Assembly (NCBI GenBank): GCA_030295235.1
Contig: AP026124.1
Coordinates: 868,001-932,000, forward strand
Length of the DNA: 64,000 nt
From: Fistulifera solaris
Lineage: Eukaryota; Bacillariophyta; Bacillariophyceae; Naviculales; Stauroneidaceae
Direction: 5' to 3'
The translations under genes and the position numbers were made by a program. Below are positions 1 through 64,000 of the stretch, piece after piece; position 1 is the stretch's first letter, and the number at the start of each line of letters is the position of its first letter. Below the pieces are notes generated by a model. It saw only the letters and a program-made list of their open reading frames with translations. It did no database searches and was not told where the DNA came from.

Positions 1-442
1 TTGACACACAAAACAGCGTGCCGACTTCCAAAGGCGTCCTTTCGTTGCCAATAGGCAGACATCGCAGGGAGTTGTTATCTACGATAAATGCTTCTAATGA
101 ACTCAGAGCCAACGGGCTACCTTTGGGATGAGAAGGGGTGTCTCTTTGTGTAACATGATCCTCAAACTTGTATAGGTAGCTACCCAATAAAACAAGGTAA
201 CGCGCTTCCCAGCTAGGACAGGAAAATCGATTGAGCACTGGAACAGATGCGACGCATCTCTGTATGAAACGCGGCAATAACGAGTAAATCAGAGGGATGT
301 GTAGTTTCCGAACCGGTCCATGTTCCTGAGGCGATGCCTTCAGCAATGCGGAACGACTCAAAGCGAGAGGTGACGATGCACTACCTTTGCTCATTATTTC
401 GGCGGTAGATCCTCGGCGTTGGCGTAATTGCCCTTGTGACAT
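1..442 (-). CDS. PH-domain-like protein, N-terminal part (cut by left window edge)
   Basis: An open frame of 147 codons starts at ATG 442-440 and runs off the left end without a stop. The first 70 residues are Ser/Arg-rich and look disordered. They are followed by W-E-A-R-Y-L-V-L-L-G-S-Y-L-Y-K-F, then P-L-A-L-S-S-L-E-A-F-I-V-D and L-E-V-G-T-L-F-C-V. This alternation matches the first strands of a pleckstrin homology domain (W-x-x-R-Y-hydrophobic-G-x-L-Y-x-F). PH domains bind phosphoinositides or proteins at membranes; the specific role here is unknown because most of the protein lies outside the window. A second in-frame ATG lies 16 codons downstream, so the start is not certain. The gene is divergent from the small plastid protein at 974. 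Confidence 0.6.
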   Translation of the reverse strand, partial: MSQGQLRQRRGSTAEIMSKGSASSPLALSRSALLKASPQEHGPVRKLHIPLIYSLLPRFIQRCVASVPVLNRFSCPSWEARYLVLLGSYLYKFEDHVTQRDTPSHPKGSPLALSSLEAFIVDNNSLRCLPIGNERTPLEVGTLFCVS

Positions 443-973
443 ACTGAGATGAAAGAAACGATCGTATTTACGTTTGCAACAAGTATCTTTTTTCATTTAC
501 CCACCTCTTCCTTTTCTTTCTGACTCCGCGTTCTCACGAGAAACAAAAACTCGTTCCGTATTCCGTATCCCTTATCCCTTTCTTTTTCGCGTAAGTACCG
601 GTTATAATTTTCCGGTATCCGTTTTCCATAGTGAAACACTTGTAAATGTCGTGGAGACTCATTTGCTTCTTTGAAAATTGAAATTCCTATCAGCCTCATT
701 TTCTGTGTCGATGTATGAAGTACAATGTTTGCACAGGGAATCTTGGTGAAGCCCTTTGCAACCGCAAAAGTTGTCCCCCCCCTCCCCCCCCTGAACACGC
801 ACTTCGTTCGGCAAAGCCCATCACTCAAAACCGAAAGACGCCGTTCCACAACGAGGCCAATACCAGGTACAAGTGCAGCCAGTCAGCAGCCCAACAACAG
901 CGAAAGCCACCATCAACTTGACGTTGTCATCGTTGTTTCCCGGAATAATAAAGAAAACAACCCCACTTGCATC
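443..973. other. Intergenic, divergent promoter region
   Basis: This stretch lies between the starts of two divergent genes. It contains two adjacent poly-C tracts (about 775-792) and one short GGTACC-type motif near 863-870. I see no convincing coding region; the reading frames here are short and without family features. Confidence 0.4.
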
Positions 974-1405
974 ATGATTTCCCGTATCCTACTCCTCCTT
1001 ACTGTTCTTGTGCTTGGAACTGAGGTATGTAGTTAAAGCACGAAAAATAAATTTTGCTCGGCCAGGCAATTTTTCTAGATTGCTTCGTCTCGCCAATAGC
1101 ATCGCTTGTGACTCACGTCTTTTTTATTCGAAATACAGGCATTTGTTATCCCCACTTTGCCTTCGTCTTCCAGCGTATCGCCTTTGATGGCCAGCCGCGT
1201 CAACGCCAAGAAGGAAAAGATCAAGCGCAACCGTGACAACATGCGCAAGTTCAAGTCCGTCGGACGCAAAGGAACCAGCCGCAGAAAGATGCTCAAGAAG
1301 GCACAAGCTTCCAAAGCTCGTCAAACGGAAGCCGAATTCATTGCTCAGTGCTACATCACCGCCCCTCCCCCCGAACTCTGTCGAGGAACCCAAGCAGTAA
1401 AATGA
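974..1405 (+). CDS. Small basic plastid-targeted protein (unrecognised)
   Basis: Two exons, 974-1024 and 1139-1405, joined across a GT-AG intron (1025-1138), give 105 residues. Exon 1 encodes a signal peptide (M-I-S-R-I-L-L-L-L-T-V-L-V-L-G-T-E). The splice puts A-F-V-I-P directly behind it, which matches the diatom plastid signal-peptide junction with Phe at +1 (ASAFAP-type). The mature part is very Lys/Arg-rich, with N-A-K-K-E-K-I-K-R-N-R-D-N and G-T-S-R-R-K-M-L-K-K, then a C-terminal A-P-P-P-E-L. Size and charge resemble plastid ribosomal or nucleic-acid-binding proteins, but I do not recognise a family, so the function is left open. The splice restores a single frame across the junction, which supports the model. 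Confidence 0.65.
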
Positions 1406-1595
1406 TTGTTTTCTTTTTTAAATAATAAAAAGTAAATGGGAATGAATGTGGTGATTCGCCTTCTGTGATTGAGAGTTTGCGGTCCTATTACCTAGACTAG
1501 CTCGTAGTTTTTTTCTATTTATTTAATGCTTATCGTGAATAAGTATTTTCCTCAGTAGTTTCCAAAATATTTCGATTCGCACCAAGCGTCACTCC

Positions 1596-2985
1596 TTATT
1601 CTTCATCCACTCGCTGACTAACAGCACCACTTTCCACGACAACATGTGGACGAGGCTCAACCATTCTTCGGGCAGTCTTTCCCATAGGGTTGGGTCTGTC
1701 TTCCAAAGCAGTCTCATTGGGGAAAAGCTCGCACTGTGCTTTCTGCATCATGATGTGATCCATCAATGTCAAGGCAACCATTGCTTCCACCATCGGAACA
1801 GCACGGGGTAGAACACACGGGTCATGGCGACCTTTGCCTCGCAACTCTACTTCCGTTCCGTCTCGTGTCACAGTTTTCTACAGACAGACAAAAAGGAAAT
1901 GTCGATAGTGAGAACGAATGCTCGATAAATGCACGAAGAAAGTAAAAACGGTGAAAGTATTACGTACCTGTACTTGTCCAATGGTAGAAGTTGGCTTGAA
2001 AGCAACATGCACTACTATACTCTCTCCGTTGCTGATTCCACCCTGAATGCCACCGGATCGATTGGTTTTAGTTCGAGTGGCTCCAGTTTCCGGATCAATG
2101 TAGAATTCATCATTGTGATCCTTCCCACTCAGCAGAGTTCCGGCAAAACCGTCCCCTGACTCCGAAGCCTTTGGCGGCGGGAATAGACATGCAGGCCTTG
2201 GCCAGATCAGCCTCTAATTTATCAAAGACAGGCGCACCTAGTCCGGCAGGGACATTGCGAGCGACGCACGTCACCACACCCCCAATGGAATTTCCCGCCT
2301 TGCGAATTTCATCGATCCGCGCCAACATTTTTTCCGCCGAGACCGGATCGGGACAGCGCACAATATTGGCGTCGACGTCTTCCATTGTGAATGTTTCGTC
2401 GTCTACGCTTTCCGCTTTTATATCCTGCACGGACGAAACGTAGGCTAATACTTCGATACCATTGTACATTTTGAGTAACTTGCGAGCCACCGCACCAGCC
2501 GCCACACGCCCAATAGTTTCTCGAGCACTGGAACGTCCTCCACCCGCTACAGCTCTTACTCCGTACTTGGCATCATACGTAGCATCCGCATGACTGGGAC
2601 GATACGCGACTTTCATATCGTTGTCCAAATAATCCTGACTCCTCTGATCCTTGTTCCGCACCAACATGGCAATAGGAGTACCTAGAGTCAAACCATCCGG
2701 TGACAAACCAGAAATGATTTCCACTGCATCTTCTTCATTCCGCGGAGTGGTAATACGAGACTGACCCGGACGCCGCCGATCCAAATCAATTTGAATTTCT
2801 TCGCGTGTCAGAGGAATACGAGGTGGGCAACCGTCGAGTTGTACTCCAACACCTCCTCCGTGAGATTCACCCCATGTGCTAATGCGAAAGACGCGACCAA
2901 ATGTGTTACCTGTGCCCATGAACAAAGTCAAGGCACTGGTTGTTGGCGTCGCCGCGAGCAATAGAAACGATACAGAGAGTCTCAT
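1596..2985 (-). CDS. aroC: Chorismate synthase, one frameshift
   Basis: Catalyses 5-enolpyruvylshikimate-3-phosphate to chorismate, the last shikimate-pathway step, with FMN as cofactor. Exons are 1968-2985 and 1596-1877. About 432 residues result once one base is removed. An N-terminal hydrophobic segment ([13 protein letters not shown]) suggests entry into the plastid secretory route. Family signatures are [21 protein letters not shown], the R-P-S-H-A-D region, [10 protein letters not shown], and in exon 2 the R-G-R-H-D-P-C-V-like [15 protein letters not shown]. An extra C at 2162-2163 throws the frame and hides the usual A-G-T-L-L-S-G-K-D stretch, which reads perfectly one frame over. The conserved exon 2 and flanks argue for a sequencing or assembly error, not decay. 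The start at 2985 is chosen because the signal peptide begins there; an ATG ten codons upstream is also possible. Confidence 0.93.
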
Positions 2986-3898
2986 GGTTGAGTAGCAGTC
3001 CAGATGTTCGAGCAATTTTTTCCAATGCAGTCAGTAGTTCTAGTCAGTTATGAGTCAAAGTAGCCTCTGCAATTTTTGAAAGTGTGTAACTTGTGGATTG
3101 TTTGGTAAGCACACTGAGCTGCTCTTTGTCGATGCCGAAGTGCCGAGGTTCAACTTTTGGAGTAGGATGATTCCGTGTGTTCGACGGTCTGACTTTTTTG
3201 ATGGCGAGTGAGCCAAAATAGGAGGGGCAAGGGGCAAGGGGCAAACCGAGTGACGCGTTTCACGGGACTAGTACCGAGTCGCGTAACGCGACAAGAAACA
3301 GACCCCAGACTGTAATACTATTTGTAGATGCGCAGCGGACGACTAGCTTATCGACGTATAAAATAAAGATTGAAAGGCAAACGTAGCTAGACTTTGCTAC
3401 AACTAATAAATAAGCAGTGTGGATCGTGGCTCGAAAAACTTGATTCATGACTAAAAGGCAGTCGTAGAAAAGTTAATACCACTGAGTCTTTAAAATAAAT
3501 ATTGAGGACAACGATCTGCAAGAGATTCCCACGTAAAGAACGAGAAGTGCATTGAAAAATGCATTTGTACCCGATGAATTATCGTGTAACGAAGCAGCTG
3601 TTGATCGGATAAACCGGCCTTGGATTGCTCTGCTTGACTATTTGCAATAAGTTCCTTTCGTTGTTCTAATTTCTGACAGAGATCGGGGTGCTTCAGCAGC
3701 ACATTTATTTTTGTTCGCGCGATGCTCCATCCACAATCGATTTCATGGCAGCAGCACGTTCTGAAATGCTATTTTAAAAAATGATGGATCATTTGCTGTT
3801 GCAAGTTTCTTGTGCAACCCATTGATAATCGTATACTATCAAAAATAAGTAGTCTTTGTGGTACTGTACACACCCTTGATTAACGTACTACGTACGAG
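2986..3898. other. Intergenic, with short tandem and palindromic sequence
   Basis: It holds three direct copies of GGGGCAA (about 3222-3244), one member of the dispersed palindrome family at 3444-3467, and a GC-rich patch with repeated ACGCG around 3250-3295. A minus-strand open stretch (about 3490-3770) ending in a 70-residue tail might be a decayed exon, but no family is recognisable. Confidence 0.4.
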
Positions 3899-3909
3899 GT
3901 GAACACGTC

Positions 3910-4925
3910 AAAATACAAAATGCCCAGCTTTTCCGTATACGTCAAAATACCAAAGGCCCAGATTTTCTGGACAAGTCAAATTCAACACCCCCAGATTTTT
4001 TGGAGAAGTCAAAATTCAACTCCCCCAGATTTTCTGGACAAGTCAAAATTCAACACCTCCAGATTTTCTGGACAGATCAAAATACCATTCCCCCAGATTT
4101 TCTCTCCCAAATTTTTTGGAGACGTCAAAGTACCACTCACCCAGATTTTCTGGAAACGTCACAATACCACTCCCCAGATTATCTGGATACGTCAAAGTAC
4201 CACATTCCCAGATTTTCTGGACAAGTCAAAATTCAACACCCCCAGATTTTCTGGAGAGATAAAAATACCGCACCCCATTTTCTGGATACATAAAAGTCCA
4301 ACAGCCCCAGATTTTCTGGATACGTCAAAATACCACTCACCAGACTATCTGGACACATCAAAATACCCAAACCCCCAGATTTTCTGGACAGGTGAAAATA
4401 CCACTCACCCAGATTTGCTAGACACGCCAAAAAATCAAACCCCCAGATTTTCTGGACAGATCAAATACCACTCCCCCAGATTTTCTGGATACATCATACG
4501 GAGTAATACAACTCTCCCAGATTTTCTGGCCACGTCAAAATACCACTCGCCCAGCTTTTCTGCATACTTCGAAATACCACTCGCCCAGATTTTCTGGACA
4601 CATCAAAAAACCAAACGCCCAGATTTTCTGGACAGATCACAATGCCACTCACCCAGATTTTCTGGACAGATCAAAATACCACTCACCCAGCTTTTCTGGA
4701 GACGTCATAATACCAAATGCCCAGATTTTTTGGACAGATCAAAATACCACTCCCTCAGATTTTCTGGATACATCAAAGTTCAACACGCCCAGATTTTCTG
4801 GACAGATCAAAATACCACTCCCCAGATTTTCTGGATACATCATAATACAACTCTCCCAGATTTTCTGGAAACTTCAAAATACCATTCGCCCAGCTTTTCT
4901 GGAGACGTACGAAGCATACAACGTA
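3910..4925. repeat. Minisatellite, about 29 units of about 34 bp
   Basis: A tandem array of units built around CCCAGATTTTCTGG followed by A-C-A-[GA]-[GA]-TCAAAATACCACTC-like sequence. By eye I count about 29 units, 31-42 bp long, most 33-35 bp. Sub-variants recur: TTTTTTGG instead of TTTTCTGG, CCCAGCTTTT, and a spacer ending in either TACCACTC or TTCAACAC. The core CCAGA-TTT-TCTGG is itself a perfect 5-bp inverted repeat, so each unit can form a small hairpin on either strand. One inverted copy (CCCCAGAAAATCTGGGGG) lies outside the array at 4985-5002. Long open frames of up to 346 codons across the array come from its near-multiple-of-3 period and are not taken as a gene. Confidence 0.93.
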
Positions 4926-5086
4926 GTATGGAGAAATAAGCCTCACGGCGCCAGCAACAAACTTGTCGAGTGGTGTTCTTACGTCCCCAGAAAATCTGGG
5001 GGTGTGGTGTCTTCTAAGGATTCCCTTCGGTTTTTGGTGTCTTCACGTCCATCTTTATAGAATGCATCCAACAAGAGACATAAGAC

Positions 5087-6253
5087 ATGATCTCTTGGTC
5101 TATCTTCCTCATCATTGTTATATTAACGGCAGAACGAACAAATGCGCAGTACGGAGATTTAGCTTTGCCAGGACACACGAAACAAAATGACTACTCATTG
5201 CCCCTCCCGCATACTTATTCGACTGAGTTACCGCAAGCGTTCTCTTGGCATGATGTAGATGGTGTTTCGTACTTGACTCACTCTTTGAATCAACATATCC
5301 CACATTATTGTGGAAGCTGTTGGGCGCACTCCGCATTATCTGTTTTAGCGGACCGAATCAAGATTGCTCGTCGCTACGATGTCATACAACGAAAATCAAA
5401 AGAACGCTCCAACGCAGACACCTACAATCACGTCGATCTCAATTTTTCGGTTCAATTCCTCTTGCATTGCGGAGCACACATGGCTGGATCATGTAAAGGG
5501 GGATCCGCTACTGGCGCGTTTCAATTTATACAACACTTTGGTTTCATCCCGGTCGACACTTGTCAAGCTTACATCGCTTGTTCGGATGATTCGGATGAGG
5601 GTTTCTGTCCTTTTGTTAATACAACCTGTGTGGATGTTAATGTATGTATAACCTGTTCGCCCTCGAATAGTTGTCGAGCCGTCAAAACCTTCCCCAATGC
5701 GACTATAGCGGAGTATGGGACGTATCATTTCGATACGGTTGCCATGATGGCCGGTAAGTCTCCGAGTTGACCCCAAAGTACTCCCACGTTGAACTCATCT
5801 ACCTATCGCTCAGAAATCTACCACCGGGGGCCAATCAAAGCGTCTGTGGATGCGACGTTCCTCGTCAATTATCCGGGAGGAGTTATCTGGGATGCCCCCG
5901 AGTTTTCATTCACAACGCCACAATCACGGAGTTGAGATTGTAGGCTGGGGCTATGACGACACCAAAGGTAGGAGCCTCGGCTGCGTAACCCTGTCTAATT
6001 GGTTCACCTCTAATAGTTTTTAGATCGCCAGTATTGGGTGGTGCGAAACTCGTGGGGTCCTTATTGGGGTGAAATGTCGTTTTTTCGTGTCGAACTGGGC
6101 AAAAACTTACTCTTGATTGAAAGCAACATTGCATGGGTCACACCAAAATCATATTCTGTGTGGGTTTGTGACACAGACATGAAGTGCGGGCTTCAGGAGG
6201 AACTATACATCGACCCTTCCTTGCACCTCGCACAGGTTAGTAGTACGGGTTGA
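5087..6253 (+). CDS. Cathepsin X/Z-like papain-family cysteine protease, one frameshift
   Basis: Three exons: 5087-5753, 5814-5967 and 6024-6253, with GT-AG introns of 60 and 56 bp. The product is about 349 residues after removing one base. It starts with a secretory signal peptide (M-I-S-W-S-I-F-L-I-I-V-I-L-T-A-E-R-T-N-A). The catalytic Cys lies in H-I-P-H-Y-C-G-S-C-W-A-H-S; the H-I-P triplet just before the active site is the hallmark of cathepsin X, a carboxypeptidase. The catalytic His is in N-H-G-V-E-I-V-G-W-G and the Asn in R-N-S-W-G-P-Y-W-G. The frame breaks at the C5 run 5895-5899; with C4 the sequence reads D-A-P-S-F-H-S-Q-R-H-N-H-G-V. Total exon length becomes a multiple of three only with that correction, which supports it. 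The likely role is lysosomal or secreted protein breakdown. Confidence 0.88.
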
Positions 6254-6915
6254 GCCCGACAACCAACATGAGCAACACCAGTAAATTCACAAGTTGCGCT
6301 TGGATCATCTGTCGACCGCTGTAACAAGAATACAACGATGTACAGTACAAGAAGTAAAGCAACTTCGCTCAACCCGAAAGTGCACACCTTGTCGGTCTGT
6401 GAATTTCATACAAGGCAAAGTGCGTCTTTCGCTTTTAACTTCATAAATATAAATATTAATTTCGATACAAGGATAAATATACTTTTATCTTTAAGAACTG
6501 CTGATCAAAGACAATGCCTTGGATATTGATTCAAATTATGAGTGCGGTTAATAGTTTGCGGGACTTATTTGTTATTGAGTCGTTCGGAAACCTCACTGCC
6601 ACACACCGTAAAATAGTCTCTAGAGAGCTACCGGTACCGATACGGTACTGTACCTGGTACCAGGGTAGTGCACTTTGGATTGAAAAACGAAAGGTGCGTT
6701 ACCTGGGAACGGCGTTAAAATTCTGCCTCGTCGTAGACGCTACGTAGAATCTTGTACTGGGAGGCAGAATTTTAACGTCTTTCCCTGTGTACCGGTCGGT
6801 ACCAGGTACGAAATACCGTAGCGTTTGTACTGGTACTCGAAAAAAAGCACGGCAATGACACCCGATAAAGTCGTCGTCGAAACTTCACTTATCCGATTCT
6901 AGAGATGCCGCTGCT
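6254..6915. other. Intergenic with hairpin and GGTACC clusters
   Basis: Contains a 17-bp perfect inverted repeat (separate entry) flanked on both sides by GGTACC-rich clusters at about 6630-6662 and 6789-6838. No gene is supported here. Confidence 0.5.
6713..6777. repeat. 17-bp perfect inverted repeat, 31-nt spacer
   Basis: CGTTAAAATTCTGCCTC at 6713-6729 is matched exactly by its reverse complement at 6761-6777. This could fold as a strong hairpin in RNA or DNA. It sits between two GGTACC-rich patches, so the whole 6630-6838 segment could be one small palindromic element. Confidence 0.85.
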
Positions 6916-7662
6916 ATGTCGGTCGAATCTATAAAACTATGTGACAGCAAAGATGAAGGGGAGTCGCTTGTTAAGGACACGCATTTTTGTTCAGATGATC
7001 AGATCTTACATCCGAGTAATCGCAGTCTAGAAGAAGACAGTCAGTCCCCGTCAAAACGACAGAAATTGATGGACGAGGAAACGTCTAAAACAAACCCCTT
7101 TGCAAAGTTTGCCCATCAAAGCGGGTCCATCAACAATTTGCAAGTACGTCTCCTTTCAACACAGCCAAGAAAAATGTGCAAGAAAAATGACAAGAAATGC
7201 AATGAAATTCCACCTCGGATGGATATGTTAAGCCCAGCGGAAGTGGAAAACGTCAAAAGCAAGTGGTATAGTTTTCTTCAAGAGGGTGATTCTATGGAAG
7301 ATCAGAGGTTTCAGCTGCTTGTTGCAGCCCGCCTTCATGCCCGATGCCAAGACAAAGCGGTTCATCAAGCCATGATTGAGTTACGCAAATTTCTCCTCCC
7401 GATGTCGTTTTCAGCTGAAACTGTAGCCAGTATCGATCCAAACCAGTTACAGGAGTGCATTTCCAACTTACAGTTCTATTCTGTGAAAGCAAAGCAAATC
7501 GTTCAGGCGGCGAATGAGATTGTCGATCAGTATTGTAGCCAGGTTCCAGAATCCGAGTCCAGCTTGATGAAAGTGACGGGTATTGGGCCTGTATTTGCAG
7601 ATTTACTGGCGACAATCAACACACAGGCCGCGCATCAAAAGAGGAGAGGCGATCTTCATTAG
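6916..7662 (+). CDS. HhH-GPD (endonuclease III-like) protein, C-terminally shortened
   Basis: 248 residues. Residues 1-100 are Ser/Asp/Lys-rich with a basic patch (S-K-R-Q-K-L), plausibly a nuclear-localisation segment. From about 125 the sequence follows the endonuclease III fold: R-F-Q-L-L-V-A-A-R-L-H-A-R-C-Q-D-K-A-V-H-Q-A, then F-Y-S-V-K-A-K-Q-I-V-Q-A-A, then the helix-hairpin-helix loop L-M-K-V-T-G-I-G-P-V-F-A-D-L-L. Base-excision glycosylases of this family continue with a catalytic Lys, an Asp (V-D-T-H) and a Cys-rich 4Fe-4S cluster; all of these are missing because a stop follows about 16 residues after the HhH loop. No downstream frame restored them when I read on to 7870. So it is either a truncated relic, a non-catalytic protein, or the 3' exon is not recognisable. 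Confidence 0.65.
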   Translation: MSVESIKLCDSKDEGESLVKDTHFCSDDQILHPSNRSLEEDSQSPSKRQKLMDEETSKTNPFAKFAHQSGSINNLQVRLLSTQPRKMCKKNDKKCNEIPPRMDMLSPAEVENVKSKWYSFLQEGDSMEDQRFQLLVAARLHARCQDKAVHQAMIELRKFLLPMSFSAETVASIDPNQLQECISNLQFYSVKAKQIVQAANEIVDQYCSQVPESESSLMKVTGIGPVFADLLATINTQAAHQKRRGDLH

Positions 7663-7989
7663 TAACGATGACGTCGTTTGAGCCTGAATGGACACTTTGA
7701 GATTTTTTTTCACGAAAGCAAGTCTTTCAGCAAGTTGCTCGGTACAAGTTTCATCCCCTTGTCTCGGTTTATTGAACAGAGAAAAGGGAAGGATCAGAGA
7801 TCAAAGCGTTTAGCCGATGGCCACCTTGTCCCTTGCCTCCTGTTAAAGATCAAGCACAGAACATCTTAAAGACACTGCATGACACTTGCAACGTTATCAT
7901 TCCTGTTTATTTGTCAAAACTTCCATTAATCTACTTCTAAATCATTTCGTGACACGCGAGCTCATGCAGGTCATCCTTTTTCCAATTAA
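7663..7989. other. Short convergent intergenic region
   Basis: It separates the convergent ends of the HhH-GPD gene and the TPR gene. I searched it for a missing 3' exon of the glycosylase-like gene and found no V-D-T-H or Cys-cluster coding sequence. Confidence 0.35.
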
Positions 7990-8804
7990 TCATTCCCAAA
8001 TATGAGGTTCTGTATTCTTATTCATCCATTCATGGCTTTTCACAGTCTGGCAATATTCTTCTTGCTGTCGTTCGGCATTATTGAATTGTTCTCGCGCTTG
8101 TTCTAACGACAGCGCCACCCATTCTTTTCGTCGCCGGTTCGTTCGACTCAAAGCCGGAATTCCTCGACGCGCCCAGCATATGGCTTTCGCCATGTTTTGC
8201 TCGCGAAGAGCAAGCATTACCAGCAATTGTGGAACTTCAATGTGCCACGGTTTCAAACAGAGAGCATGCATAGCCAATTCATAGGATTCTTCGGTTCTAC
8301 CTTTGTAAAACAGCAGTGTTGCCAAGCGAATAACCGGTTCGGCCCAACAAGGTTGTTCTTGAATCATGTTACGCAACACTAACTCTTCTTGTAACAAACC
8401 CACAGAACATTCTTTTTCCATTTCCATGATTGTTGTAGCATATCCATCTCCTCGTTCGGCTATCCAAAGATGCATGAGTTCTTCGACCGCATCGTCGGAA
8501 TCGTTTAAGGACTCGAGCAATTGAATTTCAAGTTCGCGACGACGACGAGACACACTGCTCAGCATGACGGGCATATCTTCATCATTTTGGGAAAAGAATA
8601 CTTGTTGCGAGACTGAGTCTTCCAAAAGAGGCTTTCGAAAAGTCGACGTGCCGAGTCAATATCAGGCCAATCGCGTCCGACGGCATGATGGTCTTGGACG
8701 AGTGATGCCGTGAGTCTGGCCCTCTGTGGAAGCAAGACGAAGGCTTGGCTTTTCAAAGCGGCACTAGTCACTGCTATGAAGGATAGGATGGTTCGGAGAC
8801 TCAT
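7990..8804 (-). CDS. Plastid-targeted TPR-like protein, one frameshift
   Basis: The start at 8804 gives a signal peptide (M-S-L-R-T-I-L-S-F-I-A-V-T-S-A-A-L) ending S-Q-A-F-V-L-L-P, an A-F plastid-import junction typical of diatoms. The frame then breaks at the T4 run (minus strand; plus 8624-8627). One more T joins it to the downstream frame and gives about 271 residues. The body has helical repeat features: P-C-W-A-E-P-V-I-R-L-A-T-L-L-F-Y-K-G-R-T-E-E-S-Y-style and A-L-C-L-K-P-W-H-I-E-V-P-Q-L-L are TPR-like (A-x-x-L-x-P spacing). A 35-nt splice could also restore the frame but would be unusually short. Likely a plastid scaffold or assembly factor; the partner is unknown. It is divergent from the rhomboid gene at 9203 and probably shares its promoter region. 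Confidence 0.65.
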
Positions 8805-9202
8805 GATGTTAAAGCCATAGAAGAGGAAAAACAGCCATGTTTATGCAAAACATCTCACCTGCGTTGACGGTTATTGTCAAGAACGAAAAGCAGCGAACAA
8901 GATACGTTTGTTCTTCGGCGGAAACCGGAAACGGCTTCTGTTCAGGCGATGCACTTCACACGCGGTAAGACATCCCAAAAAACGATAAAACCTGTAGTCT
9001 GTACGCACGACACTCGTGTTTACCGCGTGTGATGACACACAGAGCACTTCTAAGAAACCTTAAGCTGTCATCTGTCATCGCCGTAAAAGCAAAGGTTAGA
9101 AATCGAACCCAAAATAATAATTATACCAAGTGCGAAGAACAACTTTGACACTCTAACAACAACAACGACGACGATCACATTCTAATACTTGATTATTCAA
9201 AC
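8805..9202. other. Divergent promoter region
   Basis: This 398-bp stretch lies between the starts of the plastid TPR gene (minus) and the rhomboid gene (plus). It holds no convincing ORF. A short direct repeat of ACAACAACGACGACGA type occurs near 9155-9178. Confidence 0.35.
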
Positions 9203-10062
9203 ATGGGGTTCTTCTCATCTTTTGACGGTAAGAGCGCTTCGATTTTCCCGCACACCATCTTGATTTTATCGTTTTCAACGATGCTCACAACACCACAACC
9301 ACAACACGCACAGAGGCGATCGACGACGTCGAAGAATATTGGGAGACCAAATGGGAGGCCTTTTGTGACAAGGTTGCCACGAGTGGAACACTCGGGAAGA
9401 AATTTGCGGATCATGTCTTGCGCAAACTTACCGTCACGGCACCCGTGATATTGTCCTTTGTATTAGTATGCACACTTCTCCATTTTATCGGTGGATGGTC
9501 CCAGAGCGTACAACGTATGCTGGCCGTTCACGATACATGGAAGACTAGCCGCCTCCTGCAGTACACGTCTCTTGTGACGCATATTTTTGTTCATTCAAGT
9601 TTTGGTCATTTGAGAGGGAACATGACTCATCTATTACTCGTTGGTCCTTCCGTCGAACACGCCTTTGGATCACAGAATATTTCGATCATTATGATGGTGG
9701 TCGCCATTGTTTCAGCATTCGCTCATATTCTGGTCGGAAACAACTATTCTCATCAATTGGGAGCGTCGGGAGTCGTATTTGCGTGTATTTTGCTCAATTC
9801 TTTGGTCGGTGCGAGTCACGGCAAGATACCCATGGCCTTTGTTTTAGTTGCCATTCTCTATCTTGGGGAAGAATTGGCTTTGTTCTTTAATGTTTGGAAT
9901 CCGGACGGGATTTCTCATCATGCCCATCTCACTGGAGGTATCGTGGGTGCGGTAGCGGGCTTTTACTTTCATCGACAACAACGCACGAAGATTCCAGCAA
10001 AAGCCAAAACACTTGCGGACTTGCGAAAAAGCATCCCAGGTTTAAATAAGAAGAAAAAGTGA
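9203..10062 (+). CDS. Rhomboid-family intramembrane serine protease
   Basis: Exon 1 is 9203-9227 and exon 2 is 9314-10062, with a GT-AG intron of 86 bp; the product is 257 residues. The splice joins M-G-F-F-S-S-F-D to E-A-I-D-D-V-E-E-Y-W-E-T, bypassing a stop in the unspliced frame. About six hydrophobic segments follow. The rhomboid signatures are present: H-S-S-F-G-H-L-R-G-N-M in the place of H-x-x-x-x-H-x-x-x-N, the catalytic Ser in Q-L-G-A-S-G-V-V-F, and the catalytic His in S-H-H-A-H-L-T-G-G. It therefore looks catalytically competent. The C terminus is Lys-rich and cytosolic-looking. There is no clear organelle presequence, so the secretory pathway or a plastid-surrounding membrane are both possible. 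The short distal rhomboids of this kind cut single-pass membrane proteins. Confidence 0.85.
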
Positions 10063-10139
10063 TGCCAATAGCAACAAATCTCGAAATTTATTACTTCGTA
10101 TACTCAAGAACCTTAATAAATGGACCATAGTCGACTTTT

Positions 10140-10985
10140 TTACTTTGCTTTCGAATGAATCGCCCAAATATCTTCACTCACGACTCCACCAAAGCGCCAT
10201 CGCAATATCAATCGTTTGTACCATGCTTCATTGGAAAATGCATCGTTGACACTTTCAATACACTCTACCGAGGCGACCCAGGGTTGATGCTCAAACAAAT
10301 GTAGCACTTGATCTTTGTTTAATGTAAAAGGAGGCCCCGACTTTACATCGCCCTTGGGACGAACATATCCAGATAGTAAGAGCACTCCACCGGGTTTCAA
10401 TACAGATCCCAACACTTGAACATATTCTTCGCGATCGCTAGGATTAATCGCAACCATGGCGGCCCGATCCCATATCACATCAAATTTTCCCGCCACAGCT
10501 GGACCAAAGTGAAAGAAGTTCCCACACAACAACCATATCTTCTCACCACGAAAGCAATCAAATCCATTCCTCGAACCAACCGCTTCCATTTGCAGATTAG
10601 GATTTTCCTGCATGAATTCCTTCACAGCTTGGAGTACACCCTCCACTCCGATCACTTCTTTAGCTTTAGTTGTCAAGTAAGCCAAATCCACCGTCTTTCC
10701 GCAAAGTGGCACAAGGACTCGCGATTCTTTGTGAATATAATCATCTCCATATTTCTGTAAAACCCAATAGACATCGCGTTGGTGCCATCGAGTCATCCCG
10801 GTATCCCATAGTTTCTTCCATGAATCTAGCGCTCCGACCTCTTCGGATTGCGTCCGTAAAGAACGGTTTTTATTCAAAGCAAAAGCAGCGGCTGCCACAA
10901 CTGTAGGGGTGAGAACCCGTGATTTTCCATAGCATTGCATCATACTTATGGTTGCAACGCGCAAAAGTCCAATCACATAAAACAC
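10140..10985 (-). CDS. TPMT-family S-adenosylmethionine methyltransferase
   Basis: One intact frame of about 281 residues. The first 45 residues hold a hydrophobic stretch (T-P-T-V-V-A-A-A-A-F-A-L) that may be a membrane anchor or targeting signal. The thiopurine methyltransferase family pattern is clear: W-x-x-x-W-D-T-G-M-T-R-W-H, then the SAM loop L-V-P-L-C-G-K-T-V-D-L-A-Y-L, G-V-E-G, the I-W-D-R-A-A-M-V-A-I-N-P motif, and S-G-P-P-F-T-L. Members methylate sulfur, selenium or halide acceptors; halide/thiol methyltransferases of this family occur in plants and algae, making methyl halides or methylated thiols. The substrate cannot be told from the sequence. The frame is undisturbed, unlike most neighbours. 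Confidence 0.85.
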   Translation of the reverse strand: MFYVIGLLRVATISMMQCYGKSRVLTPTVVAAAAFALNKNRSLRTQSEEVGALDSWKKLWDTGMTRWHQRDVYWVLQKYGDDYIHKESRVLVPLCGKTVDLAYLTTKAKEVIGVEGVLQAVKEFMQENPNLQMEAVGSRNGFDCFRGEKIWLLCGNFFHFGPAVAGKFDVIWDRAAMVAINPSDREEYVQVLGSVLKPGGVLLLSGYVRPKGDVKSGPPFTLNKDQVLHLFEHQPWVASVECIESVNDAFSNEAWYKRLILRWRFGGVVSEDIWAIHSKAK

Positions 10986-11582
10986 CACGACCGAACCGGA
11001 TGGTCTTTAGAATTCACGTCGTACTTGCCCACGGGTCAATACAATTTTATTCGTGTTTCCAAATGCACAACCAAGTTCATTAGAGCTCGCATGAGTCTTT
11101 CTATGGTCCGGTCGGTAAGTATGATTCTTTCAGAGAATCCGAGAGAAGGAGCACCACGGCGATTCTCCCCTTATTGGGAAACGGGCGCCCTCTCTACTTC
11201 TCTAGAGAACAGCACTCAACAAAAGTGCCACATTGAAATATTTGTGAGAAAATGGAAAAATAATGAAGTCGAATGTCAAAATTGCATTCTGACGTTGGGA
11301 AATTAGGAATAAATATTAGAGTTATTTGTGATTATTAGGGGAAAGGGAAAAATAGCGAACTCTTCAGGCGCTTGGACATTGAACGTTGTTTCGAGTTTAT
11401 TGATATTGCGTGAGTGACTGTGACGAAAATTATTTCGTCACGGCGGAAGCAGCGCGGCTCCCAAAAAGCATCCCCATCCGCAGCGTGTATCCCTTCAATT
11501 CCATCCATAACGCTGCTTTTTACTTTTGCAACACTCCTCTTCATCACAACAGCATTGTTGCTCACGGCTAGTTTAAACAAAC
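10986..11582. other. Divergent intergenic region
   Basis: Between the TPMT-family gene and the TFIIIC subunit gene. An ORF beginning near 10935 overlaps the methyltransferase start and has no family features. I see no clear regulatory element beyond AT-rich blocks near 11300-11340. Confidence 0.3.
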
Positions 11583-14500
11583 ATGCCGAATCCGTCAAAA
11601 CGCAAGAGTAGTAATTTGAGCTCCCAAAGCACCCGGTCTAAGGATGATATGTCGAATGTCGAATTAGCGCAAAGGCTAGGCTACGCAAAGAGCTGGATAC
11701 TTTGCATCAGGAAATGGAAGTTGCAAGATACGCGACACTCGAGACGGGACATCAAAGAAGAAAAAGTTCCAAAAAGTCAGTCGAAGGCGCGTACACGTCA
11801 GCGGAAAAGTCTGGAGAAAATAGATCACGAGGAGATCTTTGCCTACGATGAACTGGGTGAAGACGTTCCGATCCGTGGAGCAGCTGCTGCTCACACAGAC
11901 GATGTAATCAACGGGAGTCTCATTTTTGGGGTTCCTGGAAAGCCAGCCGAACCACAGGATGGTTCAGATGATGAGAATGATTTTTCTGAGGACCAGCAAA
12001 GCGACGACGATTCACTGTATTCCGACGAGGATGAGAGCGATGAAAGTAGCGCCAGTGAGGAGGAAGCAGACTATTCTGAGACTATGGAAGTTAATGTTGA
12101 TGAAGATTTTGAGGACGAGGACGAGGACTTGGAAGTGTTGGACGAAGCAGAAGATACAGACAACGGCTTAAGAGCCAAGATTAGATCTGTCGCCGATGAC
12201 TTGAACGCAAACGAGGATAATGGCAAGCAATCAGGCAAAAAGCGGAAAAATAAGTTCCAGGGCATGAGCAACAAACGTCGAAGGTACCGCATGAGAAATT
12301 TCAAGTCATTTCGAATGGCCCAAAGACACGGAGAAGCTCTTGCGGCTCATGCACGTGGCAATCCCGCATTAGCGATTCAAAAATTGAAAGCGATCGCTCA
12401 AGATCATCCGTCGGCACCACAAATCTACTCGTCACTGGGAATGATTTATGAAGAGATGCTGCAGGATCAAAAATCGAAATTAGCTGGAGATCGAGATGGT
12501 CTAGGAGTTGTTGATAGCTTGGATCAGGGTGAGGAGGACAATAATTCGTCGCTGATCGCGTTAGCAACAAAAATGTACGGATCTTTTCACGTAGCCGCTT
12601 ATTTATGCACGAAAGACTACGCTTTGTGGGAGAGGGCTGCCAACGCCGCCGTCGAAATATCAGCCTTGCACACAGAAGTGATGGCTGCCTCTGATGCCTC
12701 CAATGCCGTTCGCGAGTATCACCGATCTGCGAAAGTACGTTGGCTTTCTGAAGCGAAGAGTGACTATTATAGAGCCACAAAGCTGAATCCCCCCTGGCAT
12801 TGAAGTGGCATGTAAATTAGCTGCTACTCTTGTTGAACTAGGGCATCTTTCGGAAGCCCTAACTCTGCTCACAGATTTGAAGAATCATGCAGACAAGGCC
12901 CCCACATTCAATGCGAGCCATGGGGCGTGGCTACTGTATGCTGATCTTATGCTACAGATTGGCCACGAATGCTCGAAATGGAATAGTGGGAACCAAAGCA
13001 ATGGTAACCACATGTTTAGAAGGTGGCTTCGCAAAATGTCAAAAACGTTTAATTGGGAAGAGAGGCGCTTACAAGCCCTCGTGAAAGCGTTGGAAGCGGC
13101 CGCAGGATCAAACAACTGTGGCGCACTCTTGAGCTGGATGCAAGAGAGGGCCTCGAGTATGAGCTCGAATATGGGCAATGGTCTTCAAGGACAGTCTGAA
13201 ATTCATGAAATAACAGATGCAGAGATAGAAGCGGAGAAAGAAATTGCGATGAAGCGAAACGACGAAGAACTTGAAGACTTTGACAGAGTGACCGCTGAAA
13301 TGAAAGCGATCACGGATTCAAAAGGTGCACAAGCCCGCGAAAAGAAAGAGAGAATTTGCTCGAAACACAAAGGACAAGACTGGAGAGCATTGAGGAACAG
13401 CAAACTATCGCTCGTGACGAGGGCGGATCGACGCCTCTCGGTACGGGTTACGAGACAGGTGCCACTCTCCCAATGTCATCATCGTGCCGCACAGTGTGTA
13501 TAATCGCTACGGATTTAGTACGCCAGGCGCTTAGCATGGGGATCGCTCCAGTCGGAAAGCTTGCTTGCGAGGCATTTTCCTTTTATTTGAAGGAGCGATC
13601 AGGGATCATCGAGAAACGGATTGCTGAAAGACAAGCCTCGTCGCAAAGTGATTTGGATGGCGACGAAAAATGCCGACATCAGGAATACGACATTGTGGAG
13701 GATCTCAGTGACGGTTATATCAGTGACGTCGCTTTTTCGGATGAAGAAGATCTAAATGACTCGAACAATCCAGCACTATTTCAGTCTCTAAAATATGGAA
13801 GCCTGCCCCCTGAGCTTCGTTTCCTATACGGAATTTGTCTCGCCGCAGAAGGTGGAAAGCGTTATTTGGCAATGAGATGCATTGAAATTGTGAACTCTAT
13901 CGACTTAGAAAATCTTGATTGGTTCAATGAAGACATTAATGATACAGCTGCCGTACAAGATACTTCCTGGCAAGTTCTTTTGAAGTGCACTACTGCTCCT
14001 TTAACCAGAACCGCCGCTTATGCACTACTTGGTGATGTTCTCAAGAAACGATTTCTAGATGTTCCTTTGTATGACCTTTCTCGTCTCCTATCAGAGCACG
14101 CTAGACGCCTTATTGATCTTGGTATCGTCAAAGAAGCTCTTGCTGAGCAGTCCAAAAACTCTCTTCAGTCGCGACGTCGCAGACTCGTTATTGATGTACT
14201 TGTCACAGCTGCTCGCATTCAGCTCGAGCATGTGGAAGAAACGATGACTACAAGCTTGGATTCGGAAAGAGGACAGAGGAAAGAGCTTGTACTTAATCTC
14301 TTGGATTCGCTGACCGCCTACCTCAGAGCGCTCTGGAATATTGACTCAAGAGCTGCTGTATGTACTTCCTGCAGGGAAATTTTAATTGCTCTAGCGGTGG
14401 CATTGCGGTTGTTGTTAGTTTTTGTGAACGACTCCCAAGATATGGATGTGTGCAGTATTACAACGAAAGTCGAAACAGCAATTTCAATTCTTTGCGGTGT

Positions 14501-16088
14501 TCCTAATTTTCAGTCGACTGACAACGAACTTTACCCGACTGAAAATCTAAGAAGTCTCCCATTTGACTCTTCGTTTCAATCCGACTCGTTGAAGAAATTA
14601 TCGCTCCGAGTACACAACTGTGCGGTGGCGACCAACTGTTCCCACTTTTCCGGTTGGGAATCTAGTGAATTTTCGACGGCTCTTCTTAAAAGTGTTGAGA
14701 TTTCATATTTTTCGGGCATCTCGGTCGAGAATGGTCATACTTTTGGAATTCTTAACGATCGTTGGGTCCCAATTCTCGCGGGGCAGTGGGAGACACTTGC
14801 GATGATTCTTCCAAATTTTCGTCGATTTGATTTTGCTGAACAGTTCAAAGCTGCATCCACCCGAGACAGATACGTCGAGGTCCGAAAGAGTATGGAGGAG
14901 GCTACTGAACGCGACAAGCTATGTATATATGGTGAAGAGAGCGGCGTCGAAATTCTACTTTCGTACTCGGAGTTGAGTCTCAGGCTTGCCTCGATTTCTA
15001 GCGCAAGTAACCAAGACCAATCCTCACGAATGCTGTACAAGGCTCTGAGCATCATCTTACCACTCTCTCAGTTTGCACTCCATCAAGAACTTTGGACATC
15101 TACATTGGGTACCGTGGCCGCCTGTCAGACTGGACTTATTGAATGGAGACCTATAACCACCCGAACAGATGGAACAGTTTTGCCGTCGTACTTGCTTCCA
15201 ATCGAGAGTCGTAGTAAAGGGAAATCGATAGAATCAAGTCTTGATCAGTGGTTTGATTGGGAAAATGAACAATCTCCTCTTGCTAATTTGATTCCGATTG
15301 AACCAACGAATCTGCTGTCTTTGTGGAAGGTTTACGCCGAAAAGATTCCATCATTTTCTGAGAAAAGCATAGTTGCAATGCAGGAACTCGACGAAGCACT
15401 CAAGCAAATGCGCCTATGTTTCTCAGAGCAAGCTGTTGAAAATCAATCGCTAACTGTGGCGGCAAAACTTTTAGATGTAGCCACCAGTACCGATTGTGCA
15501 AACCCTTTTCTTTGCATATTCCAAGCAGCTCGGTTTGCTCGACACAGTAGAAAAGGTGGAACAAGTAGCGATGTATTCAAGGTTCCACTGACCCCAGATG
15601 TAGAGTGTACGTCACGAGATGTCGTTGCCATTCTTGGCCGTGCGGGCTGCCTTCAATCCCTCTATTGCTTTCACGAAGCTGCATTCTTGTATAGCTATAT
15701 CGCTGGAGTCTGCTCGGCTCGCCGAAAAAGAGAAATTGTTTCTGTCGAATGGAACGACCTCTGGAAAAGTTTATCGATATTCAATTACAATCAAACAGTG
15801 CACCTTCGCGCTTCGTTCCGAATGGTTGTAAAAGAGCACGGGATAAAAGACGAACCTTTGTTTGTCTGGAAAGGCAGCGTAATTGACGAACTGAATTCGG
15901 CGAGGTCCGATGGGTTGGCGTTTCAGCCCCACGAAGAACGCGTCGCTAGCGCACCGGACGTTCTTCCACCTTTTCAGGACGTCCAGCCTGGCATTGATTT
16001 CAATGTTGACGTAAATAAGTTAGGCGCCTCGGATGATGAATCTAAAGCTGTGACACGAGGACCGATAGCTGAGGTAGTTGCCGTATAG
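11583..16088 (+). CDS. TFIIIC TPR subunit (TFC4/GTF3C3-like), two frameshifts
   Basis: RNA polymerase III assembly factor subunit that bridges TFIIIC to TFIIIB at tRNA and 5S genes. The locus has about 1501 codons; the frame slips at the C6 run 12789-12794 (one C too many) and near 13351-13357 (one base short). These cancel, so the total length stays a multiple of three. Residues 1-200 are a basic stretch and then a long acidic tract rich in D/E. Next comes a basic K-K-R-K-N-K and R-R-R-Y-R-M-R patch leading into TPRs: G-E-A-L-A-A-H-A-R-G-N-P-A-L-A-I, H-P-S-A-P-Q-I-Y-S-S-L-G-M-I, Y-R-A-T-K-L-N-P-P-G-I. The order acidic-basic-TPR, and the placing of the first repeat, match yeast tau131. The C-terminal half is more divergent. 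The family assignment is fairly firm; exact homology of the C-terminal region is not shown. Confidence 0.75.
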
Positions 16089-16145
16089 TTTGAACTGGAA
16101 AATCAAAAGCGATTTAGTCATTAATGAACATGATTGCTGCAAGTT

Positions 16146-17428
16146 CTACTCAATACCAATAAAGGCCCTTTGTTGTTGTAGCATCATCATAGGATCGGGT
16201 ATGTGTTGCTGCATCATCATCGAATGAGTTCCGAAGGTTCCTTCGTATCCTTGAGAAGGAACAAGTGTCATGGTGCTGGTTGGGTACGTTTGATAATAAT
16301 CGCCGCCTCCGATTGGACTACTTTCTAACCCTCCGACCAAATATCCTGTATCCACTCCAGGGTTTTGATGTATCAAAGCAGGAGTCATCGCCAGGATCCC
16401 GGCTGTTGACGCAAGGCAACAGCACGGAAATGTGGATTACCATACACGATGTTAGTACCTCGGACAACAGGAGTGGACATAACTCCTTGTGTTGCTGCCG
16501 ATACCATCATGGGCTGCATATGCAGCTGACCGATTCCTGAATGCACAACGCCGTGACCTTGAGACGAGCTGTACATATCTTCGCCAACAAACTTCTGAAC
16601 CATTTGAGGTGCCGCTAAAACATTAGCAGTCTGAAAACCACCAAGATTACGCAGCAAGCTGCCATCAAGATGCTGTTGCTCTTTAATCATGTGTTGAGCA
16701 GAGTTTGAATCAATGTACTGGCCAGAGCCTCCCATAGTGCCCCCCTGAGTTAGTATTCACAAGCGGAATCGGAGCATCCTCTAAAGAAGGAAGGGGGTTT
16801 GTTTTATTCAGAGCATAGAAATCAGGCTCATCTTTCTTGCGCATGGGGAGCTTCTTGTGGGTTTTTGGTAATCTTCGCATGTACTTTTGCAAGTGAGGCA
16901 TACCGCGAAGAAAAAGCTGCGGACAAAAATTTAGAGGAACAAATCGTGGTGAATGAATTACTTTTGGTTGAAGTCTTACCTCGTGGTAATACGAACCGCG
17001 ATCGGGTCCTCCGCTGATTCTTCGGAAGCTCCATGCATTGACTAATCGGTTGAAGGAGTGATAGTTGCTGTATTCAAAGAAGAGGGCATCACCATGCTTT
17101 CAAACAATGCCGGCTTGAGAATTTTCCAGGATCGCCCGTGGGGCATCCATGAAATAATATCTTGAAATTCCTTCTGAGCCAGAATAACATAGAGTTTTAC
17201 AGGGAACTTTTGCACGCGAATGGAGCTTTCCGGACTTGTCCGAGAGGAAGTCGGAGGAGGATTGTCTGCAACAAGACCAGGATCATCATCTTTGGTCACG
17301 TTGCTATAATCTCGATAGGTATACTTCTCGCACTGTTGACGCTCCGTTCCTTCATTCTCGCAATTATCATCAGACATAAGGGGAGCAATGCTTACGCTTG
17401 ACGCATCTTCCTTATCATTTTCATTCAT
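16146..17428 (-). CDS. Heat-shock factor (HSF) transcription factor, three frame breaks
   Basis: Exons 16980-17428 and 16146-16916 with a 63-bp GT-AG intron; 406 residues when corrected. After about 80 acidic, Ser-rich residues comes the HSF DNA-binding domain: [29 protein letters not shown], then (corrected frame) [22 protein letters not shown], and exon 2 [13 protein letters not shown]. HSFs bind nGAAn repeats; diatoms have a large expanded family in which many members are not heat-specific. The tail is Gln/Met/Gly-rich (M-M-M-Q-Q-H). Breaks: C3 at 17084-17086 (one short), C6 at 16740-16745 (one extra), and near 16390 (one short). The helix-3 reading N-A-W-S-F-R-R-I differs from the usual N-x-W-G-F, so DNA specificity might be altered. 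Confidence 0.85.
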
Positions 17429-19776
17429 CCCGGATTTCGAGGACGTCGTTACGACGGTTGCTATTGATTTTCAGACTTCAGATGCTTTTATAGTCGAACG
17501 AGAGGTGCATCTCGAAGTCTTGAAGATTGCACTAATTCCACCGCTCTCGTCGTCTCTTCTCCGTGTACGTTTTTGGTCTGTCCGCTTTGGTAATCGTGAA
17601 CTTCAAGGAATTTCTCGCTCAACCGCTATGACTTTAAAGTACAATGTGATATGTCATTACAGTTTCGATATTCTCCGCAATAGAACTTCGGCTACACATT
17701 ATATTTCACGACCATCTCATTTCGTGTTAGTGTCATTACCCAGCGAGGTCTTCAGTCTAACTTATCAAATTACCCGTGAGAAAATCACTTAGTACAAAAG
17801 AAACAGCCTCTATTCACTTTGACTTGACATGTAGAGAAAAACCGTGCTCCAAATGAGCAATAATGTGAAACGTTGTATGCCTGTTTTCTCACGGGTCTCA
17901 AATGCATTATGCCTAATGCCAAGATAATTTAATAGTAGGAAGCCTATGTTCACTATTATCAGAAATGTAGATCGAAGATCGAAGCGCTCCTGCCAAAGTC
18001 AAAATCTTCTTTTCTTTTAAGCCTCTCTTCCGTAGGTTTATAGACAGTCTTGAGAATTGGAACTGCGTCCGATATGGTACACAGTGAGTGTTTTCGTTCA
18101 CGGTCCGGGAGTCCGCGAAAACGAGATCTTTCGACGTTCCGACTGTTTTCACGTAGCAAATTTTATAATGTGAGATGGTGGGGCGGTTGCGTGCTGTCTT
18201 GTCATGCTCGCTTTCACTGGCTATTATTTGACGAAAGCACCGGTACCGGTACGCGGTACCTGGTATGTAGTACCGGTACTCCGCAAGACGCAAGACAGCA
18301 AGTTTGTGTGCCAAGGTTACGACAACGCACGTTAAAAATCAATGTGAGAAGTGAGAAGTGAGATGTGAGAAGTGAGAAGTGAGAAGTGAGATGTGAGAAG
18401 TGAGAAGTGAGATGTGAGATGTAAGGCTAGAGAGTTAGAACCAAAGCTTACTCAGAGAAGTGTCAGACTGAAATATATGTGAATGAAAAATGGAAAATTC
18501 AGTCGAATGTCAAGATTAGATTCTGACGATTAAAACATTAGGAATCAAATCGTCAGTAAAAAAAATTAGTTCCAGACTCCAGGTCCAACTAACTCCCGCC
18601 CCTGAAATAAAATACAAAAATGATAATCAATGCAACCAAAGACTTATCGATGGAAAGCAATTAATGATGAATCATTATCTCTAGGGAACCGACGAACCCG
18701 ACCACGACGCACCACAAAATAGTGTGGTCCCACTGATGCTGGCAGGAAAGTGAAGAAGACGTAACACATGTTTCATACAGGCATACAGACGCTTCATCCC
18801 GTCGTTGTTGCCATATCGCGTTTTATTCTTTTTGTATGTGCCACACCGAAATCATTGTTTCTTCTGTTTTCGTCAAACACAATGTCTGAGATCTTAGGCC
18901 AAAGAGAGCCACGCCGTAAACAATCATTCCTTACAAGTTTTCCCTTCATTTCTAGATTTCTTCGTTAGTTTGTTAAACTGCTGGAAAGGTAAACGAATGA
19001 TCCTACCCTTTCTATTAGGGACTAGGATATAACTCATGACTCATGACTTGTTACAGATTACAGACCCAAAGTGGCCACGACTGCATCTCAGTCATTCAGC
19101 AGCAAGTTGCAAATACAACAATACAAAGTATGCATTGATGCGTGATGTCAAAAAGTCGTGGGGATCGTTGTCTCACGAAACTACTACAGTACCAGGTGTA
19201 GACCCAAAGTGCTGCATCAACTAAAAAAAAACTATACCACGACTAGTTTCCAAATTAATTTATTGTACCCATGTCCTATCCTTACGACAGAACCGAAACA
19301 CAATCCATCGCTCTAGGCTCTGCCTAGATCTTGCAGATTGCCAGATCACGACTTCATTTCAGTCATGAATCATTAATTTTCTGAGCCAGACTGCTTGCTG
19401 TATTCCGTTCGATCTGCGAAGTTCAATATCAACCACTGTTTTGAACACAATTAAATGCATTTAAAAGCATTTGCATTTCCGCATTGAATCTTTACGTCTT
19501 TACCTGGTACAGTACGTCGAAAAGCCTTGGGGATCGCTGCCGTCCGATGAACTATATACCCAGGTGTGGGCGGAACATGACCGCGACGGCTTTTTAGTCA
19601 CGAGACATGAATCCAGGTTTCATCGCATTGCAAAAATAATAACTATTTTCCTACGCAGCATTCCGCTAAGCCATCTTGCACTTGGTATTACGAAGTTTTT
19701 ACCTATCACAAGTATTTCCGAAGCTGCTTAAGTGCTTTCATTTGTCTATGCTGGTGCAGTAAGCCGGACAAAAAAC
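17429..19776. other. Long intergenic region rich in dispersed repeats
   Basis: 2.3 kb without a supported gene. It holds a GGTACC-rich cluster (18238-18285), the heptamer array (separate entry), two copies of the dispersed palindrome (19075-19096, 19347-19370) and AT-rich blocks. Short open frames here (60-134 codons) have no recognisable domain or signal peptide. Confidence 0.4.
18343..18424. repeat. Heptanucleotide array (GTGAGAA/GTGAGAT)n
   Basis: About 11-12 consecutive 7-bp units of GTGAGAA with interspersed GTGAGAT variants. The order of variants (A A T A A A T A A T T) is itself partly periodic, suggesting duplication of 21- or 28-bp blocks. It lies just after a GGTACC cluster in noncoding DNA. 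Confidence 0.9.
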
Positions 19777-21754
19777 ATGCCGGGGGCATCTTGGAGGAGG
19801 ATGATACCGGTGCTGTTTCACCGTCGTGCACTTCCTACACCAAACAAATCTCTCAGCAGGTTCTTCTCTGAATCTCCTCCACGTGGATCGTTGAAGCTGT
19901 ACAATTCATTGACAGGAGAACTCGCGTCTCTACCCATAGGAGATTTTGTTGCGTGTTATACCTGCGGTCCTACAGTCTATGCACCAGCTCACCTTGGACA
20001 TGCCAGAAACTACGTATTGATGGACGTTTTCCGACGCGTATGGGAGTCGACGGGAGCTCGACCCGTATTTGTTCTCAACATAACCGATGTTGATGACAAG
20101 ATCATTGCCGCAGCTGCTCATAACAGTGAATCGCCCGCGGAACTAGCGCGCCGCTATGAGGAGACATTTTGGCGAGACCTTGATGCTCTCAATTGCTTAC
20201 GGCCTACGATCGTCACGCGTGTCACGGAGCACATAGAATCAGCTATTATCCCCTACATAGAGCGTTTGGTACACCAGAATATGGCGTATCTTGCTCCTGG
20301 GGAGGGGATATATTTTGACGTCCGAGCCTTTGATGAAATGATGCAGCGTATGAATTCGCGGTACGGTAAACTGGCGCCGTCTGTTCAAGCAAAGGACTTT
20401 ATTCTAGAGAACCAGCGAAACAAAAGAACAACAGGAGAGTCAAAGAAAGATCCACGAGATTTTGCGCTTTGGAAATTTCGAAAGCCGGACGAAAATGTGC
20501 ATTGGGCATCACCATGGGGAGAAGGACGACCGGGATGGCACATTGAATGTTCCGCTATGATTGAAAGTGTATCCAGTGCATTGAACGTTCCATTTTGCGT
20601 ACACGCTGGTGGAATCGACTTGCAATTTCCCCATCATACCAATGAAATAGCCCAAGCAGAAGCGTATCACATGCGTGATCACTGGATTGAACACTGGCTG
20701 CATATTGGGCATCTACATATTGACGGGTTGAAAATGTCGAAGTCATTGAAAAATTTCATAACAATAGAAGACTTGCTTGCGGATTATCCTTCTTCCACAC
20801 TCTCATCTCCTGCTGATGATTTCCGTCTATGGTGTCTGTCAACATCATCCTATCGGAGCCCAGTCACCTATTCCCAAGAGCGAATAGAGCAGGCAAAACA
20901 AAAGAGATTTGAGCTTGTACGCTTTTCTTATCGATGCCGAGGCTTGGCTTCGGCATTCTGTAACAAAAAGGAAGAAGTGGACAGCAGATGACGTGAGTCT
21001 CTTTCAACTCGTTCAAACCAAACACGCCCGAGGAAGGGATTCGCTCCTGAATGATCTTGGTGGAGCGCTGTATGTTGACTGCATGCTAGACATTGCCCAC
21101 GCCGGCTCCCGTTATCTCTCAGAATGCAGTTCTGCCATTTGTTCCCACGAACCGTTGACAAATGTGGTCGTTGTGTTGCGGGAAATGATGTCGTTAGTTG
21201 GATTCAGTGATTCTACCACAAAAGCTGGGCAGCACACGGGCGTGAATGAACCACCGAGGATTGTGGGTGGCGAATCAGCACTTTTAGACGAGCTGGCGCA
21301 GTTTCGAAGTGCTGTTCGTGCCCTAGCTATGAAAAGCATGAAGGATGACTTGAATAATATCAAGCAAAACCTAAGTGCTCTCCTTCAATCTTGTGACGAG
21401 CTTCGAGACCGCACTCTACCATCCATGGGAATAGCACTGATCGACGAGAAAACGGAAGAAGGAGAGTCAAAAGCCGGAAAAACAATACCCAAGATATGGC
21501 AGCTTTGTGCGCCGACGTCGAATCGACCACAAGAACAAGACACACCATTCCAACGCCCACTTTCTTTAGACGAACTGAAAACAATACCATTGCATGATTT
21601 CTTCAAGGTTGGTCAATATGCAGGTCATTTCGCTGACTTTGATGAGACTGGATTCCCCACAAAGAACAAGGATGGGTCCGATGTATCTAGCCGTCTCCGG
21701 AAAAAGTTATTGAAGAAACTAGAAAAACATGCCAACCGGCTCGGAAAGATATAG
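19777..21754 (+). CDS. cysS: Cysteinyl-tRNA synthetase, organellar, one frameshift
   Basis: Charges tRNA-Cys. About 658 residues from the first in-frame ATG at 19777 when one T is dropped from the T4 run at 20933-20936. The first 45 residues are Arg/Ser-rich without acidic residues (R-R-M-I-P-V-L-F-H-R-R-A-L-P), suggesting import into mitochondria, possibly plastid too. Class I signatures: C-G-P-T-V-Y and A-P-A-H-L-G-H-A-R-N-Y (HIGH region), N-I-T-D-V-D-D-K-I, the zinc-site region G-W-H-I-E-C-S-A-M, H-A-G-G-I-D-L-Q-F-P-H-H, and K-M-S-K-S-L-K-N-F. The C-terminal part after the break (S-R-L-R-K-K-L-L-K-K-L-E-K at the end) is typical anticodon-binding and basic-tail sequence. The order and spacing of motifs are normal for the family. 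Confidence 0.94.
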
Positions 21755-22158
21755 ATAAGGTTCACAGATGAGACTTTTTATCTAATTTCATGCTAGATTC
21801 TTCGTTATTTTATACACCTAGACTCTAGGCGAATGCCCAGTGCAGAATGCCGACGAATACCAACATGACAAGTTGCGTCGTTATCTGACTCACCCGACGT
21901 CACGAGGAGTCGTGAGTCACTGCTTCATCGCTCATCGCTTCATCGATTTCCATTCACGAATGGCAGAGGCACGACGGCCGTGGCGACCATGAACTAATAT
22001 TACTTCAGTATTATTGACCATGAAGGCACAATCATAAGAGCAGCGCAGCAGTACCAGGTAGTCTCGACACATAACGTATTGAGAAGTTTCAATTGTTAAC
22101 AATTCAACAAGCATTCTTTCTTAACGACGAAATCTCTTATCATTTGTGACCAACTAAC
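21755..22158. other. Intergenic
   Basis: 404 bp between two plus-strand genes. It includes a GAGTCGTGAGTCACTGCTTCATCG direct-repeat-like patch (21905-21945), with TCATCG repeated three times. Nothing else was recognised. Confidence 0.3.
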
Positions 22159-23284
22159 ATGCATTCCACAAAGATATTGAGAGTCCGGAAGAATCCCTTG
22201 TCAACGACACCGCAGCTTCTTCTCCCTCCTCCCAACTTTTGGGAAAGTGCTGGTGCTGCTCTTCAAGGAGCATGGAGTCACATCGTAGACCAGTCGGCGC
22301 GTGATAAATACGAAGTTCTCGTGGAGAAAAACGTCATCAAGGACACTGTTTTGCAGAATGCCACCACGGGGGCAACGTTGACTTTTGCTTTGTTTCACAA
22401 TCTGCAGAATCCTTTATTTGAAAAATACAAATTTGATGCCGCTGAATTCATGCATGCAGTGGGTCCAGCTCTCGAGAACTTTCATGATACTTTGGGATGT
22501 TTGAAGAACGATCTTCCCGCAAATCTTGAACAAGACAAACTCAAGCTCGAAGAGTCCTTGAAAAAGTCCGACGAGGAACTGTTGGGAATGAAAGAAGATC
22601 TGACTACATCCTTATTGGGGGTGAATCGTTGGCAACAACAAGCCAAAGAAGACGAAAACAGCCCCGCTGGCATTCTTTCCAAGATGACAACAGAGATATG
22701 CCTGGATGCGTTTTATTATACCTGCAAATTGGATGTGTTAGGCCGTGACGCGCTGGAAAAATCAACCGACCTAGGCCATTCCAGCATCCCCAATCATTAT
22801 ATTCCCGGAAGCTGCCGAGTCAACGAAGTTGCCTTACTGAACGCTCGCGCTTCAGAAATAGGCGTTCCCGACGACAAAGAAATCGATGAGGAGTATCCTG
22901 AGTTCCGGGCATCGGAAGACCAATCCTTTCAAAAAAAATCTAGACGTTGCTGCTCAGTTAGATGTTCTCTACGAGGTTTCTCATACTTATCGACTCATCG
23001 CTGATCCGAAAGACGATTCTCAACAAATAGACGAGCCTAGCAAAGAAGACACAGCTTCGGGACACCGAGGAGGAAGCATTCATGAAAGCGTCAAGGATGG
23101 AGACGACAAGCAAACGGTAGAGACCATGGTATACACTAATTTAGCGGTAGCAGTGTTTGAGGGATGGCTTCATAGAACATCCGGCGGCAAGAACAGCTTA
23201 CGGTGGAAAATTGCATTGATTCGGGATGCCTACGAGTTTCCACACCATCAACCTACAGTTATTACAAATCCCCCTTCCTCTTAA
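22159..23284 (+). CDS. Unknown protein, possibly mitochondrial, one frameshift
   Basis: About 374 residues after dropping one A from the A8 run at 22931-22938. The beginning is short and basic with a Leu/Pro-rich stretch (T-P-Q-L-L-L-P-P-P-N-F). The centre is helical and charged (L-K-L-E-E-S-L-K-K-S-D-E-E-L). The end, E-T-M-V-Y-T-N-L-A-V-A-V-F-E-G-W and K-N-S-L-R-W-K-I-A-L-I-R-D, has the shape of the last strands of Tim44-like/mL45 domains (a beta strand followed by W-[KR]-[ILV]), so a mitochondrial ribosome or import role is one guess. I do not recognise the family. Both frames run smoothly into each other at the homopolymer, so the broken frame is probably artificial. Confidence 0.5.
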
Positions 23285-23348
23285 CTTCGTCTGTAAAATG
23301 TGTAGAATTGCTAAATGCATCCCCTAAAAATAACCTGAGCAAGTATAT

Positions 23349-23984
23349 CTAAAATTTAGGGACGCCATTGATTTGACGGATAAGATCCCTTACGAGGAGC
23401 CCTTCCATACGATGGCCATCGACATCTCCACACCAATCGCCGGTAGTCGCGGATAGAATGTATAGCAATTGTCCAGAAATTGGAGACTGCATCAAAATGA
23501 CTCTTTGCTCCAGATCAACTTGAATGTTGTATTGCCCTCGCACAGGACCCAAGTCCAGCAGTATGAAATCCCCGAAATCTTCTTCGTGTCCTCGCGTCAA
23601 AATGTAATCGTCATTCACCAACTTCAAAGGTTCTAATGCGTTGTATATTTTGTTCATGAGCTTTTCAGATTCTCTAGCAAATATTTCCGGATCTTTTACG
23701 GCAGGTTGACGAATTCCCATCGCGTCCGAATCTTGGGCGCGGTGCTCCGAGATATTCTCTTCCGCATTTCCTACAACGTGTCGTCTTCGTCGTACCGGGA
23801 AGCAGATTGAAGCAGAAGAATGGAATGAATATACCGCTGTCGAATCTATTCGACAAGGAGGCCACGGATTCCAGATTACTTTATATTGTGCGAATTTAGC
23901 CGAGGACGGGCGGCGTAAACAAAGAATGAGTCGAGCACTACTTTTCCGCGCCAAAGGAGCCAGCGATAGTCTACAGACAAACAT
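23349..23984 (-). CDS. Frataxin-like iron-sulfur cluster assembly protein
   Basis: 211 residues, one intact frame. Residues 1-85 are Arg/Ser-rich and lack acidic residues, as in a mitochondrial presequence (R-K-S-S-A-R-L-I-L-C-L-R-R-P). The rest follows the frataxin/CyaY fold: an N-terminal helix (F-A-R-E-S-E-K-L-M-N-K-I-Y-N-A-L), a strand D-F-G-D-F-I-L-L-D-L-G, then R-G-Q-Y-N-I-Q-V-D, and the core R-V-I-L-M-Q-S-P-I-S-G that matches the Q-I-W-L-S-S-P-x-S-G motif, closing with H-R-M-E-G-L-L-V-R-D-L-I. Frataxin modulates cysteine desulfurase and Fe-S assembly in mitochondria. The acidic ridge is weaker than in textbook frataxins, so a divergent paralogue cannot be excluded. Confidence 0.68.
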   Translation of the reverse strand: MFVCRLSLAPLARKSSARLILCLRRPSSAKFAQYKVIWNPWPPCRIDSTAVYSFHSSASICFPVRRRRHVVGNAEENISEHRAQDSDAMGIRQPAVKDPEIFARESEKLMNKIYNALEPLKLVNDDYILTRGHEEDFGDFILLDLGPVRGQYNIQVDLEQRVILMQSPISGQLLYILSATTGDWCGDVDGHRMEGLLVRDLIRQINGVPKF

Positions 23985-24605
23985 CGCTAATTGCCTCTTC
24001 TTTTCGTTCTATTAATCTAGGATACTTAATGAGCAACGCTTTTATGAAACAGTTCGCTGTTTGCGGGGTTTTCAATAGCTTTCGAAAGTAATCGAATGAT
24101 GTGTTGCGAGTTGTGAAGAGTTGTGATGCAACGAAAAGGTACCGGTACCGGTACCGGGTACCTGGTACGAACTGTCTCTGTGCGTGTGCATGCGGGTGAC
24201 AACTCATGATTGACGAATCACGACCATTAGAAAAGAGATCCCACACTTTGGACAATAGTGTATGAACCGTAACCTTATCCTCTTCCTTTATCTTGATCAT
24301 CACTTAATGAAATAGGGTACAGAAAAAGTGTTATCGATACCGCTACGAGCTTTTAGTAGATATTTATTTAAATAAATCGTATTTGACGGTTGCTGATGAT
24401 TTAATGGTAAAACCATGTTAGGTTGATTTTGAAATTATTTAGCGTAATTGCATGATTTGAATGTTGGCGTCAAAAAAACAACGGAAGACTTCTTTGTCCA
24501 TTATTTCGTACTTTCTATCCAAGGAGGTCGTCTCAAAACCATAAAAACAAAAAGAGTACTGCTTCATTATCTCAAAGATTAAAAAGAGAGATTTCTACGC
24601 GGCAA
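23985..24605. other. Divergent promoter region with GGTACC cluster
   Basis: 620 bp between the frataxin-like gene (minus) and the Ser/Pro-rich gene (plus). A GGTACC-rich cluster sits at 24138-24170, some 155 bp upstream of the frataxin start. A weak copy of the dispersed palindrome is at about 24204-24224. Confidence 0.4.
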
Positions 24606-26133
24606 ATGAGCTCCCAGGAGTGCGGATCGACCCCGACGAGAAGTTCGTCCTCCGGGTCGAACCGTTCGAATGAGGATCTCCTTGCAAGCAAAAAGAGTTT
24701 TCCAGCATTCGACGATGCAATTCGTACAGAGTTGACCATGAACGAAAGCAGCTTTGACGACAAGGAAACGGGAGATAACGATAGTTCCGTTTTCTCGGAT
24801 GCGTCAACAAACATGCTCAACCTCTCCATTGACGCTCGAGCAGCCCTCGACGAGCACTTGAGACACGTGGCCAAGTTCGGTATTGACGACTCTCACTATG
24901 AGAACGACAATAAACAAGATTTTTCCTTCGAGTCTTATCAGAAAGACCCTCGCGATGCGCTTTGGCAAAGACTGGTGGACCCAAATTATTCAAACAATAC
25001 AACAAAGGACGCGACGCACCTTCTATCACACGATTTGATGAGACTTATCAGTAAGGCTTCCTTCGCGCAGTCAGTAGTAGGCCATAGTCAGGATGTTGAA
25101 ACTGTGAATGATCAGAGCAGTGATTACTTCAACAGTAGCCGCGTGTATCTGCTGAAAACTCCGGAACGCAATCGGTCACAACGATCAAACGCTGTAACTT
25201 GTCGGAACGACGAAGACGTCGCGGACGAGTTTTTTATCACATCAGAGTCACCAGTTGAACGTTCCCGAGACTATGCCAACGATCAATGCCTTGATTCAGA
25301 GAATGCAAAGATAGATGCCTCTCCCAGCGTTGGTATGCCACGCAATGACCCCAGTTTTTTGTGTTCGGCAGTCGACTTTTCTCGGATCAGTGATGACGGT
25401 ATCGGCGACCCTGCTGAATGTACTAGTCCTGTCACGCCCTTCACTTCTCGTGTCCGGGAAGGCCAATTCAAATCTGAAAAAAGTGGAAGTCAACAAGCGA
25501 AGGAATGTCGTCAACCCAATCATACTGTTAGTTCTCCGTCGTGGCGGTCATCGAAACAGACCCCTTCTACATCGCAACGGAAAGGAATACCTGCTCTCGA
25601 TCCGACTAATCAATCATTTGGAGTGTTTAAAAGGCGGAGCCCACCAAGCACACCCCAGTTTCTTAGAAGTGAAGATGTGCCGGATTTTGCTGCGAATTTG
25701 ACGCTATCTCCTATTGGATCGCATAGTCGACAAAATACTCCTTCTTTCAAACTGCCGCATTCCCCTGCACAGCCACATCAAAATCATTCTCGATCTCCCA
25801 CTTCGCCGCATGATGACCATATCAGTTCTCTGGCTGCGTACTGTTCTGCATCAAAATGTGCTCCTAGCGATGACCATTCCACACCACACAATTCGCCGCC
25901 GTTGAAACAAAGAAATGGAAATGGTTTGTCGGAGTTAAACTATGGACAAGATAGTCCCGAAAGTGCGTCCTCTGATTTTTTTGCTACGAGATCGACGACG
26001 CTTCCGAACAGTCGTCCCAACTCGCGTATTTTTCACTGACGCGGACGATATACCGGAACACGAGGATAGCTTCACTATTCCACCCAAGGGCGACGCGCTG
26101 CGTTCCGACCCGAAAACAACGCAAAACGTGTAA
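24606..26133 (+). CDS. Ser/Pro-rich protein of unknown function
   Basis: An open frame of 477 codons ends at 26039. Removing one T from the T5 run at 26029-26033 would extend it in an acidic reading (R-I-F-T-D-A-D-D-I-P-E-H-E-D-S) to 508 residues ending at 26133. The sequence is low-complexity, rich in S, P, T, D and N, with many S-P and T-P pairs (R-R-S-P-P-S-T-P, L-P-H-S-P-A-Q-P, R-S-P-T-S-P), typical of a disordered protein regulated by proline-directed kinases. One helical patch (A-L-D-E-H-L-R-H-V-A-K-F) may be a short interaction motif. No domain is recognised; a cell-cycle or cytoskeletal adaptor is possible but unsupported. Confidence 0.55.
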
Positions 26134-26244
26134 TCAGAAGCTTAAAATGTTGTAAAAAATAATTATTATGAATCGAGTGGCTAAATATAATACTTCGTAC
26201 CTTCGAAGTCCCCTTTCTCCTTTCATCAATCTCACACCACTAGA

Positions 26245-27096
26245 TCATTTGTTCGAAAATGTTCCCCTTGAAGTCGACTTCACAAAATCCGTCGCCATTG
26301 TTTGGACCTGCATGAGACCATCCTTCAATTTATCCATCGCCCTAAGTTTGGTGCGATAATTGGGGTCCATTTGAATAATATCCTGATAATTGCGACCAGC
26401 ACTACATCCAGCATCAGTAGCTCTCAACAAAACCAACTCCTCCGTGGCTTGGTTTTTGCTATTCGCAATCCAACGTGTCGTGTCTGGATGTATAACGAAC
26501 GCATCTCCTGCTTGGACCTCTGGTGTGTGAGAAACCCCATATTGCGAGAAACACCCTGTCCCAGAGAGCACGTAGTAGAATTCGACACCAAAAGACCGTG
26601 TCGGAGGAATTTCACGTCCCGGATGTAATGTTATGACTGAAACATTCAGTGACGATGTTTGGGCGTTCTCTGGACTAAGAATAAGACGAATAGACCCGTT
26701 CTCGGTTTCCGTCAGGACCTGCCCCGAATTGCAGAGTTCAGCTCCTTCGTACCAGTTCGTTTCACGTTCCTCGTCTCTCCAGATAGAATACCAAGTGTAT
26801 CTTAGTCGTTCGTGGATTCGAAACTGCGTGACAGCTGTGTTGTACAAAAGAGATAATCCTATACCTAACACAGCCCCGGAAAGAAACACACGGTCTGCCC
26901 TATCCAGCATACCCGAACCGGTTTCGGAGAAACCACTATAGGAAGTTTTCTTTTTATCTTTGCTTGTCGCCGCAGAGAGGGCAATGGCTAACGCCGATAA
27001 CACAAGGCTCCACATTCTTATTTTTTCTTGGATGGTTGAGAGTGCCTGGTGTTGATCGTTGTTGCTTCTATTCGTAGAGCATTTGAAAATTGACAC
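26245..27096 (-). CDS. Signal-anchored cupin-domain protein
   Basis: Intact frame. The likely start is an internal ATG (27015) giving M-W-S-L-V-L-S-A-L-A-I-A-L-S-A-A-T, a signal peptide or anchor. A second hydrophobic stretch follows (F-L-S-G-A-V-L-G-I-G-L-S-L-L-Y), then a globular part from about residue 125. The cupin barrel shows in V-I-T-L-H-P-G-R-E-I-P-P-T and E-F-Y-Y-V-L-S-G-T-G (motif 1) and G-D-A-F-V-I-H-P-D-T-T-R-W-I-A-N (motif 2). The usual motif-2 His is replaced (R-W-I), so metal binding may be changed or absent. Cupins range from dioxygenases to sugar isomerases and binding proteins; no substrate is inferred. Confidence 0.72.
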   Translation of the reverse strand: MSIFKCSTNRSNNDQHQALSTIQEKIRMWSLVLSALAIALSAATSKDKKKTSYSGFSETGSGMLDRADRVFLSGAVLGIGLSLLYNTAVTQFRIHERLRYTWYSIWRDEERETNWYEGAELCNSGQVLTETENGSIRLILSPENAQTSSLNVSVITLHPGREIPPTRSFGVEFYYVLSGTGCFSQYGVSHTPEVQAGDAFVIHPDTTRWIANSKNQATEELVLLRATDAGCSAGRNYQDIIQMDPNYRTKLRAMDKLKDGLMQVQTMATDFVKSTSRGTFSNK

Positions 27097-27747
27097 AACG
27101 AAGGCACATCAACATGATGGTCGTGTGTGTCAACTGTGAATATCATCATGCGGACGATTTTTGAGTTCTCCAGAATTCCATTACTGGTACCTGGTAGCTC
27201 TTTAATAGCTTCCTTTCTACATCGTAGCGGCAATGGAGCATAACGCCGGTTCATGACTTAAATCCAGTCGTGAAGAAAGGTCGTCTTCACTTAGGTCAAT
27301 AGTAAAATTGACTATAGTTCCAAAGTGTATTCTGGTTTAGTCACGAAACGGATTTGGATGTGGAAACGATGGCGATAAAACAACGAGAATGTGCGACAAT
27401 GACAAAGCGGAGCAATAATTAGCATGAATTCTATACGACGTTGTATCTTCGACTCGTCAGGCTGTTGCAAGATTTGTAGCTCACTAAATGATGCACTGGG
27501 GTTACGACCCAAAACAGAGGTGCCCTTGCAGACGGTTCAGGATCTAGAGAGTTATACGCAAGTATCAACGGTTCAACAAGCTTTAGCTCTATAAAACCGA
27601 GTGGAATTCTGACTCGTAGTACGGGCACGTTCCACAACATAACTCAGTCCGTATATCAGTTAACGGTACATGAGCATGGAAGGACGACGAACGTAGATCT
27701 ACCACCTGATCGGCATCACAGCCCATGTAGATATTACCTGATTGAGG
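27097..27747. other. Intergenic with one dispersed palindrome
   Basis: 650 bp upstream of the cupin gene and downstream of the PPR-TrmB gene, both on the minus strand. It holds a palindrome copy at 27250-27275 and a short GGTACC-type motif (CTGGTACCTGGTAG) near 27183-27197. No gene is supported. Confidence 0.35.
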
Positions 27748-29973
27748 CTAACGGATTCTCCGAAGTACCAGCACAAACCGACTTTTTCGTTCCGCATGAC
27801 TACCGCCACCGCTGCGCCATAAGCGATCAAAGTAGCTGGCTCCTCCTTCGGATGTAGGATCATAGGGAATATGCCCTATTTGTTCATTCGGCTGACCTTC
27901 AAGAAGCTCTACCATCTCCGTCCCCGAACTGAAAGTTTCAACTTTGCGAAAACCACCTTTACTCAGTGCAATGCTAGATTCTGACTTGAGGCGCACGCCT
28001 TCCTTTCCTAGCACTAATAGTGCCCGTAGTGCTGTCATCGATAGCAACCGCGCGTACCAACGATTATCGGTAACGATAACAATTCTTCCATTGGTTTTTA
28101 GACATTTTGCCATCGATATCATGGTAGCGGAGTTCAACATGTGAGCTGGTTCAGATCCACCATCTACTATAGCACCAAGTTCGCTCTGGTTCTCACCAAA
28201 CGTTTGAGTCGGTGGTTCGGGATGATTGGCGAAAAATGTGGAGATTGATCTTTCTTGAGGAAGGCGAAAGGCTAGAAAACTTCCAGCATCTGATCCTACA
28301 ACGCAAAAGTCTCTTACTGGAAGACATATTCAAACCCAGCATCCCCTTCGCAAAAATTTGAGCAACACGATCAGCTCGCAATTCAACGGCAATATGATTC
28401 CGATCTTGACGCACGCTGGTTTGCCTTACAATCCAATCACCAAATCCAGCCCCTATCTCAACGTCGATCGGTAGATTCGGGTTGTCAAAGACTTGATTCA
28501 GAACCAACGTGCCTTGAGAACCGACAGCACTAGCCGTATTTTTGCCACTGCCAGAAACGATAGGCTTGGTGTCTGATGAAAGTCTATTCTGAGTAGTTGA
28601 TTGCATTACTTCCGCTAATCCAAAAGAATACCAGAGTGGAGACGAAAAGTCAGATGCAACACTTGCACTGGAAGCTTGGGAAGCTTTAAGCAAATCTGTC
28701 GTTCCTCCTCCACCAAAGTAAAACAATCTCTTCAAGAGTCCACAACGAACTTGCTCCAACAGATCACCCTTGTCTTTCTGTTTTCGAAGTCTAACCAACT
28801 CTTTGGCCTCGTTCTCCATCTCAGTAAGTCTATGATTGCGATACGTATTGTTGGACGATTTTCGTTGAGAAGCGCCTTCGTCCGATACCTTTTCCAAGCA
28901 CGCTTACCCCCGACAGCTTGCTGCTTCTTCAACTGTCGTTTGGAAACAGGAGATTCTAATTCAGTAACATTCATTTCTTCCTCGAGCAAGGAACGTGAAA
29001 GCTTACAAGCGCTAAATACCCGTTGACATGCGGTCCACATACTATCAAAGTCCCCGAGTAATGCATACGCTCTCGCCAGGGCGATATTTACGACAGCAAG
29101 ACTTTCCAACGATGCCTGATCTCCGCCACTAATGCAAGCTTTTCCTTTGATCACAATGTTATACGCACTTTGAAGCTGCTTCATGCGTTCCAGGGCATCT
29201 TCGGTCCGAAGAGCTTGACAAAGAATCACAGCAGAGTATTCATAAGAAGAAACATCAACATGCTCGGCACCGACATTCTTGGAAAAGAGTTCCCATGCTT
29301 CTTCACTCGAAACGACACCTCCACACAATTCGTCATTCTTTCCTGAAACAGAAACTGATACCGAAGCTGTCCACAAACATCCTCTTAATAATGTATTCAG
29401 CGTCCGAACGTTTGGTTTCTCCTTCGCCAACTTGATCATTTTCCTGAACAATTGCATTGCCTGTAGAATCCGACCTGAATGAGCGTATGCTTTCATCAGT
29501 GCGGTGTTTGTTTCCACGTTACAATCGTCCCCTAAAGCATCAATAACCTTTTCTGCTTCTTCTACATTACCGCATCGCGCACAGCAGTCTACGAGAATAC
29601 AAGCATGGTGCCCATCTCGAATGAAATCGTTCTTTTGACTCCGATACAAGTGTAAGGCTTCATCCAGTCGCTTGCGGCGTGAGCAATCCTGCAGCTGTTT
29701 AGTCAGCTCAATTGCTTCAGCGGAAAGAGGTTTCTTGCTGTGTGATCTTTGTCGCTTTGAATTCGAATGTTTCTTATCATGATTGCGGTCGTCCGAATTT
29801 CGCTTTCGAGACTCTGGTCGAGGTTGGCGTTCTTTGACGGAATTCTTCTCCGGTTTTTGCGCCTTTGCTCGGTCATCCCCCCTTTGAGATAGGAAGAGAG
29901 GATGATTTGGATTTCTTAGCCAAGGCTGATTCAAACAATTCACTAAACACCATTCTGCCTTATCTTGTAGCAT
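27748..29973 (-). CDS. PPR-TrmB fusion: pentatricopeptide repeats plus tRNA (guanine-N7) methyltransferase-like domain, two frame breaks
   Basis: 741 codons after joining three overlapping frames. Breaks: T4 at 28890-28893 (one base short; K-R-A-W-K then K-V-S-D-E) and near 28319 (one extra; N-M-S-S then V-R-D-F). Residues about 30-90 are a basic, low-complexity linker. About 95-340 carry PPR-type helical repeats, for example L-D-E-A-L-H-L-Y-R-S, V-E-E-A-E-K-V-I-D-A-L, and N-T-A-L-M-K-A-Y-A-H-S-G-R-I-L-Q-A. The end holds a TrmB-like SAM domain: D-V-E-I-G-A-G-F-G-D-W-I-V, H-I-A-V-E-L-R-A-D-R-V-A-Q-I, F-A-N-H-P-E-P-P (the N-F-P-D-P-W position) and G-R-I-V-I-V-T-D-N-R-W-Y-A. PPRs bind RNA by sequence, so the methyltransferase may be guided to organellar tRNA or another RNA. 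No clear presequence is seen, so targeting is uncertain. Confidence 0.85.
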
Positions 29974-30671
29974 GTTCCCTGGCAGAAATGGGAAATGGGC
30001 GCTCGGCCGGCGGCTGGCGTAGTGAAAACTGAAAAAGGGAAGTCAAGAGCGAAGCGACCGACGATCAGACGCCGTTCTGTTTTACTCGGAGTACGATTTT
30101 GTTACGATGGACTGAGAAGTATTAGTTCTCGAGACCACGACTGAACGTCAGTCATGAAGCAACATTCTCTTCCGATGACCCATAGACTCTACCTAACTTT
30201 CCTTCGCATTTGCACACATATAACTAAAGTTGCTTGTCAACACTATATTTACTTATTTCAATACATTTAAAAATATTTTGGCTCGCTGTATTGTTGATTT
30301 GCTAAAATTCCAATGTAAGCAGAATTGGCACGACTGCATTTTAGGCATGGGCATTGTTCGTCTGATTCAAACTGATGGGTCTAAGTAAGCATCGATCGTT
30401 CCGCAAGATAGGTAAGCTGATGCAGTCTTCTTCAAAAGCAATGAATTGAGATATGAAAAGTTTGATGTTGAATAACAATCTAGGTCAACTAGTACATGAA
30501 ATGATCTTTCTAAAAATAGCTGAGGTGCACCTTTACCCAAAAAGAGTAATTACTCATACAGACATTAAGACGAGTTGATTCATTCAGGAGTAAATCTACT
30601 TGGCGGGCATCATGCTAATAGTAATGCTGTTCAGGGTACCAACAAACAATACCAGGTAACCCCTGAAAGGG
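29974..30671. other. Intergenic with paired palindromes
   Basis: 700 bp between two minus-strand genes. Two copies of the dispersed palindrome at 30135-30160 and 30327-30351, 192 bp apart, with AT-rich sequence between them. A GGTA/TACC motif lies at 30636-30661. Confidence 0.4.
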
Positions 30672-31754
30672 TCATGCGTTTCTCTCCATTGATTCCGTAA
30701 AATCATCGAAAACCGACGATTGTCGATGGGAGATCTCTCTCGCTTCTGTGATGATTCTTTGGACGAGATCTTCCACCAGAGGAATATCGTGAATCATACC
30801 ATGCGATTGCCCAATAAACTGCACTCCTTCGTCTAACTTCCCGTCTACGGTTGCGGCCATGAGTGCTTCTGTAGCAGCTCCAAACTGCGCAACCATAAAC
30901 ATCTTGTCCCACTGAGCAATGAGACCAGGGAGAACTTTCCACAGCGGCAATTTCATCTTATCAGCAGCCTGGAATGCTCGATATATAGTTGTTCCTATGA
31001 ATGGTTTGGATTTCATAAGTTTTTCGGATCTTGGTGTTTTCAGAACGCGAGCTGGTATGCCGTCAAAATTGCTTCCATAAATTGTATTTGATTCGTTCGA
31101 TTTGACGATGGCTTCCTTGACCGCTTGCGCCAAAGGGCTCTCTTGTGTTGTTGCAAACCGCGACCCCATCGCTACCGCATCCGCCCCTAGCGCCAGCGCT
31201 CCGGCCAAACCTCTTCCATTCGCAAACCCCCCTGCCGCAACAATCGGTATCTCAGGAAAATGCTCTGCTATAGCGGTAATTAATACCAGCGAGGTCACGT
31301 CCCCTCCATGTGCCGCTGCTTCGTGTCCGGTCACCATGATAGCGTCAGCTCCTGCTTCAATAGCGGCTGCGGCATGTTTCTTGTTGGTGACTGTCGACAA
31401 TATCTTTCCTCCATAACTGTGTGCAGTGTCAGCTATCCAATCTGCTTTACCTAGACTGATATTGATGATGGGGACCTGCTCGTCGAGAGCAACTTGGGCA
31501 TTCTCCTTGGCTCCGGGCATGAGCAAAGTAGCACCGATTCCGAAGGGTTTATCTGTCGCTATTCGGATGCGTCGTATGGCTTCTCGTGTTTCGGATGCCG
31601 TCAGAGGTCCCGTCGCCAGAATTCCGACACCTCCCGCACTAGAAACAGCAGCCACCAGCTCCGGTGTCGATATCCAGCTCATGCCCGGTAAGACCAGAGG
31701 ATAGCGGCATCCAAACAGCTGGGTAATTCGTGTACGAACAGCGGGTTGTGACAT
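30672..31754 (-). CDS. Nitronate monooxygenase (2-nitropropane dioxygenase family)
   Basis: FMN enzyme that oxidises alkyl nitronates, detoxifying compounds such as propionate-3-nitronate. Intact frame; with the start at 31754 (M-S-Q-P-A-V-R-T-R) it has 360 residues, the family's usual length. TIM-barrel signatures: L-V-L-P-G-M-S-W-I-S-T-P-E-L-V-A-A-V, S-S-A-G-G-V-G-I-L-A, A-I-M-V-T-G-H-E-A-A-A-H-G-G (G-x-E-A-G-G-H-x-type FMN and substrate loop with catalytic His), I-P-I-V-A-A-G-G-F-A-N-G-R-G and A-V-A-M-G-S-R-F. An ATG five codons upstream (31769) is an alternative. No organelle signal is evident. Confidence 0.9.
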   Translation of the reverse strand: MSQPAVRTRITQLFGCRYPLVLPGMSWISTPELVAAVSSAGGVGILATGPLTASETREAIRRIRIATDKPFGIGATLLMPGAKENAQVALDEQVPIINISLGKADWIADTAHSYGGKILSTVTNKKHAAAAIEAGADAIMVTGHEAAAHGGDVTSLVLITAIAEHFPEIPIVAAGGFANGRGLAGALALGADAVAMGSRFATTQESPLAQAVKEAIVKSNESNTIYGSNFDGIPARVLKTPRSEKLMKSKPFIGTTIYRAFQAADKMKLPLWKVLPGLIAQWDKMFMVAQFGAATEALMAATVDGKLDEGVQFIGQSHGMIHDIPLVEDLVQRIITEAREISHRQSSVFDDFTESMERNA

Positions 31755-32229
31755 TCTGTGACTTAGCAACCTTTTCGGTTAGTGTATTTTGTGTTGAATT
31801 GTGATTTGCTAGTGGATGAGTCAATGAGATATCATTGAAATGAATGACATGTAGCTTGACATCGAAAAACGTGACGGCCAATTTTCGTTTTGTTCTTTGC
31901 GTTCTTCTCCTTCATTCGACAGCCAAAAGATACTATAGCATTCTGCAAACGGTAGGACATCTTCGTTGTACATGATCAATTATAGTATCCGACCTCCAAC
32001 CGTAACGTTCGCTTTCGCTTGGAGTGTGGCGCGACAACCACGAAAGGCGTCCGCCGATGGCTAAAATTATCGAAACAGCTGCACTTTTCGTTTCCTCGTC
32101 TTTCGTGCGGTAGCTTTCCTTCCCTCCAAAAACCTAAACGAAGGTGCTGACGTCGTAAAAGCCATCTGTTTCGCCTCTTCAGACCCACATTTTCTTAAAT
32201 CTCAACCGCTTTACAATTAAAATAGAATC
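31755..32229. other. Divergent promoter region
   Basis: About 475 bp between the nitronate monooxygenase (minus) and ATAD3-like (plus) starts. No ORF with recognisable features; probably a shared promoter. Confidence 0.3.
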
Positions 32230-34097
32230 ATGTTTGGTGGAGGAGGACGAAAGCGTCGCGATGAGCCGCAATCGCTTTCTCAAGCGATGCAACCCGAAAA
32301 TCCGCCGACCGGCGGTCGCAGCAATGTCACAGGATTCGATCCCGAAGGACTGGAACGCGCCGCGAAAGCCGCCCGCGATCTCGACAACAGTCGAAATGCC
32401 CAAGCGGCGATTGAATTGATCAAAACGCAAGAAACCACCAAACAGCATGAAGCCGCCGCGAAACGCGCCGAAATGGACGCTTATGCACAACAAATGCGCG
32501 CACAGAACATTGAAAAGGAAGCCGATGAAGCACGCAAGACGCTTGATGCACAGACGCAGCATGATAAACACCGTATGGAGTATCAAGATCAGCTGGAGCG
32601 GAAGAGACAGGTGGACATGCTTAATGCGCAGAAATACATGCAAGAGTAAGTCATTGTCGAGTTTGGTCAATTATTCCTCTGTTGGAGAAAATGGTCTCAC
32701 ATTTCGGATTAATTTGCTTCTTATTCAGAGAACAACTGAAGAAACAGGAAGAAATCGCGGCTCGGCAAGAAGAGATGCGTCGCAAGACTGCGGAATACGA
32801 GGCGGAGTTGCGCACAAAGACTGAAATTGCCAAAGCACGAGCCGAAACCGAAGGAAGAATCGCACAAGAGCGTCAAAATCACGATTTAATTTTAGAGAAA
32901 GTCCGATTGGAAGCGAAAGAACACCGAGACACCGTCCTACAGGCTATTACAGATGGTGGAAAAATTTTAGGAGAGGGCCTATCATCGTACCTTGAGGACA
33001 CGGAAAAGTTACGCAATACTGCCTTGACAATCACTGGAATTGCTGTTGGAGTTTATACTGCTCGTACCAGCATTGGGGTTGCCGGACGGTTTGTTGAAGC
33101 TCGTTTGGGTAAGCCTAGTTTGGTTCGTGAGACATCTCGACTATCTGCGGGGCAATTTTTGCGTCAGCCGTTGGCATCGACTCAGCGTCTCTTCGGCATG
33201 GGTCGGAAGGAGACTGATGCTTTGAAGGGAATTGTGCTGGAGAATAATTTGGATACGCAACTTCGAAAGATTGCAGTGTCAACGGCAAACACGAAAAGAA
33301 TCGTGCTCCGTTCCGCCATTTGCTACTCCACGGTACGTTACATATCAGTCGATCCTTGAAATAGTGAATGGTTTTCTCAGTTTTTTGTTGATCAGGTCCT
33401 CCGGGAACTGGAAAGACAATGTTTGCACGCAGCTTAGCTGAGTGTTCTGGTTTAGATTATGCCATCTTGACGGGAGGTGATATTGCTCCTTTGGGTCGTG
33501 ATGCTGTTACCGAGTTGCACAAATTGTTTGATTGGGCGAAAACGAGTCGCAAAGGCCTCCTTGTGTTTGTCGACGAGGCGGATGCATTTTGCAGTCTCGT
33601 GAGACAGCTCGCATATCAGAGGACCAAAGGAATGCTTTGAATGCTTTTTTGTTTCGTACAGGAACAGAGAGCGATCAATTCATGGTAGTTTATGCTAGTA
33701 ACCAGCCTTCTCAGTTTGATGAAGCCGTCATGGACCGAGTGGATGAAATGGTAGAATTTAGACTCCCCGGTGAAGATGAACGTCGCGCAATGATCGCACT
33801 GTATATTGAGAAGTATTTGTTGAACCCACCGGGACGCTTGACAAAGAAGGTGACCACCGAAAACATTGCCGACGCGGAAATCGAAAGAGTTGTCAAGGAA
33901 ACCGAGGGCTTTTCTGGACGAGCAATCTCGAAACTAGCTATTGCATGGCAAGCAGCTGCCTACGGAACAGAGGGCGCAGTACTGGATCGCGACACTTTCT
34001 TCACTACCGTTGAACACCACAAAAGAGTATGCTAACAAAGGAGGAGTGGTTGAAGCACGCCGCAGAACGAGCTCAATTGCTCGCGCAAGATCGTTAA
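32230..34097 (+). CDS. ATAD3-like mitochondrial AAA+ ATPase, several frame breaks
   Basis: Exons 32230-32645, 32729-33332 and 33396-34097. The N-terminal part after a Gly-rich start ([10 protein letters not shown]) is a long charged coiled coil ([16 protein letters not shown]). A hydrophobic segment ([13 protein letters not shown]) is the ATAD3 membrane anchor. Then the AAA domain: [10 protein letters not shown] (Walker A), [12 protein letters not shown] (Walker B), Y-A-S-N-Q-P and M-D-R-V-D-E-M-V (sensor/Arg finger region). Breaks near 33298-33301, near 33588 (T4 that should be T5) and near 34024; each is a one- or two-base correction. The likely end is [14 protein letters not shown] with stop at 34095-34097. 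ATAD3 organises mitochondrial inner membrane and nucleoids; about 573-574 residues is a normal length. Confidence 0.9.
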
Positions 34098-34116
34098 GAT
34101 AGTTGAATTATAGAAC

Positions 34117-35520
34117 TTACGCTGTCATTTTGTCTTCGATTATAACCCCTTGACCGTAGTCCGCGGCCTCTACTGTCAGTGGGCAAACGGTTGCGTGAGG
34201 CCATTGCGCCCAAACTTCACATATCCGTTGTCTCACTTCATCTTGATTGATATATAAACATGCCAAGGCGTCGTAACCACCTGCTCCTGGAACCAATGCA
34301 GCGACCACACCCGGTACGGCACTTGTGGCATCGGCAAGAGTAGTTTGTTCATCAGGCTCGACAGGAACTCCAGCACCCTCACCCATCTGTTTGAGATGCC
34401 GCCGAGTATCTAAAAGCAGTCGTCTCAGCTCTGCTGTTAATCTTCCTGTCTCCTTTTGAACAGCCGTCCATCCATTTAAACCATCGCTCCATTTCTCGGG
34501 GGAACAGCTCGCTAGTTGGGTGACTTCTTCCTTGGTAAGAGATGGAAGATCCATCAACTGCTGCCACACACGAACAATCTCCTGATTCGCTTCAGCAAGT
34601 TCATCCCAATGGCTTATGCGTCCTTTTTGTTGCTTTCGTTTCCATGCGAGAACCGATCTCGCCATACTAGGACTCTCGGAGCCACCGGAGACATCGGCCA
34701 TGATGACTTGTAAAAAGCCGCGCATGGTCAGTGGTTTGATCACGCCTCCAGGCCACGTAGACTCGACAACATCTTTTAGTAATGATTTTGCGTGTACGAT
34801 AGAGGAAGGTGTTTCGAGCGTCGACAGGAGTTCGTGCAAAATAGTTTCCGGAAATCGTTGATAGACATGAGACCCGTGACAAGCAGCGCTCACATCAAAG
34901 CCACTGCCGACCTTTCCTTGCGCATAGCAATGACTAATTTGTGCCAAGTTATAGAGAATTGCATCCGATTTTTGAAACTTGTGACAGAGTGCTCCAACCA
35001 TACTCGTCACGAGACACGCGCTACTTCCTAAACCGGACTTGCACACTTTTCTCGAAGTCTGGTCGACAGTGGCTGGTAAGAATTTCGGAAGTGATAAAGC
35101 GTTATTTAAAGTGATGGGAAGGTTTCGTTCTTTTAAATGAGTCGCCAGGGAGTAAAAGTCGTTGTCTGCTTGTATTTTTAAGTGTATGGAGTGGACAGAG
35201 GGGTCGTTCTCAAGGAGATAGAGCAATGACACGCGCAAGGTTTTCTCAATCAACTCATTCGACGAAGCGTTCATCGATTCGGCAAAAGTCCCTTCCTTTC
35301 GATTGTAACTATACTTCCAACTTTGACCGAATTGCGGGCTGTCGACTTGAATCTGAACCGTGTTGTCACTGTGTTCCGCACGTGATATCATGGCGGTAGT
35401 AAAAACTCGCTTGTCGACAGCAATCACGAGACCAAAGTTCATCGGTTCTAGTACCAGATAGCCTCCGGCTAGCAGTATTTTGCCTGGGGCTGACACAGTA
35501 ATTGATGAGGAAGTTGTCAT
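34117..35520 (-). CDS. Phosphomevalonate kinase
   Basis: GHMP kinase that phosphorylates 5-phosphomevalonate to the diphosphate in the cytosolic mevalonate route to sterols. One intact frame of 467 residues, normal length for the ERG8 type. It starts S-I-T-V-S-A-P-G-K-I-L-L-A-G-G-Y-L-V-L; the ATP loop is K-S-G-L-G-S-S-A-C-L-V-T-S; G-K-V-G-S-G-F-D-V-S-A-A precedes the centre; the C-terminal motif is V-P-G-A-G-G-Y-D-A-L. There is no targeting peptide. The gene is convergent with the ATAD3-like gene, whose end lies about 20 bp away. A GGTACC-type cluster (35601-35627) sits about 80 bp upstream of its start. Confidence 0.92.
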   Translation of the reverse strand: MTTSSSITVSAPGKILLAGGYLVLEPMNFGLVIAVDKRVFTTAMISRAEHSDNTVQIQVDSPQFGQSWKYSYNRKEGTFAESMNASSNELIEKTLRVSLLYLLENDPSVHSIHLKIQADNDFYSLATHLKERNLPITLNNALSLPKFLPATVDQTSRKVCKSGLGSSACLVTSMVGALCHKFQKSDAILYNLAQISHCYAQGKVGSGFDVSAACHGSHVYQRFPETILHELLSTLETPSSIVHAKSLLKDVVESTWPGGVIKPLTMRGFLQVIMADVSGGSESPSMARSVLAWKRKQQKGRISHWDELAEANQEIVRVWQQLMDLPSLTKEEVTQLASCSPEKWSDGLNGWTAVQKETGRLTAELRRLLLDTRRHLKQMGEGAGVPVEPDEQTTLADATSAVPGVVAALVPGAGGYDALACLYINQDEVRQRICEVWAQWPHATVCPLTVEAADYGQGVIIEDKMTA

Positions 35521-36925
35521 GTTTGTTGTTAACGTATCACCTCGACCAGTAATTGATTCAAGAGTTTACTTTTTGAAGTAATGAGACGAGTGTTTTTTTT
35601 ACCAGGTACAAGTACCTGGTACAAGTAATGCGATGTGGATCTATCTCATCGCCGACAAGCAGACGCAGACGCAGACACGCACACTGGCGATACATCGAAG
35701 CAGTGTGCGATTGAAATAACAAGACTGAAACAGTGCGTGAACCGTGGCGCAAACAAATACCGAGTAAAACGCAAGAAAACTTCCAAAAATAATAATCATC
35801 TCACCCATCATCATCGTCGAGGCACACAAAGTGCCTCCAATGGACGACTTGGCATTCGGCATCCATTCTTTCCCCCCCCCTTGTTCAAACTGAATTCCAA
35901 ACGCGTATTGCGCATGTGAAAGACGAGCAGGCCAGGCCCGCTGCTGCATTCATGAAAAATATTCAGACGCGTATACCGTGACATTCATTCGTGGGTCGTG
36001 GGATCCTAACATTTGGAGAAAACCGTTGCTCGACGCAGAAATACTTAGATAGCTCCCTCTAAATGATTTTTAAATTGAGTTTGTGAACACAAACTGATTT
36101 TGATTTTAGGATAGGAGAAGCATCGCCAAACATCTTTCTCTCTTGTTTTCGCTGCGTTCTTCTTCTTCTCACATCTCCTCTCAAAGGCGACTGAGAGAGG
36201 TTTGATCTCCTCCCCGTATTCAGTTGTTGCCAAAGCTGTGGCCTACGATCACAGCTTGGGACTGTATGGTTGAATACAAAGTGGGAGCGCATGAAGGGTT
36301 GTGGTGCGTATGTCCCGAGGAAGGAGGAGTCGTCTCGCGAAACGGCAACCTCGTGTCGTCTCTCGACGATTCGCTTGCCTACTTGCGAGGGCTTTCCTGC
36401 CTTACCGGAAAACACGCAGTTGGAGCATTGTGCTGGGAAAAGTTCTTCACCTGAGTTGTGGGATCCATGAGGCGTGCCGAAGAACTGTGTGCGCCGATGA
36501 TTGGTGAAGCTATGGTAACGGTTGAGCGGGGTTTGGGGTTCACCCGCTGAGCAGCTTATGAAAGCCACATTCGCCTTTCCGCTCCCAACCGGATACATGG
36601 GCGTTTGTGATTGCATGTTGACATCTGCTTAACGTCTTCGGAGCTCTTGCGGTGCTAATGAGTTATCCTAGAAATAGGTTAGCGGTTACGGGCAATAGCA
36701 GGGGTCCCCCATATGTCCCAGCACAATGAAAAATGTATACCACAACTCCTTTCATGCTAACACTAGTTCATTTCAAAACCAAATAAACTAAAAAAATATA
36801 TAAAATACAACGGATGGATGCGCGCGGTGGGTAAGGGTGACGGGAGAAACTCCTCCATCTGATGCTGTCAAATTTGTTTGCTCAAGCGGTTTCGTAGTCG
36901 TGTGGCTTGTTGTTTGCCCTAGTTT
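35521..36925. other. Long intergenic region
   Basis: 1.4 kb upstream of phosphomevalonate kinase. It includes a GGTACC-type cluster (35601-35627), a (GACGCA)n-like patch near 35660, a C9 run at about 35872-35880, and a 185-codon minus-strand frame (36059-36616) that has no signal peptide, domain or low-complexity clue; I leave that frame unannotated. Confidence 0.35.
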
Positions 36926-38950
36926 GGAAAACAGGGGCTCTCCAAGAAGTGACGCGACTCATTCAACAACTGGACGACGTATGGATAGGAGATTGCACGT
37001 CTGTTCGCATGGAAGTAAAGATGGATACATCTTTGAAGCCAAGAATAGTCAAATTGCCAAACTAGATCTGAAAGTCGCACAAACACCAATAATTGCCCAA
37101 TAAAGAAACCGGTGATATTCCAACACAAATAGCATATGATATGGTCCACTACTGAGCAAGACGTATCATTTGACGGTCACGATTGCCATCTGAGCATGTT
37201 GTCGAGTCAAGAGAAGGACAGGCGGCGGACGGTATTAGCCGACTTCCTGCGAAAACCATTCGAGCCATCGATCTCGGTACTATGTTTGGTTGCAAGCTAT
37301 CCGCGGAGACCGAGCTATACAGAACTGACGGCGTTCAAGATGTACCAGCTACAGCCACTGTTTAGGTACTTCATGTTCTATTATACTCATTCAGTTTCCC
37401 AGTAACTTTCTGAAATGCGTTTCCATTTCCTAAAAGTCCCAATTCAATCCCTCTCCAAAACGTCCAAATTCCATTTGTACTTTCGCGTTGAACGAGTTTC
37501 TGCAGCCAAAGCAACGACACAGAGTTCACAACGAAACCCGTCGCGTCGGCCTTTGCTTCCAGCGATGCTCTTCAAGCCAAAACGACGACACAAAAACCAA
37601 AGCCAAGCCCACCGCTTCTACTTTCGCTTCATATGGTGCTTCTTGCAGGCAAAGCAACAACAAAAAAGTTTACGTCGAAACCAGTTTCACTTCCAGTAAT
37701 GGTTCTGCGGCCAAAACGACGACACGAGTTCAAATCGAAACCCGCCGCTTCTGCCTTCGCTTCCGACGATGCTTCTGCAGCCGAGACGACGACACAAAAA
37801 TCCAATCGAAACCCGTCGTTGGATGCGAGACAATACCGCACATCCAGTTGCAATGGCTGCAGTTATAGTAGGGTTTCGTCGTGCCAACAGTCCGCTCAAC
37901 GCGTAAGCCACAAAGCAGCTGCTTTTACACAGCTGAGAGTCCGAAGAATTTGATCTCTTTCATCGCTGCTCTAAAACCTAGTAGAAGGGGGCCAGAAGTT
38001 GTTCATCACCTCCCTGTTCCGATGTCGTTATATCTATGACTATAACGTTGAAGATGCGAGAAAAAATTTCCCCACAACATCATCTCGCTGCCCATACTAA
38101 ATCTTCAAGGGTCCTTATTCCCTCGCTGGTTCGGCTAGATCACCAAAAGCGTCAACCTCCAATTTCGACTGCTCCTGTCTCAACAGAATTTTGTCGGCGT
38201 AGCCATGTTTAGCTAGTTTACATACTCGATCATGCGATCGTAAGGAGATTGTTAGCAGGGTGTGAAGTCCAATTTCATTTTCAATGCACCGAGAGCTTTT
38301 ATTGGATTCCGAGAAAAGGAAGGCGGTGAGAAAGAACTTTTAAAAGTCAAGATGGTGTCGTTCCCACCCTCTCGGCCGGCTATTTATCAAAAATCATCAG
38401 ACCGGCAACGAATTGCAACACTTAGCATGGTAGCTCTACCTCGCATTTACAGCTTTGACAGGCCAGAATATGACATTCGATTGAAAAAGTGACGATGGAT
38501 GTCTATTGTAATGTGCAATAATTGCACTATCGCGAGCCGTCGCGTGACGATTATCGATTTTGAAATGTCATAATACTCAGTAAAAAGATATCGAGCGCCT
38601 TTTGCGGGACCCGACATACCCAGAATGCCATTAGTAGAAGGAGTAACAAAGACCATGTAAGAAATGACACGATTACATAGCAAATCCTTCTAAAGGTCAC
38701 TCCATAACAACAAATGGGCCAAAATTTGATGAGCAAATACCTTGCATTTTGGCCTTTATTAGACAGTAGGTCTAATTTGTGGTTATTGCTTAGTGTAAGC
38801 TTAAGATGTAGGCTTGTCTCGTAGTGTTATCGAAACGGCATTGGGTGTCGCAGTGTGTTTACAAAATTTCGTCAGTAGGGTAGATGGACAGACTGGACCC
38901 TTTTCTAGTGTTCGTGAATAAAAAGCATCAATTCATTTCCCGGGACACGC
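36926..38950 (+). repeat. Left arm of a 2.03-kb inverted repeat
   Basis: About 2025 bp whose reverse complement is 41657-43690. Outer end begins G-G-A-A-A-A-C-A-G-G-G-G-C-T-C-T-C-C and inner end closes C-C-C-G-G-G-A-C-A-C-G-C, 234 bp before the rhomboid ATG. The arms agree closely, with scattered substitutions and a few small indels (for example about 7 extra bases in the right arm near 42046-42055). I recognise no transposase, reverse transcriptase or other coding domain in it. It includes an internal tandem array of about 70-bp units (separate entry). No clear target-site duplication was seen at the outer ends. Confidence 0.93.
37490..37840. repeat. Internal tandem array of about 70-bp units in the left arm
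   Basis: About five diverged copies of a unit containing GCAGCCAAAACGACGACAC and ending in CGAAACCCGCCGCTTCTGC-like sequence. Because the period is near 70 bp, the reading frame rotates and all frames look open over long stretches, giving false ORFs rich in K-T-T-T and R-R-F. The mirror copy lies at about 42775-43125 in the right arm. Confidence 0.75.
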
Positions 38951-39183
38951 TTAGCGTTTAGTAAAAAATGATCGTGCAATTGACTTGTGCCTGCCCTCTT
39001 CCCGACAACAATCTCTGACCTTTTGCCATTATTTTATCGTTACAATTCAAAACGTGTTTGGATTGAAATAAAGGTTCAGAATCTTGTTAAGGAGTGTTAC
39101 ACGTTCACAAAGGGCCCTTTCCTTTTTCGCACACCGCAAATCGTGCAGCAATATCAGTGTGTTTTGTGACAAGACAAAGAAGG

Positions 39184-40207
39184 ATGAAACGAATTTTCTT
39201 CACAAACGTATGCCTTTGCTATTTTTTACTCTGTCTTGAGCCATCACTCGCTCGAGATTCCATCTACACTGTCACTGATGCGAGCACACGGCAGCCGTGG
39301 CGGCGCTCTCCTTCGTATCGACGGTCGTTACGAAAGTCGCAGTATGTGAGCAATTACATGGACTATGAAACATTAAAAAAGGACAAACGTTGTCGGATTT
39401 ACTCGGTTAATTTCAAAACGCGCAATATAGGGAAGTTGTCTTGGACCAGTCGATTGGTGTGGGCAAATGTGCTGGTGTTTTTGCTACAAGCTTGCCGACC
39501 TTCCGTCACTTCGTGGGGCATCAACCTTTCCGATCGCATACGCAGCGGAAGAGAACTGTATCGTACCATCACTCCTGTTTTTCTGCACGGAAGTATATTT
39601 CATTTGGGTACAAACATGGTCTCCCCTGCAACGAACAGGAGGAGATGTGGAAAGATTGTTTGGCGGTGGTCGGTACTTGGCGACTTATTTGGCGGCTGGT
39701 ATTGCGGGCAACATCGTTTCCGCCTGGTCGTCTCCCAATCCGTCCTTGGGGGCGAGTGGAGCAGTATTCGGTGTGTTTGGGGCGTATTTCGTCTTTCTTA
39801 ATCGCAATGAATGGCTGTTGGGAGACTTTGGAGCATCCATGACGAATTCGATCACGCAAACCATTGCGGCAAATTTGTTACTCGGCGCTCTCAATCCGGT
39901 TATTGACAACTGGGCGCATTTGGGCGGCGCTCTGGGAGGCGCCGCGATGGCATATTGGTTCGGGCCGCGTTTGTACTTGACCGAGCTACCGGAATCGGGA
40001 AAGCAAATACTTGTCGATCGACCGGTAGTTCGATTGCCGCGTGCGCTAGAACAGCTTCCCGAACGGCTAGGGACATCAGTGAACAGTGTACTAGATAAAT
40101 TACCAGGCCTACCGCATCAATCCGCAAAACCTTGGCGAAGTGGTGATTTTAGAAGGCCAAAGGCCTACATGCCTACTCGATCTCTCAAACCCTTGCCGAT
40201 TGACTAG
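39184..40207 (+). CDS. Rhomboid-family protease with signal peptide, one frameshift
   Basis: About 340 residues after dropping one C from the C4 run at 39623-39626. The ATG at 39184 opens a signal peptide (M-K-R-I-F-F-T-N-V-C-L-C-Y-F-L-L-C-L). A basic segment (residues about 35-75) precedes the first membrane helix (R-L-V-W-A-N-V-L-V-F-L-L). Rhomboid marks: H-G-S-I-F-H-L-G-T-N-M, catalytic Ser in P-S-L-G-A-S-G-A-V-F-G-V, and His in N-W-A-H-L-G-G-A-L-G-G. The layout, a presequence plus rhomboid core, resembles plant plastid rhomboids, so location in plastid membranes is plausible. It lies inside the inverted repeat, convergent with coatomer epsilon, and its upstream region is the left repeat arm. 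Confidence 0.88.
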
Positions 40208-40629
40208 TAATTGTGGTCATGCAACGTGACTGTATCATTTCCCGACCGGCATCATTAATTTTCGACTGATTAATGAATTCTTTACATTAAAGAAGCTACT
40301 AAAAGGAACGAAGAAAAGCGTTTTAAAGGCTATCACGCGTTGGCGATCAACTAGACTATCTGAGCTTATTTATTACTTAACCAAGGACGCCCGTCTCGTT
40401 CGTTTGTGTTCAAAATTAATTGCATTCTGTGTTCGAGTAACGGATATTGCTGATCTTCACTTCTCAGCATTTAGAAACGGTCATCGGGGCATTTTTGTGA
40501 CTACGCAAGCCCAACTAAATAAACGTAGGAGTCATTCTATATCAAATACTCATTGTTCGACGCAGATTGCGGAGGCAAGCATTCAAATGAAAACTATTCC
40601 CTTATTATGACATGGTAAAACTCCATTGA
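40208..40629. other. Convergent intergenic region
   Basis: 420 bp between the 3' ends of the rhomboid and coatomer epsilon genes. AT-rich; no gene or repeat seen. It is the centre of the segment bounded by the inverted repeat. Confidence 0.3.
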
Positions 40630-41580
40630 TTAGTGTTTGTATTTGATCGATTCTCGATCAAATGCCGTAACGACTCGTTCCAGGCCGGCGCAAAAGTCAT
40701 GATTCGGATATGTTTGTTGCATCTGACCAATAAACTGATCGGCTGGCTTGTTCTGCTGCACCAAGCAACACACCAAATTGATCAAAGTGTCAGGAATGGG
40801 CAGTTCCGGATGATCACGCAGACATTCTTGTAATTTTCCTTCTGCCGCAGCAAAGTCTCCTTGATTCATGAAAGCGCACGCCATGAGATTGAGCAAAAGA
40901 GACGAAGGACCGTACTGTTCCGTGAGCATATTCAAGGAGTGAATCGCATCCTCCGCTCCCGATGCTCCCGTCGCTAGATTGACATAAACGGAACCCAACT
41001 GCGTCAAAATGGCATCTTCATCGGCTTGACGAAGCAACTGCAGTTGTTGCATGGCCAAATCGAGTCGATCCATTTTCAAAAAGATTTGCAAAGCCAACGC
41101 AATGTGTTCCATGGTCGCTCCCAAATGAACCAGACTCAAGGCTTCTTTAGTTTGTCCTGTCGACAAGAGAACTTGCGCGGCCGTCAGCTGTTCAGAAGGT
41201 CCCGCTGTTGCGGCAATGGTGCGAAGCTCATCGAGGGCGTTGGCGTCTTGACTGGCTTCAAAGTTGGCCCGGAGGATCAGTGCGTCGAGTGCTGCAAGAG
41301 TAACGAATACAGACGATTAACAAGGAATATGAGAAACAGAGGATAGAGAAATAATGATTGAAACGCAGCAGTTAAAAAATGACTTACCAGAAGTACCACC
41401 AGAAAGCTTGTCGTATTGACCCAACGCCAAATAAGCCCGATTGAGAATTTCTTCGCGTTCCGCCTTCAACGCCGGGCTCATGGGTCGACGGGCGATAGAT
41501 TTAGCCTCTTCAATGGCTAAATTGTAATGACCCAGCCAATATTGGGCACGTAGGGTGTAAAGATCATCCGGTTCGGTCAT
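40630..41580 (-). CDS. Coatomer subunit epsilon
   Basis: COPI vesicle-coat subunit acting at Golgi and ER membranes. Exons 41388-41580 and 40630-41291 with a 96-bp GT-AG intron; intact frame, 284 residues, near the usual 300. Starts M-T-E-P-D-D-L-Y-T-L-R-A-Q-Y-W-L-G-H-Y and continues A-Y-L-A-L-G-Q-Y, then TPR-like helices such as A-L-A-L-Q-I-F-L-K-M-D-R-L-D and the closing D-H-P-E-L-P-I-P-D-T-L-I-N-L-V. The family pattern is clear over the whole length. The ATG is 77 bp from the inner end of the right inverted-repeat arm, so the promoter lies in that arm. Confidence 0.92.
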
Positions 41581-41656
41581 GGTGGTGTTTTTTGTGTTGT
41601 TGTGCGTTGCAGTCGACAGCGACGAACGTGTACGTAGATTTCCTACTGAACACCAC

Positions 41657-43690
41657 GCGTGTCCCGGGAAATGAATTGACGCTTTTTATTCACGAACACT
41701 AGGAAAGGGTCCAGTCTGTCCATCTACCCTACTGACGGAAATTTTCTAAACACACTGCGACACCCAATGCCGTTTCGATAACACTACGAGACAAGCCTAC
41801 ATTTTAAGCTTACACTAAGAAATATGTACTCCAGTACAAATTACAAAAATGCAAGGTACATTTGCTCATCAAAATATCGCAGGCCCACAAATTTTGGGCC
41901 CATTTGTTGTTATGGAGTGACCTTTAGAAGGATTTGCTATGGATTCGTGTCATTTCTTACATGGTCTTTGTTACTCCTTCTACTAATGGCATTCTGGGTA
42001 TGTCGGGTCCCGCAAAAGGCGCTCGATATCTTTTTACTGAGTATTACTACGTATGACATTTCAAAATCGATAATCGTCACGCGACGGCTCGCGATAGTGC
42101 AATTATTGCACATTACAATAGACATCCATCGTCACTTTTTCAATCGAATGTCATATTCTGGCCTATCGAAACTGTAAATGCGAGGTAGAGCTACCATGCT
42201 AAGTGTTGCAATTTGTTGCCGGTCTGATAATTTTTGATAAATAGCCGGCCGAGAGGGTGGGAACGACACCATCTTGACTTTTAAAAGTTTTTTCTCACTT
42301 TTCTCGGAATCCAATAAAAGCTCTCGGTGCATTGAAAATGAAATTGGACTTCACACCCTGCTAACAATCTCCTTACGATCGCATGATCGAGTATGTAAAC
42401 TAGCTAAACATGGCTACGCCGACAAAATTCTGTTGAGACAGGAGCAGTCGAAATTGGAGGTTGACGCTTTTGGTGATCTAGCCGAACCGGCGACGGAATA
42501 AGGACTCTCGAAGATTTAGTATGGGCAGCGAGATGATGTTGTGGGGAAATTTTTTCTCGCATCTTCAACGTTATAGTCATAGATATAACGACATCGGAAC
42601 AGGGAGGTGATGAACAACTTCTGGCCCCCTTCTACTAGGTTTTAGAGCAGCGATGAAAGAGATCAAATTCTTCGGACTCTCAGCTGTGTAAAAGCAGCTG
42701 CTTTGTGGCTTACGCGTTGAGCGGACTGTTGGCACGACGAAACCCTACTATAACTGCAGCCATTGCAACTGGATGTGCGGTATTGTCTCGCATCCAACGA
42801 CGGGTTTCGATTGGATTTTTGTGTCGTCGTCTCGGCTGCAGAAGCATCGTCGGATGCGAAGGCAGAAGCGGCGGGTTTCGATTTGAACTCGTGTCGTTGT
42901 TTTGGCCGCAGACGCATTACTGGAAGTGAAACTGGTTTCGACGTAAACTCTTTTGTTGTTGCTTTGCCTGCAAGAAGCACCATATGAAGCGAAAGTAGAA
43001 GTGGTGGGCTTGGCTTTGGCTTTTGTGTCGTCGTTTTGGCTTCAAGAGCATCGTTGGAAGCAAAGGCCGACGCGACGGGTTTCGTTGTGAACTCTGTGTC
43101 GTTGCTTTGGCTGCAGAAACTCGTTCAACGCGAAAGTACAAATGGAATTTGGACTTTTTGGAGAGGGATTGAATTGGGACTTTTAGGAAATGGAAACGCA
43201 TTTCAGAAAGTTACTGGGAAACTGAATGAATATAGTTGAACATGAAGTACCTAAACAGTGGCTGTAGCTGGTACATCTTGAACGCCGTCAGTTCTGTATA
43301 GCTCGGTCTCCGCGGATAGCTTGCAACCAAACATAGTACCGAGATCGATAGCTCGAATGGTTTTTGCAGGAAGTCGGCTAATACCGTCCGCCGCCTGTCC
43401 TTCTCTTGACTCGACAACATGCTAAGATGGCAATCGTGACCGTCAAATGATACGTCTTGCTCAGTAGTGGACCATATCATATGCTATTTGTGTTGGAATA
43501 TCACCGGTTTCTTTATTGGGCAATTATTGGTGTTTGTGCGACTTTCAGATCTAGTTTGGCAATTTGACTATTCTTGGCTTCAAAGATGTATCCATCTTTA
43601 CTTCCATGCGAACAGACGTGCAATCTCCTATCCATACGTCGTCCAGTTGTTGAATGAGTCGCGTCACTTCTTGGAGAGCCCCTGTTTTCC
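41657..43690 (-). repeat. Right arm of the 2.03-kb inverted repeat
   Basis: About 2034 bp, the reverse complement of 36926-38950, with the outer end at G-G-A-G-A-G-C-C-C-C-T-G-T-T-T-T-C-C. The sequence between the two arms, 38951-41656 (2706 bp), holds exactly two intact-looking convergent genes. Because both arms are long and nearly identical, recombination between them would invert the centre. Confidence 0.93.
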
Positions 43691-44142
43691 CCTAAGCTGT
43701 TTACGCTTCAGGTTCTATTCCAATTGGAAGCTATCCTGGCTGAGTGCGCGTCTACCTGTGCGAGAATTGTCAGACGATGCGAGAGAAGAAGCAGAAAAGA
43801 CAAGTTCCATGCGAAAAGTAGAGTCCATTGAAACCGTACCGATGTCCTTCTCCATCGACAGGAACAACTGCTATTTAAGTTGTCCAGATCCAGGAGACCG
43901 GAATGAGGGACATTACCGTCACGTCTGGGTGACAAAACGCGCGCCCCGAGTTGACATTTGATTTCGATGCCAGGGCTTTTCATCCGCTCTTTTTTGTCGG
44001 TGGTAGGACGGTAAAATATGCTTTTGTTTGTTTTATACTTCATTGAAGAAACTGAAGGCTACTTAAGAAGAAATTGAAGTGACCTCCTAGAGCACAACTC
44101 GGATGGAAAGGACATGACGATGATGCGAAGTAAGACGGACTT
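43691..44142. other. Intergenic beyond the right repeat arm
   Basis: 450 bp between the repeat end and the alcohol dehydrogenase relic. Short open frames on both strands have no features I can name. Confidence 0.3.
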
Positions 44143-44750
44143 TTGTCTGTACCTGTTCATGCACTTGGTGGAATAACCGTCATAACAAAGACGTTCGGTG
44201 AAACAGTTATCGGAGGGAGATCGGGTCAGTGGGCCGATAATTCCTTGTTGTGCGAATCGCCGGTATTGTTTTCGAAATTGCACAACAGAGTGCTTCAATC
44301 AGCAGCAACCTGGCAACAAGTGTTCGGGCAGGCATTTTCGCGGAATACATGGCCATCCCATTGTAGTGTCAAACACATTTCCGATACTGTTTGGTTCGTT
44401 CAAGTGGCGTCGCAATACTGTCGATTCAAGGCAGCCTACCGCGCTGTGAAGCAGCAAGGAAGACTACCAACAAGGTGGATCCATAGCGATATTTGGGGCC
44501 GGCGGAGTGGGTCTTTCTTGTGTCATGGTGGCGGCATCGATAAGGAGAAAACAACTTTTGCAATTGATCTGTCGAACGACGCACTCCCCTTGGCAAAGAA
44601 GCTCGGTGTTAGGGTCGAAACCCACAGGCGTGGGCTCTGGACTTGTACGGCCCATCTTCAGCATGTCTTTTTAACGATACGAAGCCGGATATTCTCGTCT
44701 CAGTAAGACTGGTCGCCGGCCTTCTACGTGATGACAGATCGCTTTTTATC
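44143..44750 (+). pseudogene. Zinc-type alcohol dehydrogenase relic
   Basis: The three forward frames together spell pieces of a zinc-dependent medium-chain dehydrogenase in the right order. First, H-A-L-G-G-I-T-V-I-T-K (44155 on). Then, in another frame, L-S-E-G-D-R-V-S-G-P-I-I-P-C-C and R-Y-C-F-R-N-C-T-T-E-C-F, the structural zinc lobe. Then I-F-G-A-G-G-V-G-L-S-C-V-M-V-A-A-S-I, the Rossmann G-x-G-x-x-G motif. Then, shifted again, T-F-A-I-D-L-S-N-D-A-L-P-L-A-K-K-L-G-V, the acidic NAD(P) strand. Several frame changes and missing stretches (no complete catalytic centre, lost C-terminal half) mark it as decayed, more than the single-base breaks elsewhere. It may have been damaged when the nearby repeat arm arrived, but that is conjecture. 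Confidence 0.8.
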
Positions 44751-45395
44751 CACTCTAGCTTCGGGTCTGCCTCGCGAAACACTAGACAAACCGAAAGCGA
44801 CCCATTGGTAACATCGCTTAGCAAAAGCTTTCGGCGAATCCGTGTCGGCTTCATCTGCCACAGTAAATATATCGTTGCTCAATTTCGTGAACTATCAAGA
44901 GAAAAACTTTGTGAATTGCTGTTTGGTTCGACGACATATCTTTCCAATCGGGCGAATATCTGCAGACACTTAAGCGTCGCATTCACTGTCTTTTCGCGCG
45001 CTAAGGACGAAGCTTATGGAACAATCTCGTCTTGGCATACGCTCGGCGGTTGAAAATGCAACAAAGTTTGAGTCATCCATAAGCTTCTCGCCACTGAGGG
45101 AAGCATCATGGATAAGATGACACACAAGTCATACCGACACGCAACACCCCTTCCTTAGAGGCGCTAGACACCCCTTATTGAGGCATACTTTGTAGCAGAC
45201 GAATTACAATAAACAGCATCAACTTCAATACAGCGTACAACTTAGACCCATCGCAATTGAACCTTCAGTTTTAACCCACAATGATCACGACTCATCATGA
45301 AGTCGTCCATATGAATATAGTCGTTTTATCATCAGGGTCCTCCTTCGGAATATGTGACAGAATGAGGGACCACGACATAGCCGGCATGCGGAACG
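44751..45395. other. Intergenic after the dehydrogenase relic
   Basis: About 640 bp that may include further decayed dehydrogenase sequence (an open frame to 45053 with no clear match). The rest lies 3' of the GH81 gene. Nothing else was recognised. Confidence 0.3.
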
Positions 45396-48300
45396 TTAGC
45401 GGGTGCAACAGTCCAGGTTTAACCCATTCGGCGAAGGACAGCAGTCACCAGTTAAGTGCAGGTCTGCGCATCGAGGATGAGACTCGCACGTCACACCAGA
45501 TTGCGATCCATTACTCGAATGCGTTTCATGAACCTTTGAGGCACCAGATGATTCATCTACTTGAGGGAAAGGTTCTGTTTGATTGCTGAAATATACATTT
45601 TTAGTGCCGCTTTTGTCGCCACTGATGGCCACAACGTCGAAATTGGATCTTGTTGCAATCCAATAAAGTACCTGACTCTTGCTCAACGCCGAATCAAGTT
45701 GCGAGCTGATCAAGTCTTGAGCCTCGGTCCAAGCAGTCGAAGCATCGAAAATTGCATGGTTAGAAATCACATATCCCTTCCAAGCCATCTCTGCTCCACT
45801 CGCTTGCGCTTCCAACACATTCCTATACTCATCTCGGACATAGTCTATCGAAAAGAGTTCTCCTGTAACCGCTGTCACTGGAAGAAAGTTGATCATATGC
45901 ACGTAGAGGTCCTTTGTCCCAAACCATGTAGAACAAATAGCGTCCATCATACCCAAATTTCCCACCATGTAGTTCCGGGAAAACTCCTCACTATAAACTT
46001 TTAACGCGGGCGAGCCATTCCTTTTTCCCTGAGACTTTGATGGCGACATCTGCCAATATGTTTTAGCTCCACGTATCTCGGTCGCAAGCAACAAGCGGGT
46101 AAAATCAGTTTCTGGTGATACGTCGGACTCAGGGTTTGCTGCTGCCCCGTGCCTAACAACGGACCACAAGTATGCGCCGTAGTAGCCATTTACAGCTTCA
46201 CTCGAGCTTTCTTGGGACTTTCCGTTGCCAAACGGAAACAATCCCGACGCAAACGAATGGCCGTCAAACCACGACTTGTGTCTTGCAGCAGGAAAAAGAC
46301 TCCATCAACAACCTTTGAATCTAAGTTGGTATTATGGGCAATATCATAGAAGATGGTGTCGACCTCGTTTCCGAATCTCTCAACAAATGTGCTGTTGAGG
46401 CTCCCCAATACCGCGCAAGCATACAAAAGATAACCATAATGGAAATGATGGTCATTGTATCTACGCAATGAAATGGAATTGAGATACAAGTCAGTTTGTC
46501 ATATGGTATGCTGATCGAACTTCTTGTGGACTTACCTTCCGTTTCCAAAATCTGCGTGAGAATCCAGCAAACCGTTGGAAGTCACCAAGCCTCCGAGGTT
46601 GGCATCAAAAACTAAACCATCCGTAACTCGATTTGTGAGGACTCGTTCCAGTATATTCGAGAGAAAATGGGCCGCTTGCTGCAGTATACCCGCCAAGTTT
46701 TCCTCCTGTATGCCATCAACAGCATTGTCGTCATCCTTTTCTTTTAGTAACACATTTGCAATATGAGCAAGCTGAGCAAGTCTAGCACTCTGTTTCCCGA
46801 ACCCATAAATATCTTCAGACACTGTTGGCAAAGATAATTTGATGTCTTCATAAAGACTCCGTACGATTTGCTGTCGAACAAACGGATCGTGCAAAGCTTC
46901 CGTCGTGCTTGATCCACTGTCCCCATCGAAACCTAAACTGGGAAGTACTTCATCGTACATCCACGTAGAGCCAACGACGGGTGACATGGGTCCTTTGATC
47001 GTTTTGTATGAGAGTTCAAATTCGTCATTCGCTAGTTTTACCAACTTCGGCAGACTATCTGCGTGATGAGGTAGTGCCAACATTAGCAACGGAAGGGAAC
47101 TCGTTGAACTACTAGACGCGGAGAAAGTCTCTGTCGAATATTTAAAGCGAATGGTTCCAAGACGCTTCGTTTTCAGAGACGAAGGAGCACTAGTTATCCC
47201 TGAAACGACTTTTGTTATCTTGTCAATACTCCCGATACTCTTTGTGTTCAAGTTGTGAGAAACGTCAGTTGTTGAAGCAGGTCGGAAGGTCCAACTGACT
47301 TGTCCTCCAGTTGGGTAAACTCCTGCGTGATAGACAAGCCTCTGAAGAGCCTTAGAAGACATTACATTCAAGTCCGACAAACTGGGCTGTGACTCGGTGA
47401 CATTCTGTCTTTCAGCGGGTGGTACATAAGCGAACCGTAAAACCCCGCTAAAGCTATGTTGGGCTTCAATAGATACCTTTTGAACTCTATCGAATGTCAA
47501 AGACAGTGATTCTGATGCGAATGCAAACCAATACTTGTTGTCTGTCGTCTGTACGACAAATTGGGTGCCCGTAATGATGTCTATTTTTTCATCCTCGCTC
47601 CTCTCGGAACTACACACGCTTGATAGTAAGTTCCGTCTTCCATTAAAGTCTATGTCTCCGTCTTCGTCGCGCGGACAAAACACATCAGCGATTCCGGGAA
47701 ACGCTCGGATAGCTGGCATTGAGTTTTTGTATTTGATTGTAATGTAGGGACTGCCCTGTACCAAATACGTTTCCCAAAATCCGCCCGACATCGTGCCATA
47801 TTTAAGAGTCACACTCAGTGCATCGAACTGTTCGATGTGCCGGCTCATCGTACCTTCTCGGCAAGCAAATGCCAAATCTGGAATAGCATAGTCATGAATT
47901 GATTTTGCGTCCTCTTGTCGATGACCAGCGGGATAAGACACCTGGAAGACATCATCAGACCATGTGTACGCATATGGATACACTGCCGTCGGATACGAAA
48001 GACCGTGATCGGCGGTTACAGGCAAAACAAGATTTACCCAGAATGCTCCGGTTGGAAATGGAAATGTAAATTCGCGGAAGGGGTCCCTTCCTTTGTAATG
48101 AAATCTCGGATGAAAAAGATTCTTTTGTAAAAAAGCAGAAACAGGGTCGCCCGCGTCAGCTCGATTCACGGAAGGGAAAGGCATCATGTACGCAGCCGGT
48201 GAGCTGTGAGATACCAGGAAAGACCCCGACTTGCTGAAGTGCAACACGGTAACAGAAACGGCAAATAGCAACATGGATACTCCGCCGACCCACAGAGATA

Positions 48301-48643
48301 TGTACGCCGTCGCATTTCGTTTCAATGGCGCAAAGGATATCATTCCGAATAAACAACGTTGACGATGACGATCTCCATTTGCATTTTCGTTCACCAATGG
48401 CTGAATCTCGTCACCTTTCAATAGTAATACGTGCGGTATATCCATGGAGTCGTTGACGGCAAGATCTTCGTCTTGTTCATTGTCGGTTGTTACAATTGAT
48501 TCTCCGACTAAAGAGTCTTGGTCGGCGCCTGTAGGGACTGTGCCGTTGCCGTTTGTTCTATTATCGACATAATCAGTACTGCCGTAAAAATAGAAATACT
48601 GAGGCTTTTCTTTACGCTTGACGCCGAGTTGTTCCTGTGCCAT
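45396..48643 (-). CDS. GH81 endo-1,3-beta-glucanase, membrane-anchored, one frameshift
   Basis: Exons 46536-48643 and 45396-46460, intron 75 bp; about 1057 residues after adding one T in the run at plus 46293-46297. The N-terminal 110 residues are acidic and cytosolic-looking, followed by a single membrane helix (Y-I-S-L-W-V-G-G-V-S-M-L-L-F-A-V-S-V), so it is a type II membrane protein. The GH81 domain opens P-F-P-T-G-A-F-W-V-N-L-V-L and has D-F-G-N-G-R-Y-N-D-H-H-F-H-Y-G-Y across the splice, then W-F-D-G-H-S-F-A-S-G and G-N-G-K-S-Q-E-S-S-S-E-A-V-N, which holds the catalytic Glu. The tail is Cys-rich (H-P-R-C-A-D-L, D-C-C-P, D-C-C-T-R). Diatoms store chrysolaminarin, a 1,3-beta-glucan, so vacuolar mobilisation is a sensible role; secreted or wall-remodelling functions are alternatives. 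Confidence 0.92.
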
Positions 48644-49492
48644 GGCTCAATTGAATGAAGAAATGCTCGTGCGAACAGTCTAAGAAAAATGACAAAATAT
48701 GCCTTTTGCCAATCTTATTTTAAACCAGCCTTGCCACGCCTCCATACGCTTGCGATTTCGCCTCTCAATAGTTGCTGCAATACCAAGTAATTGTTGTCTT
48801 TTGCCTTTGCCCTGATTTGCTTTTTCAGGTAACCTTACACCGTCATGAAAACAAACAACGGTGAGCGGAACAAAAAAATTAAGCGTGTCTGAAACTTTCG
48901 TGCTGATGCCTATTTTCGAGTATCTCGTAATGTGTAGCGAGTGACGAATGAGTTTTTTCGCCACTCGTCGCTCGGCATTACCGAAGAAAAAGAGAGCACA
49001 AGTTTGGGTCAGTATTCGGGACTTATCTATTTTAGAATTACAAATAATGGAGGCGCTTCCGTGCTGATGTTCATTGGTATCGTTCTAGGAGTAATTTAGA
49101 TCTACGCCACTTGCTTTAGTCTCGCTCGGAAGAATATTGGTTCATGACTGAAATGCAGTCGTGGCGCTGTTCCACACACAGAATCTATAGTAAATACTGA
49201 ACTCAACGATGTCGACATGAAAGAATCAATGCGTGCATTAGAAAGGAAGCTAGGTGTAGTCGGATCGTGTTTAAAACTTATGAAACTAACAAGCTGGCAC
49301 AAAGAGCGGAGGTTAGGTGGGAGTCTGTCTCGGAAAAACTAGACTCATGACTGAAATTCAATCGTGGTAAAGTTGATACAACACAATAGGCATATTATTG
49401 CAAAAGTGAAAGACAATGAACCCCAAGGCATTCGACGCAAAGACAATAGTATCAATGCGTAAAACACAAACATTAATATATCTTTCGCCGTT
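48644..49492. other. Intergenic with paired palindromes
   Basis: 850 bp between two minus-strand genes. Copies of the dispersed palindrome occur at 49141-49166 and 49344-49367, about 200 bp apart, with partly similar sequence after each (for example ATCTATAGTAAA and CAATAGTATCAATG-type pieces). A 94-codon frame (48680-48964) has no recognisable feature. Confidence 0.4.
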
Positions 49493-50865
49493 TTAAATAG
49501 GCACGTAGGGCTTATCAATAATATGCTTGTGTTTACCGAGAGTGCCGTGACTGACCATGGCTCCAAGGGCATCCACAACAATACGAAGAGCCATCAAGGA
49601 TGTAATATCGGCGTGATCATAAGGGGGACTGACCTCAACGACTTCCATACCACACAATCCTTCCTTGGCAATCAGACCCACCAACTTGAGCGCTTCACGA
49701 GGCAACAAACCGCCGGGCTCGGGCCAGCCTGTGCCAGGAACAAACGCCGCTTCAATCGAATCAATGTCGTAACTCATGTACACCGCATCACACCCGTCCC
49801 AGGCCCTCTCCAGCGCCATTTCTGCAATCTTATCAATGCCATATTGCTCAATGTCGTCCATGGTAAAGATATTGGTTTCACGCTCTACCATATTCGCCAC
49901 CGCCGGGCGCGGAACCTGCCACCCGCCAATTCCTATCTGCACCAAGTTCTTGGGATTGACGTTGGGCAAATTAGTGGCGTGGAAGTAGGGAGTCGTGTGC
50001 ATTCTCTCGTCAAGATCTTTTTCTTGAATATCGGCATGTCGATCCACGTGGATGATTCCAATGTTCTTTGACGTGACAGATGCGATACCACGTACGGTGG
50101 GAAAACCGATCGAATGGTCACCTCCCAGGATGATGGGCATAGTCCCCGTGGAAGCGATATGTGCAACAGCATTTGAAATCTGATCAAACGACTTTTCAAT
50201 ATTGGCAGGAATTGTGAAGACGTCACCGATATCGCAAAGTGTCTAAACAAAGTACGGAATGAGAACCAACAGAAGCAAAGGAGCGCAAAACCCATGGTCA
50301 CTTTTGTGTCTATTTACCATTTGTTCGCGGAGATCAATACCCTTTTCGTAATTGTAGGGCGTATACAAGGCCGAAATGCGTCGGATTCCTTGAGGACCAA
50401 AGCGCGTACCCGGACGGTAGGTGCAGCCTCCATCGAACGGAACGCCGACGACGGCACAATCGTACATGCCGACCTGGCGAGCATCTTCGACGTACGGGGC
50501 CTTGAGAAACGTGTTAATACCCGCAAAATGAGGAAGTTCTCCTCTGGAGAAAGTCGGAATTGTCTTATCTTCTAACGAAGAAGCACCCGGAAGACCAAAT
50601 TCCAGTGCATGGGCAATTTCTTCGTCAAACTTGGTCCTCGGAATTTCTGCTTCCTGAACGATTGAAAAGATTGAGATGAAAGGACTTGCACGAAAGAGTC
50701 GAAAGAATCGTTTGAAATACTTACTTTCAAAGCAGCCTTCCATCCCTTGGTAACCTTCGGATTGAAGGGATCGGGGTGATGAGCACGCGCTTGCTGTAGA
50801 GTCAAAGAAGCTCTAGCGATTTCGCGTGCAACAAGCTTGTGAGTGAGGCGATTGGCAATGGACAT
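49493..50865 (-). CDS. Agmatinase/ureohydrolase-family enzyme
   Basis: Exons 50725-50865, 50318-50653 and 49493-50242 (introns 71 and 75 bp); intact, 408 residues. Signatures of the Mn-binding arginase/agmatinase fold: V-V-G-V-P-F-D-G-G-C-T-Y-R-P-G, I-I-L-G-G-D-H-S-I-G-F-P, H-V-D-R-H-A-D-I-Q (usual D-A-H-x-D, here with Arg after the first Asp), Y-D-I-D-S-I-E-A-A-F-V-P-G-T-G-W-P-E-P-G-G-L and V-E-V-S-P-P-Y-D-H. The metal-ligand Asp and His residues are kept. The start carries a short basic stretch (N-R-L-T-H-K-L-V-A-R-E-I-A-R) that could be a mitochondrial signal. Agmatinases feed polyamine synthesis, but relatives hydrolyse guanidine or other guanidino compounds, so substrate is left open. 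Frame and splices are undisturbed. Confidence 0.88.
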
Positions 50866-51521
50866 GTGACGATATCAATGAGTAGATGAATGTTCTATCA
50901 ATCGAATTATCTATTGATGACTATTTCTGCTGTTAACATGCATCAATGAACAAAATACGTTCGTGCGGTGCCGAAGATCTTCCGATAATTGGAGAGCACA
51001 AAGAAAATGTGACACTGTCCCATCAACATCAAGGCAATTTACATGTGGAGTGAAAATACGACACGGATACGTGCAATTTCAGTCCCTGATAAAAGGTTCG
51101 GGTTATGAGCTGCGACTATGAATATCGGACCGGTACGGTACCAGGTACTTTGTATGAATTCAATTTACCGCACCGTGCGACGTGCGACATACGTACTGGT
51201 ACGGCGCAGATTCGAACACGCATCGGAATTTCCGATTTCCTGTTCTTCTTCTTGCATTTTTGCGTTCTCACGAGACCGTCCCACGCCACCGGGCCACGTA
51301 CGTAGTACGTCTTCGTAGGTGTGTACGGGTCGTTGCTTCTTTTCGTTAGCAATTAGCAAACTCCGTAATTCAAAGCGTGAATCTCATCAATAGAATCACT
51401 CAAACAGTCAAGCAAGCCCTTGCTGGACTTCTAGTGGTTTTCACCGAGAGAACACGCGTAATTAAGCAGCCCTCCGCTGTTGTTTACCTCTCAAAGAACG
51501 CCAACTTCATAATACACTTTC
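50866..51521. other. Divergent intergenic region with GGTACC cluster
   Basis: 650 bp between the hydrolase (minus) and the membrane protein (plus) starts. A GGTACC-type cluster at 51126-51151 (A-C-C-G-G-T-A-C-G-G-T-A-C-C-A-G-G) lies mid-way, with further TACG/CGTA pairs near 51290-51310. No gene is supported. Confidence 0.4.
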
Positions 51522-52240
51522 ATGTCCCCATTTCGTGCGCAAGGCCTTAAAACGGTTCTCACTCATGTAGCGATCGGCATGGGATCTGCGTCGTTGTAAG
51601 TGATAAATGTTTTGAGCGAAAGGATCCATAAAAGAGGCGAGATTCTCACAATGCCTTTCGTTCCCGTCACAGTTGGAGAGGAGCGTGGTATGTTTTAGAC
51701 GATCATTTGTTTCCCGAAAACAAAGAATACTCTGCTCTCGCGTCCTTTGGTCTAGGAACGTTAGGTATGGCTGCTTCACAAGGTTTAGTGGCTCGCATGG
51801 AAAATTTCGCAAAGATGGAGAAGTATCCAGTTCGATTGTCTCTTTTGCGTTTTGGTGCTTTGTATTCGATTGCCGTTTCGTGTGTACTAGTCTGGCGAGG
51901 AACATGGATCGGTTGGGATTGCCTCTATGCTCGCATGCATCCACTGATCGCTGAAAACGAAAGAAAGACGGAAACCATCAATGCCACCGACCCCGGACAC
52001 GCGACCAAGTCCGGGTTTCTCAGTCATGTGGCCGCTTGTACCATCCTCATGGGAACGGGATTTTTCGCCAGTGTTCTCGCACCTCCGGCTGCGGCAAGTG
52101 TCATACGAGATCTCGCCGTCAGTACCGGCGGCAAAGTCTACAACGGACCAGCACAAAGTGTGGCACGGCAATTTCTAGGACGTGTGGTGGCCCCGACCCG
52201 TTCTGTTCATAACAATGCGACGAGACGGAATGTTAAGTGA
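51522..52240 (+). CDS. Multi-pass membrane protein with two-fold W-R-G-x-W repeat
   Basis: Exons 51522-51595 and 51673-52240 (intron 77 bp); 213 residues. Exon 1 contributes M-S-P-F-R-A-Q-G-L-K-T-V-L and the splice creates F-W-R-G-A-W-Y-V-L-D-D-H-L-F-P. A second, similar block V-W-R-G-T-W-I-G-W-D-C-L-Y-A occurs about 60 residues on, after S-L-L-R-F-G-A-L-Y-S-I-A-V-S. Several hydrophobic helices follow, ending near L-A-P-P-A-A-A-S. Two-fold motifs of this shape occur in Fuseless-like membrane proteins, which is only a suggestion. The splice restores a frame that unspliced DNA does not have, which supports the gene. Confidence 0.6.
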
Positions 52241-52454
52241 AGACGAGACTACATTCTAGGATGATCGGGAGTGTGGTGTTGCTCTACGATGTGAACCTTC
52301 ATCGTTACGGTTCCGGACGACACGCTGCTTCACGATCACCTTGTTACAATTTTGTGCCCAGCTAGCTTCGATAAGCAATAGAACAATTTTGACGATCGAA
52401 TGCGATTTGAACCGTAGTGAATGAACAAATTCGTTAACCAGTTTTATTAATTGT

Positions 52455-53164
52455 TTAATGCCCACCTTCTACTGAAGGCTCCAGACCGACTAGAGTGATA
52501 CCCACACAAATGAGAAACACGCCGAACCAACCACGGAACGTCAGAACCTCATGCAGTAAACACGCCCCCAGAACACAACCAAAAAAAACACTGCCACCGA
52601 TGATCGTCGGTATACTCTGCATCGCCTGCACTCCCAAACTCGAGACAAAAAAGCTCAGTATTTCGGCCGCTCCGACGGCAGCCCCCGCACAAACGGCCCA
52701 ACGAATACCCGCCGCGTCCCAGTACAGAACATTCTCCTCATCTTCCGAGTTTTGAATGATAATATAAGACAGTAAGAGAGATCCCAGTAGAGCAGCAACG
52801 ATCTGTAACACAACACCACCCAAGATTGGGTGGATGGAAGCGGATCCTTTTTAATGAAAATGTTGTAAAAGGCATACGCGAGTGCACAAAGAAGGGCGGG
52901 GCCGATCCACACCGCGAGAGGTGGCGATGCTACGGACTGCAGTGAATCGGAAGAAACGAGCTCCACCAAAGTGCGAGGATCCATGGATCCTCCTTTTGTG
53001 GTGGCTTTTGAACCGACCAGCAGTCCATCTCTTTCTGCAGCAGCTCGTTGGAGAAGACGACGACCGGGTGAAGCTTGACTTTTCGGAGAGTCAAAACGGA
53101 GACGGCCGTACGCTAGAGACGGAGATGACGGAGCTTGTCTTAAAGAGCTATTGGATGATCCCAT
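52455..53164 (-). CDS. EamA-type small membrane transporter, one frameshift
   Basis: Start M-G-S-S-N-S-S-L at 53164; about 236 residues after adding one base in the T5 run at plus 52848-52852. The first 80 residues are Ser/Arg-rich and hydrophilic. Then membrane helices: L-A-V-W-I-G-P-A-L-L-C-A-L-A-Y-A-F-Y-N-I-F, L-G-G-V-V-L-Q-I-V-A-A-L-L-G-S-L, G-A-A-V-G-A-A-E-I-L-S-F-F-V, S-I-P-T-I-I-G-G-S-V-F-F-G and F-G-V-F-L-I-C-V-G-I-T-L-V-G-L. The pattern fits a single EamA (drug/metabolite transporter) unit of about five helices, half the usual ten, so it would have to dimerise. The substrate is unknown. The break falls in the second helix region, where both frames give hydrophobic sequence. Confidence 0.65.
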
Positions 53165-53530
53165 GATGCTGAAACAGTTCCTCAAAAATGGTTGATTGGA
53201 TGGCTGTTGTCTGAGAGTTCCAAAATTTTGTCGGCACTTTCATTTTCACATCAGAAAAAGATCTGTGAAGGTTGCGCGAAGTGTCAACCGAGGGCGAAGG
53301 AGGAATAATCATCGACCCGGTACTCCCTGTGTGCGGAAGAGTAAATTTGAGTACCGGGCTTAGGCAGAGGTGCATGATAAGAAACGTGGTAGCTGTCTGC
53401 GACTATTACTCTCTAGCACAACGTGTAAGCGACCTTTGTTCACGACTGGAATTCAGTCATGAGTCACATTTCGTTTTCGCAGTTAGTTGCGAACATCCCA
53501 CACCAACCAAGAAGATGATTCTGTAAGAGG
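53165..53530. other. Intergenic
   Basis: 365 bp upstream of the EamA-type gene. It includes one dispersed palindrome copy at 53441-53465 and no coding sequence I can support. Confidence 0.35.
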
Positions 53531-53692
53531 CTAATGAGCGTTCATCCTTAATTTCCTGTTCTTCAAGAATGAGGCGTTGTTCGTGTTTCCTTCACTGTCG
53601 GCTACGCGTGTCTTCACCGTTGCAATAGAATTACGCGGGTGAACGTCTAAGGTAATTGTCATGCCTGTTATTGTTTTGACGAAGATTTGCAT
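53531..53692 (-). pseudogene. Ubiquitin relic
   Basis: The minus strand starts [23 protein letters not shown], which matches the start of ubiquitin (M-Q-I-F-V-K-T and T-G-K-T-I-T-L) for some 16 positions. It then goes on [13 protein letters not shown], recalling ubiquitin's V-K-A-K-I-Q-D-K-E-G-I-P. After that it loses the pattern and ends at a stop about residue 53, short of the 76-residue fold and without the R-G-G end. Lys-48/Lys-63 and the hydrophobic patch are gone. It lacks an obvious promoter context and is best read as a decayed processed-type copy or the leftover of a polyubiquitin unit. Noncoding reading is possible but the match is too long for chance. Confidence 0.75.
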
Positions 53693-54001
53693 AATCTCTT
53701 GCTTTTTGCTATGCGAAACAACCTCTTTATTGCAAAGCACCGAGTTTTGTGTTTTTTATGTGGCTTTTTTTCTGCAACTGTGTGAAAAAACAAAGAAAAT
53801 CAGCTTATACCCGCGGGTGTGACATCAGTACCACGTTAGTCTGTCCATCATCAGACGGAATTTGGATGATGATGATGATTACTCGTAGTATTATTATTCA
53901 TTCGCACGTTTCACGATGATCCGATGACTTCTTCGGTGAATCATTATTCCTCATTCATTTGCAAAATTTGCAAGAACTATCGCCATTGTCACCAGAAGGA
54001 A
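53693..54001. other. Intergenic with (GAT)n
   Basis: About 300 bp between divergent features. It contains a short GATGATGATGATGAT microsatellite at 53867-53879 and no gene. Confidence 0.35.
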
Positions 54002-54577
54002 ATGAAAGTTCCTTTATTTTGGTTGTTGTCGGTGATCTGCTCGCCTTACTGCCGTGCGGGCTCGTGGTTTGGTCAAGATCCAGGATGTACAAAGCCGTGT
54101 GTGCAAGGAGACGAATCCATTATGAGTCCGAAAGAGCATGGCACGTCGTGGACGCCTGTGCAGTCGCCGTTACGATGGGGATGCGATAGTCAAGTAGCCG
54201 ATCAAATTTGTAATTTCAACCGTCATTATGCGGAATATTCGGGTTATTGGCAAGCTACATCGTTCCTGGAAGAAGTTGACGGTGCGGTAAAGGAAGGAAC
54301 TCCTATCGTCTTTTATGACAGCAATACAGGGAAACCACTTTTCCGAGCGCCGGTGAATCGTTCGTGGGGAGAATTTTTGAAAGAATCTCGCAGTCATGGA
54401 TGGCCGAGCTTTCGTGATGACGAAGTCGTTTGGGAGAATGTTCGAGTGTTACCGGGCGGGGAAACTGTATCCGTCGATGGCACACATCTCGGGCACAATT
54501 TACCAGATAGCAAGGGTCGCCGGTACTGTATTAACTTGGTTTCGGTCGCCGGTAATCCGAATACGAGTCGTCCATAA
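54002..54577 (+). CDS. Secreted MsrB-like protein
   Basis: Start M-K-V-P-L-F-W-L-L-S-V-I-C-S at 54002 gives a signal peptide and a 191-residue protein. An upstream in-frame ATG (53924) would bury this signal. After D-P-G-C-T-K-P-C and C-N-F-N-R-H-Y-A-E-Y-S-G-Y-W comes a region with the end of the methionine sulfoxide reductase B fold: H-G-W-P-S-F-R-D-D (compare G-W-P-S-F), E-N-V-R-V-L-P, D-G-T-H-L-G-H-N-L-P-D and R-R-Y-C-I-N-L-V-S-V. The Cys in R-Y-C-x-N corresponds to the catalytic one. The zinc C-x-x-C pairs of typical MsrB are absent (S-V-D-G-T-H-L-G-H replaces C-x-x-C-x-A-H-L-G-H). It could be an extracellular reductase that uses other thiols, or a non-enzymatic relative. Confidence 0.72.
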   Translation: MKVPLFWLLSVICSPYCRAGSWFGQDPGCTKPCVQGDESIMSPKEHGTSWTPVQSPLRWGCDSQVADQICNFNRHYAEYSGYWQATSFLEEVDGAVKEGTPIVFYDSNTGKPLFRAPVNRSWGEFLKESRSHGWPSFRDDEVVWENVRVLPGGETVSVDGTHLGHNLPDSKGRRYCINLVSVAGNPNTSRP

Positions 54578-54826
54578 TCGAAGTCGAGTATTTTTATAGC
54601 ACACGCTGGCGAATTCTTTTGCGCCGTCAAGCGAAGGCTTGACAATTTAGATTAGTACATAAAACAAGTCTGTTTAGGTCGATAGTGTTTGAAGTGCTTC
54701 TAGTCGCCCATGTTCTTCAGTGTCGGCTGAGCAAGTCGACCAGTATTGCACGAGACAAGATATGCAAGAAAGTGGTGGTCATATATAAGCTATGAGATGC
54801 AAGTTAGTTACCTTTTTAGCATTCCT

Positions 54827-57800
54827 CTAGACAGAAGCTAAAGCTCCCAGACTCGCATTCACTTTAGCTGCTTGATCCTCCAACTCAGCAAGTTCAGCAC
54901 GAGCTTTTTCTACAACATCAGCCGGTGCTTTATCTGTGAATCCCTTCGACTGCAGTCGGCCAGCAAGCTTCTCAATTTCTTTCGATAACTTTTCGCTCTG
55001 CTTTTCCAGTCGCTTTCTCTCTTTTACGGGATCGATTAGACCCGAAAGTGGTAGATAAGCCTCAACTCCCTCCTGCACCACGAGTTGAACAGACTCAACA
55101 GAAGCAGCTGTCTTCGCCTCCTCTGAACCAGCTTCATACACGGCCACCTGGTCAGGATCCAACTTGGCCAAAGCAACAAGCGATTTGATCTCTTTTCAAT
55201 TGCTTTCTTGATATCGCCACTAGCGATGACGACTGCGCTGATTCTCTTGCCCGGTTCCACATTGTATTCAGCCCGGGCGTTTCTTATTCTACGTGTCAAG
55301 GCCTGGAAGCATTCGAATTTATTCACGCTACTCTTATCAGTCACGAGCGGCTGCGCGTCATCCATTTGTGGCCAATTTGATAACATGAGAGCATTGGTTG
55401 CTTGTCCCACTGCTTTGGGACGTGGTAAGTGATGCCACAATTGTTCTGTGACGTAAGGCATGTAAGGATGCAGAAGCTTCAGACTAGTGTCAAGGACATA
55501 GACCAAAACACGGCGGGCAATCTTTGCTTCTTCTTCGTTGCCACCGCCTGCGCCTTCGTAAAGTCGGGTTTTTGATATCTCGATATACCAGTCGGCAAAC
55601 TGATCCCACAAAAATTCATAGACTTTACTTCCAGCGGAGCCCAGTTGGTACTTCTCGAGGTCTTCCGTGACCTCAGCCACCAGAGTGTGACATTTTGAAA
55701 TAATGTACCGTTCCGGCAACGCCATTTTCTCGAACTCCTCTTTTAGAATAGGTCCATCAACCCCGAGACTATCGAGTTCGGCTTGATCAGCACCTTTCAG
55801 TGCATTTCCAGTTACGAACTTACAGCAGTTCCACAGCTTATTCGCGAAGTTTCTGTTTGATTCAACCTTCTCCATGTTGAGAGGAATATCCTGTCCCGGT
55901 GTTACGCCAGTCACGAGAGAATACCGGAGACTGTCAGCACCATATTCAGCGACAGTGTCCAAAGGATCAATGACATTGCCCTTAGTCTTCGACATCTTGC
56001 TTCCATCCGCGGCCCGAACAAGACCGTGCAAATAAATGACACGAAAAGGACTCTCGCCCGTTAACTCTAGACCCATCATGACCATTCTGGCAACCCAGAA
56101 AAACAAAATGTCATAACCTGTCTCCAGGCATGTAGCAGGGTAAAACCGCGAAAGATCAGTATCCGGTTTCCCCTCATCCTGTGGCCAACCGACGGTGGCA
56201 AACGGCCAAAGACCCGAACTGAACCAAGTGTCGAGCACATCTTCTTCTTGTCGTAGCACAACATCAGCCGTGTGACCTTGCGCAATTGCCTTTTCTCGAG
56301 CTTCCGCTTCGTTCCGGGCAACAATATACTCAGCGTCACCAGACTCTCCAACATACCATACCGGAATTCGGTGCCCCCACCAAAGTTGACGGGAAACACA
56401 CCAATCATGAATATCTGTGAGCCAGTTCGACCATATTTTATCGAATCGCTGGGGTACAATTTGAATGTCTCCATCCTGAACTGCCTTCAAGGCCTTGGCA
56501 CCCATGCCTTCCGTTTTCACGAACCACTGACTACTGATCAAAGGTTCGATGATTTCACCTCCGCGCTGTGAACGGGGAACACGTTGATTATGCGGGTCAA
56601 CCTTAATTACAAGACCTTCTTTTTCCATATCAGCCCACAGTGACTCTCTGCACTCGAATCGATCCTGTCCTTCGTATTTGCCCGCGTTTGCGTTCATGGA
56701 TCCGTCTCTGTTCATTACGTTAATAATTGGCAGATCAAACTTTTTTCCAAGCGTATAGTCATTAGGGTCATGTCCAGGTGTAATCTTCAATGCTCCTGTA
56801 CCAAACTCCATATCCACGTACTCGTCAGCGATGATAGGTATAGTTCTCCCTCCGCTCATGGGCACTACAACTTTCTTTCCAACCAAATGTTTGTATCTCT
56901 CATCTTCAGGATGAACGCACACAGCGGTATCTCCAACAATGGTCTCTGGACGCGTTGTCGCGACTGGTAAAAATTCTTCAAGGAACGACAGCAAAAATAC
57001 GACTGAGCTCTCTCGAACAATATGTCACAAAGCAAGCGCCATGAATTACATACCTTCACTACCGTCAACCATGTACTTGAAATAGTAGAGCTTGCCTTGT
57101 TCTTCCGAGTATTCCACCTCTAAGTCACTGACAGCTGTTTTCAGCTGGGGCGCCCAGTTGACCATGTACTCGCCACGATACACCAATCCCTTCTCGTGCA
57201 ATCGAACAAACGCTTCAGCAACTGCTTCGCTCAAAGACGGATCCATAGTGAATCGTTCGCGGCTCCAGTCAGCCGACGCTCCTAGTGAGCGCAATTGACG
57301 AGTAATGTGTCCTCCTTGTTCTTCTTTGTATTCCCAGACCCGTTTTAAGAATTCTTCTCTCCCAACTTCTTCTCGCGTCGTTCCTTCGGCTCGGAGCAGT
57401 TTCTCGACTTGCAGTTGCGTCGCAATACCCGCATGATCGGTTCCCGGTAACCACAGAACCGGACGTCCTCGCATGCGATGAAATCGCGCCAACACATCTT
57501 GCAACGCGACGAAAATAGCATGTCCCATGTGCAAACGGCCCGTCACATTGGGCGGGGGCATGGGCAACACGTAAGGTGGTTTGTCTGTTTTGCTCGAATC
57601 TGCTGGTTTAAAACAGCCAGAACTCTCCCACCATTTATAGATTTCCTCTTCAAAAGAAGAAGGGTTGTATTGATCGAGACCCTTCTCTTTGTTCAAGACA
57701 TCGTAGCTCTTCGATGTGGATCCGGTCGTGCTCGCGGTAGAAAAGAGACGCGTTTGACTTCGTTCTTGTAATGCGAGATTTGCAATCGAACGTGACGAAA

Positions 57801-57927
57801 ACTTGGTTCGAGCTGAATTTACAAAAGCCCCGCTACGCATGAAGGCAGCACGAGCTGGGCCACTGATCCAGCACAGGAAACAGGCCACCATTAGAGGACT
57901 ACTTTGTGACGAGACCAAACGTGGCAT
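54827..57927 (-). CDS. valS: Valyl-tRNA synthetase, organelle-targeted, one frameshift
   Basis: Exons 57054-57927 and 54827-56975 (intron 78 bp); 1007 residues after adding one A (minus) at plus 55193-55196. The N terminus is a signal-like hydrophobic stretch (P-L-M-V-A-C-F-L-C-W-I-S-G) followed by A-R-A-A-F-M-R-S-G, an A-F plastid junction, then an Arg/Ser-rich transit-like region (N-S-A-R-T-K-F-S-S-R-S). Class I signatures: P-P-P-N-V-T-G-R-L-H-M-G-H-A (HIGH), D-V-L-D-T-W-F-S-S-G-L-W-P, G-Y-D-I-L-F-F-W-V-A-R-M, D-G-S-K-M-S-K-T-K-G-N-V (KMSKS), and a C-terminal coiled coil (L-E-K-Q-S-E-K-L-S-K-E-I-E-K). It probably charges plastid tRNA-Val, perhaps also mitochondrial. Confidence 0.95.
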
Positions 57928-58620
57928 CCCTCACTCAACGACACCGCTAGAATCGACACGAACAATTAATAGAAACTGTAATCAAGGAAGGACGCGCTTC
58001 CCTTGTCAATTGTGGATGGATCTTCACTTTGATAGAGTACTTGGCAGTGAGCTTTCGAGACAGACCATAAAGATAGAAGAAGACGCTGAACTTCTGACTT
58101 GACAAGAAAATGATGGCCTCGTCTGGATGTCACCCGTCATTTCTCAATCGTCACACGAGCCAAGGACGAGCAATCTCCGCGTAGATTACGCGAACACGTG
58201 GAAGTTGAAACACGAGTTTAGGTTTCTCCCTCCAACCTCGCCGGGTCGTGTCATCCCGGTACCCAATACTGACGCACTAGTTAGAACTAGTCTGTCTTGA
58301 GTACCGTACGATTTCAAAAAGCTACGGACAGGCGACGATGAACACGGCGCAAGAAAATCATCATCGATTTGATTCATGGCAGTCCGAGAATCATCTGCAA
58401 CATCAACTTGACAAGAATTGGATGTTTGTTTGCCCTTACATTCTTTCAACAGACACATCAAAAGAGTCCTAACTCCTCTCTACAATGGAATTATAGCTAC
58501 CATATCTCAGGAAACCATTTTTGCATAGAAAACGAGAGACTTTCAAATTGACGAGTTACCTCGGATACATTTTCAAGGAAATTGTGTGCCTCATATTACA
58601 TAAATTAATCAAGTCTCAGG
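57928..58620. other. Divergent intergenic region
   Basis: 690 bp between valyl-tRNA synthetase (minus) and the PI 4-kinase (plus). No clear gene; one upstream open stretch (58521 on) overlaps the kinase start in another frame and is not supported. Confidence 0.3.
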
Positions 58621-61536
58621 ATGCTGGACATCCCCACGTTTTTAATGAGATGGCTATTCCTCTCGAGCTTGTTAAGAGACGCAGCCGAGGTACAAACGCT
58701 TCCCTACCATCCCTATCAACCGCCGCCACAAATGCCAATGGCCAATCGGCAGATGGCCGAAGAAATATACAGAGACGATTGCGTGAGGGGAATATTATCA
58801 AACCCACCGGGACCTCAACGGATATTGGTGATTGACGCTTTGAGATGTAATTTAGTGCATCTTCTTTGTCAGGAACTGCAGCAAGCTGACCGCATTATCG
58901 ATCGAATAACCATTCGGCAAGCACAATTACGTCATCCTGTACAAGACGACAATGACAACACACTCGACGCAGACACTGAAATTATGAATGTATTTGAACG
59001 AAAACTATCGACTATTAAGAGTACGGATGCACAAGCTACGCATAGCGCCTCGCATCACGATGCAACTGAAGTTGCCCAAGATTCAACTTCCAGCGAGCCG
59101 ACAGAATCAGAGATACTGAGCGCTCGCCGTCTGATACAAGATTGCCGCGATTTCTTACCACAACTAGCTTCCGCTGCATTGAAATCACCAGGAGCCTATG
59201 ACCCTTATGTATCTGATCCTTTACTGAGATTACGACGATTATTGCTTCGGCGGTGTTTGCGAGATCCGAGTTGGGGTATCGAGTTGTGTTGGCAGTTGGA
59301 AGCGGAAGTCGGCAAAGCGTGGAAAACCTTATTTGAACATAGGCAGCAGACGGGAAGGAGACTAATAGTGGTTCTACCCGCCGAAAAAGCAATCGTTTTG
59401 GCAAAAATTGGTTCCGAAAAACGCGACGCTTTCGACCTCTTACAAGAAGCAGAGCAAGCGACTGCCTATGGCTACACGTCTTTTGATGACGAAAATTCTT
59501 TAAGTCATACAACAGATGAGCACCATTCCGTCCGACTCCCATCTAGTATCGGCCTCCGGCGGTGTAGTCATTTTGGCGACACGATGCACTTAATTGATCG
59601 TCTCACGAAGGTTTCATCTGACCTACGCCGCGTCCCGGCTGCTGAAAGAGAGGTACGCAAAATCATCTCCTTCGACTTTACTTGCGATTCTTTTCTGACG
59701 AATCCCATGTAGTCATTTCTTTTCCACAGTCTTAGCGAAATCAATCGGAGAATACGGAGGCGGATGGCGAGTAAAGGGGACATAAGTCTTGATGTGGAGG
59801 ATTTTCAGGAGGCGTACGGGTGGCCGCAGCTCACCGATCTCACCACAGATGACATTCAATACTCAGTACATCTTCCTTTAAGACCCCAAGCTGGTACATG
59901 GCCGTCAGGGGACGAAGTTTCTAATTCCGAGCTAAATTCTGATGCAACGCCTCATGGAGTGGTTCGGGTCCTGAACATTGTAGTTTCGGAGAGTAGGATT
60001 TTAGCATCACGGGAACGTTGTCCTTTCTTGATTCATGTCGAAGTGATCGACACGGGAATTGCAGGACATGATGCGAGACTTTATGCAGCGGGCCCGTCGG
60101 CGCTAGGATCCACAGTCGAAGAGGCTATTGGAGTTACTCACATGCCTCCGAGTGGAAAATCTAGCTCTCCATCTTACACATCAGACCCTCAGATGGGATA
60201 CAAAATCCCTCCCGAGTTACTTCAAGACCAAGCGTTTTCTGGCAGGTTCAACAATGGCGAACAATCCATTAATGAAAAAATTGTCATGGAGGCGAATGTC
60301 GACTCTGCGAAGACATTTCCACGTGGTGGTTGGCAACACGACGATTTCTTTCCAGACAATATGCCTGGCGGGTACTCCGAGACATCTATATACGACGATA
60401 TACGACAGCGGCAATTCGAACAACTTCATCAAGAGTTGCATCATCAGCCTCTGCACGCGCACCACCAGTATCATTTTCCCAGACCGCGACTTTTTGATAG
60501 GTGAGTGAAAATATCTGTGAAAATATTTGAGACGAAAGACGTCATTAGCTTGACGTCAACTAACATTTCTTCTAGACACCCGCACGATACCGGGAAAGCG
60601 CTTTTAGATAAAACCTTTGGGGCTAAGTGGAGCGAAAAGTGCAGAGAAATACGTGCTTCGTCCCCATACGGCCACTTAGAGAAATGGAGGCTAGCGTCAT
60701 TCATCCTCAAGGCCGGAGAAGATATCCGCAAAGAAGAACTTGTCATGCAAGTCATTTCCAAATTACTCCAGTGGTTTCAGGAAGAAATTCCTATAAAAGA
60801 CCGTCCGTACATGCGCCCATACACAATCATGTGCGTTGGTGGAGATGCTGGACTAATTGAATGTCTTTCAGATGCCAAGAGTGTGGATGAAGTCAAGAAA
60901 CGAACCGATGACTTCGTTTCTCTTAGAAGCTTCTTCGAACGTGCATTCCCGCGTTCGTCGCTTTTCCATAGCTTACCGGAAGGCGTTATCTCATTCGAAA
61001 CTGCGCAGGACAATTTTCTCCGCTCATTGGTAGGGTACAGTGTTGTGTGCTACATTCTCCAGATCAAAGACCGTCACAACGCCAACATTTTACTTGATCG
61101 ACAAGGCCATATTATGCACATTGATTTTGGCTTTGTATTAGGAGAGACACCCAAAATGGGTAAAGTTCCCATTTTTAGCGAAAGAGCGCCATTCAAGTTG
61201 AGCACCGAATTCTGGGACGTTCTGGGAGGTTGGAATTTAGCCGAGGGCGGCCTTGGAGTTAGATTTTGCAAGATGTTTGAGTTGGCATTCGCTTGCGCTT
61301 CTCGTCACGCTGATGAAATCGCTGGTCTAGTGGAATCGACCATGCTTTCACTCGATCCAAATCCTAGGAATTCACGCTTAATTGCCAACGGTGTGAGGAA
61401 CAGGCTTCGAATGAGGGGTGCAGCGAATTCTAGGGAACAAAAACTATTCGTCATGGATATTGTGAACGCAGCCTTAACATGTTGGGGAACGAGCACCTAC
61501 GACTGGCTGCAAAAGAACATGAATGGCTATCAATAG
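58621..61536 (+). CDS. Phosphatidylinositol 4-kinase, beta type
   Basis: Makes PI4P on Golgi-type membranes. Exons 58621-59652, 59730-60500 and 60576-61536; about 920 residues. The first intron (GT-AG, 77 bp) leaves one base over, so one nucleotide near 59652-59730 is probably wrong. The N-terminal part holds the lipid-kinase unique/helical region (W-G-I-E-L-C-W-Q-L-E-A-E-V-G). The central N-lobe reads V-V-R-V-L-N-I-V-V-S-E-S-R-I-L-A-S-R-E-R-C-P-F-L-I-H-V-E. The C-lobe shows L-I-K-D-R-H-N-A-N-I-L-L-like I-K-D-R-H-N-A-N-I-L-L-D (catalytic Asp) and H-I-D-F-G-F-V-L-G (DFG). The second intron splits D-R/H-P. The start is the first ATG after an in-frame stop; an upstream exon cannot be excluded. 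Confidence 0.92.
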
Positions 61537-61556
61537 ACCGATGAAAATCGAAAAGA

Positions 61557-63488
61557 TCAAGGTGTATCACTAGAGTTAATCAATGCAAGTGCTTCCGAAA
61601 CACTAGCAACGTCAGCCTTTCGAATCTTATGCAATCGCAAAAAAATTCCTTCACCAATAAAACGAGCTTTGTGTGCAAGGAAACAAGCCGCCAACACGGC
61701 TGGTACAAGTTGCAACGACTCGACCTTTTTCTTCTTTTCAACCTTCTCATCCGCCTTCATTGATTTATCTTGATTCTGAGATTCGCCATCACGGGCAACG
61801 TGCAAAATTTGCTGCATGTCGACCTCAAATGTACGCAGATCAACTCCTTTATGATGCAGATAAAAAGGACACGCTGCATATCCGCTTCACCCGGCCGATA
61901 GTGACCGGAATGGGGATACACACGCGTCAATATTCCGTCGTCGTCCGTGAGGAAGATCCCAGCAGCTGCGACTGCTTTCCCTCCGAAGAATGAAGAGTGA
62001 TGAAATCGCTGCTTAGACTGACCCGAAACCGTCGTGATCTTCTGCGCACCGTACATGATTCCGTCTCGAAGCACGAACATCCAACCGTCCGGTCCTGTTC
62101 GTACGGGATCGTTGTCTACGTCTAGAACCAGACCGCGCCCCATGTCGTCAGGTACAAAACGCATAGCATAACCATTAGTAACATCTGGATTGGAAATGTA
62201 AAGTACTGTATCGGAATCGAGCTTTGCGCGAGGGCATTCCTCAAGCTCCGGTAGCGGTTGTCCAGCAGCTTCTCCTTTGCTATCGAGCCAATCGAAAAAC
62301 ATATTCGCTGGACATCCCAAAGATTCCCAGTGCCTGTAGTACAATCTCAAGTTCTTCCCATATCGATGATATTTGTCTGACACCTCCAGCCATGCTTTTC
62401 TGTGAAGCTGGGCATAATTTCCGCGCGACGTGCCGCTTTTGACGATCTCCGGTGGGTTGCTTTGAATGCCTTTGTAGACAAAATCCTGCGCAGCAGATCC
62501 TTCTGGTAATTTGTCGAGAAAGATTCGCTTAATTGTCGCTCTCGTTCCCCCAAAAGGCCATGGAAAACGTGATTTTGTGGGCGGCGAAATCGTATCAACA
62601 CTGATAGAAGTGGCGGGTTCAATTTGTTTGAGCAACGAAGTGCCTTTGTAAGACTTCAACGATACATGAACCTCCGCAGCATCGTCGTCATCGTCGTCGT
62701 CGTCCACTTCTTCTTCAATGATGCGCAAGTCGTCCTGCTCACAAGGTCGTAGCTCTCCAACTGCTTCAGCGAACTGTGCAGCCTCGCGCTTGCGTCGAGA
62801 GGCAGTCTCTTCTTCTGCTACCTTCGAAGAAACAGATTCTTCAATCGAAAACGGTTCTTCTTCTATACTAGCGGGCTCCGACATACCGTCTATGTCACCA
62901 TACAGCGGTCTCTCTGAAATGTTATCATAGTCTTGTTGGACCCATAGCTCTCCCGATAAAGCTTTGCGGACTGCTTCAAGGTCATGGAATATATTGTCGG
63001 ATGGCGAGTTAAACGCATCACCGTTCTCCGAGAGAGCCGAGATACTCCCCCTTATTAAGTCGAAATGACGGAGATTTCTCGATTAAATGCTCGACGACTT
63101 GCTGTTCCTCTGACGACAGAAGCAACGACATTCGGGAAATAGTGCGGTTGTGTGACGGAGATGCGTGTAGCGCCGAAACACCCGTGTTACTCCCATCAAC
63201 ACAGTCTCCGCTAGCGTGAATACTCTCCAAAATATCAGCATCTTGCTCTCGCATTAAAAGTTCTAACGTATCCCTGGAAACGAACTCAGTGCGTGTCCTG
63301 TTGGAGCGACTAGAACGAACGGATCTCGTCTCTGCTGCATCGCCTTCTGCTATCTCGTCCTCTAGACTCTCGTCTTTCTCCTCTTCCCACAACTGAGAGC
63401 AGTCATCGGGTGTAAAATCAACAAGACTTTCAACGGTGTTAAGTTTGGGATGTGCAGCAATGTCAGATGTCATCTCCTTCTGCGACAA
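61557..63488 (-). CDS. IQM-like calmodulin-binding family protein, two frame breaks
   Basis: 643 codons after correction. Breaks: A5 at plus 61862-61866 (one short) and near 63018-63023 (one extra). Residues 1-300 are acidic, Ser-rich and low-complexity, with an eight-Asp run near 62690. The conserved part resembles plant IQM proteins: D-K-Y-H-R-Y-G-K-N-L-R-L-Y-Y, F-F-D-W-L-D-S, L-E-E-C-P-R-A-K-L, G-W-M-F-V-L-R-D-G-I-M-Y-G-A-Q-K, H-H-S-S-F-F-G-G-K-A-V-A-A-A-G and P-H-S-G-H-Y-R-P. Plant members bind calmodulin through an IQ motif before this part; a corrected stretch with F-V-Y-K-G-I-Q-S is the closest I see to one. A basic tail (K-K-K-K-V-E-S-L-Q-L) ends in V-L-A-A-C-F-L-A-H-K-A-R. Likely calcium signalling; partner unknown. 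Confidence 0.78.
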
Positions 63489-63864
63489 TAAAGATGAAGC
63501 ACGATCGTTTCTGAGACTGAGCGATCAACAGCAACACGCGCATTATAACAAGAGCGAGAGAGCTCGAAAAGCATCACTGGTATCAACGAATGGCACTGTC
63601 TTCTCTACTGTAGGCAACAAGGAAGAGAGGACATTGAATTCGCTCACCTAAATTTTTTGTACATAATTCTAGAGAGATAACCAGTACCGGTTCCTGAGTC
63701 ACTGTACGTTGCAATTATTGCGCGCGCCACGCCGCAACCAGAGTTTTTCCTCCACATTACACTCTTCATAACATCGCGAAGATGAATCTTGAGCAAACGA
63801 ATCTTGTTGTTGAATCTCTTCTCTTCCCTTTTCGTCGCAAGGAACACGTAGGCAGCTTCATGAG
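63489..63864. other. Divergent intergenic region
   Basis: 375 bp between the IQM-like gene (minus) and a gene starting at the right edge. A GGTACC-related motif (ACCAGTACCGGTTCC) is at about 63680-63695. Confidence 0.3.
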
Positions 63865-64000
63865 ATGAGTGTGAAGCTATTGGTGACGACAGTGCTATTA
63901 TTACTTCCATACGTGCACACTTTTTCGGTGGAAAAGAGAGTGTCGAAACTGCTTTCTTGGTCGAAATCGGAAAATGAGGCACCTACTATCCTGGGATGGT
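63865..64000 (+). CDS. Secreted or plastid-targeted protein, N-terminal part (cut by right window edge)
   Basis: From ATG 63865 an open frame runs off the window edge (45 codons). It opens with a signal peptide (M-S-V-K-L-L-V-T-T-V-L-L-L-L-P-Y-V) followed by H-T-F-S-V-E-K-R, a possible cleavage point with Phe at +1 or +2. The rest is basic and Ser-rich (S-K-L-L-S-W-S-K-S-E). The visible piece is too short to name a family. Confidence 0.5.
   Translation, partial: MSVKLLVTTVLLLLPYVHTFSVEKRVSKLLSWSKSENEAPTILGW

Follow-up and report, generated by a model that had tools for sequence, protein, structure and literature searches.

A probable recent inverted duplication or conversion between promoter-like modules upstream of two convergent genes in the diatom Fistulifera solaris

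Here, we report the analysis of an inverted repeat in the genome of the diatom Fistulifera solaris (51.7 Mb in 61 contigs). The window, that is, the whole stretch of DNA that was analysed, comprises 64,000 nucleotides of contig C2 (C2:868001-932000; GC content, 46.1%), and positions refer to it unless a contig is named. Two arms (36926-38950 and 41657-43690) enclose a centre of 2706 bp, in which a rhomboid-family gene and a coatomer epsilon gene face each other, as the original prediction for this DNA had it. The features discussed below are as follows (basis in parentheses).

34117..35520, minus strand: GHMP-kinase gene, left neighbour (Pfam)
35644..36925, plus strand: fragment C, abutting arm 1 (family comparison)
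36150..36750, plus strand: hyperconserved non-coding core of C (28-copy alignment)
36926..38950, plus strand: arm 1, rhomboid side, with the outer family part and, innermost, module M (alignment)
38760..38955, plus strand: M upstream of the rhomboid gene, limits approximate, with the invariant core GGACAGACTGGACCC at 38886-38900
39184..40207, plus strand: rhomboid-family gene, frame broken near 39623 (sequence, Pfam, comparison with contig C1)
40630..41580, minus strand: coatomer epsilon gene, two open stretches (sequence, Pfam)
41652..41850, minus strand: M upstream of the coatomer epsilon gene, limits approximate, with the core at 41707-41721
41657..43690, minus strand: arm 2, coatomer side, an inverted duplicate of arm 1 (alignment)
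43691..44097, minus strand: segment D1, joined to arm 2 without interruption, an arrangement shared with other copies (family comparison)
44098..45270, minus strand: segment U, outer limit approximate (family comparison)
C1:955109-955867/958334-959092 (L013 3110-3868/6335-7093): a separate inverted repeat on contig C1, 760 columns, 98.7% identity

Both enclosed genes were matched by Pfam (Rhomboid, 9e-24, open frame 39467-40207; Coatomer_E, 2e-40, open frame 40630-41166), and an intron presumably joins the two open stretches of coatomer epsilon. Arm 1 and the rhomboid ATG (39184) are separated by 234 bp, arm 2 and the coatomer ATG (41580, minus strand) by 77 bp, the same distances as originally given. 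Read from 39184, the rhomboid frame is broken near 39623 by a single C that its intact 343-amino-acid homoeolog on C1 lacks, so the window gene may not be intact in this assembly; this C may be genuine or may be a mistake of the assembly within a run of C. The neighbouring GHMP-kinase gene (34117..35520) we take to be phosphomevalonate-kinase-like. Elsewhere in the window, positions 3900-4908 form a tandem array with a unit of roughly 65 to 70 bp, judged by self-match spacing.

The arms had been described as reverse complements with few differences, and alignment bore this out, with 97.6% identity (2005 bases aligned, 48 of them substituted; 49 bases gapped in 6 events), or 95.2% over 2074 columns by BLAST across the arm with gaps counted. 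From the outside inward, identity between the arms was 98.6% in the outer arm (36926-38318; 20 substitutions in 1392 aligned bases), 97.7% at 38319-38724, 76.6% in a short scrambled patch (38725-38800), and 97.3% in the innermost segment (38801-38950); the longest identical runs were 345, 266, and 190 bp. The 48 differing sites mark the arms as two distinct copies rather than a single sequence placed twice and, because the flanks differ as well, the repeat is unlikely to be an assembly artefact, as judged from the assembled sequence. No target-site duplication was visible by eye between 36925/36926 and 43690/43691, in line with the earlier reading.

Module M, the inner end of the arm, is about 200 bp long, and 15 copies of it were aligned. 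A 15-mer pattern from it, GGACAGACTGGRCCC (one position A or G), had 65 exact matches in the genome (reversed pattern, 0), and a 27-mer from M allowing up to 3 mismatches had 103 (control, 0). The exact matches were distributed over odd contigs (53) and even contigs (12), with none on C18-C61; on C1-C6, 2 of 53 matches lay less than 450 kb from a contig end, versus about 19 expected. Fifteen distinct M sites were readable in the loci examined, and at 13 of them M preceded, in the same orientation, an unambiguous open frame (sense, at least 147 amino acids, start no more than 900 bp downstream, and at least 1.8 times the longest antisense frame), although these 13 are partly non-independent, as the rhomboid, coatomer, Nop-domain, and NAD(P)-binding genes each occur twice as homoeologues. 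The remaining two sites were ambiguous (L024; 124 versus 102 amino acids) or cut by the end of the locus (one site of L015). Pfam families of the genes preceded by M, one member each, were Rhomboid, Coatomer_E, GHMP kinase (run on the window protein; M itself precedes the C1 homoeolog), Nop, PALP, Arv1, HEAT repeats, PseudoU_synth_2, and NAD(P)-binding; the Pfam scan covered 10 proteins, four from the window. The claim that two unrelated genes have a common upstream sequence thus holds and extends further, since the inner arm end precedes many genes. M is promoter-like by position, and we infer a promoter role for it from this sequence context. In a tree of the 15 copies, the M copies of arms 1 and 2 grouped together at 100/100; 9 of 12 inner branches were unresolved, and only 2 were well supported. 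The core 15-mer had no match in the literature text searched, and no claim is made that M or C is unpublished elsewhere.

The rhomboid-coatomer pair has one homoeologous match (C1:959210-961774; 85-90% identity), in the same order and orientation as in the window, and a genome search that scored a limited number of candidates found the centre only at these two places. Window segments 32624-35543, 39118-42266, and 45388-49165 are collinear, in that order, with C1:952000-954919, 959320-962424, and 962757-966536. With C5 and C6 likewise paired for the single gene tested (92%), this collinearity makes the genome look allodiploid, which is how F. solaris is described in the available portions of PMC5935921 and PMC13276009. 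The C1 coatomer gene is adjoined by an arm of about 700 bp with M in it (70% identity to arm 1), the C1 rhomboid gene has a U-like piece to its left (957998-958309; 78-80%), and a short inverted M pair surrounds the two C1 genes (959018-959149/961757-961884; 136 columns, 77%). Neither the arms' outer 1.4 kb nor fragment C nor D1 was found within C1:952000-970999. The separate inverted repeat on C1 encloses about 2.5 kb, including the U-like family piece, and its M ends point outward, toward the GHMP-kinase and rhomboid genes. M thus lies upstream of the GHMP-kinase gene in the C1 homoeolog; it was not found upstream of the window GHMP-kinase gene. Farther along C1 (966837-967797), there are direct repeats at a spacing of about 445 bp (97.5% identity over 516 columns).

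The outer arm and the sequence on either side of the repeat are made up of fragments from a dispersed family of non-coding DNA. A full-length arm was found only at the window locus (genome search, limited number of candidates scored), and family copies elsewhere are 65 to 83% identical to the arms for pieces longer than 50 bp, versus 98.6% between the outer arms. The commonest order in the family is U, about 290 bp, core C, about 25 bp, D1, and outer arm. In the window, C is without the approximately 290 bp at its start (250 to 360 bp in copies showing that part) and the approximately 25 bp at its end, and the pieces are split, with C abutting arm 1 on the left without D1, and arm 2, D1, and U on the right without C. 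Window U joins D1 directly; C sits between U and D1 in L034, L036, L040, and L049, which are the four compared copies showing both. A U, D1, or arm piece was found inside the 1.5-kb flanks at 20 of 29 non-window loci and none at the other 9. D1 and then arm pieces follow C at eight loci (L036, L039, L040, L050, L053, L056, L058, and L060). Exceptions to the order are L045, where arm pieces precede D1, L044, where an arm piece follows C with no match to D1, and L020, where a piece matching arm positions 1294-1547 precedes U; stretches of C5 and C6 (L022, L021) have D1 and outer-arm pieces without C. At L017 (C21:268552-269376), a tandem array with a unit of about 70 bp by match spacing is similar to arm positions 550-893.

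Within fragment C, a 27-base probe from the core, with 2 mismatches allowed, had 28 genome matches, all of them exact (control, 0); 27 lay on even contigs C2-C18, one on C31, and none on odd contigs C1-C17. A longer DNA search with C gave 40 full or partial matches, including a weak one on an odd contig (C1; 77% over 258 bases). Mean pairwise identity among the 28 copies was 98.6% over 36400-36700, and the edges were far more variable (67% at 35700-35850; 69% at 36800-36925); one copy, L060, had no match to the 5' part of C. Avoidance of contig ends like that of M was absent for core C (15 sites on C2, C4, and C6). A protein-coding role for the core or arms was considered and rejected: the longest open stretches differ widely among copies, and the alignment contains indels whose lengths are not divisible by three. 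Open-frame tblastn among copies gave no frame-specific signal, several frames matching at once, as is expected from DNA similarity. Rfam gave no match in the window at gathering score; two weak matches within 35500-45400 were far below that score, and neither was inside the core. No tRNA was found in the arms or core. None of 210 predicted pairs in core C had two-sided changes (27 copies, L060 excluded), in a core that hardly varies, and the fold z score of the window copy was −2.55 on the plus strand and −4.20 on the minus strand (20 shuffles each). An exact 37-mer of the core was absent from the viral contigs searched, a collection that may omit records near this genome.

Arm divergence by substitutions is 1.4% (outer) to 2.4% (all), versus 10-15% for homoeologous sequence in and around genes and 30% between arm 1 and its C1 counterpart, so that, given comparable rates, the last homogenisation of the arms would be far more recent than the split between the subgenomes. 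Beyond the inner ends of the arms, the rhomboid side resembles the C1 rhomboid sequence and the coatomer side the C1 coatomer sequence; gene-specific sequence therefore resumes past the arms, and the identical tract ends inside M. The locus is thus probably the product of a recent inverted duplication or conversion of the upstream region between inverted M modules, which lends support to segmental duplication, one of the options originally offered. In the ancestor, short and diverged M modules in inverted orientation would already have stood upstream of the two convergent genes. Repair synthesis begun in one M, with the other M as template, would then have generated an inverted copy of about 2 kb of upstream sequence (M and part of the dispersed family), stopping on the gene side within the 3' end of M and on the far side at the ragged family junction 36925/36926. 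We infer that the repair synthesis or template switching was anchored in M. There is a slight preference for copying from the coatomer side to the rhomboid side, because the D1-U continuation is retained next to arm 2 and the longer arm on C1 is coatomer-side. At the 31 ungapped sites within 38301-38960 where the arms differ, the C1 coatomer arm agrees with arm 1 at 12, with arm 2 at 11, and with neither at 8, a balance that favours neither direction. Counting against this explanation, the rhomboid side on C1 is occupied by that contig's own inverted repeat, and the outer structure demands extra steps (D1 is missing on the left and C on the right).

Four adjacent inverted M pairs were readable, a small sample that overlaps in genes, and two have long, near-identical arms (window rhomboid-coatomer and C1 kinase-rhomboid). 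The other two are without long arms, namely, C1 rhomboid-coatomer (the 77% pair above) and C1 808k-811k, for which no inverted match of at least 70 bp was found at an E value of 1e-6. That two young, M-ended inverted repeats have arisen in homoeologous neighbourhoods, on different pairs that share the rhomboid gene, suggests a role for M pairs in promoting ectopic copying.

Three other explanations were weighed. The first is palindrome maintenance, in which ongoing gene conversion preserves the likeness between the arms of an ancient inverted repeat, as reported for Caenorhabditis. It would fit the patchy identity, with a 76.6% patch amid segments of 97-98%, and the inverted M pair around the same C1 genes, which conversion could have lengthened; the long arms do not look old here, however, since their outer 1.4 kb was not found in C1:952000-970999, and we consider this reading unlikely. 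Quite unlikely, in our judgement, is a transposable element with long terminal inverted repeats (a fold-back element, as had also been proposed) or two opposite copies of an element around the gene pair. The outer arm pieces and flanks do belong to a dispersed family, and the C1 repeat encloses a U-like piece of it, but the centre consists of host genes found elsewhere only at the homoeolog, no target-site duplication was seen, and the other family copies are far less similar to the arms (65-83%) than the outer arms are to each other. A fold-back element was set aside also on the structure of the arms, which are composites of pieces that occur apart elsewhere.

The last alternative, likewise raised in the original prediction, is an invertible cassette, in which recombination between the arms would flip 38951-41656 and swap the upstream regions of both genes. 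Identical runs of 345 and 266 bp would in principle be long enough for homologous recombination. No positive evidence for flipping was found, however, the C1 homoeolog has the same orientation, and a flip would alter little for either gene because the arms are nearly identical; we regard a cassette as very improbable. The locus looks like a case of promoter exchange rather than a switchable cassette.

If the preferred reading, duplication or conversion between inverted M modules, is right, M is a likely promoter and also an anchor for ectopic copying, neighbouring genes can exchange promoters, and the two homoeologous loci are two separate young examples. More surprising than the inverted repeat itself are the promoter-like M, at about 100 sites, and a hyperconserved 28-copy core almost confined to even contigs; M (mostly on odd contigs) and core C (almost exclusively on even ones) could mark parental origin in a hybrid diatom. 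A broader proposal, which we offer as speculative and rather doubtful, is that M spreads by ectopic inverted copying and is homogenised among neighbours, and that core C is a functional multi-copy non-coding RNA that came from one parent alone. Were it true, unrelated housekeeping genes would gain nearly identical promoters, and promoter swapping would be a recurrent path to co-regulation, unequal between the parental subgenomes.

A literature query combining promoter duplication and conversion found nothing, and the following comparisons draw on partial texts of the works cited. Caenorhabditis has long, near-perfect inverted repeats with evidence of active maintenance (PMC1803023, available sections). 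The arms described here are, like those, long, nuclear, and nearly identical, with whole intergenic sequences included, and are more alike than the surrounding divergence predicts; in Caenorhabditis, however, the structure is conserved between species (same sections), whereas here the inverted repeat at the homoeologous locus is not the same one, a pattern more suggestive of recurrence than of inheritance. In yeast, template switching between non-identical inverted repeats homogenises the arms or inverts the spacer, according to the accessible part of PMC8604942. As there, pre-existing imperfect inverted repeats (here M) would serve as anchors and one arm would be rewritten from the other; the yeast events in that part of the report involve short inverted repeats and multinucleotide changes, whereas the tract here spans about 2 kb and takes in a block of the dispersed family. 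Finally, for F. solaris itself, the excerpted text of PMC5935921 describes promoter motifs that are subgenome biased and uneven between homoeologues; the motif given there, TABASTA, is a 7-mer found in 2113 and 1588 promoters, whereas M is a module of about 200 bp at about 100 sites.
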